Assembly (NCBI RefSeq): GCF_002979775.1
Contig: NZ_PCPR01000020.1
Coordinates: 1 to 64,000, forward strand
Origin: Arthrobacter sp. MYb23
Lineage (GTDB): Bacteria > Actinomycetota > Actinomycetes > Actinomycetales > Micrococcaceae
Direction of reading: 5' to 3'
DNA: 64,000 nucleotides
Of the stretch, positions 1-64,000 are shown piece by piece. Numbering within the stretch: the first letter of the stretch is position 1; each line of letters starts with the position of its first letter. The notes beneath the pieces were generated by a model. The model saw only the letters and a list, made by a program, of their open reading frames with translations, made no database searches and had not been told where the DNA came from. A program made the translations under genes and the position numbers.

Positions 1-170
1 GCGGTGGGTTTGGTGCAGCGGGCCGGGGGCAGTCGGAACGGAGCTCTCATAGGACGAAGTGTGTCGCCCGGGACGCGTGCCGCAAGAGCCCAGCGGTAGG
101 GCATCACACTATGGACACTGGCTCCTGATTGTAGTGTCATTGCTTTACAACCAGAGCCCGGGAGGCATGG

Positions 171-2702
171 ATGGTTCATGCGGAGAACGGAACGCTAGCG
201 GGCGTTCTGGAGGGAAAAAAGCAGTACCAGATCCCGTTATACCAGCGTGTCTATTCCTGGGGTAAAAAACAGCTTGAGCAACTCTGGTCCGACATTGTGG
301 AACTTGAGCGCTCAGTTTCATATGATCCCAAATCCTCACACTTCATCGGCTCACTGGTGCTTGCCAGTAGTCCTGACTTCGGAGCGATCGGTGTAAACAA
401 ATTTCTCGTGGTCGACGGCCAGCAACGACTGACAACCTTGACCCTTCTGCTAGCCGCGCTCAGGGATCACCTCGTGGAAACGGGACAGCATGAGAGGGCG
501 CACGGCATTGACGCGCAATATCTCATCAATGTTTTCGATAAGGGCAAGCCGCTGAAGGTCCTGCCGACGCAGGCGGATCGAGCCTCGTACTTGGCTGTGC
601 TGAATAGAGCGCCTCAAGCTGGCGGTGAAGACTCAGTAGGCGAGGCCTATCGATTTTTCCGTGCCAAGATCGCTGCCGCTGACGATCCTGATGACCCACA
701 TGACTTGGAATTACTGGAAGCCGCTGTGGTTGGGGGGTTGGCTCTGGTCGTCGTGACGGCGGAACCTTCAGACAATGCGCACAGAATCTTTGAATCGCTA
801 AATAATACTGGCCTCCGCTTGACGCAAAGTGACCTACTCAAGAATTATCTCTTCATGCGGCTCGGCGAGCGGGCCGAAGCAGTCTACGACAATGTCTGGT
901 TACCGTTGGAACGGAAGCTTGATTCGGACAGTTTGGAGTTGCTCTTTTGGCTTGACCTGGCCCAGCGTGACGAGCGTGCAAAGCAATCGGACACGTACAT
1001 TGGACAGCAAAAACGGCTAGAGGCTCTCGCCTCAATAGAGGAACTTGAAGCTGAAGTAGTCCGTATTGCGGAACTGGGCGATCTGCTGGCGACGATACTT
1101 GATCCCAGCCGAGAATCCCAAGCTGAGCTACGCCGCCGTCTTACAAGGATCCAAGCGTGGGGATCGACCACTGCCTACCCTATAGTGATGCAAATTCTAC
1201 GTCGGAGGGCAACAGGCCTCGCCGGGGACGACGAAGTGGTTCGCGCCTTGACATATCTGGAGTCTTACTTCGTAAGACGTGTCGTTATCGGGCGGGCAAC
1301 TGCGAATCTGAATCGAACGCTCCTTCAAGCGGTCGGTGCTATTAATGAAGCTGTGAGGATCGATCTGGCCTTATGCGAGTTTCTCTCAAGAGGCAGGAAA
1401 TATTTCGCAACCGATCAACAGATTCGCGATGCAGCTGGAACAGTTGCGTTTTATTGGCAAGGTAGAGGCCTTCAGAAAAAGTTGATATTGCAGTGGTTGG
1501 AGGAGGCGTATCGACCCAAGGAAGTCGTGGAACTGGACCCGAGGCATCTGACCATAGAACACGTATTGCCGCAGTCAATGTCCGAGTCTGTTCGGGAGTT
1601 GTTCTCTGAAGGTTTTGATCCCGACACCAACGTCGATTATGAGCATGAGCGAATTGTTCATACCCTCGGCAATCTCACTCTGAGTGGTTACAACAGCGAA
1701 CTCAGCAACAAACCATTCCATGAGAAGTGCGAAATGCTTGCCAAGAGCGGACTAGCAATGAACCGGGAGATCGCCGCCGAAGAATCATGGGGCGTCGAAC
1801 AGATTGAGGCCAGGAGCTCGAAACTTGCCGAGAAGATAATAGAACTTTGGCCCGGACCCGACGAAAGTGTCGCATTCAGCGAGAGTGATCCATCTCAACT
1901 GAGGAGCCAGATTGCGGCCATCCTCGCTGAAATCCCAGCCGGGCGATGGACCTCCTATGGCGACGTGGCCATAGTGGCGGGCACGTGGGCCCAACCGCTG
2001 GCCGCGATCATAACGAAATCCCCGATGGTTAATGCTTGGCGGGTTCTTCAAAGCGGCGGGACCATTTCAGAAGGATTTCGATGGAGCGAACCTGGACGAA
2101 AAGATGACCCTCGCCTCGTTCTTGAAAAGGAGGGCATCAGTTTTGATCCTGAAGGTCGTGCGTCGCCACTGCAGTACATAGATGCAGAGGAACTCGCTGA
2201 GGCGGCTGGGCTAGAAGTCGACCATGAAGTCATAGCAACCAGGCGGAATCGAGCGAGAATTCAGGGAAATGGTGGGGTTAGCGGCTCGCTAGCAATGGCA
2301 AAACTTGCGTTCTTTGAGAAGGTGCGTGAGCTGGGCGTGGCTCGTGCGACAAACGTTGTCTCGTGGCGCAGGCCCAGGGGACACCACGATTACGAGGTGT
2401 CAGTGGGAGATTCGCGAGGACTGATTTCGCTTCAGGTCAATTCCCAAAGAAGTACTGTTACCACTCTTTTCTGGATTTATGATGATAAGGAACTTTACGC
2501 GCGACTACTGTCTAAGCGCAGCGCCATTGAAGCCGAGCTCGGGTTTGCTTTGGAATGGGACCAGAGGCCGGGCCGCAAAGCCTCAAAGCTCGTCGTGTCG
2601 CGCCCCGGGAACTTCTTGGAAGAGAGTGAAGCGCCTGAACTTGCTGAGTGGCTTGTGACCACGGGCGACGCATTTGCGAGGGTTTTGCCTAGATATCTCT
2701 AG
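171..2702 (+). CDS. DUF262/DUF1524 (GmrSD-type) nuclease fused to an alkyltransferase-like domain
   Basis: Predicted cytoplasmic DNA-targeting defence enzyme of the GmrSD class (modification-dependent restriction). Residues ~9-240 are the DUF262 half with QRVYSW (25-30), DGQQRLTTL (82-90) and FESLNNTG (207-214). Residues ~430-555 are the DUF1524 HNH-like half with IEHVLPQS (462-469) and LGNLTL (499-504). Residues ~575-665 resemble the DNA-binding domain of O6-alkylguanine transferases; the alkyl-accepting PCHRV motif reads NAWRV (621-625), so the Cys is replaced by Ala. Residues ~709-843 look like DUF4268. The ATG follows GGGAGG by 5 nt; an ATG 4 nt upstream is out of frame and closes early. 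The codons look less GC-rich than later genes, hinting at transfer. The next gene, 200 nt on, is a PLD-helicase. The first two domain calls are firm; the last two are motif-based. Confidence 0.88.
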   Translation: MVHAENGTLAGVLEGKKQYQIPLYQRVYSWGKKQLEQLWSDIVELERSVSYDPKSSHFIGSLVLASSPDFGAIGVNKFLVVDGQQRLTTLTLLLAALRDHLVETGQHERAHGIDAQYLINVFDKGKPLKVLPTQADRASYLAVLNRAPQAGGEDSVGEAYRFFRAKIAAADDPDDPHDLELLEAAVVGGLALVVVTAEPSDNAHRIFESLNNTGLRLTQSDLLKNYLFMRLGERAEAVYDNVWLPLERKLDSDSLELLFWLDLAQRDERAKQSDTYIGQQKRLEALASIEELEAEVVRIAELGDLLATILDPSRESQAELRRRLTRIQAWGSTTAYPIVMQILRRRATGLAGDDEVVRALTYLESYFVRRVVIGRATANLNRTLLQAVGAINEAVRIDLALCEFLSRGRKYFATDQQIRDAAGTVAFYWQGRGLQKKLILQWLEEAYRPKEVVELDPRHLTIEHVLPQSMSESVRELFSEGFDPDTNVDYEHERIVHTLGNLTLSGYNSELSNKPFHEKCEMLAKSGLAMNREIAAEESWGVEQIEARSSKLAEKIIELWPGPDESVAFSESDPSQLRSQIAAILAEIPAGRWTSYGDVAIVAGTWAQPLAAIITKSPMVNAWRVLQSGGTISEGFRWSEPGRKDDPRLVLEKEGISFDPEGRASPLQYIDAEELAEAAGLEVDHEVIATRRNRARIQGNGGVSGSLAMAKLAFFEKVRELGVARATNVVSWRRPRGHHDYEVSVGDSRGLISLQVNSQRSTVTTLFWIYDDKELYARLLSKRSAIEAELGFALEWDQRPGRKASKLVVSRPGNFLEESEAPELAEWLVTTGDAFARVLPRYL

Positions 2703-2902
2703 AAGCAGTACCGTCCGCAGCGACTTTCCACTACGCGTGCCTCCCAGCCGCAGAAGTGAGACGTGAGTCGGTCAAAAATCAACTCGACCAAGGCAGCTCG
2801 GGCTCGAGACGGAAATTCCTGCTGATGTCATCGGATAGCCGATACGCCAGAAAGTCTCGTGGATCTTTGTCCATTTACGCTCCAACCTAATAGCCTGGCG
2901 CA

Positions 2903-5900
2903 GTGAACACATTTGATGGGGGACTCGGGCGCGCGGCGATGCCTGAGGGATTATATGAACTGCTGCACACCTCGAACATCGAATCCAAGCTCTCGTTGGT
3001 GCCGGAACTCGCCGCAGTAGTCAGCGAAATCGACCAGGCAGACACCCCCGACGTACTTTCCCGTCACATAGCTGAGGTCGTAAAGGATGCACTCACGGCT
3101 GCCAATCCGGAGGATCGTGTGGGCCTGGCCAACCGACTCTTGTCACAGATACAGGCCGATAACCAGGTCACGCCGGGTCCGCGTCAATTGCTCTCTCTGC
3201 ACAAGCCGGATGCCCTTAAACGACGCCGGCTCCGTCGCCCCACCACGAAGCTAAGCGAGTCAGCGCTGCTGACAAACGGCAAGGCCGATCCGAATCTCGC
3301 CGCTGAGCTCCGAACCGAGATTGAATCGGCCAATACCGTTGATCTGCTCTGCGCTTTCGTCCGTTGGACGGGCCTGAGGCTCCTTGAGCCTGCACTTGAA
3401 CAATTGAGCGAGCGCGGTGTGAAGTTCAGGGTCATCACAACCACGTACATGGGCGCCACTGAACGCCGGGCGATCGATGAGCTCGTCCGTCGATACGGTG
3501 CCGAAGTCAAGATCAGCTACGAAACCCAAGCCACTCGCCTTCACGCGAAAGCCTGGCTATTCAGACGCGAAACTAATTTTGACACGGCCTACGTGGGTAG
3601 TTCCAACCTGAGTCAGGCCGCCCTGTTGGACGGGTTGGAATGGAACGTTCGTCTGAGTTCAATCGCGACGCCGGAGTTGCTGAAGAAGTTTGAGGTCACT
3701 TTTGACAGCTATTGGGAGCAGAAGGCTTTCCAGCTCTACGACCCAGACCGTGACGGCGACAAGTTGGATGCGGCACTGGAACGGAACGGCGGGAAGCGAA
3801 CGTCGGCCCCAAGCGGAGTCACAGGACTCGAAGTTGTGCCGTTCTTGCACCAGGAAGAAATGCTCGAGGACCTTGAAGCTGAACGGTCCAAGGGATACAA
3901 CAAGAATCTTCTCGTGGCAGCGACGGGTACCGGCAAGACGGTGATAGCTGCGCTCGACTACAAGCGCCTCTGTGAGGCAGCTGGGAGGCCCCTGTCTCTG
4001 CTATTCGTTGCTCATCGGCAAGAGATCCTGAAGCAATCGATGAGCACGTATCGCAACGTCATGCAGAACGGTGCTTTTGGTGAGCTTTACGTCGGCGACC
4101 ATAAGCCCCAAGACTGGACACACGTCTTCGCCTCTGTACAGTCGCTGGCTTCGCTAGGGGTCCGGACTTTTAAGGCCGACCAATTCGACGTAGTCGTCAT
4201 CGACGAGTTCCATCACGCATTGGCTCCTACTTATCGCCAATTGCTCGACTATCTGGAACCCCAGCAGCTTCTCGGGCTCACTGCAACGCCGGAACGCGGC
4301 GACGGTGGGAACGTCGCTAAGGAGTTCTTCGACGGGCGGACAGCCAGCGAGCTCCGACTCTGGGATGCGCTGGACGCTGATCTCCTGGTGCCTTTTCACT
4401 ACTTCGGTGTCTCCGATGACGTTGATCTAAGCCAGCTCAATTGGAAGCGCAATGGCGGTTATGACCTCGCGGCACTGGACGACGTGTATACCGGCAACGA
4501 TGCTCGAGCGGCAAAGGTGATCCGCGAGCTTCGCGACAAGGTCATCGGCACCGAATACATGCGCGCGATCGGCTTCTGCGTCTCAGTTCGGCATGCTCAC
4601 TACATGGCGAAGGTCTTTAACGACGCCGGCATCGTCTCGGTTGCGGTCGACGGCGGCACCGACGAGAGCGCGCGTGCTGCCGCTTTGAACCAGCTGAAAA
4701 GCCGCGAAATCAACTGCATATTCGCAGTGGACATCTTCAACGAAGGTCTGGACATCCCCGAGGTGGATACCATCCTCATGCTGAGGCCAACGCAGAGCGC
4801 CACGATCTTCCTGCAGCAGCTGGGACGAGGTCTGCGCCGTGCCGACGACAAAGCTGTGCTCACGATCCTGGATTTCATCGGCCAACAGCGTCGTGAGTTT
4901 CGCTTCGATCTGCGCTATCGGGCACTTACAGGCTACGGCCGTAAGCAACTCGAGAAAGCCGTTGAGGACGAATTCCCATATCTTCCGTCCGGGTCACAAA
5001 TCATACTGGACCGCGTGGCGCAGAAGATTGTGCTGGAAAACATCAAAGCCCAGCTGCGATACAACCGGAGTCAATTGACCAACGACATCGCTTCGTACGG
5101 AAAAATCGAGCTGGCCGAGTACTTGAAGGAATCGGGTAACGATGTCAAGGCCATTTACCGCTCGACCAAGGACTCTTGGACCGGCTACCTTCGACAAGCT
5201 CAAATGATAGATGGCTTCTCCGGCCTCGAATCGGTTCTGAAGAACCGGCATCACGACCATTCTGACGTCGAGGAGAGGAAGCTCTTGGGCCGAATGGCCG
5301 CTCTCATCCACGTTGACGATCCCGAACGGGCCGAGGCGTATTCCATGCTTGTCTCCGCAGACGCGCCCCGCTACTCAGAGTTGGGTGCACGGGAGCAGAC
5401 GTTCGCGAGAATGCTCTTCTACACACTTTGGGACGACGGCGGCGGCTTCAAGAAGTACGACGACGGTTTGGATCACCTACGTGCCTACGGGTTCGTGTGC
5501 AGTGAGATCCGGCAAATCGTAAGCCTCGGAGTCGCATCATCGAAGCACGCTGGCAAAGGTCTCGGGGCGGGACTCCAACAAGTTCCGCTGTTATCGCACG
5601 CGACGTATCGCCGGGAGGAAGTTCTCGCGGCGCTTCAGTACGGCTCGCTGGAACTCGGAAAAAACGTAGAGCACCGAGAAGGCGTTGCTTGGTGCCCGGC
5701 GACGGCGACGGACGCATTCTTTGTGACGCTGAACAAAGATGACAAGAAGCACTCCGCGACCACGATGTATAAGGACTATGCCGTAAGCCCGGTGCTGTTC
5801 CACTGGGAGTCGCAGAACGCGACATCGCCGACTAGCCCAACGGGCAAGCGCTATCTGGACCGGCGCGCTCATGGTTCGCGGATCATCCTATTTACACGTG

Positions 5901-6061
5901 ACACCGCAGACGATGAGACCGGCCTTACGGTTCCTTTTACGTGTCTCGGCCAAGTGGACATCGTAAAGTACTCGGGCACGAAACCGATTGCTATTACGTG
6001 GAAGCTGCATCGTCCAATGCCAGCAGATGTATTCGCGACTGCACGGTCTGTGGCCCAGTAG
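2903..6061 (+). CDS. PLD-like nuclease / DEAD-DEAH helicase / DUF3427 protein
   Basis: Large SF2 helicase-nuclease, 1052 aa. A phospholipase-D-type nuclease domain lies at ~125-270, with HAKAWLF (214-220) and GSSN (232-235) forming one HxK...N catalytic half. The SF2 helicase follows: Walker A ATGTGKT (340-346), DEFHHA (434-439) as the DEAH-like box, LTATPER (459-465) as motif III and QQLGRGLRR (638-646) as motif VI. The last ~350 residues match the position of DUF3427 in this known architecture. Such proteins are often found in defence islands; the biochemical role is not settled. Start is GTG at 2903, with an in-frame ATG at 2939 as alternative; neither has a strong ribosome site. It sits 200 nt behind the DUF262 gene on the same strand and shares its lower-GC look, so the two probably arrived together. 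Confidence 0.9.
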   Translation: MNTFDGGLGRAAMPEGLYELLHTSNIESKLSLVPELAAVVSEIDQADTPDVLSRHIAEVVKDALTAANPEDRVGLANRLLSQIQADNQVTPGPRQLLSLHKPDALKRRRLRRPTTKLSESALLTNGKADPNLAAELRTEIESANTVDLLCAFVRWTGLRLLEPALEQLSERGVKFRVITTTYMGATERRAIDELVRRYGAEVKISYETQATRLHAKAWLFRRETNFDTAYVGSSNLSQAALLDGLEWNVRLSSIATPELLKKFEVTFDSYWEQKAFQLYDPDRDGDKLDAALERNGGKRTSAPSGVTGLEVVPFLHQEEMLEDLEAERSKGYNKNLLVAATGTGKTVIAALDYKRLCEAAGRPLSLLFVAHRQEILKQSMSTYRNVMQNGAFGELYVGDHKPQDWTHVFASVQSLASLGVRTFKADQFDVVVIDEFHHALAPTYRQLLDYLEPQQLLGLTATPERGDGGNVAKEFFDGRTASELRLWDALDADLLVPFHYFGVSDDVDLSQLNWKRNGGYDLAALDDVYTGNDARAAKVIRELRDKVIGTEYMRAIGFCVSVRHAHYMAKVFNDAGIVSVAVDGGTDESARAAALNQLKSREINCIFAVDIFNEGLDIPEVDTILMLRPTQSATIFLQQLGRGLRRADDKAVLTILDFIGQQRREFRFDLRYRALTGYGRKQLEKAVEDEFPYLPSGSQIILDRVAQKIVLENIKAQLRYNRSQLTNDIASYGKIELAEYLKESGNDVKAIYRSTKDSWTGYLRQAQMIDGFSGLESVLKNRHHDHSDVEERKLLGRMAALIHVDDPERAEAYSMLVSADAPRYSELGAREQTFARMLFYTLWDDGGGFKKYDDGLDHLRAYGFVCSEIRQIVSLGVASSKHAGKGLGAGLQQVPLLSHATYRREEVLAALQYGSLELGKNVEHREGVAWCPATATDAFFVTLNKDDKKHSATTMYKDYAVSPVLFHWESQNATSPTSPTGKRYLDRRAHGSRIILFTRDTADDETGLTVPFTCLGQVDIVKYSGTKPIAITWKLHRPMPADVFATARSVAQ

Positions 6062-6314
6062 ACCCGGGCTCAATGTGATGTGTCGTTGAGGTAGGGCGGG
6101 GGTCGCATGCCTGGAAGGAAGGCACCTAGACGCTTTCCGGCTGCCCCCATGCATCTCTGCGTCGACTGTGTCCCGTCGTTTTTAGACTTCAGTCAGCCGG
6201 ACATCGGGGTTCGTCTCCGCCCTTTCGCTCGGATTTCGTGGATGGGCAGAGCATTATCGTGGCTCACTAACACGAGGCGTTAGGCTTCTTGGACGACATC
6301 GTAGGGGGACAATT

Positions 6315-6521
6315 TTGACAATGACTACTGCACGTAAGATCCGCGTTTTGAATATTGCAGCTACAGTCCTGCTGCTGACCGTTTTGACTCTGCAGTTCGC
6401 AAAAGTAATCGACGGGTTCTGGACTATGACGCTCCTCGTGCTTATCGGGGCCCCGACGACGGTTGCTTGGGTGACTCTTGAGAGACGGCAGGGCGCGGAA
6501 AAGATGCGTGGCGGCGCCTAG
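6315..6521 (+). CDS. Small two-helix membrane protein, paralogue A
   Basis: A 68-residue protein with a basic N-terminus, two hydrophobic segments (~10-30 and ~34-52) and a charged tail, so probably an integral membrane protein. Function unknown. It is a paralogue of the product at 7922-8128: same length, the same K(V/L)(I/D)(D/N)xFW centre between the helices and a similar ending (W-V-x-x-x-x-R). A G-run (6304-6308) lies six nt before a TTG at 6315; an ATG follows two codons later at 6321. The paralogue has the same G-run/TTG/ATG layout, so the TTG is preferred. Confidence 0.65.
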   Translation: MTMTTARKIRVLNIAATVLLLTVLTLQFAKVIDGFWTMTLLVLIGAPTTVAWVTLERRQGAEKMRGGA

Positions 6522-6540
6522 TCTGCTCGAGGTGCGACGC

Positions 6541-7785
6541 TCAGTCCCCGGCAACCCGTCCTGCTACGTACTCCGCGTCCAGCCCCACTCCGCCGATGAT
6601 TGCCGAGTAGTGCCGGGTGAGCCAGGGCAATCCGACGACGTAAAGACCGGGGGTTTCCGTGACGCCTCGCGAGTGTCGAGGGTAGCCCCACTCATCGACC
6701 AGCGGTAGGTCGACGAAACCGAAGTCGAGCTTGAACCCGGTTGCCCACAAAACGGACGTGATGTTCGCATCGACGAGGTTCAGTTCAGCCTGATCGAGTG
6801 GGTGCCAATTATCTGGCGGCGGGGGAGGCTGCTCCGGCGCGTCGATCCCTGCCGCCGCAATGTACGCATCAATCGCCCTTCCCGAGCGTTGCGCGAAGAT
6901 CGACTCAACTGTGCCAAGACGCTCAGGGAGGTCGTCGCTGAAGGTGAGGTCGCCGTCGTCGATTGTTTCAAGATGGCCGTGCAGGTGAATGCCGCGCCGA
7001 CCGAGCTCGCGGAGGTGAATGGCGTGGCCGCCGTCGATGCCGGACAGCAGGGGATTGGGGGCGAAGCGTGCGGCGGGGGAGGGCAGCGCCTCGGCGGTGA
7101 GGGCGTTGACGCCGTAGTCGGGGCCGTGTTTGCCGGTTTCTAGCATCCAGTAGATGAGGTCCTGGCCGCGGTATCGGCGGGGCGCTTCGGGAACGACGGA
7201 TACGGAGAGGTGGACTTCGCGGCCGGCGGCGTGGAGCTCCTCGGCGATCTGCCCGCCAGACTGGCCCGTGCCGACTATGAGCACCGCCCCCGTCGGGAGC
7301 TGCGACGGATTGCGGTAGTCATGGGTATGCAGTTGGGTTACGCCGGCAGGGAGCTTGGCGGCCAGGGCTGGGATCTTGGGGACTTGGTAGGCTCCCGTTG
7401 CCAGGACGACGTTGCGTGCGCGCAGGTTCCCGAGCGATGTCTCAAGGTTGAATCCACCGCCCGGCGCCGAGGACAACCGGGTGACGTCGACGCCCGTGTG
7501 GACTGGAGCGGCGATCAGCTCGGCGTACCGCCTGAAGAGGTTCACCACAGCGTCCCGGGAGATAAACGCGTCCCGGTCGTCGCCGTCGTACGGCATCCCA
7601 GGGAGGTCCAGCGCAAGGTTTGGGGTGTTCATGTAGAAGCTGTCCCAGCGGTCCTGGAATGCACCGCCAAGCGAGTGGCGCCGATCCAGAATCTGATGCT
7701 CGACGCCGAGTTGCGTGAGCCAGTAGCTCATCGTGAGGCCCGCTTGGCCTGCGCCGATGATGACCGTGTCAGAGGTCGGTCCCAT
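6541..7785 (-). CDS. FAD/NAD(P)-dependent flavin monooxygenase-like oxidoreductase
   Basis: Class B flavoprotein-monooxygenase type, 414 aa. The FAD-binding GAGQAG motif is at 11-16 and a second Rossmann motif GTGQSGGQ lies near residue 170 for NAD(P)H. Between them, WDSFYMNTPNLALDLPG resembles the region seen in YUCCA/CzcO-like flavoproteins. The likely reaction is NADPH-dependent oxidation of a small organic substrate or metal-linked chemistry; substrate unknown. The ATG has no Shine-Dalgarno but TAGAGT lies 6 nt upstream, suggesting a leaderless mRNA. It is flanked on both sides by paralogous small membrane proteins read on the opposite strand. Confidence 0.85.
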   Translation of the reverse strand: MGPTSDTVIIGAGQAGLTMSYWLTQLGVEHQILDRRHSLGGAFQDRWDSFYMNTPNLALDLPGMPYDGDDRDAFISRDAVVNLFRRYAELIAAPVHTGVDVTRLSSAPGGGFNLETSLGNLRARNVVLATGAYQVPKIPALAAKLPAGVTQLHTHDYRNPSQLPTGAVLIVGTGQSGGQIAEELHAAGREVHLSVSVVPEAPRRYRGQDLIYWMLETGKHGPDYGVNALTAEALPSPAARFAPNPLLSGIDGGHAIHLRELGRRGIHLHGHLETIDDGDLTFSDDLPERLGTVESIFAQRSGRAIDAYIAAAGIDAPEQPPPPPDNWHPLDQAELNLVDANITSVLWATGFKLDFGFVDLPLVDEWGYPRHSRGVTETPGLYVVGLPWLTRHYSAIIGGVGLDAEYVAGRVAGD

Positions 7786-7791
7786 GGGTGA

Positions 7792-7797
7792 ACTCTA
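7792..7797 (-). promoter_or_regulatory. Leaderless -10 box of the flavoprotein gene
   Basis: On the minus strand TAGAGT is followed by six nt and the ATG at 7785. There is no ribosome site. The same arrangement (TAGAGT, six nt, ATG) precedes the lipoprotein gene starting at 38823. Confidence 0.45.
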
Positions 7798-7921
7798 CGC
7801 TTGGGGCAAGCGTTTGGGCATGGGTGAAGGTGGGTCCTGCAAGTGGTCCTGCGCCTCGAACAGGCCGCCAATTCGGTGTCGATTGACGTAGGCTTTCGGG
7901 AACAGAATCTGGGGGGATGAT

Positions 7922-8128
7922 TTGCGCATGTCGACAGCAAGCTTGATTCGGGCACTTGATACCGCAACGTGGGTGGTGGCCGTTCTTAGCCTGGTACTGC
8001 TATTCAGCGGCAAACTGGACAACTTCTGGGCAACAGCGTGCCTTATTGCGACCGCTGCTCCCGCAATTGCCAGCTGGGTCATCAAGGACAGGAACCAAAG
8101 CGCAACCAAAGGTGACGAGCCGCAGTAG
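7922..8128 (+). CDS. Small two-helix membrane protein, paralogue B
   Basis: A 68-residue putative membrane protein with hydrophobic stretches at ~16-30 and ~35-54, a KLDNFW turn between them and a hydrophilic C-terminus. It is a diverged paralogue of the product at 6315-6521 and has the same length. A G-run at 7911-7916 lies five nt before TTG at 7922, with ATG two codons later at 7928, exactly the layout of the other copy. No known family was recognised. The copies bracket the flavoprotein gene, suggesting duplication around it or a shared function. Confidence 0.65.
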   Translation: MRMSTASLIRALDTATWVVAVLSLVLLFSGKLDNFWATACLIATAAPAIASWVIKDRNQSATKGDEPQ

Positions 8129-8287
8129 CGCCCAAGTACTCCTCAGTGCCGGTGCCCTGAACGCCTGATATTTCCCTCTCTGGAACAAATCCGATGGATA
8201 AATGTTCCCCAGCACTAGCCATCTGCTCAAATCTCTGTAGACTAGTTGGTGTTGTTGTGTTTGGCATTTGGTAGTTCAGGCAGTCCC

Positions 8288-8307
8288 CACGATCCTTCCG
8301 GATCGTG
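8288..8307 (+). promoter_or_regulatory. Hairpin in the cspA 5' leader
   Basis: CACGATCC and GGATCGTG form a perfect 8-bp stem around a TTCC loop, about 85 nt before the cspA start. Long structured leaders that respond to temperature are usual for cold-shock mRNAs; this role is inferred here. Confidence 0.5.
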
Positions 8308-8392
8308 ACTTTCTGAAGTAACTGTGGAGAACACCCCACACCCGGAGACCCGAAAGTCGGGACAATCTCCACCTTCAGTAAGGACTGAAAAA

Positions 8393-8596
8393 ATGGCTAC
8401 AGGTACCGTAAAATGGTTCAACTCCGAAAAGGGCTTCGGCTTCATCTCTCCTGAAGATGGCAGCCAGGACGTTTTCGCTCACTACTCTGCTATCAACTCC
8501 TCGGGCTACCGCTCCCTCGAAGAGAACCAGAAGGTTTCCTTCGACGTCGAGCAGGGCCCCAAGGGTCCCCAGGCAGTAAACATCCAGGCTGTCTAG
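8393..8596 (+). CDS. cspA: Cold shock protein (CspA family)
   Basis: A 67-residue single cold-shock domain, the usual size for the family. It binds single-stranded RNA/DNA and acts as an RNA chaperone. RNP1 is KGFGFI and RNP2-like is DVFAHY; the start [10 protein letters not shown] is the standard actinobacterial form. An in-frame frame extends 23 codons upstream but carries no family homology, so the ATG at 8393 is chosen. It has a long leader with a hairpin and is closed by a strong intrinsic terminator, so it is probably monocistronic. Confidence 0.97.
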
Positions 8597-8612
8597 TCTT
8601 CGGATAACTTAG

Positions 8613-8647
8613 AAGCAGGGCCGGTCACTGACCGGCCCTGCTTTTTT
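8613..8647 (+). terminator. Intrinsic terminator of cspA
   Basis: AAGCAGGGCCGGT pairs perfectly with ACCGGCCCTGCTT over a 5-nt loop, followed by a T-run (8642-8647). It begins 16 nt after the cspA stop. Confidence 0.93.
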
Positions 8648-8666
8648 GTCTGCCTAAGCATAGAAA

Positions 8667-8702
8667 ATATGTTCTATCACCAGCTGTGACTATAGAACAT
8701 AT
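8667..8702. promoter_or_regulatory. Perfect 11-bp inverted repeat upstream of the LuxR gene
   Basis: ATATGTTCTAT (8667-8677) and ATAGAACATAT (8692-8702) are exact reverse complements separated by 14 nt, in unusually AT-rich sequence for this genome. With no T-run it reads as an operator rather than a terminator. The cognate protein is unknown. Confidence 0.5.
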
Positions 8703-8711
8703 ATCCACATA

Positions 8712-8734
8712 GGAAATTACACCCATGTAATTCC
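8712..8734. promoter_or_regulatory. Second inverted repeat upstream of the LuxR gene
   Basis: AATTACA and TGTAATT are separated by CCCA and extended by GGA/CC with a one-base bulge. It starts 10 nt after the first inverted repeat, so the two may form one regulatory block in the 345-bp gap between cspA and the LuxR gene. Confidence 0.4.
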
Positions 8735-8822
8735 CTCCCAGCACTCCGTAGCGTGGAACTTAATCCACCCGCCGAGCTGAGGAAGCACCCCAATGGATCC
8801 GGTAACTTCTAAACGTCATTGC

Positions 8823-8913
8823 CACCTAGACGAGTCCTCCGAGCACCTAATTTGGCCCAAATCACCACCTAGAGTGCCCCCAAACTGTCTGTGCAAGGCC
8901 GTTTTGCCACCTA
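8823..8913 (+). promoter_or_regulatory. Phased CACCTA array 1 and promoter of the STAND/LuxR gene
   Basis: CACCTA occurs at 8823, 8844, 8866 and 8908: steps of 21, 22 and 42 bp, i.e. integral double helical turns with one position skipped. The flanks are also similar (mostly CCACCTAG). The last box occupies the -35 position: 17 bp later comes TAGCCT (8931-8936), then 5 nt and the GTG at 8942. The same layout recurs on the minus strand at 13129-13038. Inference: operator array for the adjacent regulator, acting on its own leaderless promoter. Confidence 0.65.
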
Positions 8914-8941
8914 GTCCCGTTTTCAAGATCTAGCCTCCGAA

Positions 8942-11545
8942 GTGAGCCGCATGTCGGGCATCCACAAAAACAGAAGGCTAGGTCGCGTGTTCGATTCAGA
9001 GGTTCAACGAATCCTGGACTTTGTTGCACGCGGCATCGGAGTAAGGGTTGTCGGCTCGCCGGGTAGCGGTAAAACGACGGTCTTACGCAGCGTCATAGGC
9101 AACTTGGAGAAGTCCGGAGTCTCTGTGCACTTCATCAGTGGCCTGCGCACGCATAGAACCATTCCGTACGCGGCCATCAAAGGGCTTGGGCTGGATGTGA
9201 GGCCGGGCCGCAACGGGGTGCTCGACATCGCTGACGTGTTCTCAAGCCAATTGGCCAAGGCCGGGAAAAACTTGGTGGTAGTTGACGATCTTCACCTAGT
9301 GGACAGCGAATCCCTGGCTGTCCTGGAAGCTGTAAGGCGGAGATCGGATTGTCCGATGGTGGCTACGGCCCCCGAAACCTGGTCTTTCTCCAGAGGTCAG
9401 TTGGCCGTCCTTAACAACGGCCGGGAGGCGCATCTGCAACTGGATCCGCTCCACTATGAGCAGGTCCACTTCCTCATCGCACAGGTTCTTGGTGCCCCGG
9501 CGGACGCCGACACAACTGCACGCATCCTCACCAAATCCGCAGGCAACCCGCGCCTCATAGTACGGATCGCAGAGACAGCCTCCCTGAGCAATCTTCTGGT
9601 CATGAAGGACACACAATGGTCCATGTCGGCCGAAAGCCTATGGAACGAGCACCTGCGCGGCACAGTCGAGGCGCTCCTGGCTGAACTGAGCCCTGACGAG
9701 TTCACAGCTCTACATATGATGGCGATTCTGGGTACAGCACGGGTCGACGTACTTCATAAGGTCATTCACGCGGACGCCCTGGAAGGCCTGGAACGCAGGG
9801 GTTTCCTGTCCGTACTGGCAGATCAACACAATGGCACGATTGCTGCCATCAGCCCGCCGGTCATCGCTGACTACTTCCGCGGGAGCAAGAATCTTCGGGA
9901 CCGTAAGTTGCTCCGCAGCAAGATAGCGGGCGTCCTTGAGGCCGCTCCACACGAGGTCCCGGAAGAGAGGACGACGTCGGACGGCCTCTCGCGAGTGCTT
10001 TCATCACTCCGACTTGAGAAGGGTGACGACGACGCCATTACCTCCAGGCAAATCCACGAGCAAAGTACGGAGCGGGAACGCATCCGCTTTGAACGCTGGC
10101 AGGCTAACAAATCAGAGGCAAACGCCGCGGCATTCCTTCGCATCTACTGGGGCGCGCCCCTGAACGTTGAGCGTGCAAGGCGTGTCTGCTCCGAAACAAC
10201 AGACTTCGACGCCGATCCCAAAGACCTCCTGTTTGTCACCGTCACCGAGGCCATGCTTGCCATACACACCGGACGCGGCACGAGCGCGGCCGTCGACATC
10301 CTCCAAAAGTTCGGTGGGGACAATCCGCATTTGCTGGCGGAAGTGGAGAATGCCATCTTGTTCCTCAAGGCGTCCCACGGCAGGGTTCCACTGGACACCA
10401 GCCCGGTGCCAGGAGCTATTGAAAACCGTATGACGGGAATGGGGAGCTTGGTCCATGGGCTGTTGGAGCTTTACCGCTTCAACCCTGCAGCAGCACTGGA
10501 AGCTGTTGATGGCCCAGGTGACGACGACGCCTTCCCACATCTCCGCCCTTTCATCCGCAGTTTCGCATTGTTTGCGGCGGGCCGGGTGGAGGAGTCCTTG
10601 GTTCTTGCCTTGGACTGGCGAGCCGAAGCGCGAAAGAGTCTGGACCAGTTCGGTGTGATCACCAGCAGCTATGTGGCCGCGCATGGCCTGCTCTACGGCG
10701 GACACTTCGAAGAAGCGGAGTACCTCATGAGCAGCGTTTTTGCGATGGGTCGCCCGGGCTTCGTAGTGGACTCGCTCTACGACGCAATGCTCAGGCTCGC
10801 AGGACTCAGACACGCAACAACGGCCATACTGCCTGCGCTTTCCATAGCCGCCCAGGCGCGAACGGAAGTGGCGGATGTTGGGCCACTTCCCGGCATCGGC
10901 AAGGGAGCTTACGAGCTCATAGTCCACAACAACACTCAACCGTCGACGTTCGACCGTAAAGCCACCAAGCTCATCAGGCGGCAGCTGAAGAGCGGCTACG
11001 TCCTCGAAGCCATGATGACTGCGCTGCTTTGTACTTGCCTTTGCCCGGGCCGCCCGGTTCTGGACCTATTGCAGAAAATCCTCCGCGATAGTGGCCTTGA
11101 CGTCCATGATCAGCTCCTTGCCATAGCCTCGGCGGTGGTGGAGGGGGACCATAAGCTGCTTGGGCTTCTGCTCAAACACTACGAGCCTGACATCGACACA
11201 TATCAGGTTGGAATGCTGCTCCGGGGAGCTCTCAAACGTCACGTGATCGAAGGCGATGCCACGGCCGCTGACGCCATGGCACAGGCGTCCTCTGTCTTTG
11301 CTGTCCGGTTCCCGTCAGTAAACGAGCAGCTCTCCTTCAATTCGTTCAGGACCACACCGCTGACCGAACGGGAGATCGAGGTAGCCATCTTGGCCGGACA
11401 CCTCACCAATGTGGAGATCGGGGAACAGCTGGGGATCAGTGCCAGGACGGTGGAGAACCACATCTCCAACGCCTTGCGGAAGTCGGGTGCAACGTCCCGC
11501 AATAGTCTCTTCATGCTCGTGGGGAATTCACTTCCGCCGCGCTGA
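8942..11545 (+). CDS. STAND ATPase / LuxR-family transcriptional regulator
   Basis: An 867-aa LAL-type (MalT-like) regulator. The N-terminal NTPase domain has Walker A GSPGSGKT (38-45) and Walker B VVVDDLH (112-118). A long helical middle region (~370-790) could be TPR-like and sense a ligand or partner. The C-terminus (805-862) is a LuxR/GerE helix-turn-helix, beginning TPLTEREIEV and containing VEIGEQLGISARTVENH. Family members hydrolyse or exchange ATP, multimerise and activate transcription. The start is GTG 8942 (ATG 8951 is in frame) with TAGCCT 5 nt upstream and no ribosome site, so it is probably leaderless. The phased box array upstream suggests autoregulation. Confidence 0.92.
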   Translation: MSRMSGIHKNRRLGRVFDSEVQRILDFVARGIGVRVVGSPGSGKTTVLRSVIGNLEKSGVSVHFISGLRTHRTIPYAAIKGLGLDVRPGRNGVLDIADVFSSQLAKAGKNLVVVDDLHLVDSESLAVLEAVRRRSDCPMVATAPETWSFSRGQLAVLNNGREAHLQLDPLHYEQVHFLIAQVLGAPADADTTARILTKSAGNPRLIVRIAETASLSNLLVMKDTQWSMSAESLWNEHLRGTVEALLAELSPDEFTALHMMAILGTARVDVLHKVIHADALEGLERRGFLSVLADQHNGTIAAISPPVIADYFRGSKNLRDRKLLRSKIAGVLEAAPHEVPEERTTSDGLSRVLSSLRLEKGDDDAITSRQIHEQSTERERIRFERWQANKSEANAAAFLRIYWGAPLNVERARRVCSETTDFDADPKDLLFVTVTEAMLAIHTGRGTSAAVDILQKFGGDNPHLLAEVENAILFLKASHGRVPLDTSPVPGAIENRMTGMGSLVHGLLELYRFNPAAALEAVDGPGDDDAFPHLRPFIRSFALFAAGRVEESLVLALDWRAEARKSLDQFGVITSSYVAAHGLLYGGHFEEAEYLMSSVFAMGRPGFVVDSLYDAMLRLAGLRHATTAILPALSIAAQARTEVADVGPLPGIGKGAYELIVHNNTQPSTFDRKATKLIRRQLKSGYVLEAMMTALLCTCLCPGRPVLDLLQKILRDSGLDVHDQLLAIASAVVEGDHKLLGLLLKHYEPDIDTYQVGMLLRGALKRHVIEGDATAADAMAQASSVFAVRFPSVNEQLSFNSFRTTPLTEREIEVAILAGHLTNVEIGEQLGISARTVENHISNALRKSGATSRNSLFMLVGNSLPPR

Positions 11546-11627
11546 GCCGGGATAGGCTGGATCCACCTCAAACCACCGGTGATTAGCGTTCCCAGCTACG
11601 CCCGGCTTCCCAGTGCGAAGGGTTTTA

Positions 11628-12890
11628 GTGAGCAACTCTCCGGCCTTGGCCCGCCGACTAGGCACGTTCGACGCCTCGCTGATCGGGCTAGGGTCCATGA
11701 TCGGCGCAGGTGTTTTCGCGGCGTTCACCCCGGCCGCTGCAGCGGCAGGATCAGGGCTACTCATCGGTTTGGTGGTGGCTGCCTTCGTAGCCTTCTGCAA
11801 CGCCACATCATCGGCCCAGCTCGCTGCTGCCTATCCAACCTCCGGCGGTACCTATATTTACGGCCGCGAACGGCTCGGCCCCTGGTCTGGGTTTTTGGCC
11901 GGATGGGGCTTCGTCATCGGCAAGACGGCGAGCGCCGCTGCGATGGCAATGACCTTCGCCGCCTATGCCGCACCGCTAGGGTGGGAGCGCCCGGTGGCGA
12001 TTGCCGCCGTCGTGGTTTTGACTGCGGTGAACTATCACGGGGTGACGCGGACAGCCGGGCTGACGCGCGTGCTGGTGATAGCGGTGCTGGCTGCTCTAAC
12101 GATTGCAATCGCTGCGGTGTGGGGTGGCTCAGGTCCTGACTTTGGCAGCTTTGTGGGCGACGGACTGGTGGCCAGCGGCTGGTACGGGATTCTGCAATCG
12201 GCGGGGCTGCTGTTCTTCGCGTTCGCCGGGTACGCAAGGATTGCGACGATGGGCGAAGAAGTTTGCGAACCCAAGCGCACCATTCCACAGGCGATCAGCA
12301 TTGCCCTGGGTATCACCATCATCATCTACGCCGTCATCGCGGTTACCTTGCTCGCTGCCCTCGGCCCGGATGGAGTGGCTGCCACGCCCACGCCGCTGGC
12401 CGATGCTGTGAATGCCGGCGCGTTGGCTTGGGCTGCGCCGGTAGTACGCGTCGGTGCTGCCGTGGCGTCGCTGGGCGCGCTGTTGGCTCTCATCGCAGGA
12501 CTCGGAAGGACGAGCCTGGCCATGGCCCGGGAACACGACCTGCCCCATTGGCTCTCCGCAGTGCACCCTCGGTACAAGGTCCCGCACCGTGCCGAGATCG
12601 CGCTGGCCGCGGTGATCTGCGTGATCATTGCGGTGGCCGATCTTCGCGGGGCAATCGGCTTTTCGTCATTCGGAGTTCTGCTCTACTACTTGGTAGCCAA
12701 CGTCGCTGCCTACACTCAGCCAGGGGAAGACCGGCGGTATCCGAAGTTCCTGCAGGTGGCGGGCGCTGTTGCCTGCGTGGTTCTCGTTGCCACGCTGCCG
12801 CCGATATCCGCTGGCGTGGGTGTGCTGATGTTTGCGGTCGGGATTGTCTATCGCTTGGTGCGTTTGCGGCTTAGCAGTCCGGCCCGCTGA
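11628..12890 (+). CDS. APC-family amino acid permease
   Basis: Integral membrane transporter of the amino acid-polyamine-organocation superfamily, about 12 hydrophobic segments in 420 aa. The N-terminus carries the family signature GLGSMIGAGVFAA in TM1, and the next region YPTSGGTYIYGRERLGPWSGFLAGW is typical of APC TM2-3. It likely imports an amino acid or amine with protons; substrate unknown. Two in-frame GTGs are possible: 11613, and 11628, which has AAGG six nt upstream and is chosen. It follows the LuxR gene by 82 nt on the same strand and could be co-transcribed with it. Confidence 0.85.
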   Translation: MSNSPALARRLGTFDASLIGLGSMIGAGVFAAFTPAAAAAGSGLLIGLVVAAFVAFCNATSSAQLAAAYPTSGGTYIYGRERLGPWSGFLAGWGFVIGKTASAAAMAMTFAAYAAPLGWERPVAIAAVVVLTAVNYHGVTRTAGLTRVLVIAVLAALTIAIAAVWGGSGPDFGSFVGDGLVASGWYGILQSAGLLFFAFAGYARIATMGEEVCEPKRTIPQAISIALGITIIIYAVIAVTLLAALGPDGVAATPTPLADAVNAGALAWAAPVVRVGAAVASLGALLALIAGLGRTSLAMAREHDLPHWLSAVHPRYKVPHRAEIALAAVICVIIAVADLRGAIGFSSFGVLLYYLVANVAAYTQPGEDRRYPKFLQVAGAVACVVLVATLPPISAGVGVLMFAVGIVYRLVRLRLSSPAR

Positions 12891-12901
12891 CGTTCCGGCT
12901 G

Positions 12902-12940
12902 GGCACGGCCCCACCAGGGGGTGGTAGATGGAGCCGTGCC
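12902..12940. terminator. GC-rich hairpin after the APC permease
   Basis: GGCACGGC (12902-12909) pairs with GCCGTGCC (12933-12940), with a nested CCACC/GGTGG stem inside. There is no T-run. It could end the permease transcript on the plus strand and also the predicted short minus-strand transcript from 13007. Confidence 0.5.
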
Positions 12941-12950
12941 GTCATGCCTC

Positions 12951-13007
12951 CTACGCCAGGGCGGGTGGGACTCCCGCCGGACACCGGGATATCCGCCCCG
13001 AAGGCAC
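12951..13007 (-). CDS. Candidate leaderless 18-codon ORF / start of a short transcript
   Basis: Reading the minus strand from phased array 2, a CACCTA box (13043-13038), 18 bp, TAGTCT (13019-13014) and 6 nt lead to a GTG at 13007. The frame encodes MPSGRISRCPAGVPPALA and stops with TAG at 12953-12951. The stop overlaps GGAGG, which is followed after one nt by an ATG (12945) opening a 24-codon frame across the hairpin; that spacing is too short for confident initiation. The product may be a roughly 105-nt small RNA rather than a peptide. Called only because the promoter layout copies that of the LuxR gene. Confidence 0.35.
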   Translation of the reverse strand: MPSGRISRCPAGVPPALA

Positions 13008-13037
13008 AAGAAGAGACTATGGGTGGTTTCCGGGCTC

Positions 13038-13129
13038 TAGGTGTTCGGAGAGGGCGAATAGGTACCGATGTGGCGCGAATTAGGGGTGGTGGGGACCAAA
13101 AATAGGTGCTGGACGAGGGCGCCTAGGTG
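13038..13129 (-). promoter_or_regulatory. Phased CACCTA array 2 (TAGGTG on the plus strand)
   Basis: On the plus strand TAGGTG, TAGGTA, TAGGGG, TAGGTG and TAGGTG start at 13038, 13059, 13081, 13103 and 13124: steps of 21, 22, 22 and 21 bp. These are the reverse complement of the boxes of array 1. Flanks agree too: TAGGTGTTCGGA here and TAGGTGCTCGGA in box 2 of array 1. A sixth weak copy may lie at 13018. The array lies in the 318-bp gap between the permease and the pRiA4b-type gene and points to a minus-strand promoter. Confidence 0.6.
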
Positions 13130-13208
13130 TTGGACCGCCGTCGAGCGCTCGCGCTAGCAGCCCGACCCAAGGACACATGACGCGAAACCACTCCACGGCA
13201 CTGGCAGA

Positions 13209-14480
13209 ATGGCGGATATGGAATCACCCGCCACCGTTCCCGCCGTCGAACTGCGCATTTCCATCAGTGAAACGGAGCCGCTGATCTGGAGGCAACTCGT
13301 TCTCCCCGAAACCGCCACAGTCGCAGAGCTGCACGAAGCCATCCAGTGCGCCTTCGGGTGGAAGAACTCGCATTTGTACGCCGTCGCCGGCCAAGACAAG
13401 TCTGGCAAGCAGCGCATCTTCATGGACGTCGACGGCGGCGATGGTCCCGAGGGTGCCGAAAGCCCAGCTGCCGTGCGGCTGCTGGAGCTGTTCGACGTTC
13501 AGACGCCCGGTCTTTCAGACCTCCTTTACGAGTACGACTTCGGTGACAGCTGGACGCACGAGATCGAGGTTGTGGGTCCCGCTGAGCTACATGAGAACAC
13601 CATCGCCTGCCTCGACGGAGCGATGAGGGGACCCATTGAGGATTCCGGGGGAGTCGGTGGGTACGCCAACGTGGTGGCTGTGGTGAGCAACCGCAAGCAC
13701 CCTGAACACAAGGAAGCTGTTGAATGGCTTGAATTTGTGACGCAGGAACACGTCTCCAAGTTCGACCCGGCCGCCTTTGATCTAGTGGCAATAAACGGGC
13801 AGCTCCGCAGTTTGGCGCAGCGATTCTGGCCAGGTGAGGTGACGGCTGCGGACTACGAAGACGTCCTGGGTCCGATCCTGTGGTTCCTTACGGAGGCCCA
13901 GCTGGACGGCCTACCTTTGACCTCTGCCGGGTACTTGAAGCCCGCCTTCGTGAAGCGCGCCATGACCGAACTTGGCTGGGACGATGAATGGATCTCGGCT
14001 GGACGGGTGGAGGTGAGCACGCCGCCAATCCTGAATCTTCGGGAACAGTTGCAGGAGTGGAAGCTTTTGCGGAAGCTCAAGGACAGGCTGCTCTTGACGC
14101 CCAGAGGACGGAAACTGGCCGGGGACCCCGAAGCCCTGTGGGATTTCCTGGCAAGTGAGTTGGCGAATCCAGACAGCGACGCGGAGCGCATGGCAACGCC
14201 GCTGTTCATCCATTGGGAGCTAACCGGGGACGAGCCACCCTACGGGCTTAGGGATCTGGTGATCCAGGCTGCGCTTCACCAAGGTGGGTTGAGAACCAGA
14301 ACGGGCGGTGAGATTCCCCTGTCATGGGCGAGTGACCTCTACTACGAGGTCACTGGGAGCCTGCACCGGCTGGAGTTGTGGGAGAGGGCCAGCTGGACTC
14401 GACACGACGAGAAATTGTCCGACGCCGGCATCAAGTTTCTGCTGGACGTCCAGAGCCGCTGGGACGGCCGCAGCGTCTGA
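13209..14480 (+). CDS. Plasmid pRiA4b ORF-3 family protein
   Basis: Cytoplasmic 423-aa protein. Residues ~15-190 match the pRiA4b ORF-3-like family, with the family motifs PLIWRQLVLPETATVAELHEAIQCAFGW and LLYEYDFGDSWTHEIEV followed by CLDGAMRGPIEDSGGVGGY. The C-terminal ~220 residues are an uncharacterised extension often seen in actinobacterial members. Biochemical function is unknown. Starts at ATG 13209; a second ATG at 13218 is possible. It is convergent with the Excalibur gene and lies downstream of phased array 2, which however faces away from it. Confidence 0.85.
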   Translation: MADMESPATVPAVELRISISETEPLIWRQLVLPETATVAELHEAIQCAFGWKNSHLYAVAGQDKSGKQRIFMDVDGGDGPEGAESPAAVRLLELFDVQTPGLSDLLYEYDFGDSWTHEIEVVGPAELHENTIACLDGAMRGPIEDSGGVGGYANVVAVVSNRKHPEHKEAVEWLEFVTQEHVSKFDPAAFDLVAINGQLRSLAQRFWPGEVTAADYEDVLGPILWFLTEAQLDGLPLTSAGYLKPAFVKRAMTELGWDDEWISAGRVEVSTPPILNLREQLQEWKLLRKLKDRLLLTPRGRKLAGDPEALWDFLASELANPDSDAERMATPLFIHWELTGDEPPYGLRDLVIQAALHQGGLRTRTGGEIPLSWASDLYYEVTGSLHRLELWERASWTRHDEKLSDAGIKFLLDVQSRWDGRSV

Positions 14481-14504
14481 GACTGCGGCCGCTCCAACTG
14501 GTGG

Positions 14505-15260
14505 CTACCTCTCGCAGCCGATCCCATCATTGTCGTTTCCGTCAAGCTGGTAGATGTCAGTGCCGACCACCGTTACAGGGCCCCTCACGTAAGCCGGACC
14601 ATTACCGCTGCCGCCCGCGCAGTCCACGTCTGAGGCAATTGGCACGCATGCTCCCGCATAGTTGGGGTCGCAATTGCCCTGAGCAGGAGGAGCAACCGGA
14701 ACTACTTTCGGTTGGATTTGCGCTTTAGCGGCGGCATCAGCATCGGCCTTCGCGGCAGCTGCTTCTGCGGCGGCCTTATCTGCCGCGGCTTGGACTGCGG
14801 CCGCTTGATCGGCAGCGGCTTTGTCGGCCGCAACCTTGTCCGCCGCAGCTTTGTCAGCTGCCGCCTTTTCTGCCTCAGCCTTTTCAGCGGCAGCCTTTGC
14901 CGCAGCCTCCGCAGCTCGCTGATCAGAGAGTTTCTTGGCGCTCGCAGAGTCCAGCCATGTCAATTTGCCAGCTTGGTCAACCGTGCAAATGTACGTTTGA
15001 CCGGACGAAGTCTGAGTGGCCTTTTCAGTTGTACAGACCGTGCCAGTGACCTTGCTGGGCGTCGGAGTGGGTGTTGCGGATTGAGTTGCCTTCGCACTGT
15101 TTACAGAGCTGGCGCTTGTCGGCGCTCCCTGAGCACAGGCTGTCGCTGTGAGAAGCAGCGATGTGACAGCCACCAGCCCCAGTGCTTTTCGCCCTTGCGA
15201 CCATGAAGACTTGCTTCGGAAATGCCACTTTTTGGCCGCGCGAATAGAACCCTTTTTCAA
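14505..15260 (-). CDS. Secreted Excalibur calcium-binding domain protein
   Basis: Exported 251-aa protein. A basic N-terminus is followed by a hydrophobic stretch (GLVAVTSLLLTATAC), giving a signal peptide with a possible but weak lipobox at the Cys. The middle is a long Ala/Lys-rich helix built on AAADKAAADK-type repeats (about 55 residues), which may span the cell wall. The last ~40 residues form an Excalibur domain ending DGNDNDGIGCER, with the EF-hand-like Asp pattern. A longer frame opens at 15311, but TTG 15260 is preceded by AAGGGGG with 7-nt spacing and gives a normal signal peptide start (MKKGSIR). Probably a cell-surface protein. Confidence 0.8.
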   Translation of the reverse strand: MKKGSIRAAKKWHFRSKSSWSQGRKALGLVAVTSLLLTATACAQGAPTSASSVNSAKATQSATPTPTPSKVTGTVCTTEKATQTSSGQTYICTVDQAGKLTWLDSASAKKLSDQRAAEAAAKAAAEKAEAEKAAADKAAADKVAADKAAADQAAAVQAAADKAAAEAAAAKADADAAAKAQIQPKVVPVAPPAQGNCDPNYAGACVPIASDVDCAGGSGNGPAYVRGPVTVVGTDIYQLDGNDNDGIGCER

Positions 15261-15354
15261 TGTATTGCCCCCTTGTAGATGCGCCGATGCGATGGCGCAT
15301 CCAGTGACCATAACACCCTGTGCAACAGCAAAGGGAGGAGAAGTTTCCTATGAC

Positions 15355-16740
15355 TTAGCGCGCCGCGTGCTTCTTCCTGTCCCAAGGCTTGGCAGCGCCA
15401 CCCTCCGCACCAACCACCGACGCCCCCGTCCCCAACCCGCGGACCGTCCACCCCGCACTCCGCCAGGCCTCAGCGTCCAGGACGTTTCGAGCGTCCAGCA
15501 CCATCCGGCGTCGTACGAGAGATCCCGCAACAACAGGCGAAAGCGAAACGTATTCGTCCCATTCGGTGAGCAGCAGCACCAGCTCGGCGCCTTCGAGGGC
15601 GCGCTTGGTGGAGGCTTCGAAGCGGATTTGCGGGTAGCGGATCCAGGCGTTGTTGATGGCTTTGGGGTCGGTGACGGTCACGTGAGCGCCGGCGGCGGAG
15701 AGTTGCTGGGCGACGTCCAAGGCGGGGGAGTCGCGGATGTCGTCGGTGTCAGGTTTGAACGCAGCGCCAAGGATGGTCACCGTGCGGCCGGACAGGAAAC
15801 CGCGGCACATCTCGCGGGCCACCTCCACAGCACGGGATCGTTGGTCCAGGTTCACCGAATCAACCAAGGCCATCCACTCATCCACCGACGGAACCGAAAG
15901 TTCGCGCGCCTGCGCCCGGAAAGACCTGATGTCCTTGGGCAGGCAGCCGCCGCCGAAGCCGAGCCCGGCGTGCAGGTAGCGGTTGCCGATGCGCGGATCC
16001 AAGCCCATCGCCTCGCTCAGCTCGCTCACATCAGCGCCGGACGCGTCGCACAGCTCGGCCATCGCATTGATGAAGCTGACCTTCGTAGCCAGGAACGCGT
16101 TCGACGCAGACTTGATGAGTTCCGCCGTCGCGAAATTGCAGACCAGCCGCGGGATGCCCGCACTGATCAGCGGCTCGTACACCGCGTCCAGCGCGGCGGT
16201 AATCGGGGCACCTGCAGCGGCGCCCTTGCCACCAGGGACGCCGTAAACCAGACGATCCGGAACCAGCGAATCCTTCACCGCAGTGCCCTGCCGAAGGAAC
16301 TCCGGGTTCCAGCCGAGCAGCACGTCCGAGCGCCTGGACAGAACCGCGCGGAGCGTTTCCACCGTGCCTACCGGCACCGTAGATTTCCCGACGACCGCGG
16401 CACCCTTGCCCAGGTGCGGCAGGAGGCTCTTCGTGGCGCCCATCAGATAGGAGAGATCGGCAGTGTCAGAGGTTTTGGACTGCGGGGTACCTACGCAAAG
16501 GAAATGAACCTGGGCATCTGCGGCAGCAGCGAAGTCCGTAGTGAACGTCAGCCGACCGGTGGTGCGACCGTCCTTGAGGAGCTCGTCCAAGCCAGGTTCA
16601 TGGAAGGGCGCCATCGCCTTGTTGAGCTGCTCAACTTTGGAGGAGTCGACGTCGATGCCCACCACGGTGTGGCCCATTGAAGCGAGCGTCGCGGCATGGA
16701 CTGCGCCGAGGTAGCCGCAGCCGATCACGGAGATCTTCAT
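15355..16740 (-). CDS. ugd: UDP-glucose 6-dehydrogenase
   Basis: Cytosolic enzyme oxidising UDP-glucose to UDP-glucuronate with two NAD+. The 461 residues start with MKISVIGCGYLG, whose GCGYLG (7-12) is the Rossmann motif. The catalytic Cys motif FGGGCLPKDIRSF and the substrate-loop EFLRQGTAVKD are present. The start ATG 16740 overlaps the upstream glycosyltransferase stop as ATGA, so the two are translationally coupled. In Corynebacterineae UDP-glucuronate feeds glucuronosyl-diacylglycerol, the acceptor of MgtA; the neighbour fits that pathway. Confidence 0.93.
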   Translation of the reverse strand: MKISVIGCGYLGAVHAATLASMGHTVVGIDVDSSKVEQLNKAMAPFHEPGLDELLKDGRTTGRLTFTTDFAAAADAQVHFLCVGTPQSKTSDTADLSYLMGATKSLLPHLGKGAAVVGKSTVPVGTVETLRAVLSRRSDVLLGWNPEFLRQGTAVKDSLVPDRLVYGVPGGKGAAAGAPITAALDAVYEPLISAGIPRLVCNFATAELIKSASNAFLATKVSFINAMAELCDASGADVSELSEAMGLDPRIGNRYLHAGLGFGGGCLPKDIRSFRAQARELSVPSVDEWMALVDSVNLDQRSRAVEVAREMCRGFLSGRTVTILGAAFKPDTDDIRDSPALDVAQQLSAAGAHVTVTDPKAINNAWIRYPQIRFEASTKRALEGAELVLLLTEWDEYVSLSPVVAGSLVRRRMVLDARNVLDAEAWRSAGWTVRGLGTGASVVGAEGGAAKPWDRKKHAAR

Positions 16741-17906
16741 AAGGAGGGTCCTTTGCTTGAGGTGAATTCGCTGGGCCCGCTTGATCCGCTGGGCACGCCG
16801 GAGATGACTTCGTTGTAATGGCGGACCAGGTCTGCGCTGAGGACGGGCCACGTCCGGCCCTGGACCGAAGCGGTTGCTGCCGTTGCGAACGCGCGTCGCT
16901 TGGCGTCGTCGCCGATCAAGTCCTGAACGTAGCCGCGAAGTTGGCTGAGGTTCCCGGGCTCGTACAGCCAGCCGGTGCGCGAGTTTTCCACGAGGTCCAA
17001 AGGGCCGCCACGGCCAGTCGCCACCACGGGAACCCCCGATGCCATGGCTTCCTGGATGGTTTGGCAGAAGGTCTCGAACTCGCCGGGATGGACGAAGAGG
17101 TCGAAGCCCGCGACGGCCTCGGCCAGTGCGTCTCCGCCAAGGAAGCCGGCGAAGTGGGCATTCGGAAGAGCCGCTTGGAGTGCTTCTTTCTGGGGGCCAT
17201 CGCCGACGATGACCAGCTTCGTTTTCGGCAAATCAGCCAGCACGGCGAGATCTTCAACCTGCTTCTCGACGGCGAGCCGGCCGACGTAGCCGATGATGCG
17301 GTGACCGTCGGGCGCTACGGAGCTGCGCCACGCCGTCGAACGTTTTGCGGGATTGAAGCGCGCGGTATCCACACCGCGTCGCCACATGTCCACGCGCAGG
17401 ATGCCGCGTCCGCGCAACTGGTTCAGTGCGAACGTTGACGGCACCAGGGTTCGGGTGGCCAGGAGGTGGATGTTGTCCACGCGGTTCCAGGCCCAGTTCT
17501 CCAGGAACGGCACACCATAGCGGGCGGCGTAGCTGGGAACCTCGGTTTGGTAGATCGCCACAGTGGGGATGCCGAGCTGATGGGCGGCCTGCACGGCACG
17601 CCAGCCGAGGACGAAAGGGGAAGCGAGGTGAACGACGTCGGGGGAGAAATCGGCAAGGATTCGCTTGACCCGATTCACACCACCCAACGCAACCCGCACA
17701 TTCGTGTAACCGGCTAGCGGCACAGAAGGCAGCCGGTGCACATACGCACCCTTCTCGACGCTCGAAACATCAGTGTCCGACGTCGACGGCGCGATCACCA
17801 TCACCTCATCCCCGCGCTCCTGCAGATGCTCCAGCACCCGCAGTATGGAGTGGGTTACCCCATTCATCAATGGCAGGAATGATTCGGCGACGATTGCGAT
17901 CCTCAC
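16737..17906 (-). CDS. GT4 glycosyltransferase, MgtA/PimB-like alpha-mannosyltransferase
   Basis: Membrane-associated GT-B enzyme predicted to transfer mannose from GDP-mannose to a glycolipid. It begins MRIAIVAESFLPLMNGVTHS, the MgtA-type N-terminus, and has the EX7E motif FETFCQTIQEAMASG plus VVGDGP and GYVGRL of GT4 donors. A frame extends 36 codons upstream, but GTG 17906 starts exactly at the conserved MRIAIV and gives 389 aa, the normal size. It overlaps ugd by 4 nt. Together they suggest synthesis of a mannosyl-glucuronosyl-diacylglycerol; the acceptor is inferred. Confidence 0.85.
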   Translation of the reverse strand: MRIAIVAESFLPLMNGVTHSILRVLEHLQERGDEVMVIAPSTSDTDVSSVEKGAYVHRLPSVPLAGYTNVRVALGGVNRVKRILADFSPDVVHLASPFVLGWRAVQAAHQLGIPTVAIYQTEVPSYAARYGVPFLENWAWNRVDNIHLLATRTLVPSTFALNQLRGRGILRVDMWRRGVDTARFNPAKRSTAWRSSVAPDGHRIIGYVGRLAVEKQVEDLAVLADLPKTKLVIVGDGPQKEALQAALPNAHFAGFLGGDALAEAVAGFDLFVHPGEFETFCQTIQEAMASGVPVVATGRGGPLDLVENSRTGWLYEPGNLSQLRGYVQDLIGDDAKRRAFATAATASVQGRTWPVLSADLVRHYNEVISGVPSGSSGPSEFTSSKGPSL

Positions 17907-18041
17907 GCCTACAACGGTGGTCGCGGCGGTTGGCGGGGCGGGTTCGAACGGGTGGCTTGCGGGGGAAGAGTTGGTTAACAGGTGGGTTGGGTGGTCCGGG
18001 CGACGTCGTAACACTCGGGCGTTCTTGATGTTGGGGGTCTA

Positions 18042-18408
18042 GTGGGTGCAGTTCGGGGTAGCGCAGGCGTGACCGGCGTTTTCAGCCCGGGAAGAAAATG
18101 GACGACGGCGGTCTGGGCAGATGCGGACGCAATGGCACCTTCGCTTCTGCTCGGATCGCCTGCAGAGGCGGACATCACCACGTATAACCTGAGGGTTGGG
18201 ACGGCCCCGCGGGCCATGGCGGTGAACCCTGTGGCGAACATGGTGTACGTCGCCACGGATGATGAGCTTCCATGGCTCGGGCAAGATGGACATCATGGCC
18301 AGGGACTCTGCCGGCGACTTGCGGCTGTATGCGGGGAACGGTACTCCTCGCTGGCCTTCCGGTAGCAAGGCCCGGACCGGCTGGAACGCCATGATCGCGA
18401 TCCTCTGA
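18042..18408 (+). pseudogene. Degraded copy of the YVTN/VCBS surface protein
   Basis: The frame from 18042 encodes APRAMAVNPVANMVYVATDDE near 18208-18267, a beta-propeller repeat like those in the next gene (AVNPVTNKAYVAS style). Shortly after, the matching sequence continues in another frame: KMDIMARDSAGDLRLYAG then TGWNAMIAIL and a TGA at 18406-18408, which corresponds to the last repeat of the next gene (ADILARNAAGELWLYAG then TGWGGMTAMV). So nearly the whole middle is deleted and the frame shifted. It is a tandem fossil paralogue. Confidence 0.7.
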
Positions 18409-18510
18409 GGACGGAGCTCTTTCCGGGGATGGCTCCAGTTTGTCTTGGCGCGAGCGTAGACTCTGGCTCACCGACGCACTGGGGCGTCATGACTTCTGGG
18501 GGGTCTTGCC

Positions 18511-20394
18511 ATGTTTGCTGCTGGGGATGGTTCGCGCGCGTTTGGATCACGGCGACGGCGCCGGGCAGCGGCGCGGTCAGCCGTCGTCGGCATGGCGTTG
18601 GCGCTGTTGTTGGGCACCTTGGCTCCCACCGTGTCGCCTGCCGTTGCTGATGCGGTGACGCACGTTGTTCCTGTAGGCGACAAACCCGGTGCCATTGCCG
18701 TGAACGCCGTGACAAACAAGGCGTACGTTGCCTCGGCCGAAGGCGTCTCGGTCATCAACGGAGTCACAGGTGCAGGCACCTTGTATTCCGGTGACATACC
18801 CGTGGATGTTGCCGTGAACTCGGTGACAAACAAGATCTACGTCAGCGAGATTGGCGGGTCCGTCGCTGTTGTTGACGGGGTCACCGGGGCGGTCACATCC
18901 GTTCCCGTGGGCACGGGGCCGGGCGTCGTGGCTGTGAACGAAACGAACAACAAAATCTATGTGGGGGTCGAAACCGGCGTCACGATCATCGATGGAGCCA
19001 CGAACACCACGACTTCCGTGGCACTGCTCAGGAGTGCCCAGGACATTGTTGTGAATCCCGTGACCGGCAAGGTTTACGTTCTTTCCGGTGGGACAATTCG
19101 GGTACTGGACACCAGCGGCACGGTAATCGATGAAGTCATCATCGGCGCTGGCTTCGTTCGCGCGCTTGCTGTAAACGAGGTGACGAACAAGATCTACTAC
19201 ACGACATTAGGCCGGTACGGAGCCTACATCTACGCGTGGGATGACGCGACTGACAAGATTACGGGAAGAATCGAATCCTCCAGGAAAGTGGAGAACCTGG
19301 CCGTGAACACGGCGTCCAACAAGGTCTACGTTGCTGCTGACGACGACTACGAGGACGGCTTTGTCAGGATCATCGACGGAGCGTCTTTCACGGAAATCAC
19401 CACCATCGGCACCGCCACGCCTGTCAATGAGATCGCAGTGAATCCGGTGAGCAACAAGGCCCACGCTCCCACAAGCGGTGGTGGCACTCTTGTCATCGAC
19501 GGGCAGAGTGACAGCAGCTACGCCGTTTACACGGGTAGCGAACCAGTAGCCGCCGCTGTGAACACCTCCACCAACAAGGCGTATGTGGTCAGCTACGGCA
19601 CCGCGTCTGTGCGGATAATCGACGGGACAGTAGAGCAGCCCGTCAAAAACGACTTCAACGGTGATGGCTACACCGACCTATTGGCTCGGGAGACCTCTGG
19701 CGTGCTATGGCTCTACTCGGGCGATGGATCGGGTGGATGGCTCACCCGTGCTCAGGTGGGTCAGGGCTGGAATGTCATGACAGCCCTTGTTGCCCCTGGA
19801 GATTTCAACGGCGACGGGAACCCCGATGTGCTGGCCCGTGATGGAGGCGGTCTGTTGTGGCTGTACCCGGGCAACGGTTCCAGCGGTTGGCTGCCCCGTG
19901 TTCAGGTGGGCACGGGCTGGGCTGGAATGAACGCGATCGAGTCGGTAGGGGATTTCGACGGCGATACCTTCGTGGATGTCGCAGCCCAGACGGTCTCGGG
20001 AGTGTTGTGGATATATCGCGGTAACGGTTCCGGCGGCTGGTTGCCTGCTATTCAGGTGGGAACCGGCTGGAACACAATGTCCGAGATGACGGGCGTCGGC
20101 GACTTCAACAGCGACGGTACTCCGGACATTGCTGCCCGGGACTCCGCCGGAGTGCTGTGGCTCTACCCAGGCGACGGCTCAGGGGGCTGGCTGCCACAGC
20201 GAGTCATCGGCCAGGGCTGGAACGTCATGAACTCCTTCATTGGACCGGGCGACTTCGACGGCGACGGGCGCGCAGACATCCTCGCCCGGAACGCTGCTGG
20301 CGAGCTTTGGTTGTACGCCGGCAGCGGGGGAGCGGCGTGGCCTACGCCCTCCCGCGTTGGCACGGGGTGGGGCGGGATGACGGCGATGGTTTAG
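18511..20394 (+). CDS. Secreted YVTN beta-propeller / VCBS (FG-GAP) repeat protein
   Basis: Exported 627-aa protein. Residues 1-47 are a long Arg-rich signal peptide ending near AVADA. Residues ~48-375 hold about eight YVTN/YncE-type propeller blades (repeating AVN.VTNK.YV). Residues ~378-627 hold five VCBS/FG-GAP-like repeats of about 50 aa, each with DFNGDG-type Asp loops, LWLY and GWxxM. Such loops usually bind Ca2+. GGGGGG lies 7 nt before the ATG. No sortase motif or transmembrane anchor was seen, so it is probably secreted or loosely surface bound. A deletion-scarred copy lies just upstream. Confidence 0.85.
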   Translation: MFAAGDGSRAFGSRRRRRAAARSAVVGMALALLLGTLAPTVSPAVADAVTHVVPVGDKPGAIAVNAVTNKAYVASAEGVSVINGVTGAGTLYSGDIPVDVAVNSVTNKIYVSEIGGSVAVVDGVTGAVTSVPVGTGPGVVAVNETNNKIYVGVETGVTIIDGATNTTTSVALLRSAQDIVVNPVTGKVYVLSGGTIRVLDTSGTVIDEVIIGAGFVRALAVNEVTNKIYYTTLGRYGAYIYAWDDATDKITGRIESSRKVENLAVNTASNKVYVAADDDYEDGFVRIIDGASFTEITTIGTATPVNEIAVNPVSNKAHAPTSGGGTLVIDGQSDSSYAVYTGSEPVAAAVNTSTNKAYVVSYGTASVRIIDGTVEQPVKNDFNGDGYTDLLARETSGVLWLYSGDGSGGWLTRAQVGQGWNVMTALVAPGDFNGDGNPDVLARDGGGLLWLYPGNGSSGWLPRVQVGTGWAGMNAIESVGDFDGDTFVDVAAQTVSGVLWIYRGNGSGGWLPAIQVGTGWNTMSEMTGVGDFNSDGTPDIAARDSAGVLWLYPGDGSGGWLPQRVIGQGWNVMNSFIGPGDFDGDGRADILARNAAGELWLYAGSGGAAWPTPSRVGTGWGGMTAMV

Positions 20395-20442
20395 GCGGTG
20401 GCTGATCATGCACATGGCCGGGTTAGCTGATAAGTGCACGCT

Positions 20443-20886
20443 TCAGGTACCGGAGGGTTTAACCCCACCCCGTGCCCGCTTCAAATCCTCCCGCAACCCC
20501 CGGTTGTCCTCCCGCAGCCCCCTATTGTCCTCACTGAGTCCCCGGTTGTCCTCCGTCAGCCCCCGGTTCTCAGCCTCCAGCTCCAGCACCAGTTTCACCC
20601 CGGCCAGGTTGAGCCCCTCGTCCAGCAACACCCCGATCCTTCGCAGCGTCGCAAGGTCGCTGTCGCTGTAGCGCCGAGTGCCGCCGTCGGTCCTGTCTGG
20701 AGTGAGCAGGCCTTTGCGCTCGTACTGCCGGATGTTCTGCTGCCCAGTGCCAACGAGCTCAGCAGCCACCGAGATCGCGTAGACGCCGCGCGCGCCCAGG
20801 CCCGCGCCAGAGCTGCCGTCGCCGCCCGAGGCGACCGTGCCGCCGTCGTACTCTTCAGCGGTAGTCCCGCCGTCCGAACCCGCCAT
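20443..20886 (-). CDS. MerR-family regulator, HspR-like
   Basis: DNA-binding repressor of the MerR/HspR type, 147 aa. After a Gly/Ser-rich N-terminus (~1-33) the winged helix starts at YAISVAAELVGTGQQNIRQYERKGLL (36-61) and includes RRYSDSDLATLRRI. The C-terminal coiled coil (103-136) is made of exact heptads RGL(T/S/R)EDN. The ATG at 20886 follows GGAGAGG by 5 nt; an upstream in-frame start at 20928 is less likely. It is divergent from hsp20 across 142 bp, so it probably controls hsp20 and perhaps the J-domain gene, as HspR does for dnaK operons. Confidence 0.85.
   Translation of the reverse strand: MAGSDGGTTAEEYDGGTVASGGDGSSGAGLGARGVYAISVAAELVGTGQQNIRQYERKGLLTPDRTDGGTRRYSDSDLATLRRIGVLLDEGLNLAGVKLVLELEAENRGLTEDNRGLSEDNRGLREDNRGLREDLKRARGGVKPSGT
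20482..20568. repeat. 21-bp tandem repeats coding coiled-coil heptads
   Basis: About four in-frame 21-bp units, each coding a heptad of the form RGLxEDN at residues 107-134 of the HspR-like protein. The plus strand shows CCGGTTGTCCTC-type units repeated. Copy number could vary by slippage and would change coiled-coil length without a frameshift. Confidence 0.75.
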
Positions 20887-20918
20887 GCAAACCTCTCCAA
20901 AATCTCCCGAAAAACTAC

Positions 20919-20948
20919 TTGCACCCACTCTCTCACCAGTGCTATAAA
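20919..20948 (+). promoter_or_regulatory. Promoter of hsp20
   Basis: TTGCAC (20919-20924), an 18-bp spacer and TATAAA (20943-20948) make a good housekeeping promoter. Transcription would start near 20955, giving a leader of about 75 nt before the hsp20 ATG. Confidence 0.6.
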
Positions 20949-20955
20949 AAATCTA

Positions 20956-20986
20956 TACCAGCCAACACAGATCCAGCAGGCTGGTA
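20956..20986. promoter_or_regulatory. Inverted repeat at the hsp20 transcription start
   Basis: TACCAGCC (20956-20963) and GGCTGGTA (20979-20986) are exact reverse complements with a 15-nt spacer, beginning at the predicted start site. It is a candidate operator for the divergent HspR-like protein. No canonical HAIR element (CTTGAGT-N7-ACTCAAG) is visible. Confidence 0.5.
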
Positions 20987-21028
20987 CGAACAACAGAATC
21001 AGCATCAAGATCAAAGGAGTGAGAACCA

Positions 21029-21451
21029 ATGCTGATGCGCACTGACCCGTTCCGCGAATTCGACAGGCTCGCACAACAGGTTTTTGGCACAACAGCACGC
21101 CCGGCCGGAATGCCGATGGATGCGTGGCAGGAGGACGGACAATTCGTTGTTGCCTTCGATCTGCCGGGGGTGGATCCGCAAACCGTTGACCTGGACGTCG
21201 AACGCAACGTCCTCACGGTCAAGGCCGAACGCAAGTCGCCCGCGGGGGAGGACACCGAGATGATCGCCGCCGAGCGCCCTCAGGGCATCTTCAGCCGCCA
21301 GCTCATCCTCGGCGACACCCTGGATACCGACGGCGTCCAGGCCAGCTACGACGCCGGGGTGCTCACACTCCGCATCCCCGTTGCCGAGAAGGCCAAGCCG
21401 CGGCGCATCGAGATCCAGTCCAACGGGCAGAGGCAGGAAATCAACGCCTAA
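21029..21451 (+). CDS. Hsp20 / alpha-crystallin small heat-shock protein
   Basis: ATP-independent holdase chaperone, 140 aa, cytoplasmic, assembling into oligomers. The alpha-crystallin domain runs from ~residue 30 to 132 and contains [20 protein letters not shown] and the closing [13 protein letters not shown] motif ([14 protein letters not shown]). The short C-terminal tail lacks a clear IXI motif; IEI is close. AAGGAG lies upstream of the ATG at normal distance. It has its own promoter and is divergent from the HspR-like gene. Confidence 0.95.
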
Positions 21452-21617
21452 ACCCGCCAGACCCGCCGGAAGGCTCACCCGAGGTGGCCAACCGACGGGG
21501 CGCCAGCCGGGAACAACGGAGGCGGCCGCATCGGAATAGTTGGGCGCAGGCTTCGCGCCACGTCACCGCGTTTTTTAGCGCACAGGTAAGCGACCCCCGC
21601 CCGTCGTCTCCCGAATG

Positions 21618-21645
21618 ATGGCCCCCGGTTCACGCCGGGGGCCAT
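21618..21645. terminator. Perfect 11-bp hairpin between hsp20 and the J-domain gene
   Basis: ATGGCCCCCGG (21618-21628) and CCGGGGGCCAT (21635-21645) with a TTCACG loop. No T-run follows, so termination may be partial, or it may be an mRNA processing or stability element. Its position argues that the J-domain gene starts after it, at 21678. Confidence 0.5.
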
Positions 21646-21677
21646 CCCCGAATCCGCAGCAGGAACCGGAACCAGCA

Positions 21678-22100
21678 GTGAGCACCCAACCCGACCATTA
21701 CGCCACCCTTCACGTGTCGCCGGACGCGACCGCCCGAGAGATCACCCGCGCCTACCGCACGCTGCTTCGGACGCACCACCCGGACACACACCAAAGGGTC
21801 GACGACGGCGACACCACCTCCGCCGCCGACCTCCAGGAGTTGCACGCGATCATGCAGGCGTACGTCGTTTTGTCGGACCCAGGAAAGCGGGCGGCTTACG
21901 ATCGTGCGCGGCGAATGCTTGGCGGTACGGGTGCATCGCCTGGCAGATCGGGCGGAACGGCGGTGAAAGTGCGCTTCCACCGGTCCGGCTCCACCTCCGC
22001 CTCCACGGCTCCGCATCGTGAGCGGTCACCGCTTTCGTTCGGGCCACCCCAATGGGAACCTTCACCCCGCAATCTGAGATCACCGAGGAGTAATCCATGA
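21678..22100 (+). CDS. J-domain (DnaJ-like) co-chaperone
   Basis: A 140-aa protein with an N-terminal J-domain (~6-70) including HYATLHVSPDATAREITRAYR and the essential HPD at 34-36. The rest is Arg/Gly/Ser/Pro-rich without the zinc or C-terminal domains of full DnaJ, so it is a short type III J-protein that would stimulate DnaK. An in-frame ATG at 21615 would add 21 low-complexity residues, but that stretch is the 11-bp hairpin, so GTG 21678 is favoured (weak GGAA upstream). The stop overlaps the next ATG as ATGA, coupling the two genes. Confidence 0.72.
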   Translation: MSTQPDHYATLHVSPDATAREITRAYRTLLRTHHPDTHQRVDDGDTTSAADLQELHAIMQAYVVLSDPGKRAAYDRARRMLGGTGASPGRSGGTAVKVRFHRSGSTSASTAPHRERSPLSFGPPQWEPSPRNLRSPRSNP

Positions 22101-22474
22101 GCGCTTGGCGTCCCTACGACGGCCATATCATTCCCGCGTTCTACGAACGGTTCGAGAAACGCTGGGGGAGAGGGACGGCTCCGTTCCTGGACCCCGAAGT
22201 CCACGAACAACCCATGCCCCGCGCCCAGTGGATCAACCCGGATACGGGTGCTGCCGTGGCTGTGGTCCCCATCTGGACGGATGATCCTGAGCACCGCTCC
22301 TTCGGCGTCTTCTACCTACCGCCGGCTGGGGACATCTGGATGCTCCGCCCAGGGCCAACCACGTTCCTGGAACCCCGCGGGGAAGCCAGCCGCGAGCAGG
22401 TGACCCTCCGCAACGACGCTTTCAAGAAGGCCGTCAATCACGCCAAGGAGTTCATTTACGGGCCACAGCTTTGA
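22097..22474 (+). CDS. Conserved-looking hypothetical protein coupled to the J-domain gene
   Basis: A 125-aa soluble protein with no signal peptide or membrane segment and no family I recognise. It is rich in aromatic residues and Pro (PIWTDDPEHRSFGVFYLPPAGDIWMLRPG) and ends in a Lys-rich helix. It overlaps the J-domain gene by 4 nt, so it is made in proportion to it and may be a client, adaptor or stress protein. That link is inference from coupling alone. Confidence 0.7.
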   Translation: MSAWRPYDGHIIPAFYERFEKRWGRGTAPFLDPEVHEQPMPRAQWINPDTGAAVAVVPIWTDDPEHRSFGVFYLPPAGDIWMLRPGPTTFLEPRGEASREQVTLRNDAFKKAVNHAKEFIYGPQL

Positions 22475-22621
22475 GGGGCGTGCCTGAGGGGTTAGGTCTC
22501 GGCTGAAAGAGCGGTCTAAAGTGCCGAGATCTCACCCCTCGATGGAAGTCCAAAGCGGACCATTCCTGACCGCATTCAGCCGTAGTCTGAAGCCAAGGAA
22601 CCCGACGAAGAGGACACAGTC

Positions 22622-23512
22622 ATGACTGCGGCAGACCCCACCATCACCACCGTCCCTACCGGCTACTCAAGCGTCAGCCCCTGGCTCATCACCCGGGACA
22701 CCAACGCCCTCTTCGAATTCATCACAGCAGCGTTCGGCGCGGAGGAGATTGACCGCGTTGTGGGTGCGGATGGTTCTATAGGGCACGCTGAAGCGCGGAT
22801 CGGCGACTCAGTAGTCCTCGCGTTCGACAGCCGACCACATTGGCCCGCAACGCCGTCGTACCTCCGCCTCTACACGCACGACGCCGATGCCGCCTTCCGC
22901 GCCGCCCTTGCCGCGGGTGCCACCACGGTTTCGGTCCCCGACAACAGCGCCTGGGGTGATCGGGGAGCGTGCATCCAAGACCCGTTGGGGAACATCTGGT
23001 GGATCATGTCGCACGTGGAAGACGTCTCCGGCAGAGTCAGCCACATTACCGCCGGATATCGTTCCGTTGAACCCTGGATCATCACCAGCAGCACGCCCGA
23101 GTTCCTCCACTTCATCACTGCCGCTTTCTCTGCTCAGGAAGCGCTCCGCGTGCCCCTGGACGACGCTTCGATTGGTTATGCGGAGGCGAGGATCGGTGAC
23201 TCGAACATCCTCGCTTTCGATTCCCGCCCCGGCTGGCCGCCGACGCCTGCCTTCCTCCGCGTGTACGTCGACGACGGCGATGCCACCTTCGCTGCCGCGC
23301 TCGCCGCCGGTGCCACCCCGGTCACTGACATGACGGAGATGTTCTGGGGCGAAGAAGTGGGCCGGGTTCGCGATCCGTTGGGAAATCTCTGGTGGATCCA
23401 TTGCCGGGTGGCCGAACTCTCTGAGGAAGAGGCCTACGCCCGAGCCGGCGATCCAAAGTTCGTGAAAGCGATGGAGTACGTGTCGGGCGTGGATTTCTTC
23501 GCGAGGGGTTAG
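22622..23512 (+). CDS. Tandem VOC/glyoxalase-superfamily protein (PhnB-like)
   Basis: A 296-aa cytoplasmic protein made of two homologous halves (~10-140 and ~142-275). Each has GYxSVxPWxIT, FITAAF, GHAEARIGD/GYAEARIGD, LAFDSRP, AALAAGAT and a closing DPLGNxWWI. This is the PhnB/YdeI-like branch of the vicinal oxygen chelate fold, which includes isomerases, dioxygenases and resistance proteins. Substrate unknown. GAGG precedes the ATG. The near-parallel halves show duplication and fusion. Confidence 0.87.
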   Translation: MTAADPTITTVPTGYSSVSPWLITRDTNALFEFITAAFGAEEIDRVVGADGSIGHAEARIGDSVVLAFDSRPHWPATPSYLRLYTHDADAAFRAALAAGATTVSVPDNSAWGDRGACIQDPLGNIWWIMSHVEDVSGRVSHITAGYRSVEPWIITSSTPEFLHFITAAFSAQEALRVPLDDASIGYAEARIGDSNILAFDSRPGWPPTPAFLRVYVDDGDATFAAALAAGATPVTDMTEMFWGEEVGRVRDPLGNLWWIHCRVAELSEEEAYARAGDPKFVKAMEYVSGVDFFARG

Positions 23513-23580
23513 CTCACGGCGGTAAGAAGGCCTCAAAGTGCCGAGAGCCAGCCCCTCGGAGCGGAGGTTTGCGCCCGAAC

Positions 23581-24087
23581 CTACTTCCAGAAATCCCTGT
23601 GAGGAGCGGCGGCCTCGTCCTCCAAGAGAGGGCCCACCACGGAGATGTGGCGTTGGCCGCGACTAAAAACCTCGCGGCAGGGGAGGGAAAGCGTGGGGTT
23701 TTCGGGATTGTTCCCTGTAATGCCCAGCAGTGATTCCTCGCTGAGGCCGTAGACCACACGCCCGATCCCCGTCCAGTAGACCGCGCCAGCGCACATGGCA
23801 CAGGGTTCTGCGCTTGTGTACAGCGTTGCTCTCTCCAGCTGGTCCGGGCTGAGCTGCCTGAAGGCTTCCGCCGCGGCCCTGAGTTCGGCGTGCTGCGTGG
23901 GGTCGCCTTCCGGCGGCATGGAGTTGTTTCCTTTCGAGCTGACCACCGTGCCATGCTCGTCCACCACCACGGCACCGAAAGGGTGCCGCCCTTCGGCTTT
24001 GACTTGGTGGGACAGATTGATGGCCAGACGCAGGAAGTCCAAGTCCTGTTCCGGGATGGCAGAATCGACGTTCTCAGTGCTTGTCAC
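23581..24087 (-). CDS. Zinc-dependent nucleobase deaminase (guanine/cytidine deaminase-like)
   Basis: A 168-aa member of the CMP/dCMP deaminase fold that hydrolytically removes the amino group from a base. The zinc site is complete: HAE (66-68) and PCAMC (95-99). HPFGAVVVDEHG and the late AVYWTGIGRVVYG resemble GuaD-type guanine deaminases more than tRNA deaminases. A frame opens 58 codons upstream, but GTG 24087 has AAAAGG at 7 nt and fits the family N-terminus. It is the last gene of a minus-strand cluster after an amidohydrolase and an NCS2 permease, which supports a purine or related base as substrate. Confidence 0.87.
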   Translation of the reverse strand: MTSTENVDSAIPEQDLDFLRLAINLSHQVKAEGRHPFGAVVVDEHGTVVSSKGNNSMPPEGDPTQHAELRAAAEAFRQLSPDQLERATLYTSAEPCAMCAGAVYWTGIGRVVYGLSEESLLGITGNNPENPTLSLPCREVFSRGQRHISVVGPLLEDEAAAPHRDFWK

Positions 24088-24115
24088 TACTAAACCTTTT
24101 CCTATCGATGGCGGG

Positions 24116-25483
24116 TTAGACGAAGAGGCCGTGGGGCTCGCCGATGCGGTCAAGATACTCACTGCGCCGCGCAAACAGCCCGGGCACGGTTGCCGCAGCA
24201 CGGTCAATGATTTCGCTGAGGTCAGCGTTGCACAAACGGCCATCGCGAACCACCACGTCACCGGCCACTACGGTAGTGCTGACGTCGCTGCCGCGGACTG
24301 CGTGGACAAGGTTGTGATGGACGTTGGCGTACTGTCCTTCGGTGATGAACGGGGTGGTCCGCGGGGTTCCTGTGCGCACGGCGATGAAGTCTGCTTGCTT
24401 TCCGGATTCGAGGGAGCCGATCCGATCGGCCTGCCCGATTGCCCGAGCACCGCCCATGGTAGCCATTTCCAGCACGGTCCAGGAGTCCATTGCCGCGGCG
24501 TCCATGGCACGCAGTTTTCCCAAGAGTGACGCCACTTTCATTTCCTCGAACATGTCCAGGTTGTTGTTTTCCTTCTCCCCATCCGTGCCGATGCCCACGT
24601 TGACCCCGGCCGCGAGCATCTCGGCCACGGGCGCCATCCCGCTGGCGAGCTTCATGTTGCTGACAGGGTTGTGCGAGACGCCCACCCCTCTATCTGCGAT
24701 GAGGCTTACTTCTTCGTTATCGAGCCACACAGCGTGGGCGATGATGGTGCGCGGAACGTCGAAGAAGCCAAGTTTTTCCAGGGCCATCATGGGGCGCAGG
24801 CCAAACTCGTTCTGCCATTGTTGCAACTCCACTTGCGACTCAGAGCAGTGCATGTAGATGCCGGTGTCGTATTCGCTGGCAAGCTGCATGGCACGCGAGC
24901 GGCCCTCCGCATCCGCATAAAAGAGATGTTCAAGACCCACCCACGGCGTGATTCGTCCCCCGGCTGCGCCAGACCACTCGCGCAGCATGCGCTCGTTGTC
25001 GTCCAAGGTGTCGAAGTAGTTGTGATCTGGATGAGCGCCCACGTAGTTCACACTGACCAGACGGTTGCCGAGCGCAGAAGCGGCCCGTGCGCTGCCATCC
25101 ATGTATCGCCACATATCGATCACCGTGGTGGTCCCGGCGAGAAGACCTTCGGCGTAGCAAAGCCAGGCAGCAGCCTCAGCCTCATCCGGCCGGAGCACTC
25201 TATGCATGGGGTCAATGTGGAGGCGCAGCCATTCCCAGACGGGGAGGTGTTCAGCTGTTCCCCGAAGAACGCCAGAGTGATGGTGGGAATTGACGAGGCC
25301 TGGCATCAGCACGTGCCCGGTCAGGTCAACTACATCGGCCTCCGGGGCGGCAGAGATGAGGTCTTGCGCAGGACCCACGCTGTGGATGGTCTGGCCTCGA
25401 ACGGCGATCGCACCTGAAGGGACGACGTCGCGGCTCGCGTTCATCGTTAGAACGGCGTCGGACGTGTAGATGGTGGTCTTCAT
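24116..25483 (-). CDS. Amidohydrolase (ATZ/TRZ, SAH-deaminase-like)
   Basis: Metal-dependent amidohydrolase of the triazine hydrolase/nucleoside deaminase group, 455 aa. NSHHHSG (65-71) gives the HxH metal ligands; later HCSESQVELQ and AHAVWLDNEE carry further His ligands, and GIGTDGEKENNN supplies the catalytic Asp. Likely reaction is deamination of a purine-like or heterocyclic amine. The start ATG 25483 overlaps the permease stop as ATGA, so it is translationally coupled to transport. An upstream frame to 25627 lies inside the permease gene and is rejected. Confidence 0.87.
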   Translation of the reverse strand: MKTTIYTSDAVLTMNASRDVVPSGAIAVRGQTIHSVGPAQDLISAAPEADVVDLTGHVLMPGLVNSHHHSGVLRGTAEHLPVWEWLRLHIDPMHRVLRPDEAEAAAWLCYAEGLLAGTTTVIDMWRYMDGSARAASALGNRLVSVNYVGAHPDHNYFDTLDDNERMLREWSGAAGGRITPWVGLEHLFYADAEGRSRAMQLASEYDTGIYMHCSESQVELQQWQNEFGLRPMMALEKLGFFDVPRTIIAHAVWLDNEEVSLIADRGVGVSHNPVSNMKLASGMAPVAEMLAAGVNVGIGTDGEKENNNLDMFEEMKVASLLGKLRAMDAAAMDSWTVLEMATMGGARAIGQADRIGSLESGKQADFIAVRTGTPRTTPFITEGQYANVHHNLVHAVRGSDVSTTVVAGDVVVRDGRLCNADLSEIIDRAAATVPGLFARRSEYLDRIGEPHGLFV

Positions 25484-26847
25484 GATTTCTCCAATTTCTC
25501 GCCAGTGGGTTTCAGCAAGGCGCTGCGTGAAGGCGTTCCGATGTTGATGTGGTTGAAAAGAATGTTGAGGGCAATCGCCAGGATCGCGGCAGAGCTGATG
25601 CCGGAGCCGAAGATGATGGCAAACCATCCCGGGAACTGGTCGTAGAACCCGGGCGACACGATAGGGATCATGCCGAATCCGATGGATGCGGCCACCACGA
25701 TGAAGTTCACAGAATTGGAGTAGTCCACCTTGCCGAGCGTGCGGATGCCCGCTGCAACGATGGTGCCAAAAAGAACCACAGCGGCTCCGCCAATCACCGG
25801 CGTCGGAACGGCAGCCACGACGCGACCCAGCACGGGGAGCAGGCCGAGGACCACCAGAAGGCCACCGCTGGCGGCAACCGCATACCGGGACTTGATGCCT
25901 GTAATGGCAACGAGCCCAACATTTTGGGCAAATGCTGTCTGCGTGAACGAGCCGAAGATCGGCGAAATGATGGACGAGGCCATATCTGCCCGCAAGCCGT
26001 CGGCGATGCGCTTGCGGTCGATTTTCGTGTCAACGATCTGGCCCACCGCGAGGATGTCCGCCGTGGTTTCCGTCAGGGTAACCAACACGACGATGAGCAT
26101 CGCGACGATGCCTGCGATGTCGAACACGGGTGCACCGAAAGCGAAGGGCATGGGAAAGGCGAATGCTGGTCCATCGCCGACGCCGGAGAAGTCAGTCTTG
26201 CCCAATATCAGAGCGACGATGGTGCCCAGAACCATCGCCAGGAGGATGGATAGACGGGAGATAATGCCTGTTCCGGCTTTGGATAGGAGCAACACAATAA
26301 GGAGTGTGAATCCGGCAAGCCCGATGTTGTCTACGGAACCGTAGTCGATGCTTTGCGGGTTGCCTCCCATGGCCCAGTTAGCCGCGACCGGCATGAGGGT
26401 GAGCCCGATGGTGGTGATGACCGTCCCCGTGACCACTGGTGGAAAGAAGCGGACAACTTGCGCGAAGAACGGTGCCACCACCAGTCCGATTGCGGAGGCG
26501 ACAATGACAGCTCCGAAAATTTCGGGAAGCCCACCCCCGCCGTTGATGATGGCGATCATGGTGGCCACGCCGGCAAACGAAACGCCTTGAACCAGGGGCA
26601 GTTGAGAACCGAAGAAGGGGATACCCAGCGACTGAATGAGCGTGGCGATGCCTCCCATGAGCAGGGATGCCGTGATGAGGGAGCCGCTCTCAGCCGGGGA
26701 TAGCCCGGCCGCGCCGGCGATGACCAATGGCGTGGCGATGAGGCTGCCGTACATGGTGAGCATGTGCTGCAGACCGTAAAGCAGTGTGCGTCCGAAACTG
26801 AGCTTTTCGTCCTCCGGACGGCGATTGGGGATTGCCTTAGACAACAT
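25480..26847 (-). CDS. NCS2 nucleobase:cation symporter (xanthine/uracil permease family)
   Basis: Inner-membrane permease of about 14 helices, 455 aa. GLQHMLTMYGSLIATPLVIAGA is the NCS2 TM1 signature, with LPLVQGVSFA later. Members import uracil, xanthine, uric acid or similar bases with H+ or Na+. ATG 26847 is preceded by AAGGAG with 6-nt spacing; the frame reaches 26946 but that start lacks a site. First gene of the base-utilisation cluster, divergent from a LysR regulator. Confidence 0.9.
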   Translation of the reverse strand: MLSKAIPNRRPEDEKLSFGRTLLYGLQHMLTMYGSLIATPLVIAGAAGLSPAESGSLITASLLMGGIATLIQSLGIPFFGSQLPLVQGVSFAGVATMIAIINGGGGLPEIFGAVIVASAIGLVVAPFFAQVVRFFPPVVTGTVITTIGLTLMPVAANWAMGGNPQSIDYGSVDNIGLAGFTLLIVLLLSKAGTGIISRLSILLAMVLGTIVALILGKTDFSGVGDGPAFAFPMPFAFGAPVFDIAGIVAMLIVVLVTLTETTADILAVGQIVDTKIDRKRIADGLRADMASSIISPIFGSFTQTAFAQNVGLVAITGIKSRYAVAASGGLLVVLGLLPVLGRVVAAVPTPVIGGAAVVLFGTIVAAGIRTLGKVDYSNSVNFIVVAASIGFGMIPIVSPGFYDQFPGWFAIIFGSGISSAAILAIALNILFNHINIGTPSRSALLKPTGEKLEKS

Positions 26848-27022
26848 GGAAACTCCTTCAATGGGAGTGCAGTGCAGCTGAAGTGCGGGGTGATTGGGGG
26901 TATTCGCAGCTTGTGCGCCGTGATCAACGGGTGTGGGCTGCGTCATACTGGGGAGCGTAGTTGCGATATTCCCGATGAGCCAAGCTGGTTATCATCGGTT
27001 TTGCCGATAGAAGAGGACGCGT

Positions 27023-27928
27023 GTGAACATCTCCCTGGATCGCTTGGAAGCGTTCGTCACTGTCTGCGAGGCGGGGTCGTTTTCTGCGGCTGCACGCAGG
27101 CTCAACAGGTCCCAGTCCTCCCTATCGGGAGCCATCGCCCAACTGGAAATTGAGATCGGAGTGGATCTCTTTGATCGAACCACCCGTATCCCAACCATCA
27201 CCGAAGCAGGGCAGCGCTTGGTATTGGATGCCCGCACGGTGATTGAACGAGCCCGGGCATTTGAACTTCAGGCGGATGCCTTCGCCACCGGGACTGCCCA
27301 CACGATGACCATCAGCGTCAACATTCCGCTCAGGATGATTTCGGAACCGCTGAAGGAGTTCGGGGCACGGTTCCCCCACGTCAACCTCGTGGTGCAGAAT
27401 CCCGCCGACCAGCGTCCGATCAGCGACTATGTTCTCTCCGGGTCCACGGCCATGGGCGTGTGCTTTACCCTGCCCAACTACCCACGATCGCTCGACTTCC
27501 GACGCTTGGGCAACCTGATCCTGGTCCATGTGGCCCACAAGGACCACCCGTTGGCACGACGCGAACTGGTCAAATTCGAGGACCTCAGGGAGCACCGGCG
27601 CTTGGTCTACGCCGATCAGGCCAATGTCCACCCAACCGGTGAGTACCTGCGAAATGCCCAGGTTTGGCAGATCTTTGACTACGGCCCGCTGGTGGAACTC
27701 ACACGGGCTGGCCTGGGATGGGGGACCGTTCCGCGGCAGTTCATTCTACAAGAGCTGGCCAGCGGGGAACTGGTGGAGCTCCGGCTTGAGGCCTACCAGC
27801 ACACTGACTGGCTGGTAGGTGTGGACCTGCTCTACTCCCTGGAGCGGAGGCCGACGGAACCGGAGCTGTGGTTACGCAACCGTTTGGCCTCTCACGTTGT
27901 GTCGGAGAGGCCGACCTCAAGCGTCTGA
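27023..27928 (+). CDS. LysR-family transcriptional regulator
   Basis: A 301-aa regulator. The winged helix-turn-helix is residues ~1-60 (LEAFVTVCEAGSFSAAARRLNRSQSSLSGAIAQLE); the periplasmic-binding-like effector domain follows (~90-295). Divergent from the NCS2 permease with 175 bp between, the classic position for a LysR gene that controls its neighbour. A short inverted repeat ATCGG/CCGAT (26994-27008) lies just upstream. GTG start with GAGGA nearby. The effector is probably the transported base, by inference. Confidence 0.92.
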   Translation: MNISLDRLEAFVTVCEAGSFSAAARRLNRSQSSLSGAIAQLEIEIGVDLFDRTTRIPTITEAGQRLVLDARTVIERARAFELQADAFATGTAHTMTISVNIPLRMISEPLKEFGARFPHVNLVVQNPADQRPISDYVLSGSTAMGVCFTLPNYPRSLDFRRLGNLILVHVAHKDHPLARRELVKFEDLREHRRLVYADQANVHPTGEYLRNAQVWQIFDYGPLVELTRAGLGWGTVPRQFILQELASGELVELRLEAYQHTDWLVGVDLLYSLERRPTEPELWLRNRLASHVVSERPTSSV

Positions 27929-27935
27929 CACGTCG

Positions 27936-28020
27936 CCCCGGCGAGGCGCGGGCGCCGGGGAGGTGGCAAAAAGAAGGCTGGTGCAGCCTAGGGAACGAAT
28001 CCCACGGCGGCTGCACCAGC
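27936..28020. terminator. Two hairpins after the LysR gene
   Basis: CCCCGGCG/CGCCGGGG (27936-27960) begins 8 nt after the LysR stop. GCTGGTGCAGCC/GGCTGCACCAGC (27977-28020) has a perfect 12-bp stem and a 20-nt loop. The only T-rich tract (AAAAAG on plus) would serve the second hairpin in minus orientation. The rest of the 343-bp gap to 28272 shows no gene or other clear element. Confidence 0.55.
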
Positions 28021-28271
28021 TGCTAGTACGACTTTCTGCTATGAGTTGTGACACCTATTCATTGGCCGCTCCTAGTTCCCGGCTTCGATTGTTTCCGGGC
28101 CTTTCAAAGTCTGTGCAGGGCGGGGAGGAGCTGAGGTTGGTGATTGAGGGCTCCGTCCCAGGGAGAACACCTCCCATTTTACGGCGGCCCTTGGGAAAAA
28201 GCGCTGGAATTCGCGGTATTTCAGGGGAGCCTGCCGGGGGAGCGCGGCGTACCGTGGCACGATAGATCACG

Positions 28272-29603
28272 ATGAAACTGCGCGCTGATCAGACCGGAAA
28301 CCGTGGCCTCCCGATGCCCCTTTGGCTACAGGGTGGTTTGGAAGCGGCTCAGGCAGCGTTTATTTCCGCCATTGTGGTGATCCTTCCGTTGGTGGGGGTG
28401 TGGGCCACCGACGGGTTCCAGGACCGGAACGTGGACTCCTTGGCGCGATTGGCGGGCCAGGCCTGGCTGCTGATCCATGGTGTTCCGTTGGAGCTGGCGC
28501 ACGTGAACATCGGTACCGCGGCCCAACCGGGTTCGGGGCTACTGTCGCTTATTCCCCTTGGCCTGACACTCATTCCGTTCCTGCTCGCATGGCGGGCAGG
28601 CCGTCGACTTGCACGGGCGTCGTACACCGATCAGCTGTGGCAGGCGTTCCTTGGCGCGTTCGTGGTGTACGCGGCGTTCGGGACGGCCACAGGATTCGTG
28701 TGCCGAACACCGGAAGTCATCATCAATCTTTGGTTCGCCATGACCATTCCGCTGATCTCCTTCGGCCTCGGCATGATCGTGGGCGCCCGGCGTGAGGCAG
28801 GCTCGTGGAGCCGGCTGATCGGCGTCGACGCGGTGGCCTGGCTCGCCAAGACCAGCCAGCATTCCCGCTGGGCCGGCTCCTATGTAGGCTCGGCGTTGAA
28901 GGCAGGATTTGTAGCTGCCATGGCCGCTGTTTGCCTGGCCGCACTGCTCCTGGCCGTGACTATCGTGTGGCATTGGACGGACATAATCGCCGTCTATGAG
29001 GGACTGAAAGCTGGTGCCTTGGGAGGTGCCGTGCTCACCATCGCGCAGCTAGGGTTCCTTCCGAACCTCGTCATTTTCGCGTTGTCCTGGTCCACCGGCG
29101 CAGGCTTCTCGCTCGGCGTCGGCTCAACAGCGGGTCCGCTGGGCACCGCCGTCGGGCCTCTTCCGGCCGTCCCGGTTCTTGGTGCCCTTCCTGCCGGGCA
29201 GTTCGACGCCGGGGCCATGGCCCTCGCGCTGCCGGTGGTCGCCGGGATTCTGGCGGGTTGGTGGTTCCTGCGCGAAGGCGAGAACCACTTTGACGAGTGG
29301 CTGTCCATCAAGATCAAAGCCCGATGGTTCACTGCCACCGTTTCCACCTTGTTCCTGGGCGCGTTTATTGGCGCCGTCGCGGGGCTCCTGGGTGGGGCGT
29401 TGGCGTGGATCGCGCGCGGTTCAGCAGGCGTTGGACGGCTCACGGAAATCGGCCCCCACCCGTTGTGGATGGCAGTCTGGCTGGCCGCCGAAGTGGGCAT
29501 CGGCGTCGTGATTGGCTACGCCGTGGGACCGTGGCTGGAACGCCGCCAGAAGCTGCGCGAGGCGAACCTGGACGAAGCAGCGTACGACGACGAACACGCC
29601 TGA
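28272..29603 (+). CDS. DUF6350 family polytopic membrane protein
   Basis: A 443-aa protein with about ten hydrophobic segments, few charges in the membrane part and a short acidic cytoplasmic tail (EAAYDDEHA). It matches the actinobacterial DUF6350 family, which is typically next to purN/purH as here. Function unknown; published names link it loosely to cell division, which the sequence does not show. Starts at ATG 28272 without a strong ribosome site. Confidence 0.8.
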   Translation: MKLRADQTGNRGLPMPLWLQGGLEAAQAAFISAIVVILPLVGVWATDGFQDRNVDSLARLAGQAWLLIHGVPLELAHVNIGTAAQPGSGLLSLIPLGLTLIPFLLAWRAGRRLARASYTDQLWQAFLGAFVVYAAFGTATGFVCRTPEVIINLWFAMTIPLISFGLGMIVGARREAGSWSRLIGVDAVAWLAKTSQHSRWAGSYVGSALKAGFVAAMAAVCLAALLLAVTIVWHWTDIIAVYEGLKAGALGGAVLTIAQLGFLPNLVIFALSWSTGAGFSLGVGSTAGPLGTAVGPLPAVPVLGALPAGQFDAGAMALALPVVAGILAGWWFLREGENHFDEWLSIKIKARWFTATVSTLFLGAFIGAVAGLLGGALAWIARGSAGVGRLTEIGPHPLWMAVWLAAEVGIGVVIGYAVGPWLERRQKLREANLDEAAYDDEHA

Positions 29604-29655
29604 GCGGGTTCGCTCAGTAGCGCTGGGGTTCCCCGGAAAAGCTACCGCGGGTGGT

Positions 29656-30078
29656 TTACCGCAACGGCCCCGGCATCGAGTTCTCGAGCTGGGTGAGGCA
29701 CTGTGTCTTGGCGGATTCCGTGAGCGCCCCGCGTGAGCAGTCCTGGTACGTGCTGACTTGGTTGAAGAAAAGCGCGGATGTCAGGATCAAGAGGCACATG
29801 ACGGCCGTGACGACCAGGCCGGAAATTGTCCCGAACAGCATCAGTTTCGGATGCTTGTGCTTCAGCGTCCGTACCAACACGACGATGCCCAACACCAACG
29901 CTGCGAGCGTCAGGATGGCGCTCAACCACACGTAGTCCACGTTCAGGGAGAACACGAAGAACGCACCCAAAGCCGCCAAGAGGAATGCGCGGAAGAGGTT
30001 CTGGCTCACGCCGAGGGTGGCTTTCTCGGCCTCGGAGCGGGGTTGTTGGTTCGGCTTGGAACCGACGTCGGGATTCAT
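29656..30078 (-). CDS. Hypothetical membrane protein divergent from purN
   Basis: A 140-aa protein with a hydrophilic N-terminus (~1-27), three hydrophobic segments and a C-terminal, probably extracytoplasmic domain with two Cys (DCSRGALTESAKTQC) that could form a disulfide. No family recognised. ATG 30078 is preceded by TAGGCT at 7 nt, a leaderless layout. It is convergent with the DUF6350 gene. Confidence 0.75.
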   Translation of the reverse strand: MNPDVGSKPNQQPRSEAEKATLGVSQNLFRAFLLAALGAFFVFSLNVDYVWLSAILTLAALVLGIVVLVRTLKHKHPKLMLFGTISGLVVTAVMCLLILTSALFFNQVSTYQDCSRGALTESAKTQCLTQLENSMPGPLR

Positions 30079-30085
30079 GTTTTCC

Positions 30086-30110
30086 AGCCTACGCGAGCCG
30101 CCCATAAGCT
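30086..30110. promoter_or_regulatory. Back-to-back leaderless promoters of purN and its divergent neighbour
   Basis: Plus strand: TAAGCT (30105-30110), 6 nt, ATG of purN at 30117. Minus strand: TAGGCT (30091-30086), 7 nt, ATG at 30078. Only 38 bp separate the two start codons, so the two polymerases must compete for this site. Confidence 0.5.
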
Positions 30111-30116
30111 AGTGCA

Positions 30117-30692
30117 ATGCGCATTGTTGTCCTCGTCTCCGGAACCGGTTCAAATCTTCAGGCAGTCATCGACGCCGTGAAGTCGGGTGAACTGGATGTC
30201 GAGATCGCCGCTGTGGGCGCCGACCGGCCCGATACCTACGGTGTGGAGCGCTCTGACGAGGCCGGTATTGAGACGTTCGTGGTGAACTTCAACTCGTTCG
30301 AAACCCGCACCGAGTGGGATACCGCCCTGCGGGACAAAGTCCTGTCTTACCAGCCGGATGTGGTGGTTTCCTCCGGTTTCATGAGGATCGTCAGCTCCGA
30401 CTTCATTGATGCCTTCGGCGGCAAGTACGTCAACACCCACCCCGCGCTGCTCCCATCCTTCCCCGGCGCCCACGGTGTGCGCGACGCAATCGCGTACGGC
30501 GTGAAGGTCACCGGCTGCACCGTTCACTGGGCCGACGCCGGCGTGGACACGGGCCCGATCATTGCCCAGGAAGCCGTGAGTATTCTTCCCGAGGACTCCG
30601 AAGAATCCCTGCACGAGCGCATCAAGGTAGTGGAGCGCCGCCTGCTGGTCCAGACCCTCGCAGACCTCGCCGCCGCCCCCTCACCCAAGTAG
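30117..30692 (+). CDS. purN: Phosphoribosylglycinamide formyltransferase
   Basis: Third step of purine biosynthesis: transfers the formyl group of 10-formyltetrahydrofolate to GAR. At 191 aa it has the normal length. MRIVVLVSGTGSNLQAVID is the GAR-binding N-terminus; NTHPALLPSFPGAHGVRDA holds the catalytic Asn/His region, and GCTVHWADAGVDTGPIIAQ the folate-site loop with catalytic Asp. The mRNA is probably leaderless (TAAGCT 6 nt before ATG). purH lies 4.5 kb downstream, separated by unrelated genes. Confidence 0.97.
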   Translation: MRIVVLVSGTGSNLQAVIDAVKSGELDVEIAAVGADRPDTYGVERSDEAGIETFVVNFNSFETRTEWDTALRDKVLSYQPDVVVSSGFMRIVSSDFIDAFGGKYVNTHPALLPSFPGAHGVRDAIAYGVKVTGCTVHWADAGVDTGPIIAQEAVSILPEDSEESLHERIKVVERRLLVQTLADLAAAPSPK

Positions 30693-30698
30693 CCCGTA

Positions 30699-30764
30699 CC
30701 CAACTGAGCAACAGCAAACGTCCCAATGAGGCCTGAGTAGAACGTTTGCTGTTACTCAGTTGGG
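30699..30764. repeat. 66-bp dispersed palindrome, copy 1
   Basis: Begins CCCAACTGAG and ends CTCAGTTGGG. The 22-nt arms pair with one mismatch around a 22-nt centre containing CAATGAGGCCTGAG. Differs from copy 2 at two positions. It starts 7 nt after the purN stop and may act as its terminator. Confidence 0.85.
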
Positions 30765-30776
30765 CGCGAGGGGCGT

Positions 30777-31763
30777 ATGGCTGTGGATAACGCTGCACGC
30801 TCCCGGTACATTTGCCAGCATAGGCTGATGAAGATCCCGCAGCCGCTGCCGGCAGACCTCACATCGAGACCCTTTACCAGGCAGGAAGCGCTCGACGCCG
30901 GAGTGACAGTTGGGCGCCTGCGTTACCGGGATCTGGACTCACCAAGCCGCCAGATATTCTTACCCGGCTCCCCTGATGAGCTGCCGTTGACTGATCGGGC
31001 CAGACCCCTAACGTTGGTCACGCCGTTCTCCGCGGCTTCCCATGCAACCGCCTTCCTTCTTTGGGGGTTTCCCGGGTTCCTCCCACGCAGCAATGAGCCT
31101 GGGATTCACATTTCGCGGCCCTACACGGTAGGCATCCCGCGCCGGCGGGGCGTCATCGGGCATCGGGGTCAGTTCTTTGAGGACGAAATCACCACGCTCA
31201 ATGGCCTGATTATCACCAGCCGGGCAAGGACGTGGCTGGACTGTGCCCGGAAGATGGACATCGACGAGATCACCGTCGTGGCTGACCATTTGCTGCGTAT
31301 ACCCAGGCCGGAATTCGAGGGACGCAGCTCGCCGTACTGCACGATGGATGAGCTCGAAGAAATGCTGGACCGACACTGGGGGACACCGGGTATTCGCAAG
31401 GCCCGTCTCGCGTTGGAGCAAGCTTGCGTGGGTGCTGATTCCGCCCCCGAGACCAGGCTCAGGCTGGCGCTCAAGTGGGCTGGCCTGCCCACAGCGGAAG
31501 TCAACGTACGCACGGAACTGAGTCCCGGCGTCGTGCGTCAACCGGACCTGGCCTATCGCGAGCAGCGCGTTGCCGTTGAATATGAAGGTGAGGCGCATTC
31601 GGATCCGGAGCAGATCGTGAGGGACATCGCCCGCGAGGAGGATTTCAGTCGTGCCGGATGGATTCTTGTGAGGATCTCCAAGCGCCACATGTCCACCGGC
31701 GCGACGACCGCGGTGGCCAAAGTCCGCAGGGCGCTCGAACAACGTGGCTGGTCACCCAACTGA
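30777..31763 (+). CDS. Endonuclease-domain protein (AbiEi/Vsr-like, DUF559-type)
   Basis: A 328-aa member of a family common in Actinobacteria. The N-terminal half has a short winged-helix-like start (RPFTRQEALDAGVTVGRLRYRDL) and an AbiEi-like middle. The C-terminus has a restriction-endonuclease fold: PDLAYREQRVAVEYEGEAH followed by REEDFSRAGWILVRI, similar to Vsr/DUF559 nucleases. Function unknown; toxin or repair roles are guesses. Start could be ATG 30777 or ATG 30828, the latter beginning at the conserved-looking region. It lies between two 66-bp palindromes, and its stop codon and last three codons (SPN) are inside the second. Confidence 0.8.
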   Translation: MAVDNAARSRYICQHRLMKIPQPLPADLTSRPFTRQEALDAGVTVGRLRYRDLDSPSRQIFLPGSPDELPLTDRARPLTLVTPFSAASHATAFLLWGFPGFLPRSNEPGIHISRPYTVGIPRRRGVIGHRGQFFEDEITTLNGLIITSRARTWLDCARKMDIDEITVVADHLLRIPRPEFEGRSSPYCTMDELEEMLDRHWGTPGIRKARLALEQACVGADSAPETRLRLALKWAGLPTAEVNVRTELSPGVVRQPDLAYREQRVAVEYEGEAHSDPEQIVRDIAREEDFSRAGWILVRISKRHMSTGATTAVAKVRRALEQRGWSPN

Positions 31764-31820
31764 GTAACAGCAAACGACCCAATGAGGCCTGAGTAGAACG
31801 TTTGCTGTTACTCAGTTGGG
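31755..31820. repeat. 66-bp dispersed palindrome, copy 2
   Basis: A perfect 22-bp inverted repeat, CCCAACTGAG...CTCAGTTGGG, around a 22-nt centre. It differs from copy 1 at only two of 66 positions, in the same orientation, 1056 bp away. It contains the TGA stop of the endonuclease-domain gene (31761-31763) and sits between convergent genes, so it may terminate both. Confidence 0.88.
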
Positions 31821-31836
31821 TAAGGGCAAGGGGCGG

Positions 31837-33189
31837 TTAGGAGAGGACGCGCTGCTTCGTTTCCGGGGCGAAGAACGCCATCCACAGCACGGACAGCAGC
31901 ACCAGCCCGCCAGCCATCGCGAACGACTGTGCCAACCCGAACTCAGGCCAGAAGAACGAGGCAAACACCAAGGGGCCGAAGCCTGCGCCGAGGCGGGAGA
32001 ACGTGGAAGCCCAGCCGAAACCGGAGCCGCGAAGTTCGGTCGGGTACAGCTCGGAGACGTAGGCATAGAGAACCGGGATGGCCACCTGGACCACGAACCC
32101 GAACACCAGCAGCCAGAACACGGCAGCCGAGGGCACGTCCACCACAAAGGCCACGATCACCAGCGTCAGAGCAGAGAGCGGACCGGTGATGGCGAGGATC
32201 CACTTGCGGCCCACACGCTCCACCAGCAGCGCTGCCACCACCACGCCCAAAAGTCCGACGGCGGCCATACTCGCCGTCGTGACGAACGCCTTGTACTCCT
32301 CGAATCCGGCACCGATGAGAATGCGCGGCATCCACGTCAGCGACAAGTAATAGACCAGGAGCACAGAGAAGAACAAAGCCCAGGCCGCGGTGGTGATTTT
32401 CCAGTTGAACTGCCAGATTCCCCGCAATTGGGCCCAAGCGCTGCCGGGGGAGAGCCGGGGCGCTGCCTGCGGTTCGGGCAAGCTGTACGCGCGCGGCGAA
32501 GCGCCGGTTGCCTCGACCAAACCATCAATCACCGCGGCGGCCTCAGCGCGGCGGCCCGCCCGAATGAGGAACAGCGGGGACTCCGGGACCGAGCGCCGTA
32601 CCCAGAAGACCAACAACGCGGGCAGCACCATGATCAGCATGGTGAGCCGCCAGTCGCCAAAGGCCGCAACCAGCCCGGCGGAAATGAAACCGCACAGCGC
32701 AGCGCCAATGGGCCACCATCCGTCCATGGCCGTGAGCACTTTGCCGCGTTGCTTCCGAGGCGTGAACTCACCCACCAGCGCGTAATCCACGGGGATGCAG
32801 CCGCCCAGGCCGAAGCCGGCCATGAAACGGAAGATGCAGAACCACACGATGTCCGGGGCGAAGGCACCCAGAACCGTGAAGATGCTGAAAATGAGGAGGG
32901 TGGCTGTGAAGGCTTTCTTGCGGCCGATGGTGTCCGCAATGGTTCCCCATGCGAACGCACCCACAGCCATGCCGATCAGGTTGGCCGTCCCGATCCATGC
33001 AGCGTCAGCGGGCTGCAGGGACCAGTGCTTGGACAGCAACGGAATCAGGATGCCATTGAGCGTGACATCCCAGGCGTCGAACATGAACCCGAGCCCGCCG
33101 ATCAGGAAAATCCGTCCTTGGACCTTCCACCGCCATGGCAGTTCCTGCACAACTTGTTCGCCGCTGGGCACGGCTGTGTATGTATTCAT
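31837..33189 (-). CDS. MFS transporter (metabolite:H+ symporter type)
   Basis: A 12-helix major facilitator, 450 aa. The loop after TM2 has GTIADTIGRKKAF (MFS motif A form) and the early GFMFDAWDVTLNGILIPLL is typical of the sugar/organic-acid symporter branch; RKQRGKVLTAMDGWWPIGA marks TM5. ATG 33189 follows AGGAGG by 4 nt. It is the third gene after a sugar kinase and murQ, so MurNAc or another wall sugar is a reasonable but unproven cargo. Confidence 0.85.
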   Translation of the reverse strand: MNTYTAVPSGEQVVQELPWRWKVQGRIFLIGGLGFMFDAWDVTLNGILIPLLSKHWSLQPADAAWIGTANLIGMAVGAFAWGTIADTIGRKKAFTATLLIFSIFTVLGAFAPDIVWFCIFRFMAGFGLGGCIPVDYALVGEFTPRKQRGKVLTAMDGWWPIGAALCGFISAGLVAAFGDWRLTMLIMVLPALLVFWVRRSVPESPLFLIRAGRRAEAAAVIDGLVEATGASPRAYSLPEPQAAPRLSPGSAWAQLRGIWQFNWKITTAAWALFFSVLLVYYLSLTWMPRILIGAGFEEYKAFVTTASMAAVGLLGVVVAALLVERVGRKWILAITGPLSALTLVIVAFVVDVPSAAVFWLLVFGFVVQVAIPVLYAYVSELYPTELRGSGFGWASTFSRLGAGFGPLVFASFFWPEFGLAQSFAMAGGLVLLSVLWMAFFAPETKQRVLS

Positions 33190-33240
33190 TTGCCCTCCTG
33201 CATGCAACTTTATGCGCTGGGCACGGCACCGCCGTCCGGG

Positions 33241-34191
33241 TTACTTCTGGTTCTGGATGGCCCTGCGCAGGAAACCGCCGGCTTCCTCCAAGGCTCCCTT
33301 GGCCTGACCAGCCTCGATGCCTGTCAGGAGCACCAAAATTGCTGCCTTCACCGATCCGCCAACGGAGTCCAAAGCAGTGGCAGCTTCCTGGGCGGACACG
33401 CCGGTTGCGTGCTGAACCGTCCGTTGCGAGCGGGCCAGCAGTTTCTCGTTCGTGGCTCGCAGGTCCACCATGAGGTTCCCGTAGGTCTTGCCAAGCTTCA
33501 CCATCACCAGCGTGCTGATCATGTTGAGGACGAGTTTCTGGGCCGTGCCGGAGTTCAGCCTGGTGGAGCCCGCGATGAACTCCGGACCCACCACAACCTC
33601 AATTGCGGCGTCCGCCACGTGACTCACGGCCGAGCCCTTATTGCACGCCAGCGACGCCGTAAACGCACCGCGCTTCCGGGCTTCTTCCAACGCGCCGATC
33701 ACGTATGGCGTCCGGCCCGAGGCCGTAATACCGACGACGGCGTCCGCTTCAGTCACGTTGATGTCGTGCAGGTCCCGGGCGCCGGCGGTTGCGTTGTCTT
33801 CTGCATACTCCACCGGTTTTTGGATCGCCTGCACACCGCCCGCGATGAGTCCGACGACGAGTCCCGGCGGGGTGCCGAACGTCGGCGGGCACTCGCTCGC
33901 ATCCAGCACACCGAGTCGCCCGGCCGTGCCGGCTCCCACGTACAAGAGGCGGCCACCGCGCTGGAGCCGCTCCGCAACGGCGTCGACCGTCTGAACAATC
34001 GCTGGACCCGCAGCCTCAACGGCTGCGTGTACCCCTGAACTGTGGGCGAGCATCGCGGAAACGAGCTCTTCAGTCCCCAGGATGTCCAGGTTTTCCAAGC
34101 CCTCGGCTGTGGCCTCGGTCTGCAATCCGGCGAGTTCCGTGCGCAGGCCCGCGAGATTGTCGGCGTTAGTCGGGCCAGTTTGTTCCGTCAC
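33241..34191 (-). CDS. murQ: N-acetylmuramic acid 6-phosphate etherase
   Basis: Cytosolic lyase cleaving the lactyl ether of MurNAc-6-phosphate to GlcNAc-6-phosphate and D-lactate in cell-wall recycling. It is a SIS-domain protein of 316 aa. VGAGTAGRLGVLDASECPPTFG is the MurQ substrate motif with the catalytic Glu; GITASGRTPYVIGAL and the GSTRLNSGTAQKLVLNMIST signature follow. GTG 34191 overlaps the kinase gene by 26 nt and follows GGAAAGG; longer upstream frames fall inside the kinase gene. Confidence 0.95.
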   Translation of the reverse strand: MTEQTGPTNADNLAGLRTELAGLQTEATAEGLENLDILGTEELVSAMLAHSSGVHAAVEAAGPAIVQTVDAVAERLQRGGRLLYVGAGTAGRLGVLDASECPPTFGTPPGLVVGLIAGGVQAIQKPVEYAEDNATAGARDLHDINVTEADAVVGITASGRTPYVIGALEEARKRGAFTASLACNKGSAVSHVADAAIEVVVGPEFIAGSTRLNSGTAQKLVLNMISTLVMVKLGKTYGNLMVDLRATNEKLLARSQRTVQHATGVSAQEAATALDSVGGSVKAAILVLLTGIEAGQAKGALEEAGGFLRRAIQNQK

Positions 34192-35113
34192 GGTGGATGT
34201 ACCTTTCCTGGAGGAGCCCGCGGCGCGTCGCAGCGAGGGCAGCACCGTCCAAGCCATCGCCCAGCGGGGCCACCACCTCAATCCCAGCCGAAGCGAGTGA
34301 CTTCCGCAAGAGCGCGGCGAAGAAGTCCGATCCCACCACTCCACCCAGCATCGCCACACGGGGTGCGCCGCCCTCGTCGCCGTCGGACGCGAGCTTCACG
34401 GTCTGGGTCAGGATGCGGCACGCCTCGCCAATGATGTGGCGCGCGACGGCGTCTCCCGCCTCCGCTGCGTGCAGAACCAGCGGTGCGAATCGGGCCATGG
34501 CCCTGTAGGGGTTCTCTGTTTCGGCAAGCCAACCCGGCAGCATCTCGGGTGACTCGACCAGAGCGCCGGCCGCAGCGGACAACGACGTGGCCGGGCCGCC
34601 GTCGTGCGCTTCAAGAACTGCCTGAAGACCCTGCTGACCAATCCATCGTCCGCTGCCGCGATCGCCAAGGTAAGGACCCCAGCCGTCGGCCCGGTGCAGG
34701 ATGCCGGCGTCGTCGAAGCGGAAGGCCACGGCGCCTGTGCCCACAATCAGCGTGGTGCCGGGGGCGCCTTGAAGTGCGCCAAGCTGGGCGGCGGTGGCGT
34801 CGGAGAGGACGGCCGCAGGGACACTGAACCGTTGGGACAACATAGTGGCAAGTTCCTGCGACTTCTCGGCGGAGGCTTCAACCCCGGCAACCGCGGCGCC
34901 GATACCCGTCAACGTGCTGACGGGGAGACCGGGCGGCAACTGGCTGACCGTTTCGAGCAGGAGTTCGAACGCGAGGGTAGGTCCGTTGTCCACGTGTACC
35001 CCGGGGAAGCCGTGTTGGTCGGCGGCGCCCAGCACCTCATTACCGCTGCGCAACTCCACGCGGCAGCGGCTCTTCCCAACATCGGCAACAAGAACAACCT
35101 CGGTGGCTTCCAT
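34166..35113 (-). CDS. BadF/BcrA-type sugar kinase, probable MurNAc/GlcNAc kinase
   Basis: ASKHA-fold kinase of 315 aa in the N-acetylglucosamine kinase branch. [16 protein letters not shown] is the first phosphate motif, [14 protein letters not shown] the second, and [20 protein letters not shown] is the branch's typical segment. It would phosphorylate MurNAc (and possibly GlcNAc) at O6, giving the substrate of MurQ, whose gene overlaps it by 26 nt. TAGGGT 6 nt upstream of the ATG suggests a leaderless start. Confidence 0.87.
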
Positions 35114-35119
35114 GGCTCA

Positions 35120-35125
35120 ACCCTA
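35120..35125 (-). promoter_or_regulatory. Leaderless -10 box of the kinase-murQ-MFS operon
   Basis: TAGGGT on the minus strand, six nt before the kinase ATG at 35113. The start codon lies 121 bp from the divergent purH start. Confidence 0.4.
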
Positions 35126-35234
35126 TGTTGCACGACGCAAAACCGGGGCGGCAACGAAACACGATAAACTCTCCGTATCCCCACCACCCGCGAAACCACC
35201 CGCGATATCTACGCGAACTAAGACGGAGACTTTT

Positions 35235-36905
35235 GTGAGCTTGACGCAGCTTGACCGTGTTCCCATCCGCCGTGCACTGATCTCGGTTTACGACAAGACG
35301 GGACTGGAGGAGCTCGCGAGGGGCCTGCATGCAGCCGGCGTCGCCCTTGTTTCCACCGGCTCCACCGCCAAGAAGATCGCCGCCGCTGGCATCCCGGTCA
35401 AGGAAGTCGAAGAAGTCACCGGCTCCCCGGAAATGCTGGACGGCCGCGTCAAGACCTTGCACCCGCGCGTGCACGGCGGCATCCTGGCTGACCGTCGAGT
35501 CCCGGCCCACATGGACACCCTCGCGGGCATGGAGATCGAAACCTTCGACCTCGTTGTGGTGAATCTGTACCCGTTCGTCGAGACCGTGAAGTCCGGCGCA
35601 GCGCAGGATGACGTGGTGGAGCAGATCGACATCGGAGGCCCCGCCATGGTGCGTTCGGCCGCGAAGAACCACGCTGCCGTCGCCATCGTCACGGACCCGA
35701 CCTTCTACGGTGCAGTTGTCGACGCCGCTGCACACGGCGGTTTCGACCTCAACACCCGTCGTCGCCTGGCCGCCAAGGCCTTCGCGCACACGGCCAGCTA
35801 CGACAACGCTGTGGCTTCCTGGACCGCCAGCCAGTTCTTGGACGAAGACGGCGACGGCATCATCGACTGGCCCGCTTACGCAGGTCTGTCCCTTGAACGC
35901 TCCGAGGTTCTCCGCTACGGCGAAAACCCGCACCAGCAGGCCGCCCTCTACGTGGACAAGGCTGCTCCGGCGGGCATCGCCCAGGCCGACCAGCTGCACG
36001 GTAAGGCCATGAGCTACAACAACTTCGTCGACGCCGACGCCGCCCTCCGCGCTGCTTTCGACTTCGCCGAGCCCGCCGTCGCAATCATCAAGCACGCCAA
36101 CCCGTGCGGTGTGGCTGTTGGTTCCGCCAACGCTGCCGACCCGATTGCTGACGCTCACGCCAAGGCCCACGCCTGCGACCCCGTCTCCGCTTTCGGCGGC
36201 GTGATCGCTGCGAACCGCACCGTCACCGCAGGCATGGCCCGCACGGTTGCCGACATCTTCACCGAGGTTGTCATCGCCCCGGACTTCGAGCCCGAAGCTG
36301 TGGAGATCCTCTCCAAGAAGAAGAACATCCGCCTCCTCGCACTGCCCGAGGGCTACGGCCGCTACCCCTCCGAGATGCGCCAGGTCTCCGGCGGCGTCCT
36401 GGTCCAGATGAGCGACAAGGTGGATGCCGACGGCGACAACCCCGCCAACTGGACCCTCGCAGCCGGCGAAGCCGCTGACGAAGCAACCCTCGCGGACCTC
36501 GCCTTCGCCTGGACCGCTTGCCGCGCCGCCAAGTCCAACGCCATCCTCATCGCCAACCACGGTGCCGCCGTGGGTATCGGCATGGGCCAGGTCAACCGCC
36601 TGGACTCCTGCCGCCTGGCCGTCGAGCGCGCCAACACGCTCGGAGTGAAGGTGGAGTCCGACGTCGAAGGTGCGGGCGGTGCGTCCAACACCAGCGGTGG
36701 CGACGCACCTGAGCGTGCACGCGGTGCGGTTGCCTCCTCGGACGCGTTCTTCCCGTTCGCTGATGGCCTGCAGATCCTGATCGACGCCGGTGTCCGCGCA
36801 GTGGTCCAGCCGGGCGGTTCCGTCCGGGACGAGGAAGTCATCGCAGCAGCAAACGCTGCAGGCATCACGATGTACTTCACGGGCGCACGCCACTTCTTCC
36901 ACTAG
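35235..36905 (+). CDS. purH: Bifunctional AICAR formyltransferase / IMP cyclohydrolase
   Basis: Last two steps of IMP synthesis. The N-terminal cyclohydrolase (~1-200) starts [19 protein letters not shown] and has STGSTAKKI and [13 protein letters not shown]. The C-terminal transformylase has [13 protein letters not shown] and [10 protein letters not shown] with the catalytic Lys-His; it ends [11 protein letters not shown]. The length, 556 aa, includes a small insertion near [16 protein letters not shown] 35235 follows GGAGA by 6-7 nt; the open frame before it is within the divergent kinase gene. Confidence 0.97.
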
Positions 36906-36927
36906 AAGTTTCAGCAGCACAACGCAA

Positions 36928-36959
36928 CGGCGGCCGCCCCCGGAAGGGGACGGCCGCCG
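36928..36959. terminator. Hairpin between convergent purH and protease genes
   Basis: CGGCGGCCG and CGGCCGCCG pair, with an inner CCCC/GGGG stem and GGAA-type loop. No long T-run. Its place between convergent stops suggests bidirectional termination. Confidence 0.65.
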
Positions 36960-37008
36960 TCGTGCTTAACACGTATTTAACAGGGACGTGCCTGCAAAAA
37001 GGTGTCCG

Positions 37009-38013
37009 CTACGAAGCCGCCGCAGCAGTGTTGTAGGTGGACTGGATGACGGTGCCCCAGTACGGGCCGTACATGGTGGTGGAGTTGCTGCCGTATCCGT
37101 AGCTGTTCACGGAGTTCTGGTAGCCGGTGGAGCTGGTGCCGATGAACCACGGACCGCCCGAGGACCCACCGGTCATGTTGCAGGGGATGCCCTGGCTGTT
37201 GAACTGCGGGTTGTAGGGATCGTTGGTGGCCTTACCGGAGCAGCTCTTGAGCGATTCACCGTTGAAGGGCGAGCCTGCCGGGTAGCCAAAGGCCTTGTAG
37301 CTCAGGCCGCGGGCGGCGTTGAACTGGACGCCTGAGGAACCTACGACGTCGGCGAGCTTCTGGCCGTTGAGGGTGTTCATGACGGCGAAGGCGGTGTCGT
37401 ACTGCATGTTGCCGTTGGAGGCCCACTGGGTGGGGGCGTACAGCGCCTTTGCCGTCCACTTCCCGTAGGGTGCTGCGCCGTTGAGGTATGCCGGAACGAA
37501 AGTGAAGTTGGTGGCGTAGGCGCCCGGGCCTTCGTTGAGGCAGTGTCCGGCGGTGGAGACTGTGCTCTTGTTGGCTGCGGTGACGGAGTTGCCGGAGCAG
37601 ACGTAGTTGGAGCCGCCCAGGGTGAAGAAGATTTTGCCGATGTGCTTGACCGGCGTTTCGCTCTGGTTCACTTTGCGGTCGATGGTCTTGGAATCGGGTG
37701 CTGCCTGCTGGCCTGCGATGCTGCTGATGGCGCCCGGGGCTTCAGTGACCGGGGCTTTGCCGAGGTTGAGGAGCTTGCCGCGTTCGAGGGCTTTCGCGGC
37801 CAGGACTTCGCCGGACGTGGCATTCTTCATGCGTTCCGGGGTCCAATAATCTGCAGCGCCGGCGTCCGACACTACATGGCTGCTGACCGCAGCGCCGCTG
37901 GAGTCTGTGGTGTTGACCGGTGCCGCGTTGGCGCTGGTGGTTCCAACCAACGCCAGGATTGCGGCAGCGGACAGACTCAGCAGGCTTGTGGCCAGGGTCT
38001 TGGTTTTTGTCAC
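37009..38013 (-). CDS. Secreted trypsin-like serine peptidase
   Basis: Exported 334-aa S1-fold protease. Signal peptide 1-30 (cleavage after TSANA). The triad is visible: His157 in STAGHC, Asp206 in QYDTAFAVM and Ser285 in GGSSGGPW. Cys pairs 139/158 and 258/278 are placed for disulfides. Residues 31-120 are a likely propeptide. GTG 38013 follows TAGGAAC; a longer frame to 38118 has no signal-peptide character. The 222-bp region upstream holds no gene. Confidence 0.9.
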   Translation of the reverse strand: MTKTKTLATSLLSLSAAAILALVGTTSANAAPVNTTDSSGAAVSSHVVSDAGAADYWTPERMKNATSGEVLAAKALERGKLLNLGKAPVTEAPGAISSIAGQQAAPDSKTIDRKVNQSETPVKHIGKIFFTLGGSNYVCSGNSVTAANKSTVSTAGHCLNEGPGAYATNFTFVPAYLNGAAPYGKWTAKALYAPTQWASNGNMQYDTAFAVMNTLNGQKLADVVGSSGVQFNAARGLSYKAFGYPAGSPFNGESLKSCSGKATNDPYNPQFNSQGIPCNMTGGSSGGPWFIGTSSTGYQNSVNSYGYGSNSTTMYGPYWGTVIQSTYNTAAAAS

Positions 38014-38235
38014 GTTGTTCCTACCTATCGAGGGAGTGAGGCGGCCAGTGATGGCGACCGCCGACTGACGGAATTGAAGGTATCGAACGTATGACAAGTT
38101 TGTAAAGAGATGTTTCATAGTTTGTGATAATTTGATGTCACTTTCTCGTCAAGTGGCGAGGTTCGTTTGGCGTGCGCGTCCGCGGGCGTGAACGAGTACC
38201 GACGGTCAGCGGCAGCCGGCATCCGGTTCTCGCTG

Positions 38236-38823
38236 TTAGTGGTCTTTGACCGTGACTCTGTCCGGCAGGGGCTTGGGTGTGACGCCGGGCCAAGGTCCGT
38301 CCTTTGTGAGCACGGAAAGATTGCGGGCGCCCTCGGGGTCGTCCGCGCTGAGCGGGATGATGATGGTGTTGTGCTGCGAGGGGACCGAGGGCTGGCCGCC
38401 CATCCAGGCCGACCCCACACCCGCCGTGGAGAGGTCGAAGAGCGGCTCCCCGTCAGCGGTGCGGGCACTGATCTGGATCTGTGTGTTTGGCATATACCCC
38501 TCGCCCACGGACCACACATTCCGGACGACGTAGTCCACCAGCACGTCGCCATGGAGGACGGTGTATCCGGGGTCGATGGCCAAGGCTACGGCGTATCCGG
38601 TGTTGCCCTTCACATTCGGCGGACCCCCTCCGGCGAAGTCGGTCACCGAAATCCCCGGAACGGCGTCGATCGCCTCGCGGGCCTCGGCCATGGTCTGGCC
38701 GGAGTCGGCATCGTGGGGGATAGTCTCCCGAGGTGACGGCGCGGCGACCGCGCAAGCGGTCAGTGCGAGGAGAATCCCCGCTGCCAAGGCAGCCCCGTAG
38801 GCAGATCGGTCAGTTCGGATCAT
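38236..38823 (-). CDS. Putative lipoprotein of unknown function
   Basis: A 195-aa exported protein with a lipobox LTAC at the end of a short signal (MIRTDRSAYGAALAAGILLALTAC), so probably lipid anchored. The mature part contains no family I know; it has one compact, Pro/Gly-containing domain. TAGAGT lies 6 nt before the ATG with no ribosome site, matching a leaderless start. Divergent from icd. Confidence 0.78.
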   Translation of the reverse strand: MIRTDRSAYGAALAAGILLALTACAVAAPSPRETIPHDADSGQTMAEAREAIDAVPGISVTDFAGGGPPNVKGNTGYAVALAIDPGYTVLHGDVLVDYVVRNVWSVGEGYMPNTQIQISARTADGEPLFDLSTAGVGSAWMGGQPSVPSQHNTIIIPLSADDPEGARNLSVLTKDGPWPGVTPKPLPDRVTVKDH

Positions 38824-38829
38824 GGGTTC

Positions 38830-38835
38830 ACTCTA
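38830..38835 (-). promoter_or_regulatory. Leaderless -10 box of the lipoprotein gene
   Basis: TAGAGT on the minus strand, then GAACCC and the ATG at 38823. The flavoprotein gene at 7785 has the nearly identical TAGAGT, TCACCC, ATG. Confidence 0.45.
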
Positions 38836-39020
38836 CGCAAGGCCTCAGCAGCCCAAGCCCGACGACGGCGGGCAGCAGCGGCGGCCGGGCCGCCGTCGGG
38901 CGTTATCACCGGAGAGTGGTAACGAACACGTGATCCCGGACACGAAGAGCCGTCAAAACGGTCTACTCGGGTAAGTTAGGAGATGTTGAAATCTGCAGAC
39001 TTTCAGGGAGAACCCCGCCA

Positions 39021-41243
39021 ATGGCCAAGATTATCTATACCCACACAGACGAAGCGCCGATGCTGGCAACTTACTCATTCCTGCCGATTGTTGAAGCGTA
39101 TGCCTCGACCGCAGGGGTAGAGGTGGAGACCCGCGATATTTCGCTGGCCGGCCGCATCATCGCCGTCTTCGGTGATTTCCTGACAGAAGAACAGCGCACG
39201 GGCAACGCCCTTGTTGAACTTGGTGAACTGGCAAAGCAGCCGGAAGCCAACATCATCAAGCTGCCCAACATCAGCGCCTCCGTGCCGCAGCTCAAGGCTG
39301 CCATCGCCGAGCTCCAGGCCCAGGGCTACGCCCTCCCGGACTACCCGGACAACCCCTCCTCGGACACTGAGACGGACATCCGCTCGCGCTACGACAAGAT
39401 CAAGGGTTCCGCCGTGAACCCGGTGCTGCGTGAAGGCAACTCTGACCGCCGCGCACCGCTGTCGGTGAAGAACTACGCCCGCCAGAACCCGCACTCCATG
39501 GGTGCCTGGTCCGCCGAGTCCAAGACCAACGTTGCCACCATGGGCGAGAACGACTTCCGCTCCAATGAGAAGTCCGTTGTCCTCAAGGCTGACGATTCCC
39601 TGACCATCCAGTTGGTCCGCGAAGACGGCACCACCAAGGTACTCAAGAAGGACTTCCCCGTCCTGGCCGGCGAAGTTGTGGACGCCACCGTGCTCCGCGC
39701 CGACGCCCTGGATGAGTTCCTCAAGGCACAGGTTGCCCGCGCCAAGGAAGAGGGCATCCTCTTCTCCGCACACCTGAAGGCCACCATGATGAAGGTCTCG
39801 GACCCCATCATCTTCGGCCACGTGGTCAAGGCTTACTTCTCCGAGCTGTTCGAAACCTACGGCAAGCAGCTCACGGCCGCAGGCATCAGCCCGAACAACG
39901 GCCTTGCAGCGATCCTCAGCGGCCTGGAAGACCTGCCCGAAGATGTCCGCGAAGGCGTCAAGGCAGCAATCACCAAGGGCCTCGAAGACGGTCCGGCACT
40001 GGCCATGGTGGACTCGGACAAGGGCATCACCAGCCTGCACGTCCCGTCGGACATCATTGTTGACGCCTCCATGCCTGCCATGATCCGTTCCTCCGGCCAC
40101 ATGTGGGGCCCGGACGGCAAGGAAGCAGACACACTGGCCGTTATCCCGGACAGCTCCTACGCCGGCATCTACCAGGTTGTCCTGGACGACTGCCGCGCCA
40201 ACGGTGCGTTCGACCCCACCACCATGGGCACCGTTCCCAACGTGGGCCTCATGGCACAGGCAGCCGAAGAATACGGCAGCCACGACAAAACCTTCGAGAT
40301 CCAGGCAGCCGGCACCGTCCAGCTCGTGGACAGCAAGGGCAACGTCCTCACCGAGCACCAGGTCTTCCCCGGTGACATCTGGCGTGCATGCCAGACCAAG
40401 GACATCCCGGTCCGCGACTGGGTCAAGCTGGCCGTCACCCGTGCCCGCGCATCCCAGACTCCGGCTGTGTTCTGGCTGGACGAGACCCGCGCTCACGACG
40501 CCAACCTGATCGCCAAGGTCAACGAGTACCTCCAGGACCACGACACCGAGGGCCTGGAAATCAAGATCCTTTCCCCGGTTGAGGCCACGGCGTTCACCTT
40601 GGAGCGCATCCGCAAGGGTGAGGACACCATCTCCGTCACCGGTAACGTCCTCCGCGACTACCTCACGGACCTGTTCCCGATCCTCGAGCTCGGCACAAGC
40701 GCCAAGATGCTCTCCATCGTTCCGTTGATCAACGGCGGCGGCCTGTTCGAGACCGGCGCCGGTGGCTCCGCTCCCAAGCACGTCCAGCAGCTGATCAAGG
40801 AAAACCACCTCCGCTGGGACAGCCTGGGCGAGTTCCTTGCCTTGGCCGTCAGCTTCGAGCACCTTGCCACCACCACCGGCAACGCCCGCGCACAGGTCCT
40901 GGCTGACACGCTGGACCGCGCCACGGGTACGTTCCTGCTGGAAAATAAGTCCCCGCGCCGCAGCGTTGGCGAGCTGGACAACCGTGGAAGCCACTTCTAC
41001 CTGGCCACCTACTGGGCCCAGGAGCTGGCCAAGCAGACCGAAGACGCCGAGTTGGCCCAGGACTTCGCAGCAATCGCTGAAGCCCTGACCTCCAACGAAG
41101 AGGCAATCGTTGGCGAGCTGGCCGCAGTCCAGGGTCCCGCCGTCGACCTCGGCGGTTACTACCGTCCGGACGCTGCCAAGGCCGCTGAGATCATGCGCCC
41201 GTCGGCTACGTTCAACAAGGTTCTCGCGGACCTGAAGAAGTAA
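39021..41243 (+). CDS. icd: NADP-dependent isocitrate dehydrogenase, monomeric type
   Basis: TCA-cycle enzyme converting isocitrate to 2-oxoglutarate with NADPH. At 740 aa it is the monomeric (IDH-II) form used by Actinobacteria, unrelated in length to dimeric Icd. Typical segments include [20 protein letters not shown] at the start, [33 protein letters not shown] and [14 protein letters not shown], and [12 protein letters not shown] near the end. AGGGAGAA lies upstream of the ATG. A strong intrinsic terminator follows. Confidence 0.98.
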
Positions 41244-41258
41244 TTTCGGCATAACGAG

Positions 41259-41295
41259 ACCGGCCCGCAGGCATTGCCTGCGGGCCGGTTGCTTT
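41259..41295 (+). terminator. Intrinsic terminator of icd
   Basis: ACCGGCCCGCAGGC pairs with GCCTGCGGGCCGGT over a short ATT-centred loop and is followed by TGCTTTT. Also positioned to stop the convergent gene ending at 41307. Confidence 0.9.
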
Positions 41296-41306
41296 TAAGC
41301 GTTGAT

Positions 41307-42416
41307 TCAGCGGTCCGCGCGGAACCGTTCCGGTGCCATGCCGCCGTCGACGATGTCCTTGAGCACCCGGCCGATAGCGGGCGTGAACTTGAAACCATGG
41401 CCCGAGAAGCCTGCGCCCACCACCAGCGGACCGAAGTGGTCCAGCACAAAGTCCTCGTTGGGTGTGGTGGTGTAGGTGCAGCTGATGGGAACCGCGGTGG
41501 AGGGGTCGACGCCGGGAAGCCACTCTTCGGCGTACCTCACCAACGCTTCCATCTGGTGGGGGATGGGCTCGAACGTGCGCTCGTCCGGATCCATGACCGG
41601 GCCGACCCCATGCCAACCGGCTTTCACGCCTTCGCCCGGGGTGAGCATGCCGTAAACGGGGCTGTACCAGTACTCGTAGGCTTCGTTATTCGGATCAGGG
41701 TCCGGACTGTGGTTGAAGCTTGGCCACACCAGTGTGTTGTCCTTGGGCGTGAAGTGGGCCGGTTGCTCCTGGGTTACCACCAGTGCCGGCAGATCCGTGA
41801 GCTTGCCGATGAGTTTCGGAGTCCACGCACCGGCCGTCACCACGACGCGGCTGGCCGTGTACTCGGCCTCCTCGGTCACGACCAACGCTGATTCGCCTCC
41901 GGTGACCCGGATGTCCTTGACCGGCGTCGAGTACTTGAAAACGGCACCGTGGGCTTCCGCTGATTTGCGCAGCGCTTCCAGGGCGTCAGCCGAGCGGATC
42001 CGGCCGGAGCCTGGCACGAAGAGGACGTCGGTGGCGAAGTTCATTCCCAGCCATCGGTTGGCAGCTTCGTCGGGGGAGATGAAGTAGCTCTCAATGCCAC
42101 GTGCCTCGTGTGCTTCCCGGACTTCGTGCAGGCGGGGGACGTTTCCGTGGTTCACGAGACCAACCATGTCCAGGAGCGGTGCGCCGTGTTCTGCAGCCAG
42201 CTCGTCCCACAGGATCTTGGACTCGGCGAGGAGGTCCAGGTAGTCGGTCTCGGCGTAGGCGGTGTTGAAGTTGCGGGTGGCGCCGTGCGAAGCGCCGATG
42301 TGGTGGCCGGCCTCAAATTGCTCTAAGAGAACCACTGAGCGACCCGCCCGGGCCAGTTGCCAGGCGGCCGCCGATCCCATGGCTCCTCCGCCAACAACTA
42401 CAACGTCAACCTGCAT
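41307..42416 (-). CDS. Monomeric sarcosine oxidase / N-methyltryptophan oxidase-like FAD enzyme
   Basis: DAO-family flavoenzyme of 369 aa that oxidises a secondary or N-methylated amine. VDVVVVGGGAMGSAAAWQLA is the FAD Rossmann motif; EQFEAGHHIGASHGATRNFN carries the SHGxTR signature of the MSOX/MTOX group; GHGFKFTPAIGRVL near the end is the typical flavin-contact loop. ATG 42416 is preceded by GGAG and is the first Met of the fold. It lies downstream of the phosphonate ABC operon, separated by a 66-bp palindrome; its amine substrate could be linked to that pathway but this is inference. Confidence 0.87.
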   Translation of the reverse strand: MQVDVVVVGGGAMGSAAAWQLARAGRSVVLLEQFEAGHHIGASHGATRNFNTAYAETDYLDLLAESKILWDELAAEHGAPLLDMVGLVNHGNVPRLHEVREAHEARGIESYFISPDEAANRWLGMNFATDVLFVPGSGRIRSADALEALRKSAEAHGAVFKYSTPVKDIRVTGGESALVVTEEAEYTASRVVVTAGAWTPKLIGKLTDLPALVVTQEQPAHFTPKDNTLVWPSFNHSPDPDPNNEAYEYWYSPVYGMLTPGEGVKAGWHGVGPVMDPDERTFEPIPHQMEALVRYAEEWLPGVDPSTAVPISCTYTTTPNEDFVLDHFGPLVVGAGFSGHGFKFTPAIGRVLKDIVDGGMAPERFRADR

Positions 42417-42493
42417 GCCTGCTCCATCCACCGTGGCCCTCTTGAAAAACGCGACCCCCGAAAGAGGGCCACCTCCCATTCTGCCCCCACTCA

Positions 42494-42559
42494 CCCAACT
42501 GGGTAGCAGCAGTGCGCGTTTTGAGCGCTGAAAACGCGCACTGCTGCGACTCAGTTGGG
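42494..42559. repeat. 66-bp dispersed palindrome, copy 3 (diverged core)
   Basis: Same outer ends as copies 1 and 2 (CCCAACTG...ACTCAGTTGGG) and exactly the same 66-bp length, but the inner stem is different (AGCAGTGCGCGTTTT with its complement) and the loop is only 8 nt. The arms of 29 nt pair with two mismatches. It lies between phnE and the sarcosine-oxidase-like gene and may terminate the phn transcript. Confidence 0.8.
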
Positions 42560-42573
42560 TCAGCCGTGCAGCG

Positions 42574-43428
42574 TTAGGCGGCCAGGCGCCTGCGGATCCA
42601 TGCGGAGAACTGGTCCACCACGATGATCAGCACCAGCACGATCAGGATGTGCGTGAGCATGGAGTCGAACTGGAACGACTTGATGGACTGGTTGATCAGC
42701 AGCCCGATGCCTCCGGCGCCCACCAGGCCAAGGCCCAGCGAGGACCGCACGTTGACGTCGAAGCGGTAGAGCAGCAGGCCCACGAACTGCGGAACCACCA
42801 TGGGCAGCGTTGCGTTGGCCACCTGCTGGACCCGGTTGGCGCCCGCGGTCCGGAGTGCTTCCTGGGGCCCGGAGTCGATCTCTTCCATGGACTCCGCCCA
42901 CAGCTTCCCCATGACACCGGTGTTGTGGCAGATCAGTGCGAGCACGCCCGCGAACGGACCAAGCCCGACGGCGGTGACGAAGATCAGTGCGAACACGATG
43001 TCCGGCACAGCCCGGAAGAAGGACAGGATGGCGCGAGCAGCTTGGTAAACGAGCCGGTGCGGGCTGGTGTTCTCGGCGGCAAGCGCTGCGAGGAGCAGAG
43101 CGAATGGCACAGATAACGTGGTCCCGAGCAGACCAATCCAGAGGGTAACCAGTGTGGCTTCGAGCCCGGGCCGGAGGGTCTTTTCCCAGCTAAGGTCCGG
43201 CGGGAACGCGTCGCCAATAAACGCGGCCATGCCCTTCCAACCGTCAACCAGCAGTTCCGGTTTGAAGTCCGTCCCTTCGATGGCCACGGCGTGAAGTCCG
43301 ACGACGGCGGCCGCCACTGCCGCCGTCGTGATCCACCGCAGGGGCTTCTTGGGGCGGACCAGTGCCACCCGGGTTTGTGCCGAAGGGCTGCGGCGGGCGA
43401 CGGCTGGAGTGAGGGTGTGGGGCGTCAT
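42574..43428 (-). CDS. phnE: Phosphonate ABC transporter permease
   Basis: Inner-membrane channel subunit, 284 aa with about six helices. The ABC permease loop appears as SMEEIDSGPQEALRTAGANRVQQVANATLPMVVPQF, which contains the EAA-type coupling motif. RAVPDIVFALIFVTAVGLGPFAGVLAL and FRFDVNVRSS-like YRFDVNVRSSLGLGLVGAGGIG are PhnE hallmarks. It overlaps phnC by 4 nt (ATGA). Confidence 0.93.
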   Translation of the reverse strand: MTPHTLTPAVARRSPSAQTRVALVRPKKPLRWITTAAVAAAVVGLHAVAIEGTDFKPELLVDGWKGMAAFIGDAFPPDLSWEKTLRPGLEATLVTLWIGLLGTTLSVPFALLLAALAAENTSPHRLVYQAARAILSFFRAVPDIVFALIFVTAVGLGPFAGVLALICHNTGVMGKLWAESMEEIDSGPQEALRTAGANRVQQVANATLPMVVPQFVGLLLYRFDVNVRSSLGLGLVGAGGIGLLINQSIKSFQFDSMLTHILIVLVLIIVVDQFSAWIRRRLAA

Positions 43429-44195
43429 GCTGCGGATTTCCTGTCTGAAACGTCCCGGTCCGGGGCGTACAACGTGTCAAGGTGATCGGCCGTGATCTCT
43501 GTGGAGGGGAGGTCGAAGGTCATGGAGCCTTGGAGGAGGCCGATGGACCTGTCCGCATACCGCAGGGCGAGATCGGGCTGGTGCAGCACCGCCGCCACAG
43601 CCAGCCCTTCGGAATGTGCGAGTTCCCGCAGCAGCGCCATGACTTGCTCCGCGGCGTGCGGGTCCAAGGCGGACACCGGCTCGTCAGCGAGGACGACGTC
43701 GGCCCGCTGGCACAGTGCCCGGGCTACGGCCACGCGCTGCTGCTGTCCGCCGGAAAGACGACCGACGCGGTCGAAGGCGCGGTCTGCGAGTCCGACGCGG
43801 TCCAGGCAGTCGAGGGCTTCCTGTTGAACGTCAGCCGGAAACAGCAGTGGGCTGAGCGAGCGAACCGTAGGGATGCGGGACAGGGCACCTGCGCACACGT
43901 TGTCCAACGCAGTGCGCCGGGGGACCAGATGGATTTTCTGGAAAATCATGGCCATGCGCTGGCGGGCTTGCTGCAGATCACGCCCTTGGAGGGTATCCAG
44001 TGCAGTTCCCTCGATGCTGATGCTGCCCGAATCCGGTGCGGTGATGCCCATGACGCAGCGCAAGGTGGTGGACTTGCCCGAGCCGTTGGCGCCGAGGAAT
44101 GCCACAAGCTCACCGGCTGCAACGGAGAAGTCCACGCCCTCCAGAACCGTACGGCCGTTGAAGGACTTCCGCAGGCCTTGGACAGAGAGCAGCAT
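43425..44195 (-). CDS. phnC: Phosphonate ABC transporter ATP-binding protein
   Basis: ATPase subunit, 256 aa. Walker A GANGSGKST (35-43), Q-loop IFQKIHLVPR, signature LSGGQQQR, Walker B VVLADEP. The order substrate-binding, ATPase, permease with 1-nt and 4-nt overlaps is the PhnDCE arrangement. The Q-loop and PRRTALDNVCAGAL segment resemble PhnC. Confidence 0.93.
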   Translation of the reverse strand: MLLSVQGLRKSFNGRTVLEGVDFSVAAGELVAFLGANGSGKSTTLRCVMGITAPDSGSISIEGTALDTLQGRDLQQARQRMAMIFQKIHLVPRRTALDNVCAGALSRIPTVRSLSPLLFPADVQQEALDCLDRVGLADRAFDRVGRLSGGQQQRVAVARALCQRADVVLADEPVSALDPHAAEQVMALLRELAHSEGLAVAAVLHQPDLALRYADRSIGLLQGSMTFDLPSTEITADHLDTLYAPDRDVSDRKSAA

Positions 44196-45109
44196 TACAG
44201 GTCCTTCTCGGTGAGGCCCATGGTCTCGGCGAGCTCGAACAACGGGGTGTAGTTGTCCTTGGTGACCTCAAGGAGCGGACCCGGAGGGGTAACGTCCAGG
44301 AACTCGCCAACTTTGGCCACGTCAGCGGGATTCAGGCTGAGGAACGCGTCCTTCACGGCGGCCTTGAACGCGGGGTCGGCGTCGCCCCGGACGGTGATGG
44401 GATCGTTGGGGATGGGGTTGGACGTCCACACCTGCCGGAAGTTATCCGGCGCGAAAGTGCCTGCGGCAATGGCCGTGGCCAGCGTCTGCGAGTTGATCTG
44501 GGCCGCGTCCACTTTGCCGTTTGTCAGGGCGAGCAGCGCTTCGGGATGACCACCGGTGTAGTCCATCTTGATGTCGGCGTCGGCGATTCCGGCTTCACGA
44601 AGGCCGAAGCGGGGCAGGACGTCGCCTGAGGTGGATCCGACGCTGCCCAGGGCGAGCGACTTACCTTTCAGATCCCCGATGGCTTGGATGGGGCTGTCCT
44701 TGGGAACCCAGATCCCCGCCGTGTAGGTGCTGAGTTCCTTCTCCGCGGTGCCAAAAGATACCAGCGGTTCAGCACCCGCTTTGGCGTCAGCGAACACGTA
44801 GCCCAAGGGACCGAACTGGCCCAGGTCCAGCTTGCCGTTGCGCATGGCCAGGACCTCCGCGGCGTAGTCCTCCACCACCTGAACGCTGACCGGGCATTCG
44901 AGCTTCTTGGACAGGGCTGCGGCCAGGACGTCGTAGGCCGGCTTCAATTTGGCCGGGTCCTCGTAGGGCTCGATGCCGAACTTGATCTCGCCATTGGGGC
45001 AGGTAGCACTCGTGGCTTCGGGGGAGGACTGCGCCGATCCGCCGCAGGCAGTGAGCGCCAGAGCGGTGGCGAGGGCAAGCGCGGAACCGGTGAGGAGCGA
45101 GGTTTTCAT
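44195..45109 (-). CDS. phnD: Phosphonate-binding lipoprotein
   Basis: Extracytoplasmic receptor of 304 aa anchored through a lipobox (LTACGG). IKFGIEPYEDPAKLKPAYDVLAAALSKKL and VVEDYAAEVLAMRNGKLDLGQFGPLGYVFA match PhnD/PtxB-type phosphonate/phosphite receptors; GSTSGDVLPRFGL resembles the ligand-binding STSG loop. The stop overlaps phnC as TAATG. AAGGA precedes the ATG by 5-6 nt. Confidence 0.92.
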   Translation of the reverse strand: MKTSLLTGSALALATALALTACGGSAQSSPEATSATCPNGEIKFGIEPYEDPAKLKPAYDVLAAALSKKLECPVSVQVVEDYAAEVLAMRNGKLDLGQFGPLGYVFADAKAGAEPLVSFGTAEKELSTYTAGIWVPKDSPIQAIGDLKGKSLALGSVGSTSGDVLPRFGLREAGIADADIKMDYTGGHPEALLALTNGKVDAAQINSQTLATAIAAGTFAPDNFRQVWTSNPIPNDPITVRGDADPAFKAAVKDAFLSLNPADVAKVGEFLDVTPPGPLLEVTKDNYTPLFELAETMGLTEKDL

Positions 45110-45150
45110 GGGAATCCTTATGCGAAGGGGATGTGGGAGGGGAGAACGGG

Positions 45151-45194
45151 AAACTCAGGACAAGAAAACTCAGTGCAAGAAAACTCAGTACAAG
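45151..45194. repeat. Three tandem 14-15 nt repeats at a gene end
   Basis: AAACTCAGGACAAG, AAAACTCAGTGCAAG and AAAACTCAGTACAAG in a row. The last contains the TGA stop and final Leu-Tyr codons of the FAD oxidoreductase on the minus strand, so the tail of the gene was duplicated downstream. Confidence 0.7.
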
Positions 45195-46399
45195 CGCGAC
45201 ACGTTGCGGTGTGCCAGGCCGAAGGACAGGGTCATGCCCACGCCGGAGGTCACGGACACCACGGTGACACCGGGTTGGACGTCGCGGACCAGGATCGGTG
45301 CCACATCGGAGGAAGCGTAGATGCCTTGCCAGCGCTGGATGATTTCCAGCGGTTCGCCGATCCGGCCTTCGATTTCAGTGGTGAGGGTGGATGTCACGGT
45401 TTCGTCCAGGAAGGGGTCGGCCGTGTGGTGGTAGTGGTGCGAGTCGCCCAGGATGATGGTGCCGTCGGGGCGTTGGGTGAACATGACGTTGGCGCCGATT
45501 TCCAACAGTTCGGGTTGGTTCTCCAACACTTCGGAGTGGAGGGCCGAAGCTGCGGGCATGTCCGTGAAAGCGGGGTATCGCAGCATGGATGTCGCGGTCA
45601 GAACGGCTGGTGCGAAGTCAACACCGGAAGGTTTGGCGGCCAACGACATCTGCAGCGCACACCGCTGAATCCGGTGCTCGGCGGCGAGATCCGGGAAGAG
45701 GTAGTCCACGTCGTGTCCGACGCACACAAAGACCTGCTTCGCGTGAATTTCGCCGCGCGACGTCTGGACGGTCACACCATCCTGGGACTGGCTAAAGTTC
45801 AGCGCCGCCGTGTTCCAGTGAAGTTCGACGCCGGGTTGCTCGCTGAGCCACTCGGCCAACTTTGCCACTGTGGTGCGGGGATCCACCCGGAGGTCGTCCC
45901 GGAGGAAGGCGCCGCCAACCAAGCCGGGCCATCCGCTTTGGTGAGTGCCGTCGTCGTGCGCTTCGTCCGCAGCAGAAACAGCGGCGCCCAAGCGGTCGCG
46001 GGTTTCGTCAGGGGACAGCAGCTCAACCTGCCCGGGTTCACGGACGGCGGAGAGCTCGCGAAGGACGTTCATCTCTGCCTCGGTGCGGGCAAGAACTACA
46101 GCACCGGCTTCGGCAGCCCAAAAACCGGCACGCTCCGCGAACTCGAGCCAGTACTTGCGCGAGGTCTGCGCAAGTTCGTAGAGTTCGCCGGATTGGGCCG
46201 TGATGCAGCAGTGGCCGAAGTTGCGCACTGATGCGCCTGCGGCGTGGTGGTCGCGCTCGATGATGGTGACGGTCAGGCCGTTGGCAACAGCGTGGGCGGC
46301 GTGGGCCAAGCCCACAATTCCGGCGCCGACAATGACGACGTCGGAGGGCTGGCCGGGCCTGCTGGTGGTGGCTTCGGGGGAGGTGCTCGGGTTGTTCAC
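45185..46399 (-). CDS. Phosphonate-cluster FAD-dependent oxidoreductase (TIGR03364 type)
   Basis: DAO-fold flavoenzyme of 404 aa. VVIVGAGIVGLAHAAHAV is the FAD motif, followed by ERDHHAAGASVRNFGHCC, the ASVRNFG sequence typical of the TIGR03364 group found next to phosphonate genes. It probably oxidises 2-aminoethylphosphonate or an N-alkylated form to phosphonoacetaldehyde, which the phosphonatase-like product at 47342 could cleave. First gene of an operon with phnDCE; start GTG 46399. The divergent region holds GntR operators. Confidence 0.88.
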   Translation of the reverse strand: MNNPSTSPEATTSRPGQPSDVVIVGAGIVGLAHAAHAVANGLTVTIIERDHHAAGASVRNFGHCCITAQSGELYELAQTSRKYWLEFAERAGFWAAEAGAVVLARTEAEMNVLRELSAVREPGQVELLSPDETRDRLGAAVSAADEAHDDGTHQSGWPGLVGGAFLRDDLRVDPRTTVAKLAEWLSEQPGVELHWNTAALNFSQSQDGVTVQTSRGEIHAKQVFVCVGHDVDYLFPDLAAEHRIQRCALQMSLAAKPSGVDFAPAVLTATSMLRYPAFTDMPAASALHSEVLENQPELLEIGANVMFTQRPDGTIILGDSHHYHHTADPFLDETVTSTLTTEIEGRIGEPLEIIQRWQGIYASSDVAPILVRDVQPGVTVVSVTSGVGMTLSFGLAHRNVSRLY

Positions 46400-46446
46400 A
46401 CCACTGACATTGGCTGGTCAGCAGTGGAGAATCAAGCTCAAATGCC

Positions 46447-46462
46447 ACTTGTATATACAAGT
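46447..46462. promoter_or_regulatory. Operator 1 of the GntR regulator
   Basis: ACTTGTATATACAAGT is a perfect 16-bp palindrome, of the kind bound by GntR/HutC-UTRA regulators. It lies 48 bp upstream of the oxidoreductase-phn operon start and 101 bp upstream of the GntR start. Confidence 0.65.
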
Positions 46463-46545
46463 TAATCAGAATTTAACGTTTGTTCATTTGAGTTCACGAT
46501 TAGTTCACCTTGAAGCCCTCAAAAGCGGTGATGTCAGCCGAATCA

Positions 46546-46561
46546 ACTTGTATTATCAACT
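46546..46561. promoter_or_regulatory. Operator 2 and leaderless promoter of the GntR gene
   Basis: ACTTGTATTATCAACT matches operator 1 at 12 of 16 positions. It contains TATTAT (46551-46556), which lies 6 nt before the GTG start at 46563, so binding here would block the gene's own -10 box. Confidence 0.6.
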
Positions 46562-46562
46562 G

Positions 46563-47345
46563 GTGAGCACACAGCAGAACGCGCCCCTCCACGTCCGTCT
46601 CAGCGAGGAATTCATGCGCCGGATCACCGACGGCGACTGGCCGCCGGGTTTCCAGCTGCCCAGCGAAGCGGAGCTGTGCCGCGAGTTTGGAACATCCCGC
46701 GGACCGATCCGCCAGGCGCTCGCATTTTTGCGGTCCGAGGGTGCGGTGACCGGAGGCAGGGGGAGGCCACCCATGGTGCGCTCATCCGTTCCGTCGCAGT
46801 CGTTCTCCACGTTCAATTCGTTCACGGAATGGGCCAGCGGGATCGGCAAGAAGCCCGGTCAGAGAACCCTCGAAGTGGCACGGCGCGAAGCCAGCCCGGA
46901 AGCCGCGGAGGCTCTTGGCCTCATGCCCGGAACCACCGTGGTGGAGGTCCTGCGAGTCCGTTACCTGGATGAGGCTCCGGCCATGATCGAGCGCACCACG
47001 TTCACCCTGGACGTGGGCCGGAGACTCTTCGACTTTGATACCGATTCCGGGTCCATCTTCGCGTTCCTCAAGGAACAAGGCGTGGACCTGCACAGTGCCC
47101 GCCACACCATCGACGCCGTCGCGGCCAGTGACGAGGACGCCGAACTGTTGGAGCAACCCGAAGGCATTCCACTCCTGCGCGAACGCCGCATCACCCGTTC
47201 CGCCGATGGGCAGCCCCTCGAATACTCAGAGGATCGCTACCTGCCGGCACTCACCAACTTCACCATCGACAACACCGTGGAACGCCGGGCCGCCTTGGTC
47301 CGCATCCACACCGATCCTCAATCCACACAAGGAGTCACCCCATGA
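46563..47345 (+). CDS. GntR/HutC-family (UTRA) regulator of the phosphonate genes
   Basis: A 260-aa repressor. The N-terminal winged helix (~5-75) has FMRRITDGDWPPGFQLPSEAELCREFGTSRGPIRQALAFLRSEG, the GntR signature; the UTRA effector domain covers ~95-245 (TTVVEVLRVRYLDEAPAMIERTTF). The effector may be a phosphonate. GTG 46563 has a -10 box 6 nt upstream and no ribosome site; frames extending upstream run through the divergent gene. The stop overlaps the next ATG (ATGA). Confidence 0.9.
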   Translation: MSTQQNAPLHVRLSEEFMRRITDGDWPPGFQLPSEAELCREFGTSRGPIRQALAFLRSEGAVTGGRGRPPMVRSSVPSQSFSTFNSFTEWASGIGKKPGQRTLEVARREASPEAAEALGLMPGTTVVEVLRVRYLDEAPAMIERTTFTLDVGRRLFDFDTDSGSIFAFLKEQGVDLHSARHTIDAVAASDEDAELLEQPEGIPLLRERRITRSADGQPLEYSEDRYLPALTNFTIDNTVERRAALVRIHTDPQSTQGVTP

Positions 47346-48013
47346 TCAAGCTTGTTGCCTGCGATATGGCCGGAACCACCATCGACGAACACGGGGACGT
47401 GTACGTTGCCCTTGCCCGCTGCGTTGAAGAAACCGGTGTGAGCACCACGCCGGAGGCTGTGCAGGAATGGATGGGCGCGGACAAAGTCGAGGCCATCACG
47501 GCACTGATCCAGGCCGGCGGCGGCAGTGCCACGCCGGAAGTGGTGGCTGCCGCCTTCATCCGCTTCAAGGAACTGCTCGTGGAGTTCTACGACACCAACC
47601 CCCCGGTGGCGCTCGAAGGCGTGGAAGATGCGTTCCGTGAACTCCGCAATCAGGGCATCAAGGTGGCGCTGACCACCGGCTTCTCACGCGACGTCGCCGA
47701 GCCCCTGCTGGAGCGGCTGGGATGGGGCGTCGGCGACGATCACTTGCTGGACGCCGTCGTATGTTCCGACGAAGTAGCCGCCGGCCGCCCCGCGCCCCAC
47801 ATGATTCACCGGGCCATGGAACTGACCGGCGTGCAGGACGTCCGCGCCGTGATTGCTGCCGGGGATACCGTGAATGACCTCGCCGCAGCCAACAACGCAG
47901 GCGTCACCGCCGTGGGCGTCCTCACCGGCAAGCTGGGCCGCGAAGACCTCGCAGTGCACCCGCACCACCACATCCTGGACGGCGTGAAGGACATTCCGGC
48001 GCTGCTTTCGTAG
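47342..48013 (+). CDS. Phosphonatase-like HAD hydrolase (PhnX-like)
   Basis: A 223-aa HAD enzyme closely related to phosphonoacetaldehyde hydrolase. The nucleophile motif reads DMAGTT (8-13), not the usual DxDxT; Lys48 in MGADK lies where PhnX forms its Schiff base; and Arg149 (GRPAPHM) replaces the usual Lys before the acidic motif GDTVNDLAAA. These are the three hallmarks of the phosphonatase group. It would cleave the C-P bond of phosphonoacetaldehyde to acetaldehyde and phosphate. Translationally coupled to the GntR gene. Confidence 0.9.
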   Translation: MIKLVACDMAGTTIDEHGDVYVALARCVEETGVSTTPEAVQEWMGADKVEAITALIQAGGGSATPEVVAAAFIRFKELLVEFYDTNPPVALEGVEDAFRELRNQGIKVALTTGFSRDVAEPLLERLGWGVGDDHLLDAVVCSDEVAAGRPAPHMIHRAMELTGVQDVRAVIAAGDTVNDLAAANNAGVTAVGVLTGKLGREDLAVHPHHHILDGVKDIPALLS

Positions 48014-48101
48014 CGTCCGGCGATTGGCTGGATGTTCGTTTGCTTGGGCGCTCGGCGCCGTCCGTTTGGTTGGGGACGTCTGGCATGGAAGATTGGGACC
48101 C

Positions 48102-48542
48102 GTGAAATTCCTTCACCCGTCACCCAAGTCCTCCTCCCGCGGCGTCACCATCCTGAGGGTGGTTTTCGGCGCGCTCCTCATGGTCCATGGCTTCCAAAAG
48201 TTCATGGCCGGGCATGCTGCGTTCGCCGCGTCTGTTGCCGCCATGGGCGTGCAGAAGCCGGAGATCGTGGCGTGGCTGGTGATCGCCGGTGAATTGGGCC
48301 TTGGCCTGCTCCTGGTGCTCGGCGCCCTGACCCGGGTTGCCGGCTTCCTGGCGGCGATCATGTTCGCAGGAATCTGGTTCGTGACCGAAGCGGGCAAGCC
48401 CTTGCTCACGGACAAGTCCGGCGTCACCGCCGAACTCCTGATCATTTACGTGGCTATCTCCATCGCGTTCGTGTTCCTCGGACCCGGCGCGCTGTCCGTG
48501 GACCGCAAACTGGCTCGGCAGCCAGCCCGCCAAGGGCGTTAA
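48102..48542 (+). CDS. DoxX family membrane protein
   Basis: A 146-aa protein with four hydrophobic helices in the DoxX/SURF4-like pattern: ILRVVFGALLMVHGFQKFMAG, then GELGLGLLLVLGALTRVAGFLAAIMFAG. Members take part in respiratory or redox membrane complexes; a specific role is unknown. GTG 48102 gives the family-typical N-terminus; the frame extends upstream to 48024 without homology. Confidence 0.85.
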   Translation: MKFLHPSPKSSSRGVTILRVVFGALLMVHGFQKFMAGHAAFAASVAAMGVQKPEIVAWLVIAGELGLGLLLVLGALTRVAGFLAAIMFAGIWFVTEAGKPLLTDKSGVTAELLIIYVAISIAFVFLGPGALSVDRKLARQPARQGR

Positions 48543-48603
48543 TACGAGTGAGTTAACTCACGACGGCGGTGCGCACCCAGGGAGCCAACCCACTGAGCCC
48601 TAC

Positions 48604-49674
48604 TCACCGAGCGTCGTTGGGGTACCGGATACCCAGCTGAGACCGCACACCGTCAAAAAGGCGCATGACGTTGACCGAGTCCTCCAGCGGCATGACCGGG
48701 CTTTCGCTCAGGCCTTGCTGGATGCAACGGGTGACTTCTCGGAGTTCGTAGGTGTAGCCGATGCCCACCACATCAAACTGTTCGCGCCGCGGCTCGTCCC
48801 AACCAATCCTGATGAGCAGCTCGCGGGGGTTGTTTACGGAGCCAACGGTCTGCAGGAACCCGAGCCCGCCGGCCACAGTGGCAGTCCGCGGTCCATGTGC
48901 CATCAACGAGGACGTCAGCTGTGCCTGCGCACCCGTGTCATAGCCGAGGGTCAGTGCGTTCTGGCTGTCCACGCCGTCGTCGTTGAGCGTGCCGATCGCG
49001 GTGACCGACTGCGGGAAGCCCAGCGTTCCCAGTGCCCACAGCAGCGGGTAGACGGTGATGTCCAGGAGCGCTCCGCCGCCATCGTTGAGAGCCCAGATTC
49101 GTGCGGCGGGATCGTAGGGTGCCGGGAATCCGAGGTCGGCACTGACCCACTGGATCTGTCCAAGCTCACCGGAAGCGGCTATCTCGAAGGCCCGCTGCAT
49201 GCTCGGAAGGAAACGGCTCCATACGGCTTCCATGAAGAACACGTTCTGCTCCCGGGCGAGCTTCACCAACTCGGTGGCTTCGCGGGCGTTGATGGTGAGG
49301 GCTTTCTCGCACAAGACGTGCTTCCCTGCCCGCAGAGCTGCTGAAGCAATCTGGAAATGTTGGGCATGCGGCGTAGCCACGTAGACCACGTCCACGGCGG
49401 GATCCTCGAACAGGCGCTGGTAGCCGGGTACGTCGCCGTCGTCCCCGTAGCCCTTGGTGAAGCCAAGCGTGCGGGCGAACGCATCTGCGGCTGCCTGGGT
49501 GCGGGAGCTCACGGCGTATAACTCCGCATCTTCAAGCAATGCCAAGTCCTGAGACACACTGTTGGCGATGTTGCCCGTGGACACCACTCCCCACCGCAGC
49601 GGCCGCCCGGTTGCTGCCCGGGGATCCTGGTTGGTCTGGGTGGAAAGCCACGGCACGGCGATAGGGAGTGTCAT
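48604..49674 (-). CDS. Gfo/Idh/MocA-family oxidoreductase
   Basis: NAD(P)-dependent sugar or inositol-type dehydrogenase, 356 aa. RWGVVSTGNIANSVSQDL is the Rossmann start, YVATPHAQHF and HVLCEKALTINA carry the EK(A/P) motif with the catalytic Lys, and GGALLDITVYPL is the usual C-terminal domain motif. Substrate unknown. ATG 49674 with GAGAGG upstream; the frame continues 186 codons further only because the upstream GC-rich minisatellite has few stops. Confidence 0.9.
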   Translation of the reverse strand: MTLPIAVPWLSTQTNQDPRAATGRPLRWGVVSTGNIANSVSQDLALLEDAELYAVSSRTQAAADAFARTLGFTKGYGDDGDVPGYQRLFEDPAVDVVYVATPHAQHFQIASAALRAGKHVLCEKALTINAREATELVKLAREQNVFFMEAVWSRFLPSMQRAFEIAASGELGQIQWVSADLGFPAPYDPAARIWALNDGGGALLDITVYPLLWALGTLGFPQSVTAIGTLNDDGVDSQNALTLGYDTGAQAQLTSSLMAHGPRTATVAGGLGFLQTVGSVNNPRELLIRIGWDEPRREQFDVVGIGYTYELREVTRCIQQGLSESPVMPLEDSVNVMRLFDGVRSQLGIRYPNDAR

Positions 49675-49734
49675 GCGTTTTATCCTCTCATTTCGGGCAG
49701 GCGTTGGCGGGCGTTGGCGGCGACAGAGGCTTGG

Positions 49735-50455
49735 GCGCACCCTTTTGCGCCGATCGCTCCCGTAATCTCTGGTGCGCCCGGCGGGTACGGGTGCGCCCGC
49801 GGGGAACAGGGGTGCGTACGGCGGGAATGGGTGCGCCCGGGGGAACGTGGGGCGCGCGCAGTGGGAATGGGTGCGCTGGCTTGAGTGGGTCAAGGCCGGG
49901 CCTGGTAAGTGGGGGCGAGTTGCTTGGTGCGCACCCTTTTTGCGCCGATCGCTCCCGTAACCTCTGGTGCGTGCGGCGGGAATGGGTGCGCTCGGGGGAA
50001 CGTGGGGTGCATGGAGTGGGTATGGGGTGCGCTGGCTTGGGTGGGTCAAGGCCGGGCCTGGTAAGTGGGGGCGAGTTTGCCTGGTGTGCACCCTTTTGCG
50101 CCGACCGCTCCCGTAACCTCTGGTGCGCCTGGCGGGTACGGGTGCGCCCTTGGGGAACAAAGTGTGCGCCCGGCGGGTACGGTAGCGCTCGCGGGGAACG
50201 TGTGGTGCGGGCTTGGGCTTGGGCTGGGGCAAAGCCGGCCCTGGTTAGTGGGGGTTAGTTTGCTTGGTGCGCACCCTTTTTCGCCGCGCGCTCCCGTAAC
50301 CTCTGGTGCGCCCGGCGGGTATGGGTGCGCTCGTGGGGAACGTGGGGTGCATGGAGTGGGTATGGGTGCGCCCGGCGGGTACCGGTGCGCCCGCGAGGAG
50401 CAAGGGGTGCGCCCGGCGGGAATGGGTGCGCCCGCGAGAAACGGGCTGGTAGCGT
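49735..50455. repeat. GC-rich higher-order minisatellite
   Basis: Four units start with GCGCACCCTTTT (GTGCACCC in unit 3) at 49735, 49929, 50086 and 50269, spaced 194, 157 and 183 bp. Each continues with CGCTCCCGTAACCTCTGG, followed by a variable number of ~20-bp subunits such as GGTGCGCCCGGCGGGTAC and GGTGCGCCCGCGGGGAAC, then (units 1-3) GGCCGGGCCTGGTAAGTGGG. Open frames on both strands through it are products of composition. The 810-bp stretch between 49674 and 50485 holds nothing else recognisable. Confidence 0.88.
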
Positions 50456-50484
50456 CGGCCGGGAAGAACAGTTATTGGGGGAAC

Positions 50485-50859
50485 GTGGAAACGAAAATAA
50501 AGAAGCCTTCAGCGGGCCCGCAAATTGCGTCAATGGTGCTCGGCGTGGTGGGATCAGTGCTTTCCCTGCCGGTGGCAGCACTGCTCGGATTTGCGTTGGG
50601 GCTTTACCCAAGCCGAATGGAATGCACTACGGGCACGTACGGCTCAGGCTGCTATGAAGGCGATCTTCTCAATGCCACTATCCTTTTCGCCTTGGTTTAC
50701 CTGCCATTCCTTCTGCCGACTGTCGCCATTACCCAATTGCAGCGAAGCAAAGGGCGCAGAACCACGGATTTCATACCCTTGATCGTTCTGTGCGTCGTGC
50801 CAGCGGCAGTGATTGTGCTGTGTGCCGTACTGGCCCTGATATCTCCTGGCTCGCTCTGA
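50485..50859 (+). CDS. Small membrane protein of unknown function
   Basis: A 124-aa protein with three hydrophobic segments (~16-42, ~60-84, ~96-120) and an extracytoplasmic loop with two Cys (MECTTGTYGSGCYEG) that may pair. No family recognised. GTG 50485 is preceded by GGGGG with 3-nt spacing; the frame continues upstream only through the minisatellite. The gene abuts the repeat, whose last unit lies 30 bp upstream and may contain its promoter. Confidence 0.65.
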   Translation: METKIKKPSAGPQIASMVLGVVGSVLSLPVAALLGFALGLYPSRMECTTGTYGSGCYEGDLLNATILFALVYLPFLLPTVAITQLQRSKGRRTTDFIPLIVLCVVPAAVIVLCAVLALISPGSL

Positions 50860-50983
50860 TGACCCGACACAGTAAGCATTCTGTCAAGTCATAGGAATGC
50901 CCGGCGTACCGAAATTCCTCGCCTAGGCTTAGGCAATCATCCCTCGCAGAGGTTCTGTGGGGAGTTACCGAAATGGAGCAGGG

Positions 50984-52084
50984 ATGGGTACTTTTCGGCG
51001 CGTCATTTTGCCGGTTTCCTGGTTGTTGGTTTTCGCGGTTATTGCTGTGGCCTTAGTCAAAATCGCTTTTGTGGATGGCCTGGAATCGGCCGCTGCGGGG
51101 CCCGCACCTTTGGCGCAGGTGGATATCCCGGTGGTCCCGGCAACCGGGGCTACCGTCACTAACACCGTGGAAATCAAGGGCACCGTCCAGAGCGACCCCG
51201 CCGAGACCGTCCGCAGCACCTCGGCCGGAAAAGTAGTTCAGGTTTTTGTGGAGCAAGGCGCAACCGTGTCCAAAGGTGACGCCCTTTTCCAGGTCAAAGC
51301 CGAGCGCGCAGTCACCGCCCAGCAGCCGTCACAGGATGGTCCGCAAACAGCGCCCAAGCCTGTTTACGACTACTTCGACGTCCTCGCTCCGAGCGCCGGA
51401 ACCCTGCAGCAGCTCACCACCCTCATGGACCAGCAGGTCACTGTGGGCGAGGCCGTGGGCAAGATCGATCCCGGAACATACACGGTGGCCGGTTCCGTGA
51501 CGGCCGCCCAACAGTACCGCCTGCTGGGGAAGCCGGGTCCTGCCGAGATTGTTTTGGTGGGTGGTCCTGCACCGTTTCAGTGTGCCGATGTGACGCTCAA
51601 GAACAACGCGTCCGACGACGGCGGCGCGGCCTCGGGCGGGCTGGCCGCCACAGGTGGGGGTGTCGGAAGGGGCATCGGCGCAGCCATGGTCGGTCCCGGA
51701 AACGGAAGCGGAAGCCAGCCGGAGGAAGGCGGCACTCCCACGGGAACGCTGAGCTGCCCGATTCCTTCGGGCCAGCAGGTCTTTGCGGGACTTGGTGCGA
51801 CCATGACCGTCAGCGCCGGCGTTGCTCCTGACGTCGTGACTGTCCCTCTGACGTCAGTGAAGGGCAGTGTGAAGGACGGGATTGTGTGGATCGCGGGCCC
51901 GGGAGGAACGGGTGCCGCTCCTGAGCAGCGCACTGTTCAGCTGGGGCTCAACGATGGTTCCGTGGTGGAAGTGACCTCCGGGTTGGCCGAGGGCGAGCAG
52001 GTACTCGAATTCGTTCCCGGGGCACCGGCCGTTCAGGATCCCATGATGGGTCCGGGCCAGGCCGTCTACGGTCCGATGGGCTAA
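50984..52084 (+). CDS. MacA/HlyD-like membrane-fusion (adaptor) protein
   Basis: A 366-aa protein with one N-terminal membrane anchor (~9-28) and an extracytoplasmic adaptor fold. A biotinyl-lipoyl-like segment is visible: VRSTSAGKVVQVFVEQGATVSKGDALFQVKAE, with its second half at VLAPSAGTLQQL. A Gly-rich insertion lies at ~210-245. It ends with the VQLGLNDGSVVEVTSGLAEGEQVL beta domain. ATG 50984 is preceded by GGAG; GTG 50957 is possible. First gene of a MacAB-like operon; Gram-positive adaptors are thought to help peptide or drug export. Confidence 0.85.
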   Translation: MGTFRRVILPVSWLLVFAVIAVALVKIAFVDGLESAAAGPAPLAQVDIPVVPATGATVTNTVEIKGTVQSDPAETVRSTSAGKVVQVFVEQGATVSKGDALFQVKAERAVTAQQPSQDGPQTAPKPVYDYFDVLAPSAGTLQQLTTLMDQQVTVGEAVGKIDPGTYTVAGSVTAAQQYRLLGKPGPAEIVLVGGPAPFQCADVTLKNNASDDGGAASGGLAATGGGVGRGIGAAMVGPGNGSGSQPEEGGTPTGTLSCPIPSGQQVFAGLGATMTVSAGVAPDVVTVPLTSVKGSVKDGIVWIAGPGGTGAAPEQRTVQLGLNDGSVVEVTSGLAEGEQVLEFVPGAPAVQDPMMGPGQAVYGPMG

Positions 52085-52088
52085 GGGC

Positions 52089-52817
52089 GTGGACGAAACA
52101 AGCAAAGAAACGCTGGTCAGCCTGCGATCCGTCACGAGATCCGTGCAGCTGCCCGATGACCAGCAACTGAATATCCTCCGGGGCATTGATCTGGAAGTTC
52201 GTAGTGGGGACCACGCCGCAATCGTGGGCCGTTCCGGCTGCGGCAAATCAACACTGCTCAACCTGCTGGGCCTTCTGGACATCCCGACGTCGGGGGACCT
52301 TGAGTTCCTGGGGCAGCCCGCGGACCGGTTGGGCAACAACGCCCGCGCCCGGTTGAGGGGTTCCACTGTTGGCTTCGTTTTCCAGCAGTTCAACCTGTTG
52401 CCCGGCCGCAGTGCCTTGGACAATGTCATTACGCCGCTGTTCTATGCCAAAGGCAAGGAATTCTGGCGGCGCCGCGAGATCGCCATGGACATGCTGGACC
52501 GCGTTGGCCTCGCTTCCCGGGCCAACACCATGCCCAATATGCTCTCCGGAGGCGAGCAGCAGCGCGTGGCGATCGCCCGTGCCTTGGTGCGCAGGCCGAG
52601 GCTGATTTTGGCCGATGAACCTACCGGTGCGCTGGACGTGGAAACGGGGCAGTCCGTCATGGCTCTCCTGGACACGGTGGCCACGGAAACAGCTGCGGCT
52701 TTGGTGACCATCACGCACGACACCAACGTCGCAGCCTTGGCCCGGGCTTGCTACCGCCTGGATTCCGGGGTGCTCAGCCCGCTGCCGGCGGCGCAGACTG
52801 CAGGGGTGGGCGCATGA
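52089..52817 (+). CDS. MacB/LolD-type ABC transporter ATPase
   Basis: A 242-aa ATPase: Walker [10 protein letters not shown] (47-55), [16 protein letters not shown]-loop, LSGGEQQR signature, [12 protein letters not shown] Walker B. The ADEPTG(A/N)LD form is the mark of the MacB/FtsE/LolD branch that drives mechanotransmission. Start GTG 52089, 4 nt after the adaptor gene. It overlaps the permease gene by 4 nt. Confidence 0.93.
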
Positions 52818-53995
52818 CCGGCTTCATTTCCACGCTGGTTGAAGCGTGGCAGGAACTCCGCATCAACAAAGTGCGCATTCTCCTGGCCCTTCTTGGTGTT
52901 GCGTTGTCCGTTGCGGCGTTGACCTCGGTGGTGGGCGTAGGAAGTTTGGCCCGCGAAGGCATGAAGGTTCAGTCAGAGCGAAATGGTGGCCGCGTGGCCA
53001 CGCTCTCCTTGATGGTGCACGGGCAGAACATGCCTGATCCGGCAAAACTTGAGAAGGCCTACCAAGGCATTCAACAGCGCTACGGCATCACTACTTCCAC
53101 GCATGTCAGCCAGACCCAGGCCGGCTTTCAGTTTCCCCGAGGCGTGACTACTGTCAACGTGACCATCGTGGATGTGGGCTATGGCATTATTCACAGGGTC
53201 CCGCTGCAGCAAGGCAGCTGGTTCGCGCCCGACGACGGCAAAAGGCTCGCGCCCGCCGTCGTCGTCTCCGAAGCTTTCTACAATCAGGCGGGCAGGCCAA
53301 ACCTGACCACCCACCCAACGGTGACCATTCCTGGAGACCAGCCGGCCACGGCGGTGATGATCGGCGTCGTGCCTGATTCCTACCCGGACACTCCGCCATC
53401 GGCGTTCATCCTTACCGAGGGCGCGGCCATGACCGGGATCAAACCCCAGGTGTCCGAGTTCAAAATGTGGGTGGGCGAGGAACAAGCCGGAGCCCTCACT
53501 GCGGCAATCACCGCCGATCTTCAAGGCCAGTTCCCCGGCTACTACGCCCAAGCCAGCCGCATGGATTATGCCGCATGGGGTGATCCGTTGGCTCCCGTCC
53601 AGCTGGTGGTTGGCGGCGTGGCCGGTCTGGTGCTCCTGCTCGGAGCCGTGGGGATGCTCAATATCTCCATGGTGACCGTGCGCTACAGGGTCCGTGAAAT
53701 AGGCATCCGGCGAAGCTTCGGTGCAACGTCCGGACGGATTTTTGTGGGCGTCATGATGGAATCCGTGGTGGCCACCGCGGTTGCCGGCTTGGCCGGAGTC
53801 ATGCTGGCAGTCGCAGTGGTGAAGCACCCGTGGATCGAATCGAAGGTGGCGCCGGGTCTGACCGAATACCCGGCTTTCCCTATCGAGGCTGCGCTGATGG
53901 GCTTCGGTGCCGCCGTCCTTGTGGGCGCACTCGCCGGAGCCATTCCTGCGCTCGTGGCGGTGCGCGTCAAGGTCATCGACGCGATCCGGTTCTGA
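52814..53995 (+). CDS. MacB-like ABC permease (FtsX fold)
   Basis: A 393-aa permease: one N-terminal helix (KVRILLALLGVALSVAALTSVVGVG), a ~220-aa extracytoplasmic domain, then three C-terminal helices with VRYRVREIGIRRSFGATSGRIF, the MacB coupling motif. The topology is that of MacB without its fused ATPase. ATG 52814 overlaps the ATPase stop as ATGA. Its last 23 nt overlap the end of the convergent ATPase gene. Confidence 0.9.
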   Translation: MTGFISTLVEAWQELRINKVRILLALLGVALSVAALTSVVGVGSLAREGMKVQSERNGGRVATLSLMVHGQNMPDPAKLEKAYQGIQQRYGITTSTHVSQTQAGFQFPRGVTTVNVTIVDVGYGIIHRVPLQQGSWFAPDDGKRLAPAVVVSEAFYNQAGRPNLTTHPTVTIPGDQPATAVMIGVVPDSYPDTPPSAFILTEGAAMTGIKPQVSEFKMWVGEEQAGALTAAITADLQGQFPGYYAQASRMDYAAWGDPLAPVQLVVGGVAGLVLLLGAVGMLNISMVTVRYRVREIGIRRSFGATSGRIFVGVMMESVVATAVAGLAGVMLAVAVVKHPWIESKVAPGLTEYPAFPIEAALMGFGAAVLVGALAGAIPALVAVRVKVIDAIRF

Positions 53996-54665
53996 CCTCC
54001 TCGGTAAGCCTGCCCTGCTGAAGCCGGAAGCAGCGCTCGGTTTTCTGGGCCAGGCTGCGGTCGTGCGTGACTACCAGGATGGTGGTGTTGTGATCTCGGC
54101 TCAGGGAGCTCAACAGTTCAATGATGTGCTCGCCGGTTTGCTCATCGAGGTTCCCGGTGGGCTCATCGGCGAGGATCAGCTTGGGCTCGTTGGCCAGCGC
54201 CCGGGCAATCGCCACGCGCTGCTGCTCCCCGCCGGACAATCGGTTGGTGCGGCGCGAGTGCTTCTCCGGATCCAACTGCACCTGTTCCAACAGCTCTTTG
54301 GCCCGTTGCAGCCTGGCCGCCTTGCGGACGCCGGCGAACTCCATGGGCAGCATGACGTTGTCCACTGCGCTGAGGTTGGGGATCAGGTTGAACTGCTGGA
54401 ACACGAACCCGATGTCCCGCCGACGGTACTCGGTCAGTTTGCCGTCCGGTAGCCCGGCCAGGCTGACGCCATCCACGACGACGTCTCCGGAGGTGGGTTT
54501 GTCCAGCGCACCCAGGAGGGACAACAGCGTGCTTTTGCCGCTGCCGCTCTTGCCCACGATGGATGCCAGCGAGCCCTTCTCCAGCTCGAAGCTGACGCCG
54601 TTAACCGGTTTGATGGTCCGGTCACCGGACTTGAACTGACGGACCAGGTCCTTGACTACAATCAC
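53973..54665 (-). CDS. LolD/MacB-type ABC ATPase of the second module
   Basis: A 230-aa ATPase with Walker A GKSGSGKST (38-46), [24 protein letters not shown] and [15 protein letters not shown]. It pairs with the permease gene that ends at 54668, 2 nt upstream on the same strand. It differs clearly from the ATPase at 52089, so the two modules are not a recent duplication. The 3' end overlaps the convergent permease gene by 23 bp. Confidence 0.93.
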   Translation of the reverse strand: MIVVKDLVRQFKSGDRTIKPVNGVSFELEKGSLASIVGKSGSGKSTLLSLLGALDKPTSGDVVVDGVSLAGLPDGKLTEYRRRDIGFVFQQFNLIPNLSAVDNVMLPMEFAGVRKAARLQRAKELLEQVQLDPEKHSRRTNRLSGGEQQRVAIARALANEPKLILADEPTGNLDEQTGEHIIELLSSLSRDHNTTILVVTHDRSLAQKTERCFRLQQGRLTEEVRTGSRR

Positions 54666-54667
54666 GG

Positions 54668-56128
54668 CTATTCTCCTCGGAGTACTTCGATGGGACGGAT
54701 ACGGGCGGTCAGCAAGGCCGGAACCAACGCGCCGATGATGGCTACTGCGAACACGGCTGCGATGCCGGCAGCGAGGACCCCGGGGGAGACGCTGGCTGTG
54801 ACTGAGGTCAGCAGCTGTGAGGCTCCGCCGAAGGGGCCACCTTGACCACCGGCGCCGGGGAATCCACCCCCAGGGACGCCACCGCCAGGGACCGCACCGT
54901 TGGGCATGGCCCCGGCCAGTCCTCCACCGCGCTGGGTGGTGGTGGCCGCTGTCGTGGTGGTGTTCGAACCAATGAGCGCGGAAGCGATGCCGCCGCTGGC
55001 CAGTGAAGCGATCACAGCACCCACCACGCTGCCAAGGGCAACCAGGACCAACGACTCAAGGACGAACTGCAAGCCGATAGTACGGTTCCGTGCACCGATG
55101 GCTTTCAGGACGCCGATTTCGCGGCGGCGCTCGCGGACCAGCATGACCATGATGAGCAGGATGATGATTCCGGCGGTGGCGAGTGCTGCGATGAACGCGA
55201 TCAGCGAGATGTTTTTGACACTGTCCAGTGAGCTGACGGCGGTTTCGAGGTTGCGCTGCCCCTGGGTGACATCGGCTTTGGTGGTGCCCAGGGCGTCCTG
55301 GACGGCATTTTTGGTGCTGTCCACGTTTTCCATGCTGTTGACCGTGACGATCATGGTGGAGAGCTCATCCGGGGTTTCTGCCAGTGTTTGGGCTTCCGGG
55401 AGGGTCACGTAGACGGCGTTGTTGCCGAAGGTGGTTCCGGCGTCGAAAATGCCGGCCACGGTGAACGTCTTGTCCTGGATGGTGAACGTGGAGCCCACCG
55501 TCAGGTTGTTCTTCTCAGCCAACGACGTGCCCACCAGGGCCTTCGCCTCGGATGCCGAGTAGTCTCCCAAGCCGGTCCCGCTGGTGATGTCCAGGGCCTT
55601 GCCGGTGCTGTCCACCTCGGCGCCGATGCCCGTCGCCGTGATCGGGAGCGTGCGTGCGGGCTGGGTGGTGGTTCCGGTTGAACCGCTGGCGTTGTTGCGG
55701 TTGCCGAGCGTACCGGCGTCGACGGCGGCCGTCAGGTTGGTACTGACTGTCGCCTGCTGCCCGCCGGGGCCGAAGCCACCCCCGGGTCCGACCTGCTGGG
55801 TAGTGCCCGTAGTTGAACCGGTGGATGTCTGAAGACGCAAAGCCTTGGTCCCCACCACCGCCGTCACGTTGGCCACCGAAGCCGCAGTCTCAGCCTCCGC
55901 CGTCGTCAGTGGTTCGCCGCCGCCCTCAAAGCCTTGGCCGCCCGCCGGATTCACTGTCAGGGTGGTGCCCACGGAGGCGTTGAGCTCCTGGACCTTGGCG
56001 CCCACTGCCTGGTTGGCCACGAGCATGGCCAGTGCCAGGCCGATGGCTACGGCCAGGACGGCAACAACGGCCGCCGTTCTGATTTTGTTGCGGAAGGCAT
56101 TGCCTACGCTTCGGGCAAGGACGCTCAC
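54668..56128 (-). CDS. FtsX/MacB-like ABC permease with Gly-rich insert
   Basis: A 486-aa permease with an N-terminal helix (RTAAVVAVLAVAIGLALAMLVAN), a large extracytoplasmic domain (~45-310) and three C-terminal helices with ERRREIGVLKAIGARNRTI. Between the second and third of these is a low-complexity loop of Gly, Pro and Ala (about residues 400-440, with PGGGVPGGGFPG). A further Gln/Gly/Thr-rich stretch lies near 100-130. GTG 56128 has GAGGAG upstream; a TTG at 56149 also opens the frame but has no such site. Confidence 0.88.
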   Translation of the reverse strand: MSVLARSVGNAFRNKIRTAAVVAVLAVAIGLALAMLVANQAVGAKVQELNASVGTTLTVNPAGGQGFEGGGEPLTTAEAETAASVANVTAVVGTKALRLQTSTGSTTGTTQQVGPGGGFGPGGQQATVSTNLTAAVDAGTLGNRNNASGSTGTTTQPARTLPITATGIGAEVDSTGKALDITSGTGLGDYSASEAKALVGTSLAEKNNLTVGSTFTIQDKTFTVAGIFDAGTTFGNNAVYVTLPEAQTLAETPDELSTMIVTVNSMENVDSTKNAVQDALGTTKADVTQGQRNLETAVSSLDSVKNISLIAFIAALATAGIIILLIMVMLVRERRREIGVLKAIGARNRTIGLQFVLESLVLVALGSVVGAVIASLASGGIASALIGSNTTTTAATTTQRGGGLAGAMPNGAVPGGGVPGGGFPGAGGQGGPFGGASQLLTSVTASVSPGVLAAGIAAVFAVAIIGALVPALLTARIRPIEVLRGE

Positions 56129-56256
56129 GTTTCTCCTCTTGACCTGCAAGTTTTAGGGACCCACTGAACGTGGGCCGCAGATCCAAGACTGGTGAGTACT
56201 GCTGTGCGTGGAGCCTGCCGAGGCTATGCGTGGGCTGTGAAAGGTTGCGGGAAAGC

Positions 56257-56294
56257 GAAAGCCCCGGCCCGCCTGCTGGCGGACCGGGGCTTTC
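56257..56294 (-). terminator. Terminator of the chvE-mmsBA operon
   Basis: AAAGCCCCGG and CCGGGGCTTT form the outer stem with a CCGCC/GGCGG inner stem and a TGCT loop (plus-strand view). It lies about 28 nt after the chvE stop on the minus strand. Confidence 0.8.
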
Positions 56295-56321
56295 TGGTAA
56301 AAGGTGTTACTTGGTGATCAG

Positions 56322-57419
56322 TTACTTGGTGATCGGGCCGAGTACCGGATCGTCGACGTAAGCGGTCTTCACGTTCTCTGCAGTAACGATCTGCGGAGGC
56401 AGGAGGAACGCCGGGACGGTCTTGACACCGTTCTTGTAGGAGTCCTTGTCGTTGATTTCCAGTTCCTTGCCGGCCTGGAGGTCCTTCACCATGGTGATGG
56501 CGTGCTCAACGAGCTTACGGGTGTCCTTGTTGATGGTGGAGTACTGCTCGCCAGCGATGATCGACTTCACGGACTCAACTTCGGAGTCCTGGCCGGTCAC
56601 TACGGGAAGCGGCTTTCCTGCGGCCTTGACGGAGGTCAGGACTGCGCGGGCCAGGGTGTCGTTCGGGGAGAGAACGCCGTCCAGGGAAGCGGTGCCGTAG
56701 CTGCCGGTGAGCAGCGTGTCAGCGCGACGCTGGGCGTTTTCAGCCTTCCAGCCCTGGGTTACAGCCTGCTCGAACGTGGTCTGGCCGGACAGGACCTTGA
56801 GGGTGCCGTCGTCGATCTTCGGCTTCAGGACGCTCATGGCGCCGTCAAAGAAGACCTTCGCGTTGGCATCGTCGGGGGAGCCTGCAAACAGCTCCACGTT
56901 GTACGGACCGGACGCCTTCTTGGCCTTCATGCCATCCAGCAGGGCCTGGCCCTGGAGGACACCAACCTTGAAGTTGTCGTACGCCACGTAGTAGTCCACA
57001 TTCTCGGTGTTGAGAAGCAGGCGGTCGTAAGCGATGACTGTGGCGCCGGAGTCCTTGGCCTGCTGGAGCTGCGTACCCAGCTGGGCGCCGTCGATGGCTC
57101 CCACAATGATGACCTTTGCACCCTTGGTGACCATGGCACTGATCTGGTTCTGCTGCTCGGACACGCCGCCGTTGGCGAACTGGACGTCGGCCTTGAAGCC
57201 GGCGCCGGTGAGGCCATCGTTGAACAGCTTCTCCGCGAGAACCCAGTTTTCACTGGTCTTCTGCGGAAGTGCGACGCCGATCAGCGAGTCCTTGGGGAAC
57301 GCTTCCCCGCCTGCCGTGCTGGTGCTTGAGCCGCTGTCAGTGCGGCCGCAGGCTGTCAGCGCCAGTGCCGCGATGGCAGCGACTGCTGCTGCCTTTCCTG
57401 CTTTACCAAACATTCGCAT
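56322..57419 (-). CDS. chvE: ChvE-like multiple-monosaccharide-binding lipoprotein
   Basis: Extracytoplasmic sugar receptor, 365 aa, lipobox LTACGR. The mature part matches ChvE/XylF-type receptors: IGVALPQKTSENW, NQISAMVTKGAKVIIVGAIDG, VIAYDRLLLNTENVDYY, NVELFAGSPDDANA and SVKSIIAGEQYSTINKDTR. ChvE relatives bind xylose, arabinose, glucose or galactose. Starts at ATG 57419 (ATG 57413 also possible). The downstream gene order receptor, permease, ATPase on this strand is read from mmsA to chvE. Confidence 0.93.
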   Translation of the reverse strand: MRMFGKAGKAAAVAAIAALALTACGRTDSGSSTSTAGGEAFPKDSLIGVALPQKTSENWVLAEKLFNDGLTGAGFKADVQFANGGVSEQQNQISAMVTKGAKVIIVGAIDGAQLGTQLQQAKDSGATVIAYDRLLLNTENVDYYVAYDNFKVGVLQGQALLDGMKAKKASGPYNVELFAGSPDDANAKVFFDGAMSVLKPKIDDGTLKVLSGQTTFEQAVTQGWKAENAQRRADTLLTGSYGTASLDGVLSPNDTLARAVLTSVKAAGKPLPVVTGQDSEVESVKSIIAGEQYSTINKDTRKLVEHAITMVKDLQAGKELEINDKDSYKNGVKTVPAFLLPPQIVTAENVKTAYVDDPVLGPITK

Positions 57420-57472
57420 ATCTTGGTTCACTTTCTGTGTGGGTGGGGTGGAGCGAGTCGTGAGGAAGCGGA

Positions 57473-58744
57473 TTACGCTTCCTTGGAGATGACCTCTTTG
57501 GTGGACGTGGTTTCGTCCGGCTTGATCTCGTTGTTGTTTCGCTGGAATCCCTTGATCAGCATGCCCGTAATGGACCGCTTGCCCTGGGACTTGTTGTAGA
57601 CATCGAAGGCGACTGCGGCCAGGAGCACCAGGCCCTTGATGATCTGGGTGAGGTCGGCGCCAACACCCAGGAGCTGGAGGCCGTTGTTGAGGACAGCCAT
57701 GACCAGGCCACCTACGATCGAGCCGATCACGGTACCAACACCACCGGTAACAGCGGCGCCACCGATGAAGACGGCTGCAATGGCATCCAGTTCCCAACCG
57801 ACGCCGTCGAACGGGCCGGAAGCTGTGGAACGGGCAACGAAGATCATGCCGGCCAGGCCAGCCAGGATGGACATGTTCATCATGACCATGAAGTTGACCT
57901 TCTTGGACTGAACGCCGGAGAGTTCGGCTGCGTGGCGGTTGCCACCCACGGCGTAGACGTGACGGCCAAGGACCGTCTTGTCAGCGATGAACCCGTAGAT
58001 GAGGACCAGCACGGCGAGGATCATGCCGGGGATGGGGAAGGAGGTTCCGGGGCGGCCGGTTGCAAACAAGTACGTTGCGTAAAGGATGGCGCCGCAGATC
58101 AGGACCAGCTTGGTGACCTCCACCCAGAGCTCGGGAACGTCGGCGCCAAGGGCCTTGGCTGCTGCACGGGCACGCAGGGACATGATCACAACGAATGCTG
58201 CCGCCACAATGCCGATGAGCAACGTGAGGTTGTTGAATCCGGTGTTCGGGCCAATCTCGGGCAGGTAGCCGGAACCAATGAACTGGAATTCCTTGGAAAC
58301 CGGGATGGTGTTGGACTTGCCCACAAACTGGTTGAAGCCACGGAACAGGAGCATGCCGGCCAGGGTCACGATGAAGGCCGGGATGCCTACATATGCCGTC
58401 CAAAGGCCTTGCCACGCGCCGATCACCGCGCCCAGGAGCAAGCCGAAGAGCACGCCTGCCCACCAAGGCAGGCCCCAGTCCCGCATGGCGAGGGCAACCG
58501 AAACGCCCACGAATGCTGCCACGGAACCCACCGAGAGGTCGATGTGACCGGCGATGATGACCAGGACCATGCCAATTGCCAGGATCAGGATGTAGGAGTT
58601 GCCGTTGAACAGGTTGATCACGTTGCCCGGGGTCAACGTGCGGCCCCCGGTGAAGATCTGGAAGAAGACGATAAGTGCCACCAGGGCGAAGATCATGCCG
58701 AACTGGCGGGTATTGCCACCAAATAGCTTCTTGAGCGCGTTCAT
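57473..58744 (-). CDS. mmsB: Sugar ABC transporter permease (MmsB/XylH type)
   Basis: A 423-aa permease with about ten helices. GHIDLSVGSVAAFVGVSVA is the conserved TM3 motif of CUT2 permeases, and LGRHVYAVGGNRHAAELSGVQSKKVN is the coupling loop. The C-terminal tail is polar. Second gene of the operon, 44 nt after the ATPase gene. Confidence 0.94.
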   Translation of the reverse strand: MNALKKLFGGNTRQFGMIFALVALIVFFQIFTGGRTLTPGNVINLFNGNSYILILAIGMVLVIIAGHIDLSVGSVAAFVGVSVALAMRDWGLPWWAGVLFGLLLGAVIGAWQGLWTAYVGIPAFIVTLAGMLLFRGFNQFVGKSNTIPVSKEFQFIGSGYLPEIGPNTGFNNLTLLIGIVAAAFVVIMSLRARAAAKALGADVPELWVEVTKLVLICGAILYATYLFATGRPGTSFPIPGMILAVLVLIYGFIADKTVLGRHVYAVGGNRHAAELSGVQSKKVNFMVMMNMSILAGLAGMIFVARSTASGPFDGVGWELDAIAAVFIGGAAVTGGVGTVIGSIVGGLVMAVLNNGLQLLGVGADLTQIIKGLVLLAAVAFDVYNKSQGKRSITGMLIKGFQRNNNEIKPDETTSTKEVISKEA

Positions 58745-58788
58745 TGTTTTGGTCCTTGTGTCAGGAAGGGGTAAGGCTGGGCCAACGG

Positions 58789-60345
<1,557 letters not shown>

Positions 60346-60431
60346 CAGCCCTTACGCCTCCAATGCATGACTTCGTTGTCGGCCCCGCAATGGCGAGGCT
60401 GTCTGATGAAAAAGTAAACTGGATCACCCGT

Positions 60432-60454
60432 CTTGTCGTCAAGACTTGAACGCA
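60432..60454. promoter_or_regulatory. Operator candidate upstream of mmsA
   Basis: CTTGTCGTCAAG followed by ACTTGAACGCA. The match with 61692-61714 is 20 of 24 positions when one flanking base is included. CTTG and CAAG half-sites give the core dyad symmetry. Probably bound by the ROK regulator. Confidence 0.6.
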
Positions 60455-60474
60455 TGATCCAGCTAACGATTTCG

Positions 60475-61665
60475 TTACCTACCGGTAATACCGGCGTGTT
60501 GGAACACTAAGGCGGCCGCTCCCAGCGCTTCTGCGCGCGCCCCGAGGGAGGACATTGCGAGGTGCGTCGTCTCGCCCACCACAGGCACCGCGTGGCGTAC
60601 CAAGCCCCTCCGGATGGGGTCCAAAAGGAGGTCGCCAAGCCCCGCCAGCGGACCGCCCACCACGATGACTTCAGGGTTGATCAGGTTGGAGACGTTGCCC
60701 AGGGCGCGGCCCACCGCCAACCCGGCGTCGTCCACTACGCGTTGGGTTGCGGAGTCGCCGGCGAGGCAGTTGCGGACGATGTCCTGTGGCGTCAACAGCA
60801 CCTCCTGGCCGCGCCCCAGCAACTCGATCATGGTGGTGGTGGACGCTATCGTTTCGAGGCAACCCCTGTTGCCACAGCGGCACACCAGGCCATGCTCGTG
60901 AATGGTGGCGTGGCCGATTTCCCCAGTGATGCCCACGTTGCCGTAGTACGGGAATCCGTTGAGAATCAGGCCGGCGCCGATGCCCGAGCCGATCTTGAGG
61001 AACATCAGGTTTGAAACTCCGCTGTGAGGCCCCCACGTCACCTCGGACAGGGCGCCCAAGTTTGCGTCGTTATCAACAAAAACGGGGCAGTTCAGCGCTT
61101 CCTCCAGCCGATGGAGGATGTCGATGCCAACCCATTCGGGCAGAATTGCGCCCTGTGCCACCGTGCCGGATCGCCGGTCTATAGGGCCTGGGATACCCGC
61201 TCCTGCCCCCACTACCGCCGTACGGTCGATCCCGTTCTCCTGGAGCAGTTTTTCGAGCAGCGTGACCGCGGCCGCAATGCCTTCCTCGGCCTGATGACCC
61301 AGCGGCAACTCGATGTAATCCTCGGCAATGACGTGATAGCCCAGCGAGGCAAGGACTACCCGAAGGTGGCGGCGTCCGAAGTCGATTCCGACGGCGACCG
61401 CACCGTTGCTGTTCAGCCTGACGTTGGTTGCCCGGCGGCCGGAGCTCGTGGTCGGCTCCGTGGATACCAGGCCCGCGTCCTGCATGATTTTGACGATGTT
61501 TGAAACCGTTGCCGTGGAGAGACCGGTCTGCCGCGAGAGCTCTGCTTGCGTGGAGGGCCCGCTCAGCAGGCATTCGATGATGCGCTGCTGATTCAGGTGG
61601 CGCAGCGCGGACTGCGAGCCGGGTTTTCTTGGATGGCTCTTCGTTGAGCGCTGCGTTGCGGACAT
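60475..61665 (-). CDS. ROK-family transcriptional regulator of the sugar transporter
   Basis: A 396-aa XylR/NagC-like repressor. The winged helix spans ~25-85 (LNQQRIIECLLSGPSTQAELSRQTGLSTATVSNIVKIM). The ROK domain follows with AVGIDFGRRHLRVVLA, GAGIPGPIDRRSG, FVDNDANLGALSE and the zinc motif CRCGNRGCLE. Sugar binding likely releases it from DNA. It lies immediately upstream of mmsA on the same strand. The ATG at 61665 has no ribosome site; TTG 61686 is an alternative. Confidence 0.92.
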   Translation of the reverse strand: MSATQRSTKSHPRKPGSQSALRHLNQQRIIECLLSGPSTQAELSRQTGLSTATVSNIVKIMQDAGLVSTEPTTSSGRRATNVRLNSNGAVAVGIDFGRRHLRVVLASLGYHVIAEDYIELPLGHQAEEGIAAAVTLLEKLLQENGIDRTAVVGAGAGIPGPIDRRSGTVAQGAILPEWVGIDILHRLEEALNCPVFVDNDANLGALSEVTWGPHSGVSNLMFLKIGSGIGAGLILNGFPYYGNVGITGEIGHATIHEHGLVCRCGNRGCLETIASTTTMIELLGRGQEVLLTPQDIVRNCLAGDSATQRVVDDAGLAVGRALGNVSNLINPEVIVVGGPLAGLGDLLLDPIRRGLVRHAVPVVGETTHLAMSSLGARAEALGAAALVFQHAGITGR

Positions 61666-61682
61666 GACAAGAAGATTGCCCC

Positions 61683-61714
61683 ACAAGCAAGCTTGTAGTC
61701 AAGAAGTGAACGCA
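61683..61714. promoter_or_regulatory. Operator candidate upstream of the ROK gene
   Basis: ACAAGC-AA-GCTTGT is an inverted repeat (61683-61696). It runs into CTTGTAGTCAAG and AAGTGAACGCA, which copy the box upstream of mmsA. Repeated CTTG/CAAG half-sites suggest cooperative binding. The rest of the 309-bp gap to 61975 shows no gene. Confidence 0.6.
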
Positions 61715-61974
61715 AGGAGTCAAGCATTACCGACATACTCCAACACAAGAACAATGAACATGTACCCCTTGTGAGGCCCGTTATGCGTGCTTAGATCCCG
61801 GGTTGGCACGCAGAGCGGGCCCCGCAACGTGAGAGGCGGGGGCATTGCGTCCCGCTTTGGCGGCACGCGGGTCCAATTGCCCCGCTGCGTGTGCTCCTGC
61901 CGCGCCTACGCTTGAAGAAGAAACCTCCCGGGCCCTTGTACGAGGCATTGGGAACAGGCGAAACCAAGGTGGTA

Positions 61975-62841
61975 ATGATGCTGCTCTCAGTCCTGCAGGC
62001 GAACGCTTCCGTGATGGACGTTGAGGCGAACCTGCGCACCATCGACGACGCCGCGCAGCGCGCCGCCCGAGCAGGGGCAGGCCTGCTCCTGACGCCGGAG
62101 TTATTCCCCGTGGGATATGCCCCTCTGCGGCTGCACGCCGAACTGGACCCTGCCACCCTCCCGGACATTCGCGAACGCCTGGCTGACATTGCCCGCCGGC
62201 ACAAGATCGGCCTGGTCTACAGCCTTCCGGCAGTGAGCCGTCAGGCAGCCGTCAACCAGCAAGAGACAGCGCACGACGACGACAGGCAGGCGGCTTCCGC
62301 TGGCAACGGCTGGCACATCACGGCTACTTTGCTGGACGCCTCAGGCGCCGAGGTTCTCAATTACGCGAAGGTGCATCTCTTTGGGCCGGAAGAGCACAAG
62401 GCGTTCGTGGCCGCCCAAGAACCTCCCGCCGTCGTGGACTTCAACGGAATCCGCACGTCGATGCTGATCTGCTACGACGTCGAGTTCCCCGAAGCGGTGC
62501 GCGCCGCAGCCACCCGCGGCGCCGAACTCCTACTCGTCCCAACGGCCCTGTCCGCGGGCTTCGACAACGTCCCGCAGGTGCTCATCCGCGCCCGTGCGTT
62601 GGAGAGCCAGCTCAACGTGGCCTATGCCAACCACTCCGGACACGAGGATGTGTACACCTTCCTGGGTGGCAGCGTGGTGGCCGGGCCGGACGGCTCTCTG
62701 TTGGCTGCCGCCGGGGAAGGTTCAGCTTTGCTGTTCGCGGAGGTAGGCACGGAAGCGGTCAAAGCCGCGCGTGAGGAAGTCCCGTACCTTCGTGAGCGCA
62801 GGCCGGAACTGTACGGGCAATGGCAGGACAGGCAGGGCTAG
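61975..62841 (+). CDS. Carbon-nitrogen hydrolase (nitrilase superfamily amidase)
   Basis: A 288-aa cytoplasmic hydrolase with the Glu-Lys-Cys triad: Glu42 (LLLTPELF), Lys132 (NYAKVHLFG) and Cys166 (MLICYDVEFPE). HLFGPEEHKAF and LLLVPTALSAGFDNV suggest the aliphatic amidase/omega-amidase group. A polar insertion (~90-112) interrupts the domain after AVSRQ. Two ATGs at 61975 and 61978 follow AAGGTGG; the earlier is used. Its stop shares the CTAG sequence with the stop of the convergent gene. Confidence 0.9.
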   Translation: MMLLSVLQANASVMDVEANLRTIDDAAQRAARAGAGLLLTPELFPVGYAPLRLHAELDPATLPDIRERLADIARRHKIGLVYSLPAVSRQAAVNQQETAHDDDRQAASAGNGWHITATLLDASGAEVLNYAKVHLFGPEEHKAFVAAQEPPAVVDFNGIRTSMLICYDVEFPEAVRAAATRGAELLLVPTALSAGFDNVPQVLIRARALESQLNVAYANHSGHEDVYTFLGGSVVAGPDGSLLAAAGEGSALLFAEVGTEAVKAAREEVPYLRERRPELYGQWQDRQG

Positions 62842-63365
62842 GGGTCAACCTGAAGCAGGTGTACTTGTCGCCGCCATGCTAGTAGGCCTTTGACCAGGCT
62901 TCTGCCGTCGCCGAAAAGTGGCAACAAGAATATGGCGTGAAGGAAGAACCACCAGTGAAGTGCATAGTCAGGCAGCGCCAAGGCAACCGGGACCCCTGCG
63001 ACACACGCCGCCAAGGGGCCGGCCAGGGCAATAAGTGCTGCCTGCCAACCCACGAGTCTTCCCATGGGAATGACTGAGAATCTCAGCAGTGTGCTCGCAA
63101 AGGTGACGTGGGTAATTCCCGGGGTCAGCTTGAGGCCGAGGACGTGGGAGCCCTCGTGAATCACAAAGCCGATCAGCAGGCAGGATGCATGGATCAGCAG
63201 CCAAAAGGCCGGTTGCAGAATCCCGGGAATCCCCGCCACCGCGGTGACTGCGCAGGCAGTGAAGCCGGCAGCCACTGCGGCGGCCGGAACGCGGACGGCC
63301 CAAACCAGGCTTTTGACGGCCACCATGACTTTGACCTCGCCAATGGGAACCGTGCTGAGATTCAC
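62838..63365 (-). CDS. Compact M50-like membrane metallopeptidase candidate
   Basis: A 175-aa polytopic protein of about four helices. It has HEGSH (70-74), the HExxH zinc motif inside a membrane segment; LAGPLAACVAG (114-124), like the A-G-P-L motif of M50 site-2 proteases; and LLPLFGDGRSL (148-158), whose Asp153 is where the third ligand lies (family LP...LDG). All three are in the usual order. It is shorter than classical RseP-type proteases and has no PDZ domain. Activity and substrate are unknown. ATG 63365 overlaps the upstream gene as ATGA. Confidence 0.65.
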   Translation of the reverse strand: MNLSTVPIGEVKVMVAVKSLVWAVRVPAAAVAAGFTACAVTAVAGIPGILQPAFWLLIHASCLLIGFVIHEGSHVLGLKLTPGITHVTFASTLLRFSVIPMGRLVGWQAALIALAGPLAACVAGVPVALALPDYALHWWFFLHAIFLLPLFGDGRSLVKGLLAWRRQVHLLQVDP

Positions 63366-63679
63366 CGCAGCTGTGCCTGCAGCAGTTGCTTTTTGCGGAG
63401 CTTGAGCTTTTCAAGGACTACAGTGACCGCCACGCAAAAAACGAAGAAGATGCCGAAGATGATCGCAATGGGTGTGCCGTCGGCGACCCCAATTTCCAAG
63501 GCCGTTGCGCCGCTGGCTTGCTGGTGGGCCTCGAAGAAGATGGCACCGAAAAGCCCAAATTTTCTGGCGCCCACGTCCATAGTGGAAAACATGGCCATGA
63601 TGAATCCTGCCACCACCATTGCCATGGTGATCACAAATGAGACTGAAAATGCCGTGATAACTCTAAGAAGCCACTTCAT
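63362..63679 (-). CDS. Small two-helix membrane protein in the M50-like operon
   Basis: A 105-aa protein with two hydrophobic segments (~5-30 and ~70-90), an intervening ~40-residue loop and a basic tail (EKLKLRKKQLLQAQLR). No family recognised. It overlaps its downstream neighbour by 4 nt and the upstream gene by 17 nt, so the three are probably translated together. Confidence 0.7.
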   Translation of the reverse strand: MKWLLRVITAFSVSFVITMAMVVAGFIMAMFSTMDVGARKFGLFGAIFFEAHQQASGATALEIGVADGTPIAIIFGIFFVFCVAVTVVLEKLKLRKKQLLQAQLR

Positions 63680-64000
63680 GGCGTCGAATCCTTTCCATCC
63701 TCTGCATACCGAGGATGCTGTATGTCACAACCAAGATATTCAGAACTGAGTAAACTACCGCGCTTATCGCCGGTTCGAGATTGAATACGTTGAGGCCGAG
63801 TGCGATCGTCAAGATGACGATAATGGCCAGCACCGCACCGACCAGAACAGTGAATGGGTTCCCCTTTTCAGGTGGAAACGCAATACCTATGAGGGTGGAG
63901 ATAAGAATATTGCTGAGGCAGAATCCTGCTACGGGCAAACACGCAGAGAGCTCAACGCCTTGAGCAAGGCTGGCCGCGGTAACCGGAATCGCGACCGTAA
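63663..64000 (-). CDS. Membrane protein, cut by the window edge
   Basis: A reading frame that starts beyond the right edge and stops at 63663. An in-frame TTG at 63938 is unlikely to be the start, because the frame stays open to 64000 and the added residues (VAIPVTAASLAQGVELSAC) continue a helix. At least three hydrophobic segments are visible, followed by a short basic tail (GMQRMERIRRHEVAS). Function unknown. First visible gene of the overlapping operon. Confidence 0.65.
   Translation of the reverse strand, partial: TVAIPVTAASLAQGVELSACLPVAGFCLSNILISTLIGIAFPPEKGNPFTVLVGAVLAIIVILTIALGLNVFNLEPAISAVVYSVLNILVVTYSILGMQRMERIRRHEVAS

What the first reader, a model, noticed from the sequence alone, without database searches (positions are those of the whole stretch)
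8823..13129. Two helically phased CACCTA arrays, each ending at a leaderless promoter, around a STAND/LuxR regulator
Seen directly: CACCTA at 8823, 8844, 8866, 8908 (steps 21, 22, 42) on plus; and on minus, boxes at 13129, 13108, 13086, 13064, 13043 (steps 21-22; the middle two boxes have one mismatch each). In both arrays the last box is 17-18 bp before a TAnnnT -10 (TAGCCT, TAGTCT), followed by 5-6 nt and GTG. Flanks agree as well (TAGGTGCTCGGA versus TAGGTGTTCGGA). Known: MalT, a STAND protein with a LuxR HTH, polymerises on direct repeats of short boxes. Inference: the product of 8942-11545 binds both arrays as a filament, activating itself and a short divergent transcript.
Basis: partly seen in the sequence, partly recalled or inferred. 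Interest (0 to 1): 0.85.

Follow-up and report, generated by a model that had tools for sequence, protein, structure and literature searches.

The report
Master switch for bacterial weapon genes
A large ATP-binding regulator in soil Paenarthrobacter and relatives appears to read rows of evenly spaced six-letter DNA boxes in front of itself, a small structured RNA and several toxin, bacteriocin and secretion operons, and a natural change of one amino acid in its DNA-reading helix goes together with a change of the boxes throughout the genome.

Summary
In detail: both CACCTA arrays, their steps, TAGCCT/TAGTCT and the matching flanks are present, and 0 of 1500 simulated windows gave a three-box chain. 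They are part of something larger. (1) Array 1 is kept upstream of the regulator in 19 of 19 loci (four loci lack one box). Array 2 precedes not a gene but a conserved structured RNA of about 118 nt (19 of 19 loci; no Rfam hit in the searched stretch). (2) In 150 congeneric genomes the RNA model hits exactly the 20 with an orthologue of at least 67% identity; these have 4-15 CACCTA pairs each, the 116 genomes without any match to the regulator at most 2. (3) Elsewhere arrays precede Sdp-type, daptide, circular-bacteriocin, WXG100/toxin and exporter operons; some targets remain unknown. (4) Among 52-55% homologues an N/S difference in the GerE recognition helix tracks the box: three N-type genomes carry CACCTA arrays, nine S-type genomes carry CAC[GT][GT]AG arrays, also before orthologous operons. 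This double dissociation argues that the regulator itself reads the boxes. Most likely it is a MalT-like STAND activator of an antagonism regulon. Binding, filament formation, activation and inducer are untested.

The parts
8823..8913 (+). Array 1: CACCTA at 8823-8828, 8844-8849, 8866-8871, 8908-8913
   Evidence: all four boxes exact in 14 of 16 loci, box 2 missing in L023 and L026; in three further loci G149 has all four, G062 lacks box 1, G134 lacks box 2
8889..8899 (+). Conserved CTGTGCAAGGC between boxes 3 and 4, role unknown
   Evidence: Present in the 16 upstream regions printed
8931..8936 (+). -10-like TAGCCT, 17 nt after the last box
   Evidence: TAGCCT, TAACCT or TAGTCT in relatives
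8942..11545 (+). STAND ATPase / LuxR-HTH regulator (867 aa, P0001)
   Evidence: GerE PF00196 42.9 bits (cut-off 23.5), AAA_22 27.7 bits (cut-off 27)
11357..11515 (+). GerE/LuxR HTH, residues 806-858
   Evidence: best solved relative GerE 1fse, E 2.2e-5
11456..11458 (+). Codon of N839 in the recognition helix (TVENHISNA); S in homologues with CAC[GT][GT]AG boxes
13038..13129 (-). Array 2: CACCTA beginning at 13129, 13108, 13043, with one-mismatch boxes at 13086 and 13064
   Evidence: in 19 of 19 loci the RNA is preceded by at least two exact boxes in phase
13014..13019 (-). -10-like TAGTCT, 18 nt after the last box
12891..13008 (-). Conserved structured non-coding RNA, about 118 nt
   Evidence: 35 consensus pairs, 7 with compensatory changes; no Rfam match in 8600-13400

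Best explanation
The regulator (8942-11545) is a MalT-like STAND/LuxR activator of a scattered regulon of interbacterial-antagonism genes. In its active, presumably ATP-bound and self-associated form it binds direct repeats of a short box spaced by about whole helical turns (21-23, 33, 42-44, 64-65 bp), the promoter-proximal box taking the -35 place. It thereby drives its own gene, a structured RNA of about 118 nt, and operons for Sdp-type toxins, daptides, circular bacteriocins, WXG100 proteins with a polymorphic toxin, and MacB-type exporters. Residue N839 of the recognition helix goes with the box CACCTA, S with CAC[GT][GT]AG. Shown here by computation: array anatomy and conservation, RNA structure, co-occurrence, target families, residue-box co-variation. 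Inferred: direct binding, self-association on DNA, activation rather than repression, the inducer (unknown), antagonism as the biological role, and any role of the RNA.
For: Array conserved upstream of the regulator and of the RNA. RNA model hits 20 of 150 genus genomes, the same 20 that have an orthologue of at least 67% identity; 4 of 197 family genomes, the same 4 with an orthologue of at least 75%. CACCTA pairs: 191 in those 20 genus genomes (4-15 each), 22 in the 116 genomes without a match to the regulator. Residue-box co-variation: CT in 10 of 14 phased boxes upstream of three N-type homologues, 0 of 45 upstream of nine S-type; CACCTA pairs 17, 11, 8 in the N-type and 4 in all in the nine S-type genomes; CACKKAG pairs 10-20 in each of the nine S-type, 0-3 in seven N-type or orthologue-bearing genomes, 0-4 in six without regulator; orthologous promoters with exchanged boxes. 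Targets: Sdp, daptide, circular bacteriocin, WXG100, toxin and type VII parts; 13 of 20 further sites in six genomes precede relatives of these.
Against: No binding or expression data. The reversed-pattern control is 1-6 per genome in the 20 orthologue-bearing genomes (64 in all against 191) and equals the count in G260 and G262. The antagonism role is read from families: 5 of 20 sites have no recognised target and 2 look like chance; only 3 of 16 S-type loci examined gave a recognised target; several WXG100 arrays and one other lack a TAGNNT at 18 nt. G298 (46% identity, N-type, in-frame stop) has an array upstream but no exact CACCTA pair. At least five of nine S-type upstream regions hold an unphased single CACCTA nearer the gene. 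In the passages I saw daptides are reported as hemolysins; an antibacterial effect is not shown there. The N-to-S change in this group is probably one event, so its many genomes are not independent.
Confidence: 0.74

Rival explanations
1. The boxes are read by another DNA-binding protein or an alternative sigma factor inherited together with the regulator; the STAND protein is only one of its targets.
Against: The box switches with a recognition-helix residue of this very protein, genome-wide and reciprocally; the box, read as TAGGTG, fits the GerE consensus TRGGY (recalled), and GerE is the nearest solved HTH; several phased boxes are not expected of a -35 element.
Confidence: 0.12
2. The regulator reads the arrays but acts as a repressor that silences the toxin operons until a signal releases it.
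For: Toxin genes are often silenced; direction of control was not tested. The array at its own promoter also fits negative autoregulation.
Against: The last box lies upstream of the -10-like element at an activator-like distance at the regulator and RNA promoters; MalT and IniR, the nearest described kinds, are activators (passages).
Confidence: 0.1
3. The CACCTA arrays are spreading repeats of a mobile or structural element without regulatory meaning.
For: Several copies per genome.
Against: Box and spacing are conserved while the sequence between boxes differs from site to site; presence depends on the regulator; boxes change in step at orthologous promoters.
Confidence: 0.02

Closest known systems
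MalT of E. coli (STAND/LuxR, MalT boxes)
   Same: N-terminal ATPase, C-terminal LuxR HTH, direct repeats of short boxes near the promoter; MalT multimerises head to tail and binds MalT boxes cooperatively (PMC4381067, passages)
   Different: Not MalT: NCBIfam MalT model 15.8 bits against cut-off 537. Different box, many-box arrays at whole turns, different targets, a linked RNA
IniR of mycobacteria
   Same: Best NCBIfam match (50.7 bits), STAND-type LuxR regulator of an actinobacterium, forms multimers (PMC5760070, passages)
   Different: Far below the IniR cut-off of 750 bits; that paper describes control of iniBAC only; the terms 'binding site' and 'promoter sequence' did not occur in its main text
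TpdR of Rhodococcus jostii (LAL regulator)
   Same: Large ATP-binding LuxR regulator of an actinobacterium with direct repeats in its target promoter (PMC6099782, passages)
   Different: Two 15-bp repeats, one catabolic operon; no phased many-box array, no toxin targets in the passages seen
GerE of Bacillus (LuxR-type HTH)
   Same: Nearest solved structure by sequence; recognition helix TVRNHISNA against TVENHISNA; recalled consensus TRGGY fits the box
   Different: HTH only, no ATPase; described as binding two inverted 12-nt sequences (PMC6099782, passage)

Membership tests
STAND / large ATP-binding LuxR (LAL) regulators, broad sense | N-terminal P-loop ATPase | tested here: met
   AAA_22 27.7 bits, cut-off 27; GSPGSGKTT Walker A and VVVDD Walker B readable (motif names recalled)
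STAND / large ATP-binding LuxR (LAL) regulators, broad sense | C-terminal LuxR/GerE HTH | tested here: met
   GerE 42.9 bits, cut-off 23.5, residues 806-858
STAND / large ATP-binding LuxR (LAL) regulators, broad sense | Helical-repeat sensor between ATPase and HTH | tested here: inconclusive
   Model mostly helical between 345 and 790 but weak (mean pLDDT 58, pTM 0.38); best PDB match a STAND protein with TPR, 6mfv, E 1.1e-5 but TM 0.15/0.19
STAND / large ATP-binding LuxR (LAL) regulators, broad sense | Inducer- and ATP-dependent multimerisation | not testable with these tools
   Needs purified protein
MalT (equivalog) | Score over the curated MalT cut-off | tested here: not met
   15.8 against 537 bits
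IniR (equivalog) | Score over the curated IniR cut-off | tested here: not met
   50.7 against 750 bits
AbsR2 (equivalog) | Score over the curated AbsR2 cut-off | tested here: not met
   50.0 against 850 bits
Known RNA families (Rfam 15) | Match at 12891-13008 minus | tested here: not met
   No match with E up to 1 in 8600-13400
Sdp-type toxin operon (target at C9) | SdpA, SdpB and SdpC family proteins | tested here: inconclusive
   SdpA 108.1 (cut-off 53.1) and SdpB 198.7 (178.4) met; SdpC-like 75.3, below 99.2, E 5e-21
Daptide cluster (target in G062) | RRE protein, aminotransferase, dehydrogenase, methyltransferase, precursors | tested here: met
   All four enzymes and daptide_123 for two precursors over cut-off
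Circular bacteriocin (targets in G216, G335) | Bacteriocin_IId / uberolysin-type precursor | tested here: inconclusive
   Pfam PF09221 over cut-off in both (25.7 and 28.4, cut-off 23.6); NCBIfam TIGR03651 below cut-off (23.2 and 24.6, cut-off 30.7)

The most novel reading that the evidence does not exclude
A STAND/LuxR master regulator of interbacterial weaponry assembles as a filament on phased box arrays, and its DNA code was rewired regulon-wide around a single natural substitution (N839 to S) in the recognition helix, dozens of boxes changing in step. A co-induced structured RNA with an exposed ACCCC loop feeds back on the G-rich ribosome-binding sites of the same regulon.
Probability: 0.27. 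Interest if true: 0.92.

Novelty: new variant of a known kind. Interest (0 to 1): 0.84.

Why it matters
It ties one uncharacterised regulator to several unrelated kinds of toxin, bacteriocin and secretion operons in a soil genus, so one deletion could show when and why such bacteria attack neighbours, and the arrays offer a handle for finding new bacteriocins among their unknown targets. The N-type and S-type genomes are a natural experiment on how a whole regulon changes its DNA code, which becomes testable with one point mutation and two sets of promoters. Many-box arrays are also a good substrate for asking how STAND proteins assemble on DNA.

Tried and rejected
Rejected: a leaderless gene at 13007. 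A 53-aa minus-strand frame (12848-13009) exists, but single-base indels and covarying stems across 19 loci speak for an RNA. Rejected: dispersed repeats. Discounted: own-genome pair C27:38953, inside a called reading frame.

Led little further: CACGGAG pairs in another genus of the family (g7): 9 in four genomes with 41-43% homologues, 5 in seven genomes of that genus without, so only suggestive, although CACGGAG-like boxes in phase lie upstream of some of those homologues. No CACCTA array upstream of the own 40% paralogue. G-rich starts: GGGG upstream of 6 of 8 target starts against 24 of 169 background genes, Fisher P 3e-4, but noticed after the fact, hand-picked, and including two WXG100 paralogues; a lead only. 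The first regular expression for the RNA missed most loci and was redone; a second found 16 of 19 loci, the other three (L028, L086, L093) were placed by eye.

Caveats on counts: the RNA model was trained on 19 loci, three of them from positive genomes besides the window, and others probably the same strains as positives, so positives are not independent; negatives (193 of 197, 130 of 150) are, but these searches used stricter filters that lose weak matches. One search used 22 hand-chosen genomes of 150: all nine S-type, seven N-type or orthologue-bearing (recognition helix not read in G261, G274, G302), six without regulator. One search used all non-regulator, non-RNA CACCTA pairs that one search lists for six of the 20 orthologue-bearing genomes; the BLAST reference set came from array-adjacent genes, so it shows recurrence of targets, their function resting. 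One search's list of places was cut, its per-genome counts were not. Sums over genomes were made by hand from the tables.
Full report
OBSERVATION. The boxes, steps, -10-like hexamers and flanks are all present at the stated coordinates. Single CACCTA words are not rare in the window (18 against 11.66 expected; 8 of 100 shuffles as high), but phased chains are: two of three or more boxes, against none in 1500 first-order Markov simulations. The steps seen in the wider set (21-23, 33, 42-44, 64-65 bp) are close to whole turns of DNA.

WHAT FOLLOWS ARRAY 1. The gene 8942-11545 encodes an 867-aa protein with an N-terminal AAA/STAND-type ATPase and a C-terminal GerE/LuxR HTH. In 15 orthologous Paenarthrobacter/Arthrobacter loci plus the window, boxes 1, 3 and 4 are exact in 16 of 16 and box 2 in 14 of 16, in the same register. 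Of three further loci G149 has all four, G062 lacks box 1, G134 lacks box 2. CTGTGCAAGGC between boxes 3 and 4 is also kept in those 16.

WHAT FOLLOWS ARRAY 2. No conserved gene. On the minus strand from 13008 to 12891 lies an RNA found in 19 of 19 loci (16 by pattern, three placed by eye), each time behind at least two exact boxes in phase (in L020 two boxes 64 bp apart). In L018, L024 and L028 it lies 0.6-1.4 kb beyond the permease that it abuts elsewhere; in L026 my search recognised no permease. The consensus structure has 35 pairs; 98.3% of cells form standard pairs (37-54% when partners are slid by 1-3 columns); 7 pairs change on both sides (4 of 500 shuffles as high) and 0 of 500 shuffles reach the covariation score, a control that related sequences can pass without structure. 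Rfam has no match in 8600-13400. A covariance model hits 4 of 197 family genomes, the four with an orthologue of at least 75% identity, and 20 of 150 genus genomes, exactly the 20 with an orthologue of at least 67%.

ARRAYS ELSEWHERE IN THE OWN GENOME. CACCTAN{15,16}CACCTA has 14 matches against 2 for the reversed pattern, at 8 sites: the regulator, the RNA and six others. C9:78890 precedes a four-gene stretch with SdpC-like, SdpA and SdpB proteins. C30:7141 precedes a WXG100-like protein (26.6 bits, cut-off 27.3), two further small proteins, a 728-aa protein with a C-terminal nuclease domain and a YezG-like immunity protein. C37:19135 precedes a second WXG100-type start (MAIFDMGAET) near the contig end, beside EccD/YukD and FtsK/SpoIIIE genes of type VII secretion. 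C58:195827-195896 precedes an I36-type secreted protein, two further proteins and a MacB-type ABC exporter. C30:2858-2906 precedes a 149-aa secreted-looking protein with no NCBIfam or Pfam match. C27:38953 lies inside a reading frame and is discounted.

ARRAYS IN OTHER GENOMES. In G062 an array precedes a daptide cluster whose four enzymes pass their cut-offs; in G216 and G335 arrays precede circular-bacteriocin-like precursors (Pfam over, NCBIfam under cut-off). Of 20 further sites in six genomes, 13 precede relatives of these families: daptide 4 with all four enzymes and 2 with the methyltransferase only, Sdp 3 (one 3.8 kb away), I36/exporter 3, WXG100 1. Five have no recognised target, one (L193) lies inside a reading frame and one (L184) has no gene called nearby.

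PROMOTER FORM. At the regulator and RNA promoters the last box lies 17-18 nt before TAGNNT. In Sdp and I36 arrays that place holds TAGGTG, an inverted box, and a TAGNNT or TANNNT lies further down; in daptide arrays TAGTGT lies further down. Some arrays, among them two WXG100 arrays, have no such element at 18 nt. So the -10 assignment is firm only for some promoters.

CO-OCCURRENCE. In 197 family genomes the four with an orthologue have 14, 10, 4 and 9 CACCTA pairs; the other 193 have 60 in all. In 150 genus genomes the 20 with an orthologue have 191 (4-15 each; reversed-pattern control 64 in all, 1-6 each); the 116 with no match to the regulator have 22 (at most 2 each). Twelve genomes with 52-55% homologues vary: 17, 11 and 8 in G335, G283, G216, and 0-2 in nine. 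G298 (46%, with an in-frame stop) and G199 (41%) have none.

THE SPECIFICITY SWITCH. One residue accounts for this variation. In G335, G283 and G216 the recognition helix reads TVENH, as in all 16 orthologues aligned (N839 invariant); in the nine others it reads TVESH. Between G216 and G319 the printed HTH region differs otherwise only in four positions after the recognition helix, besides the tail. Upstream of the 12 homologues the arrays have the same spacing (21, 33, 22, 21; G283 has one box fewer), but the two central letters differ: CT in 10 of 14 phased boxes for N-type and 0 of 45 for S-type, which have TG, GT, GG or TT. Against this, at least five of the nine S-type regions hold an unphased single CACCTA nearer the gene. 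The prediction that S-type genomes should carry CAC[GT][GT]AG arrays genome-wide was tested: 10-20 pairs in each of nine S-type genomes (139 in all), 0-3 in seven N-type or orthologue-bearing genomes (9 in all), 0-4 in six without regulator (8 in all). Related promoters of a circular-bacteriocin, a daptide and an ABC-transporter operon carry CACCTAG in N-type and CAC[GT][GT]AG in S-type genomes at corresponding places (3 of 16 S-type loci examined gave a recognised target). A tree of 39 regulators nests the S-type clade (support 94/92) among N-type rows (joining branch 99/98), so in this group the change was probably N to S, once; the root is a midpoint. Homologues in another genus are also S-type and some have phased CACGGAG boxes upstream. 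Two 42-44% homologues have phased CACTCA boxes. The nearest solved HTH, GerE, has N at this place.

MECHANISM. Most likely a MalT-like activator: signal and ATP open the STAND module, the protein self-associates, HTH domains occupy boxes on one face of the DNA, and the last contacts RNA polymerase. The RNA has an invariant ACCCC in a loop and several target starts are G-rich (post hoc), so feedback on translation is possible but unproven.

KNOWN OR NEW. The protein belongs to STAND/LuxR (LAL) regulators in the broad sense but is far below the cut-offs for MalT, IniR and AbsR2. Searches of the held open-access library showed nothing on this system: searches (21 papers, 10 listed; none; 2; 4; 66, 8 listed), judged from listings only; most subscription papers are not held. 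I call it a new variant of a known kind: a known class of regulator with a new arrangement of sites, a new RNA, an unusual regulon and a natural change of code.

Noticed in passing
window 8889-8899: CTGTGCAAGGC between boxes 3 and 4 is kept in 16 loci although no CACCTA box lies there; possibly a site for another factor.
   Followed up: no
L024:5361-5446: A second four-box array with the same 21/22/42 steps lies about 520 bp upstream of the regulator's own array, before a similar start, as if the promoter had been duplicated.
   Followed up: no
G298:C9:36961-39510: A 46% homologue with N-type recognition helix and an in-frame TAG; phased CACCTA/CACTCA boxes lie upstream.
   Followed up: partly
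L128, L131: Upstream of 42-44% homologues phased CACTCA boxes end before TAGCGT, perhaps a third box type.
   Followed up: partly
L103:1441-1680 (G192 C9, near 17586): In another genus a CACGGAG pair just downstream of the homologous regulator is followed 18 nt later by TAGCCT and G-rich DNA, perhaps an analogous RNA.
   Followed up: no
G217:C1:3436679 and 3697921: The closest relative (97% regulator identity) has the same WXG100-type box pair twice, about 260 kb apart.
   Followed up: no
window 2903-6061: Large PLD/helicase/DUF3427 protein, restriction- or defence-like by its domains.
   Followed up: no
starts of array-linked genes, e.g. L031:7379, L033 (MAIFDMGAET), L030:9040: Several array-linked genes have GGGG in the ribosome-binding region (6 of 8 against 24 of 169 background, post hoc), complementary to the ACCCC loop of the RNA.
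   Followed up: partly
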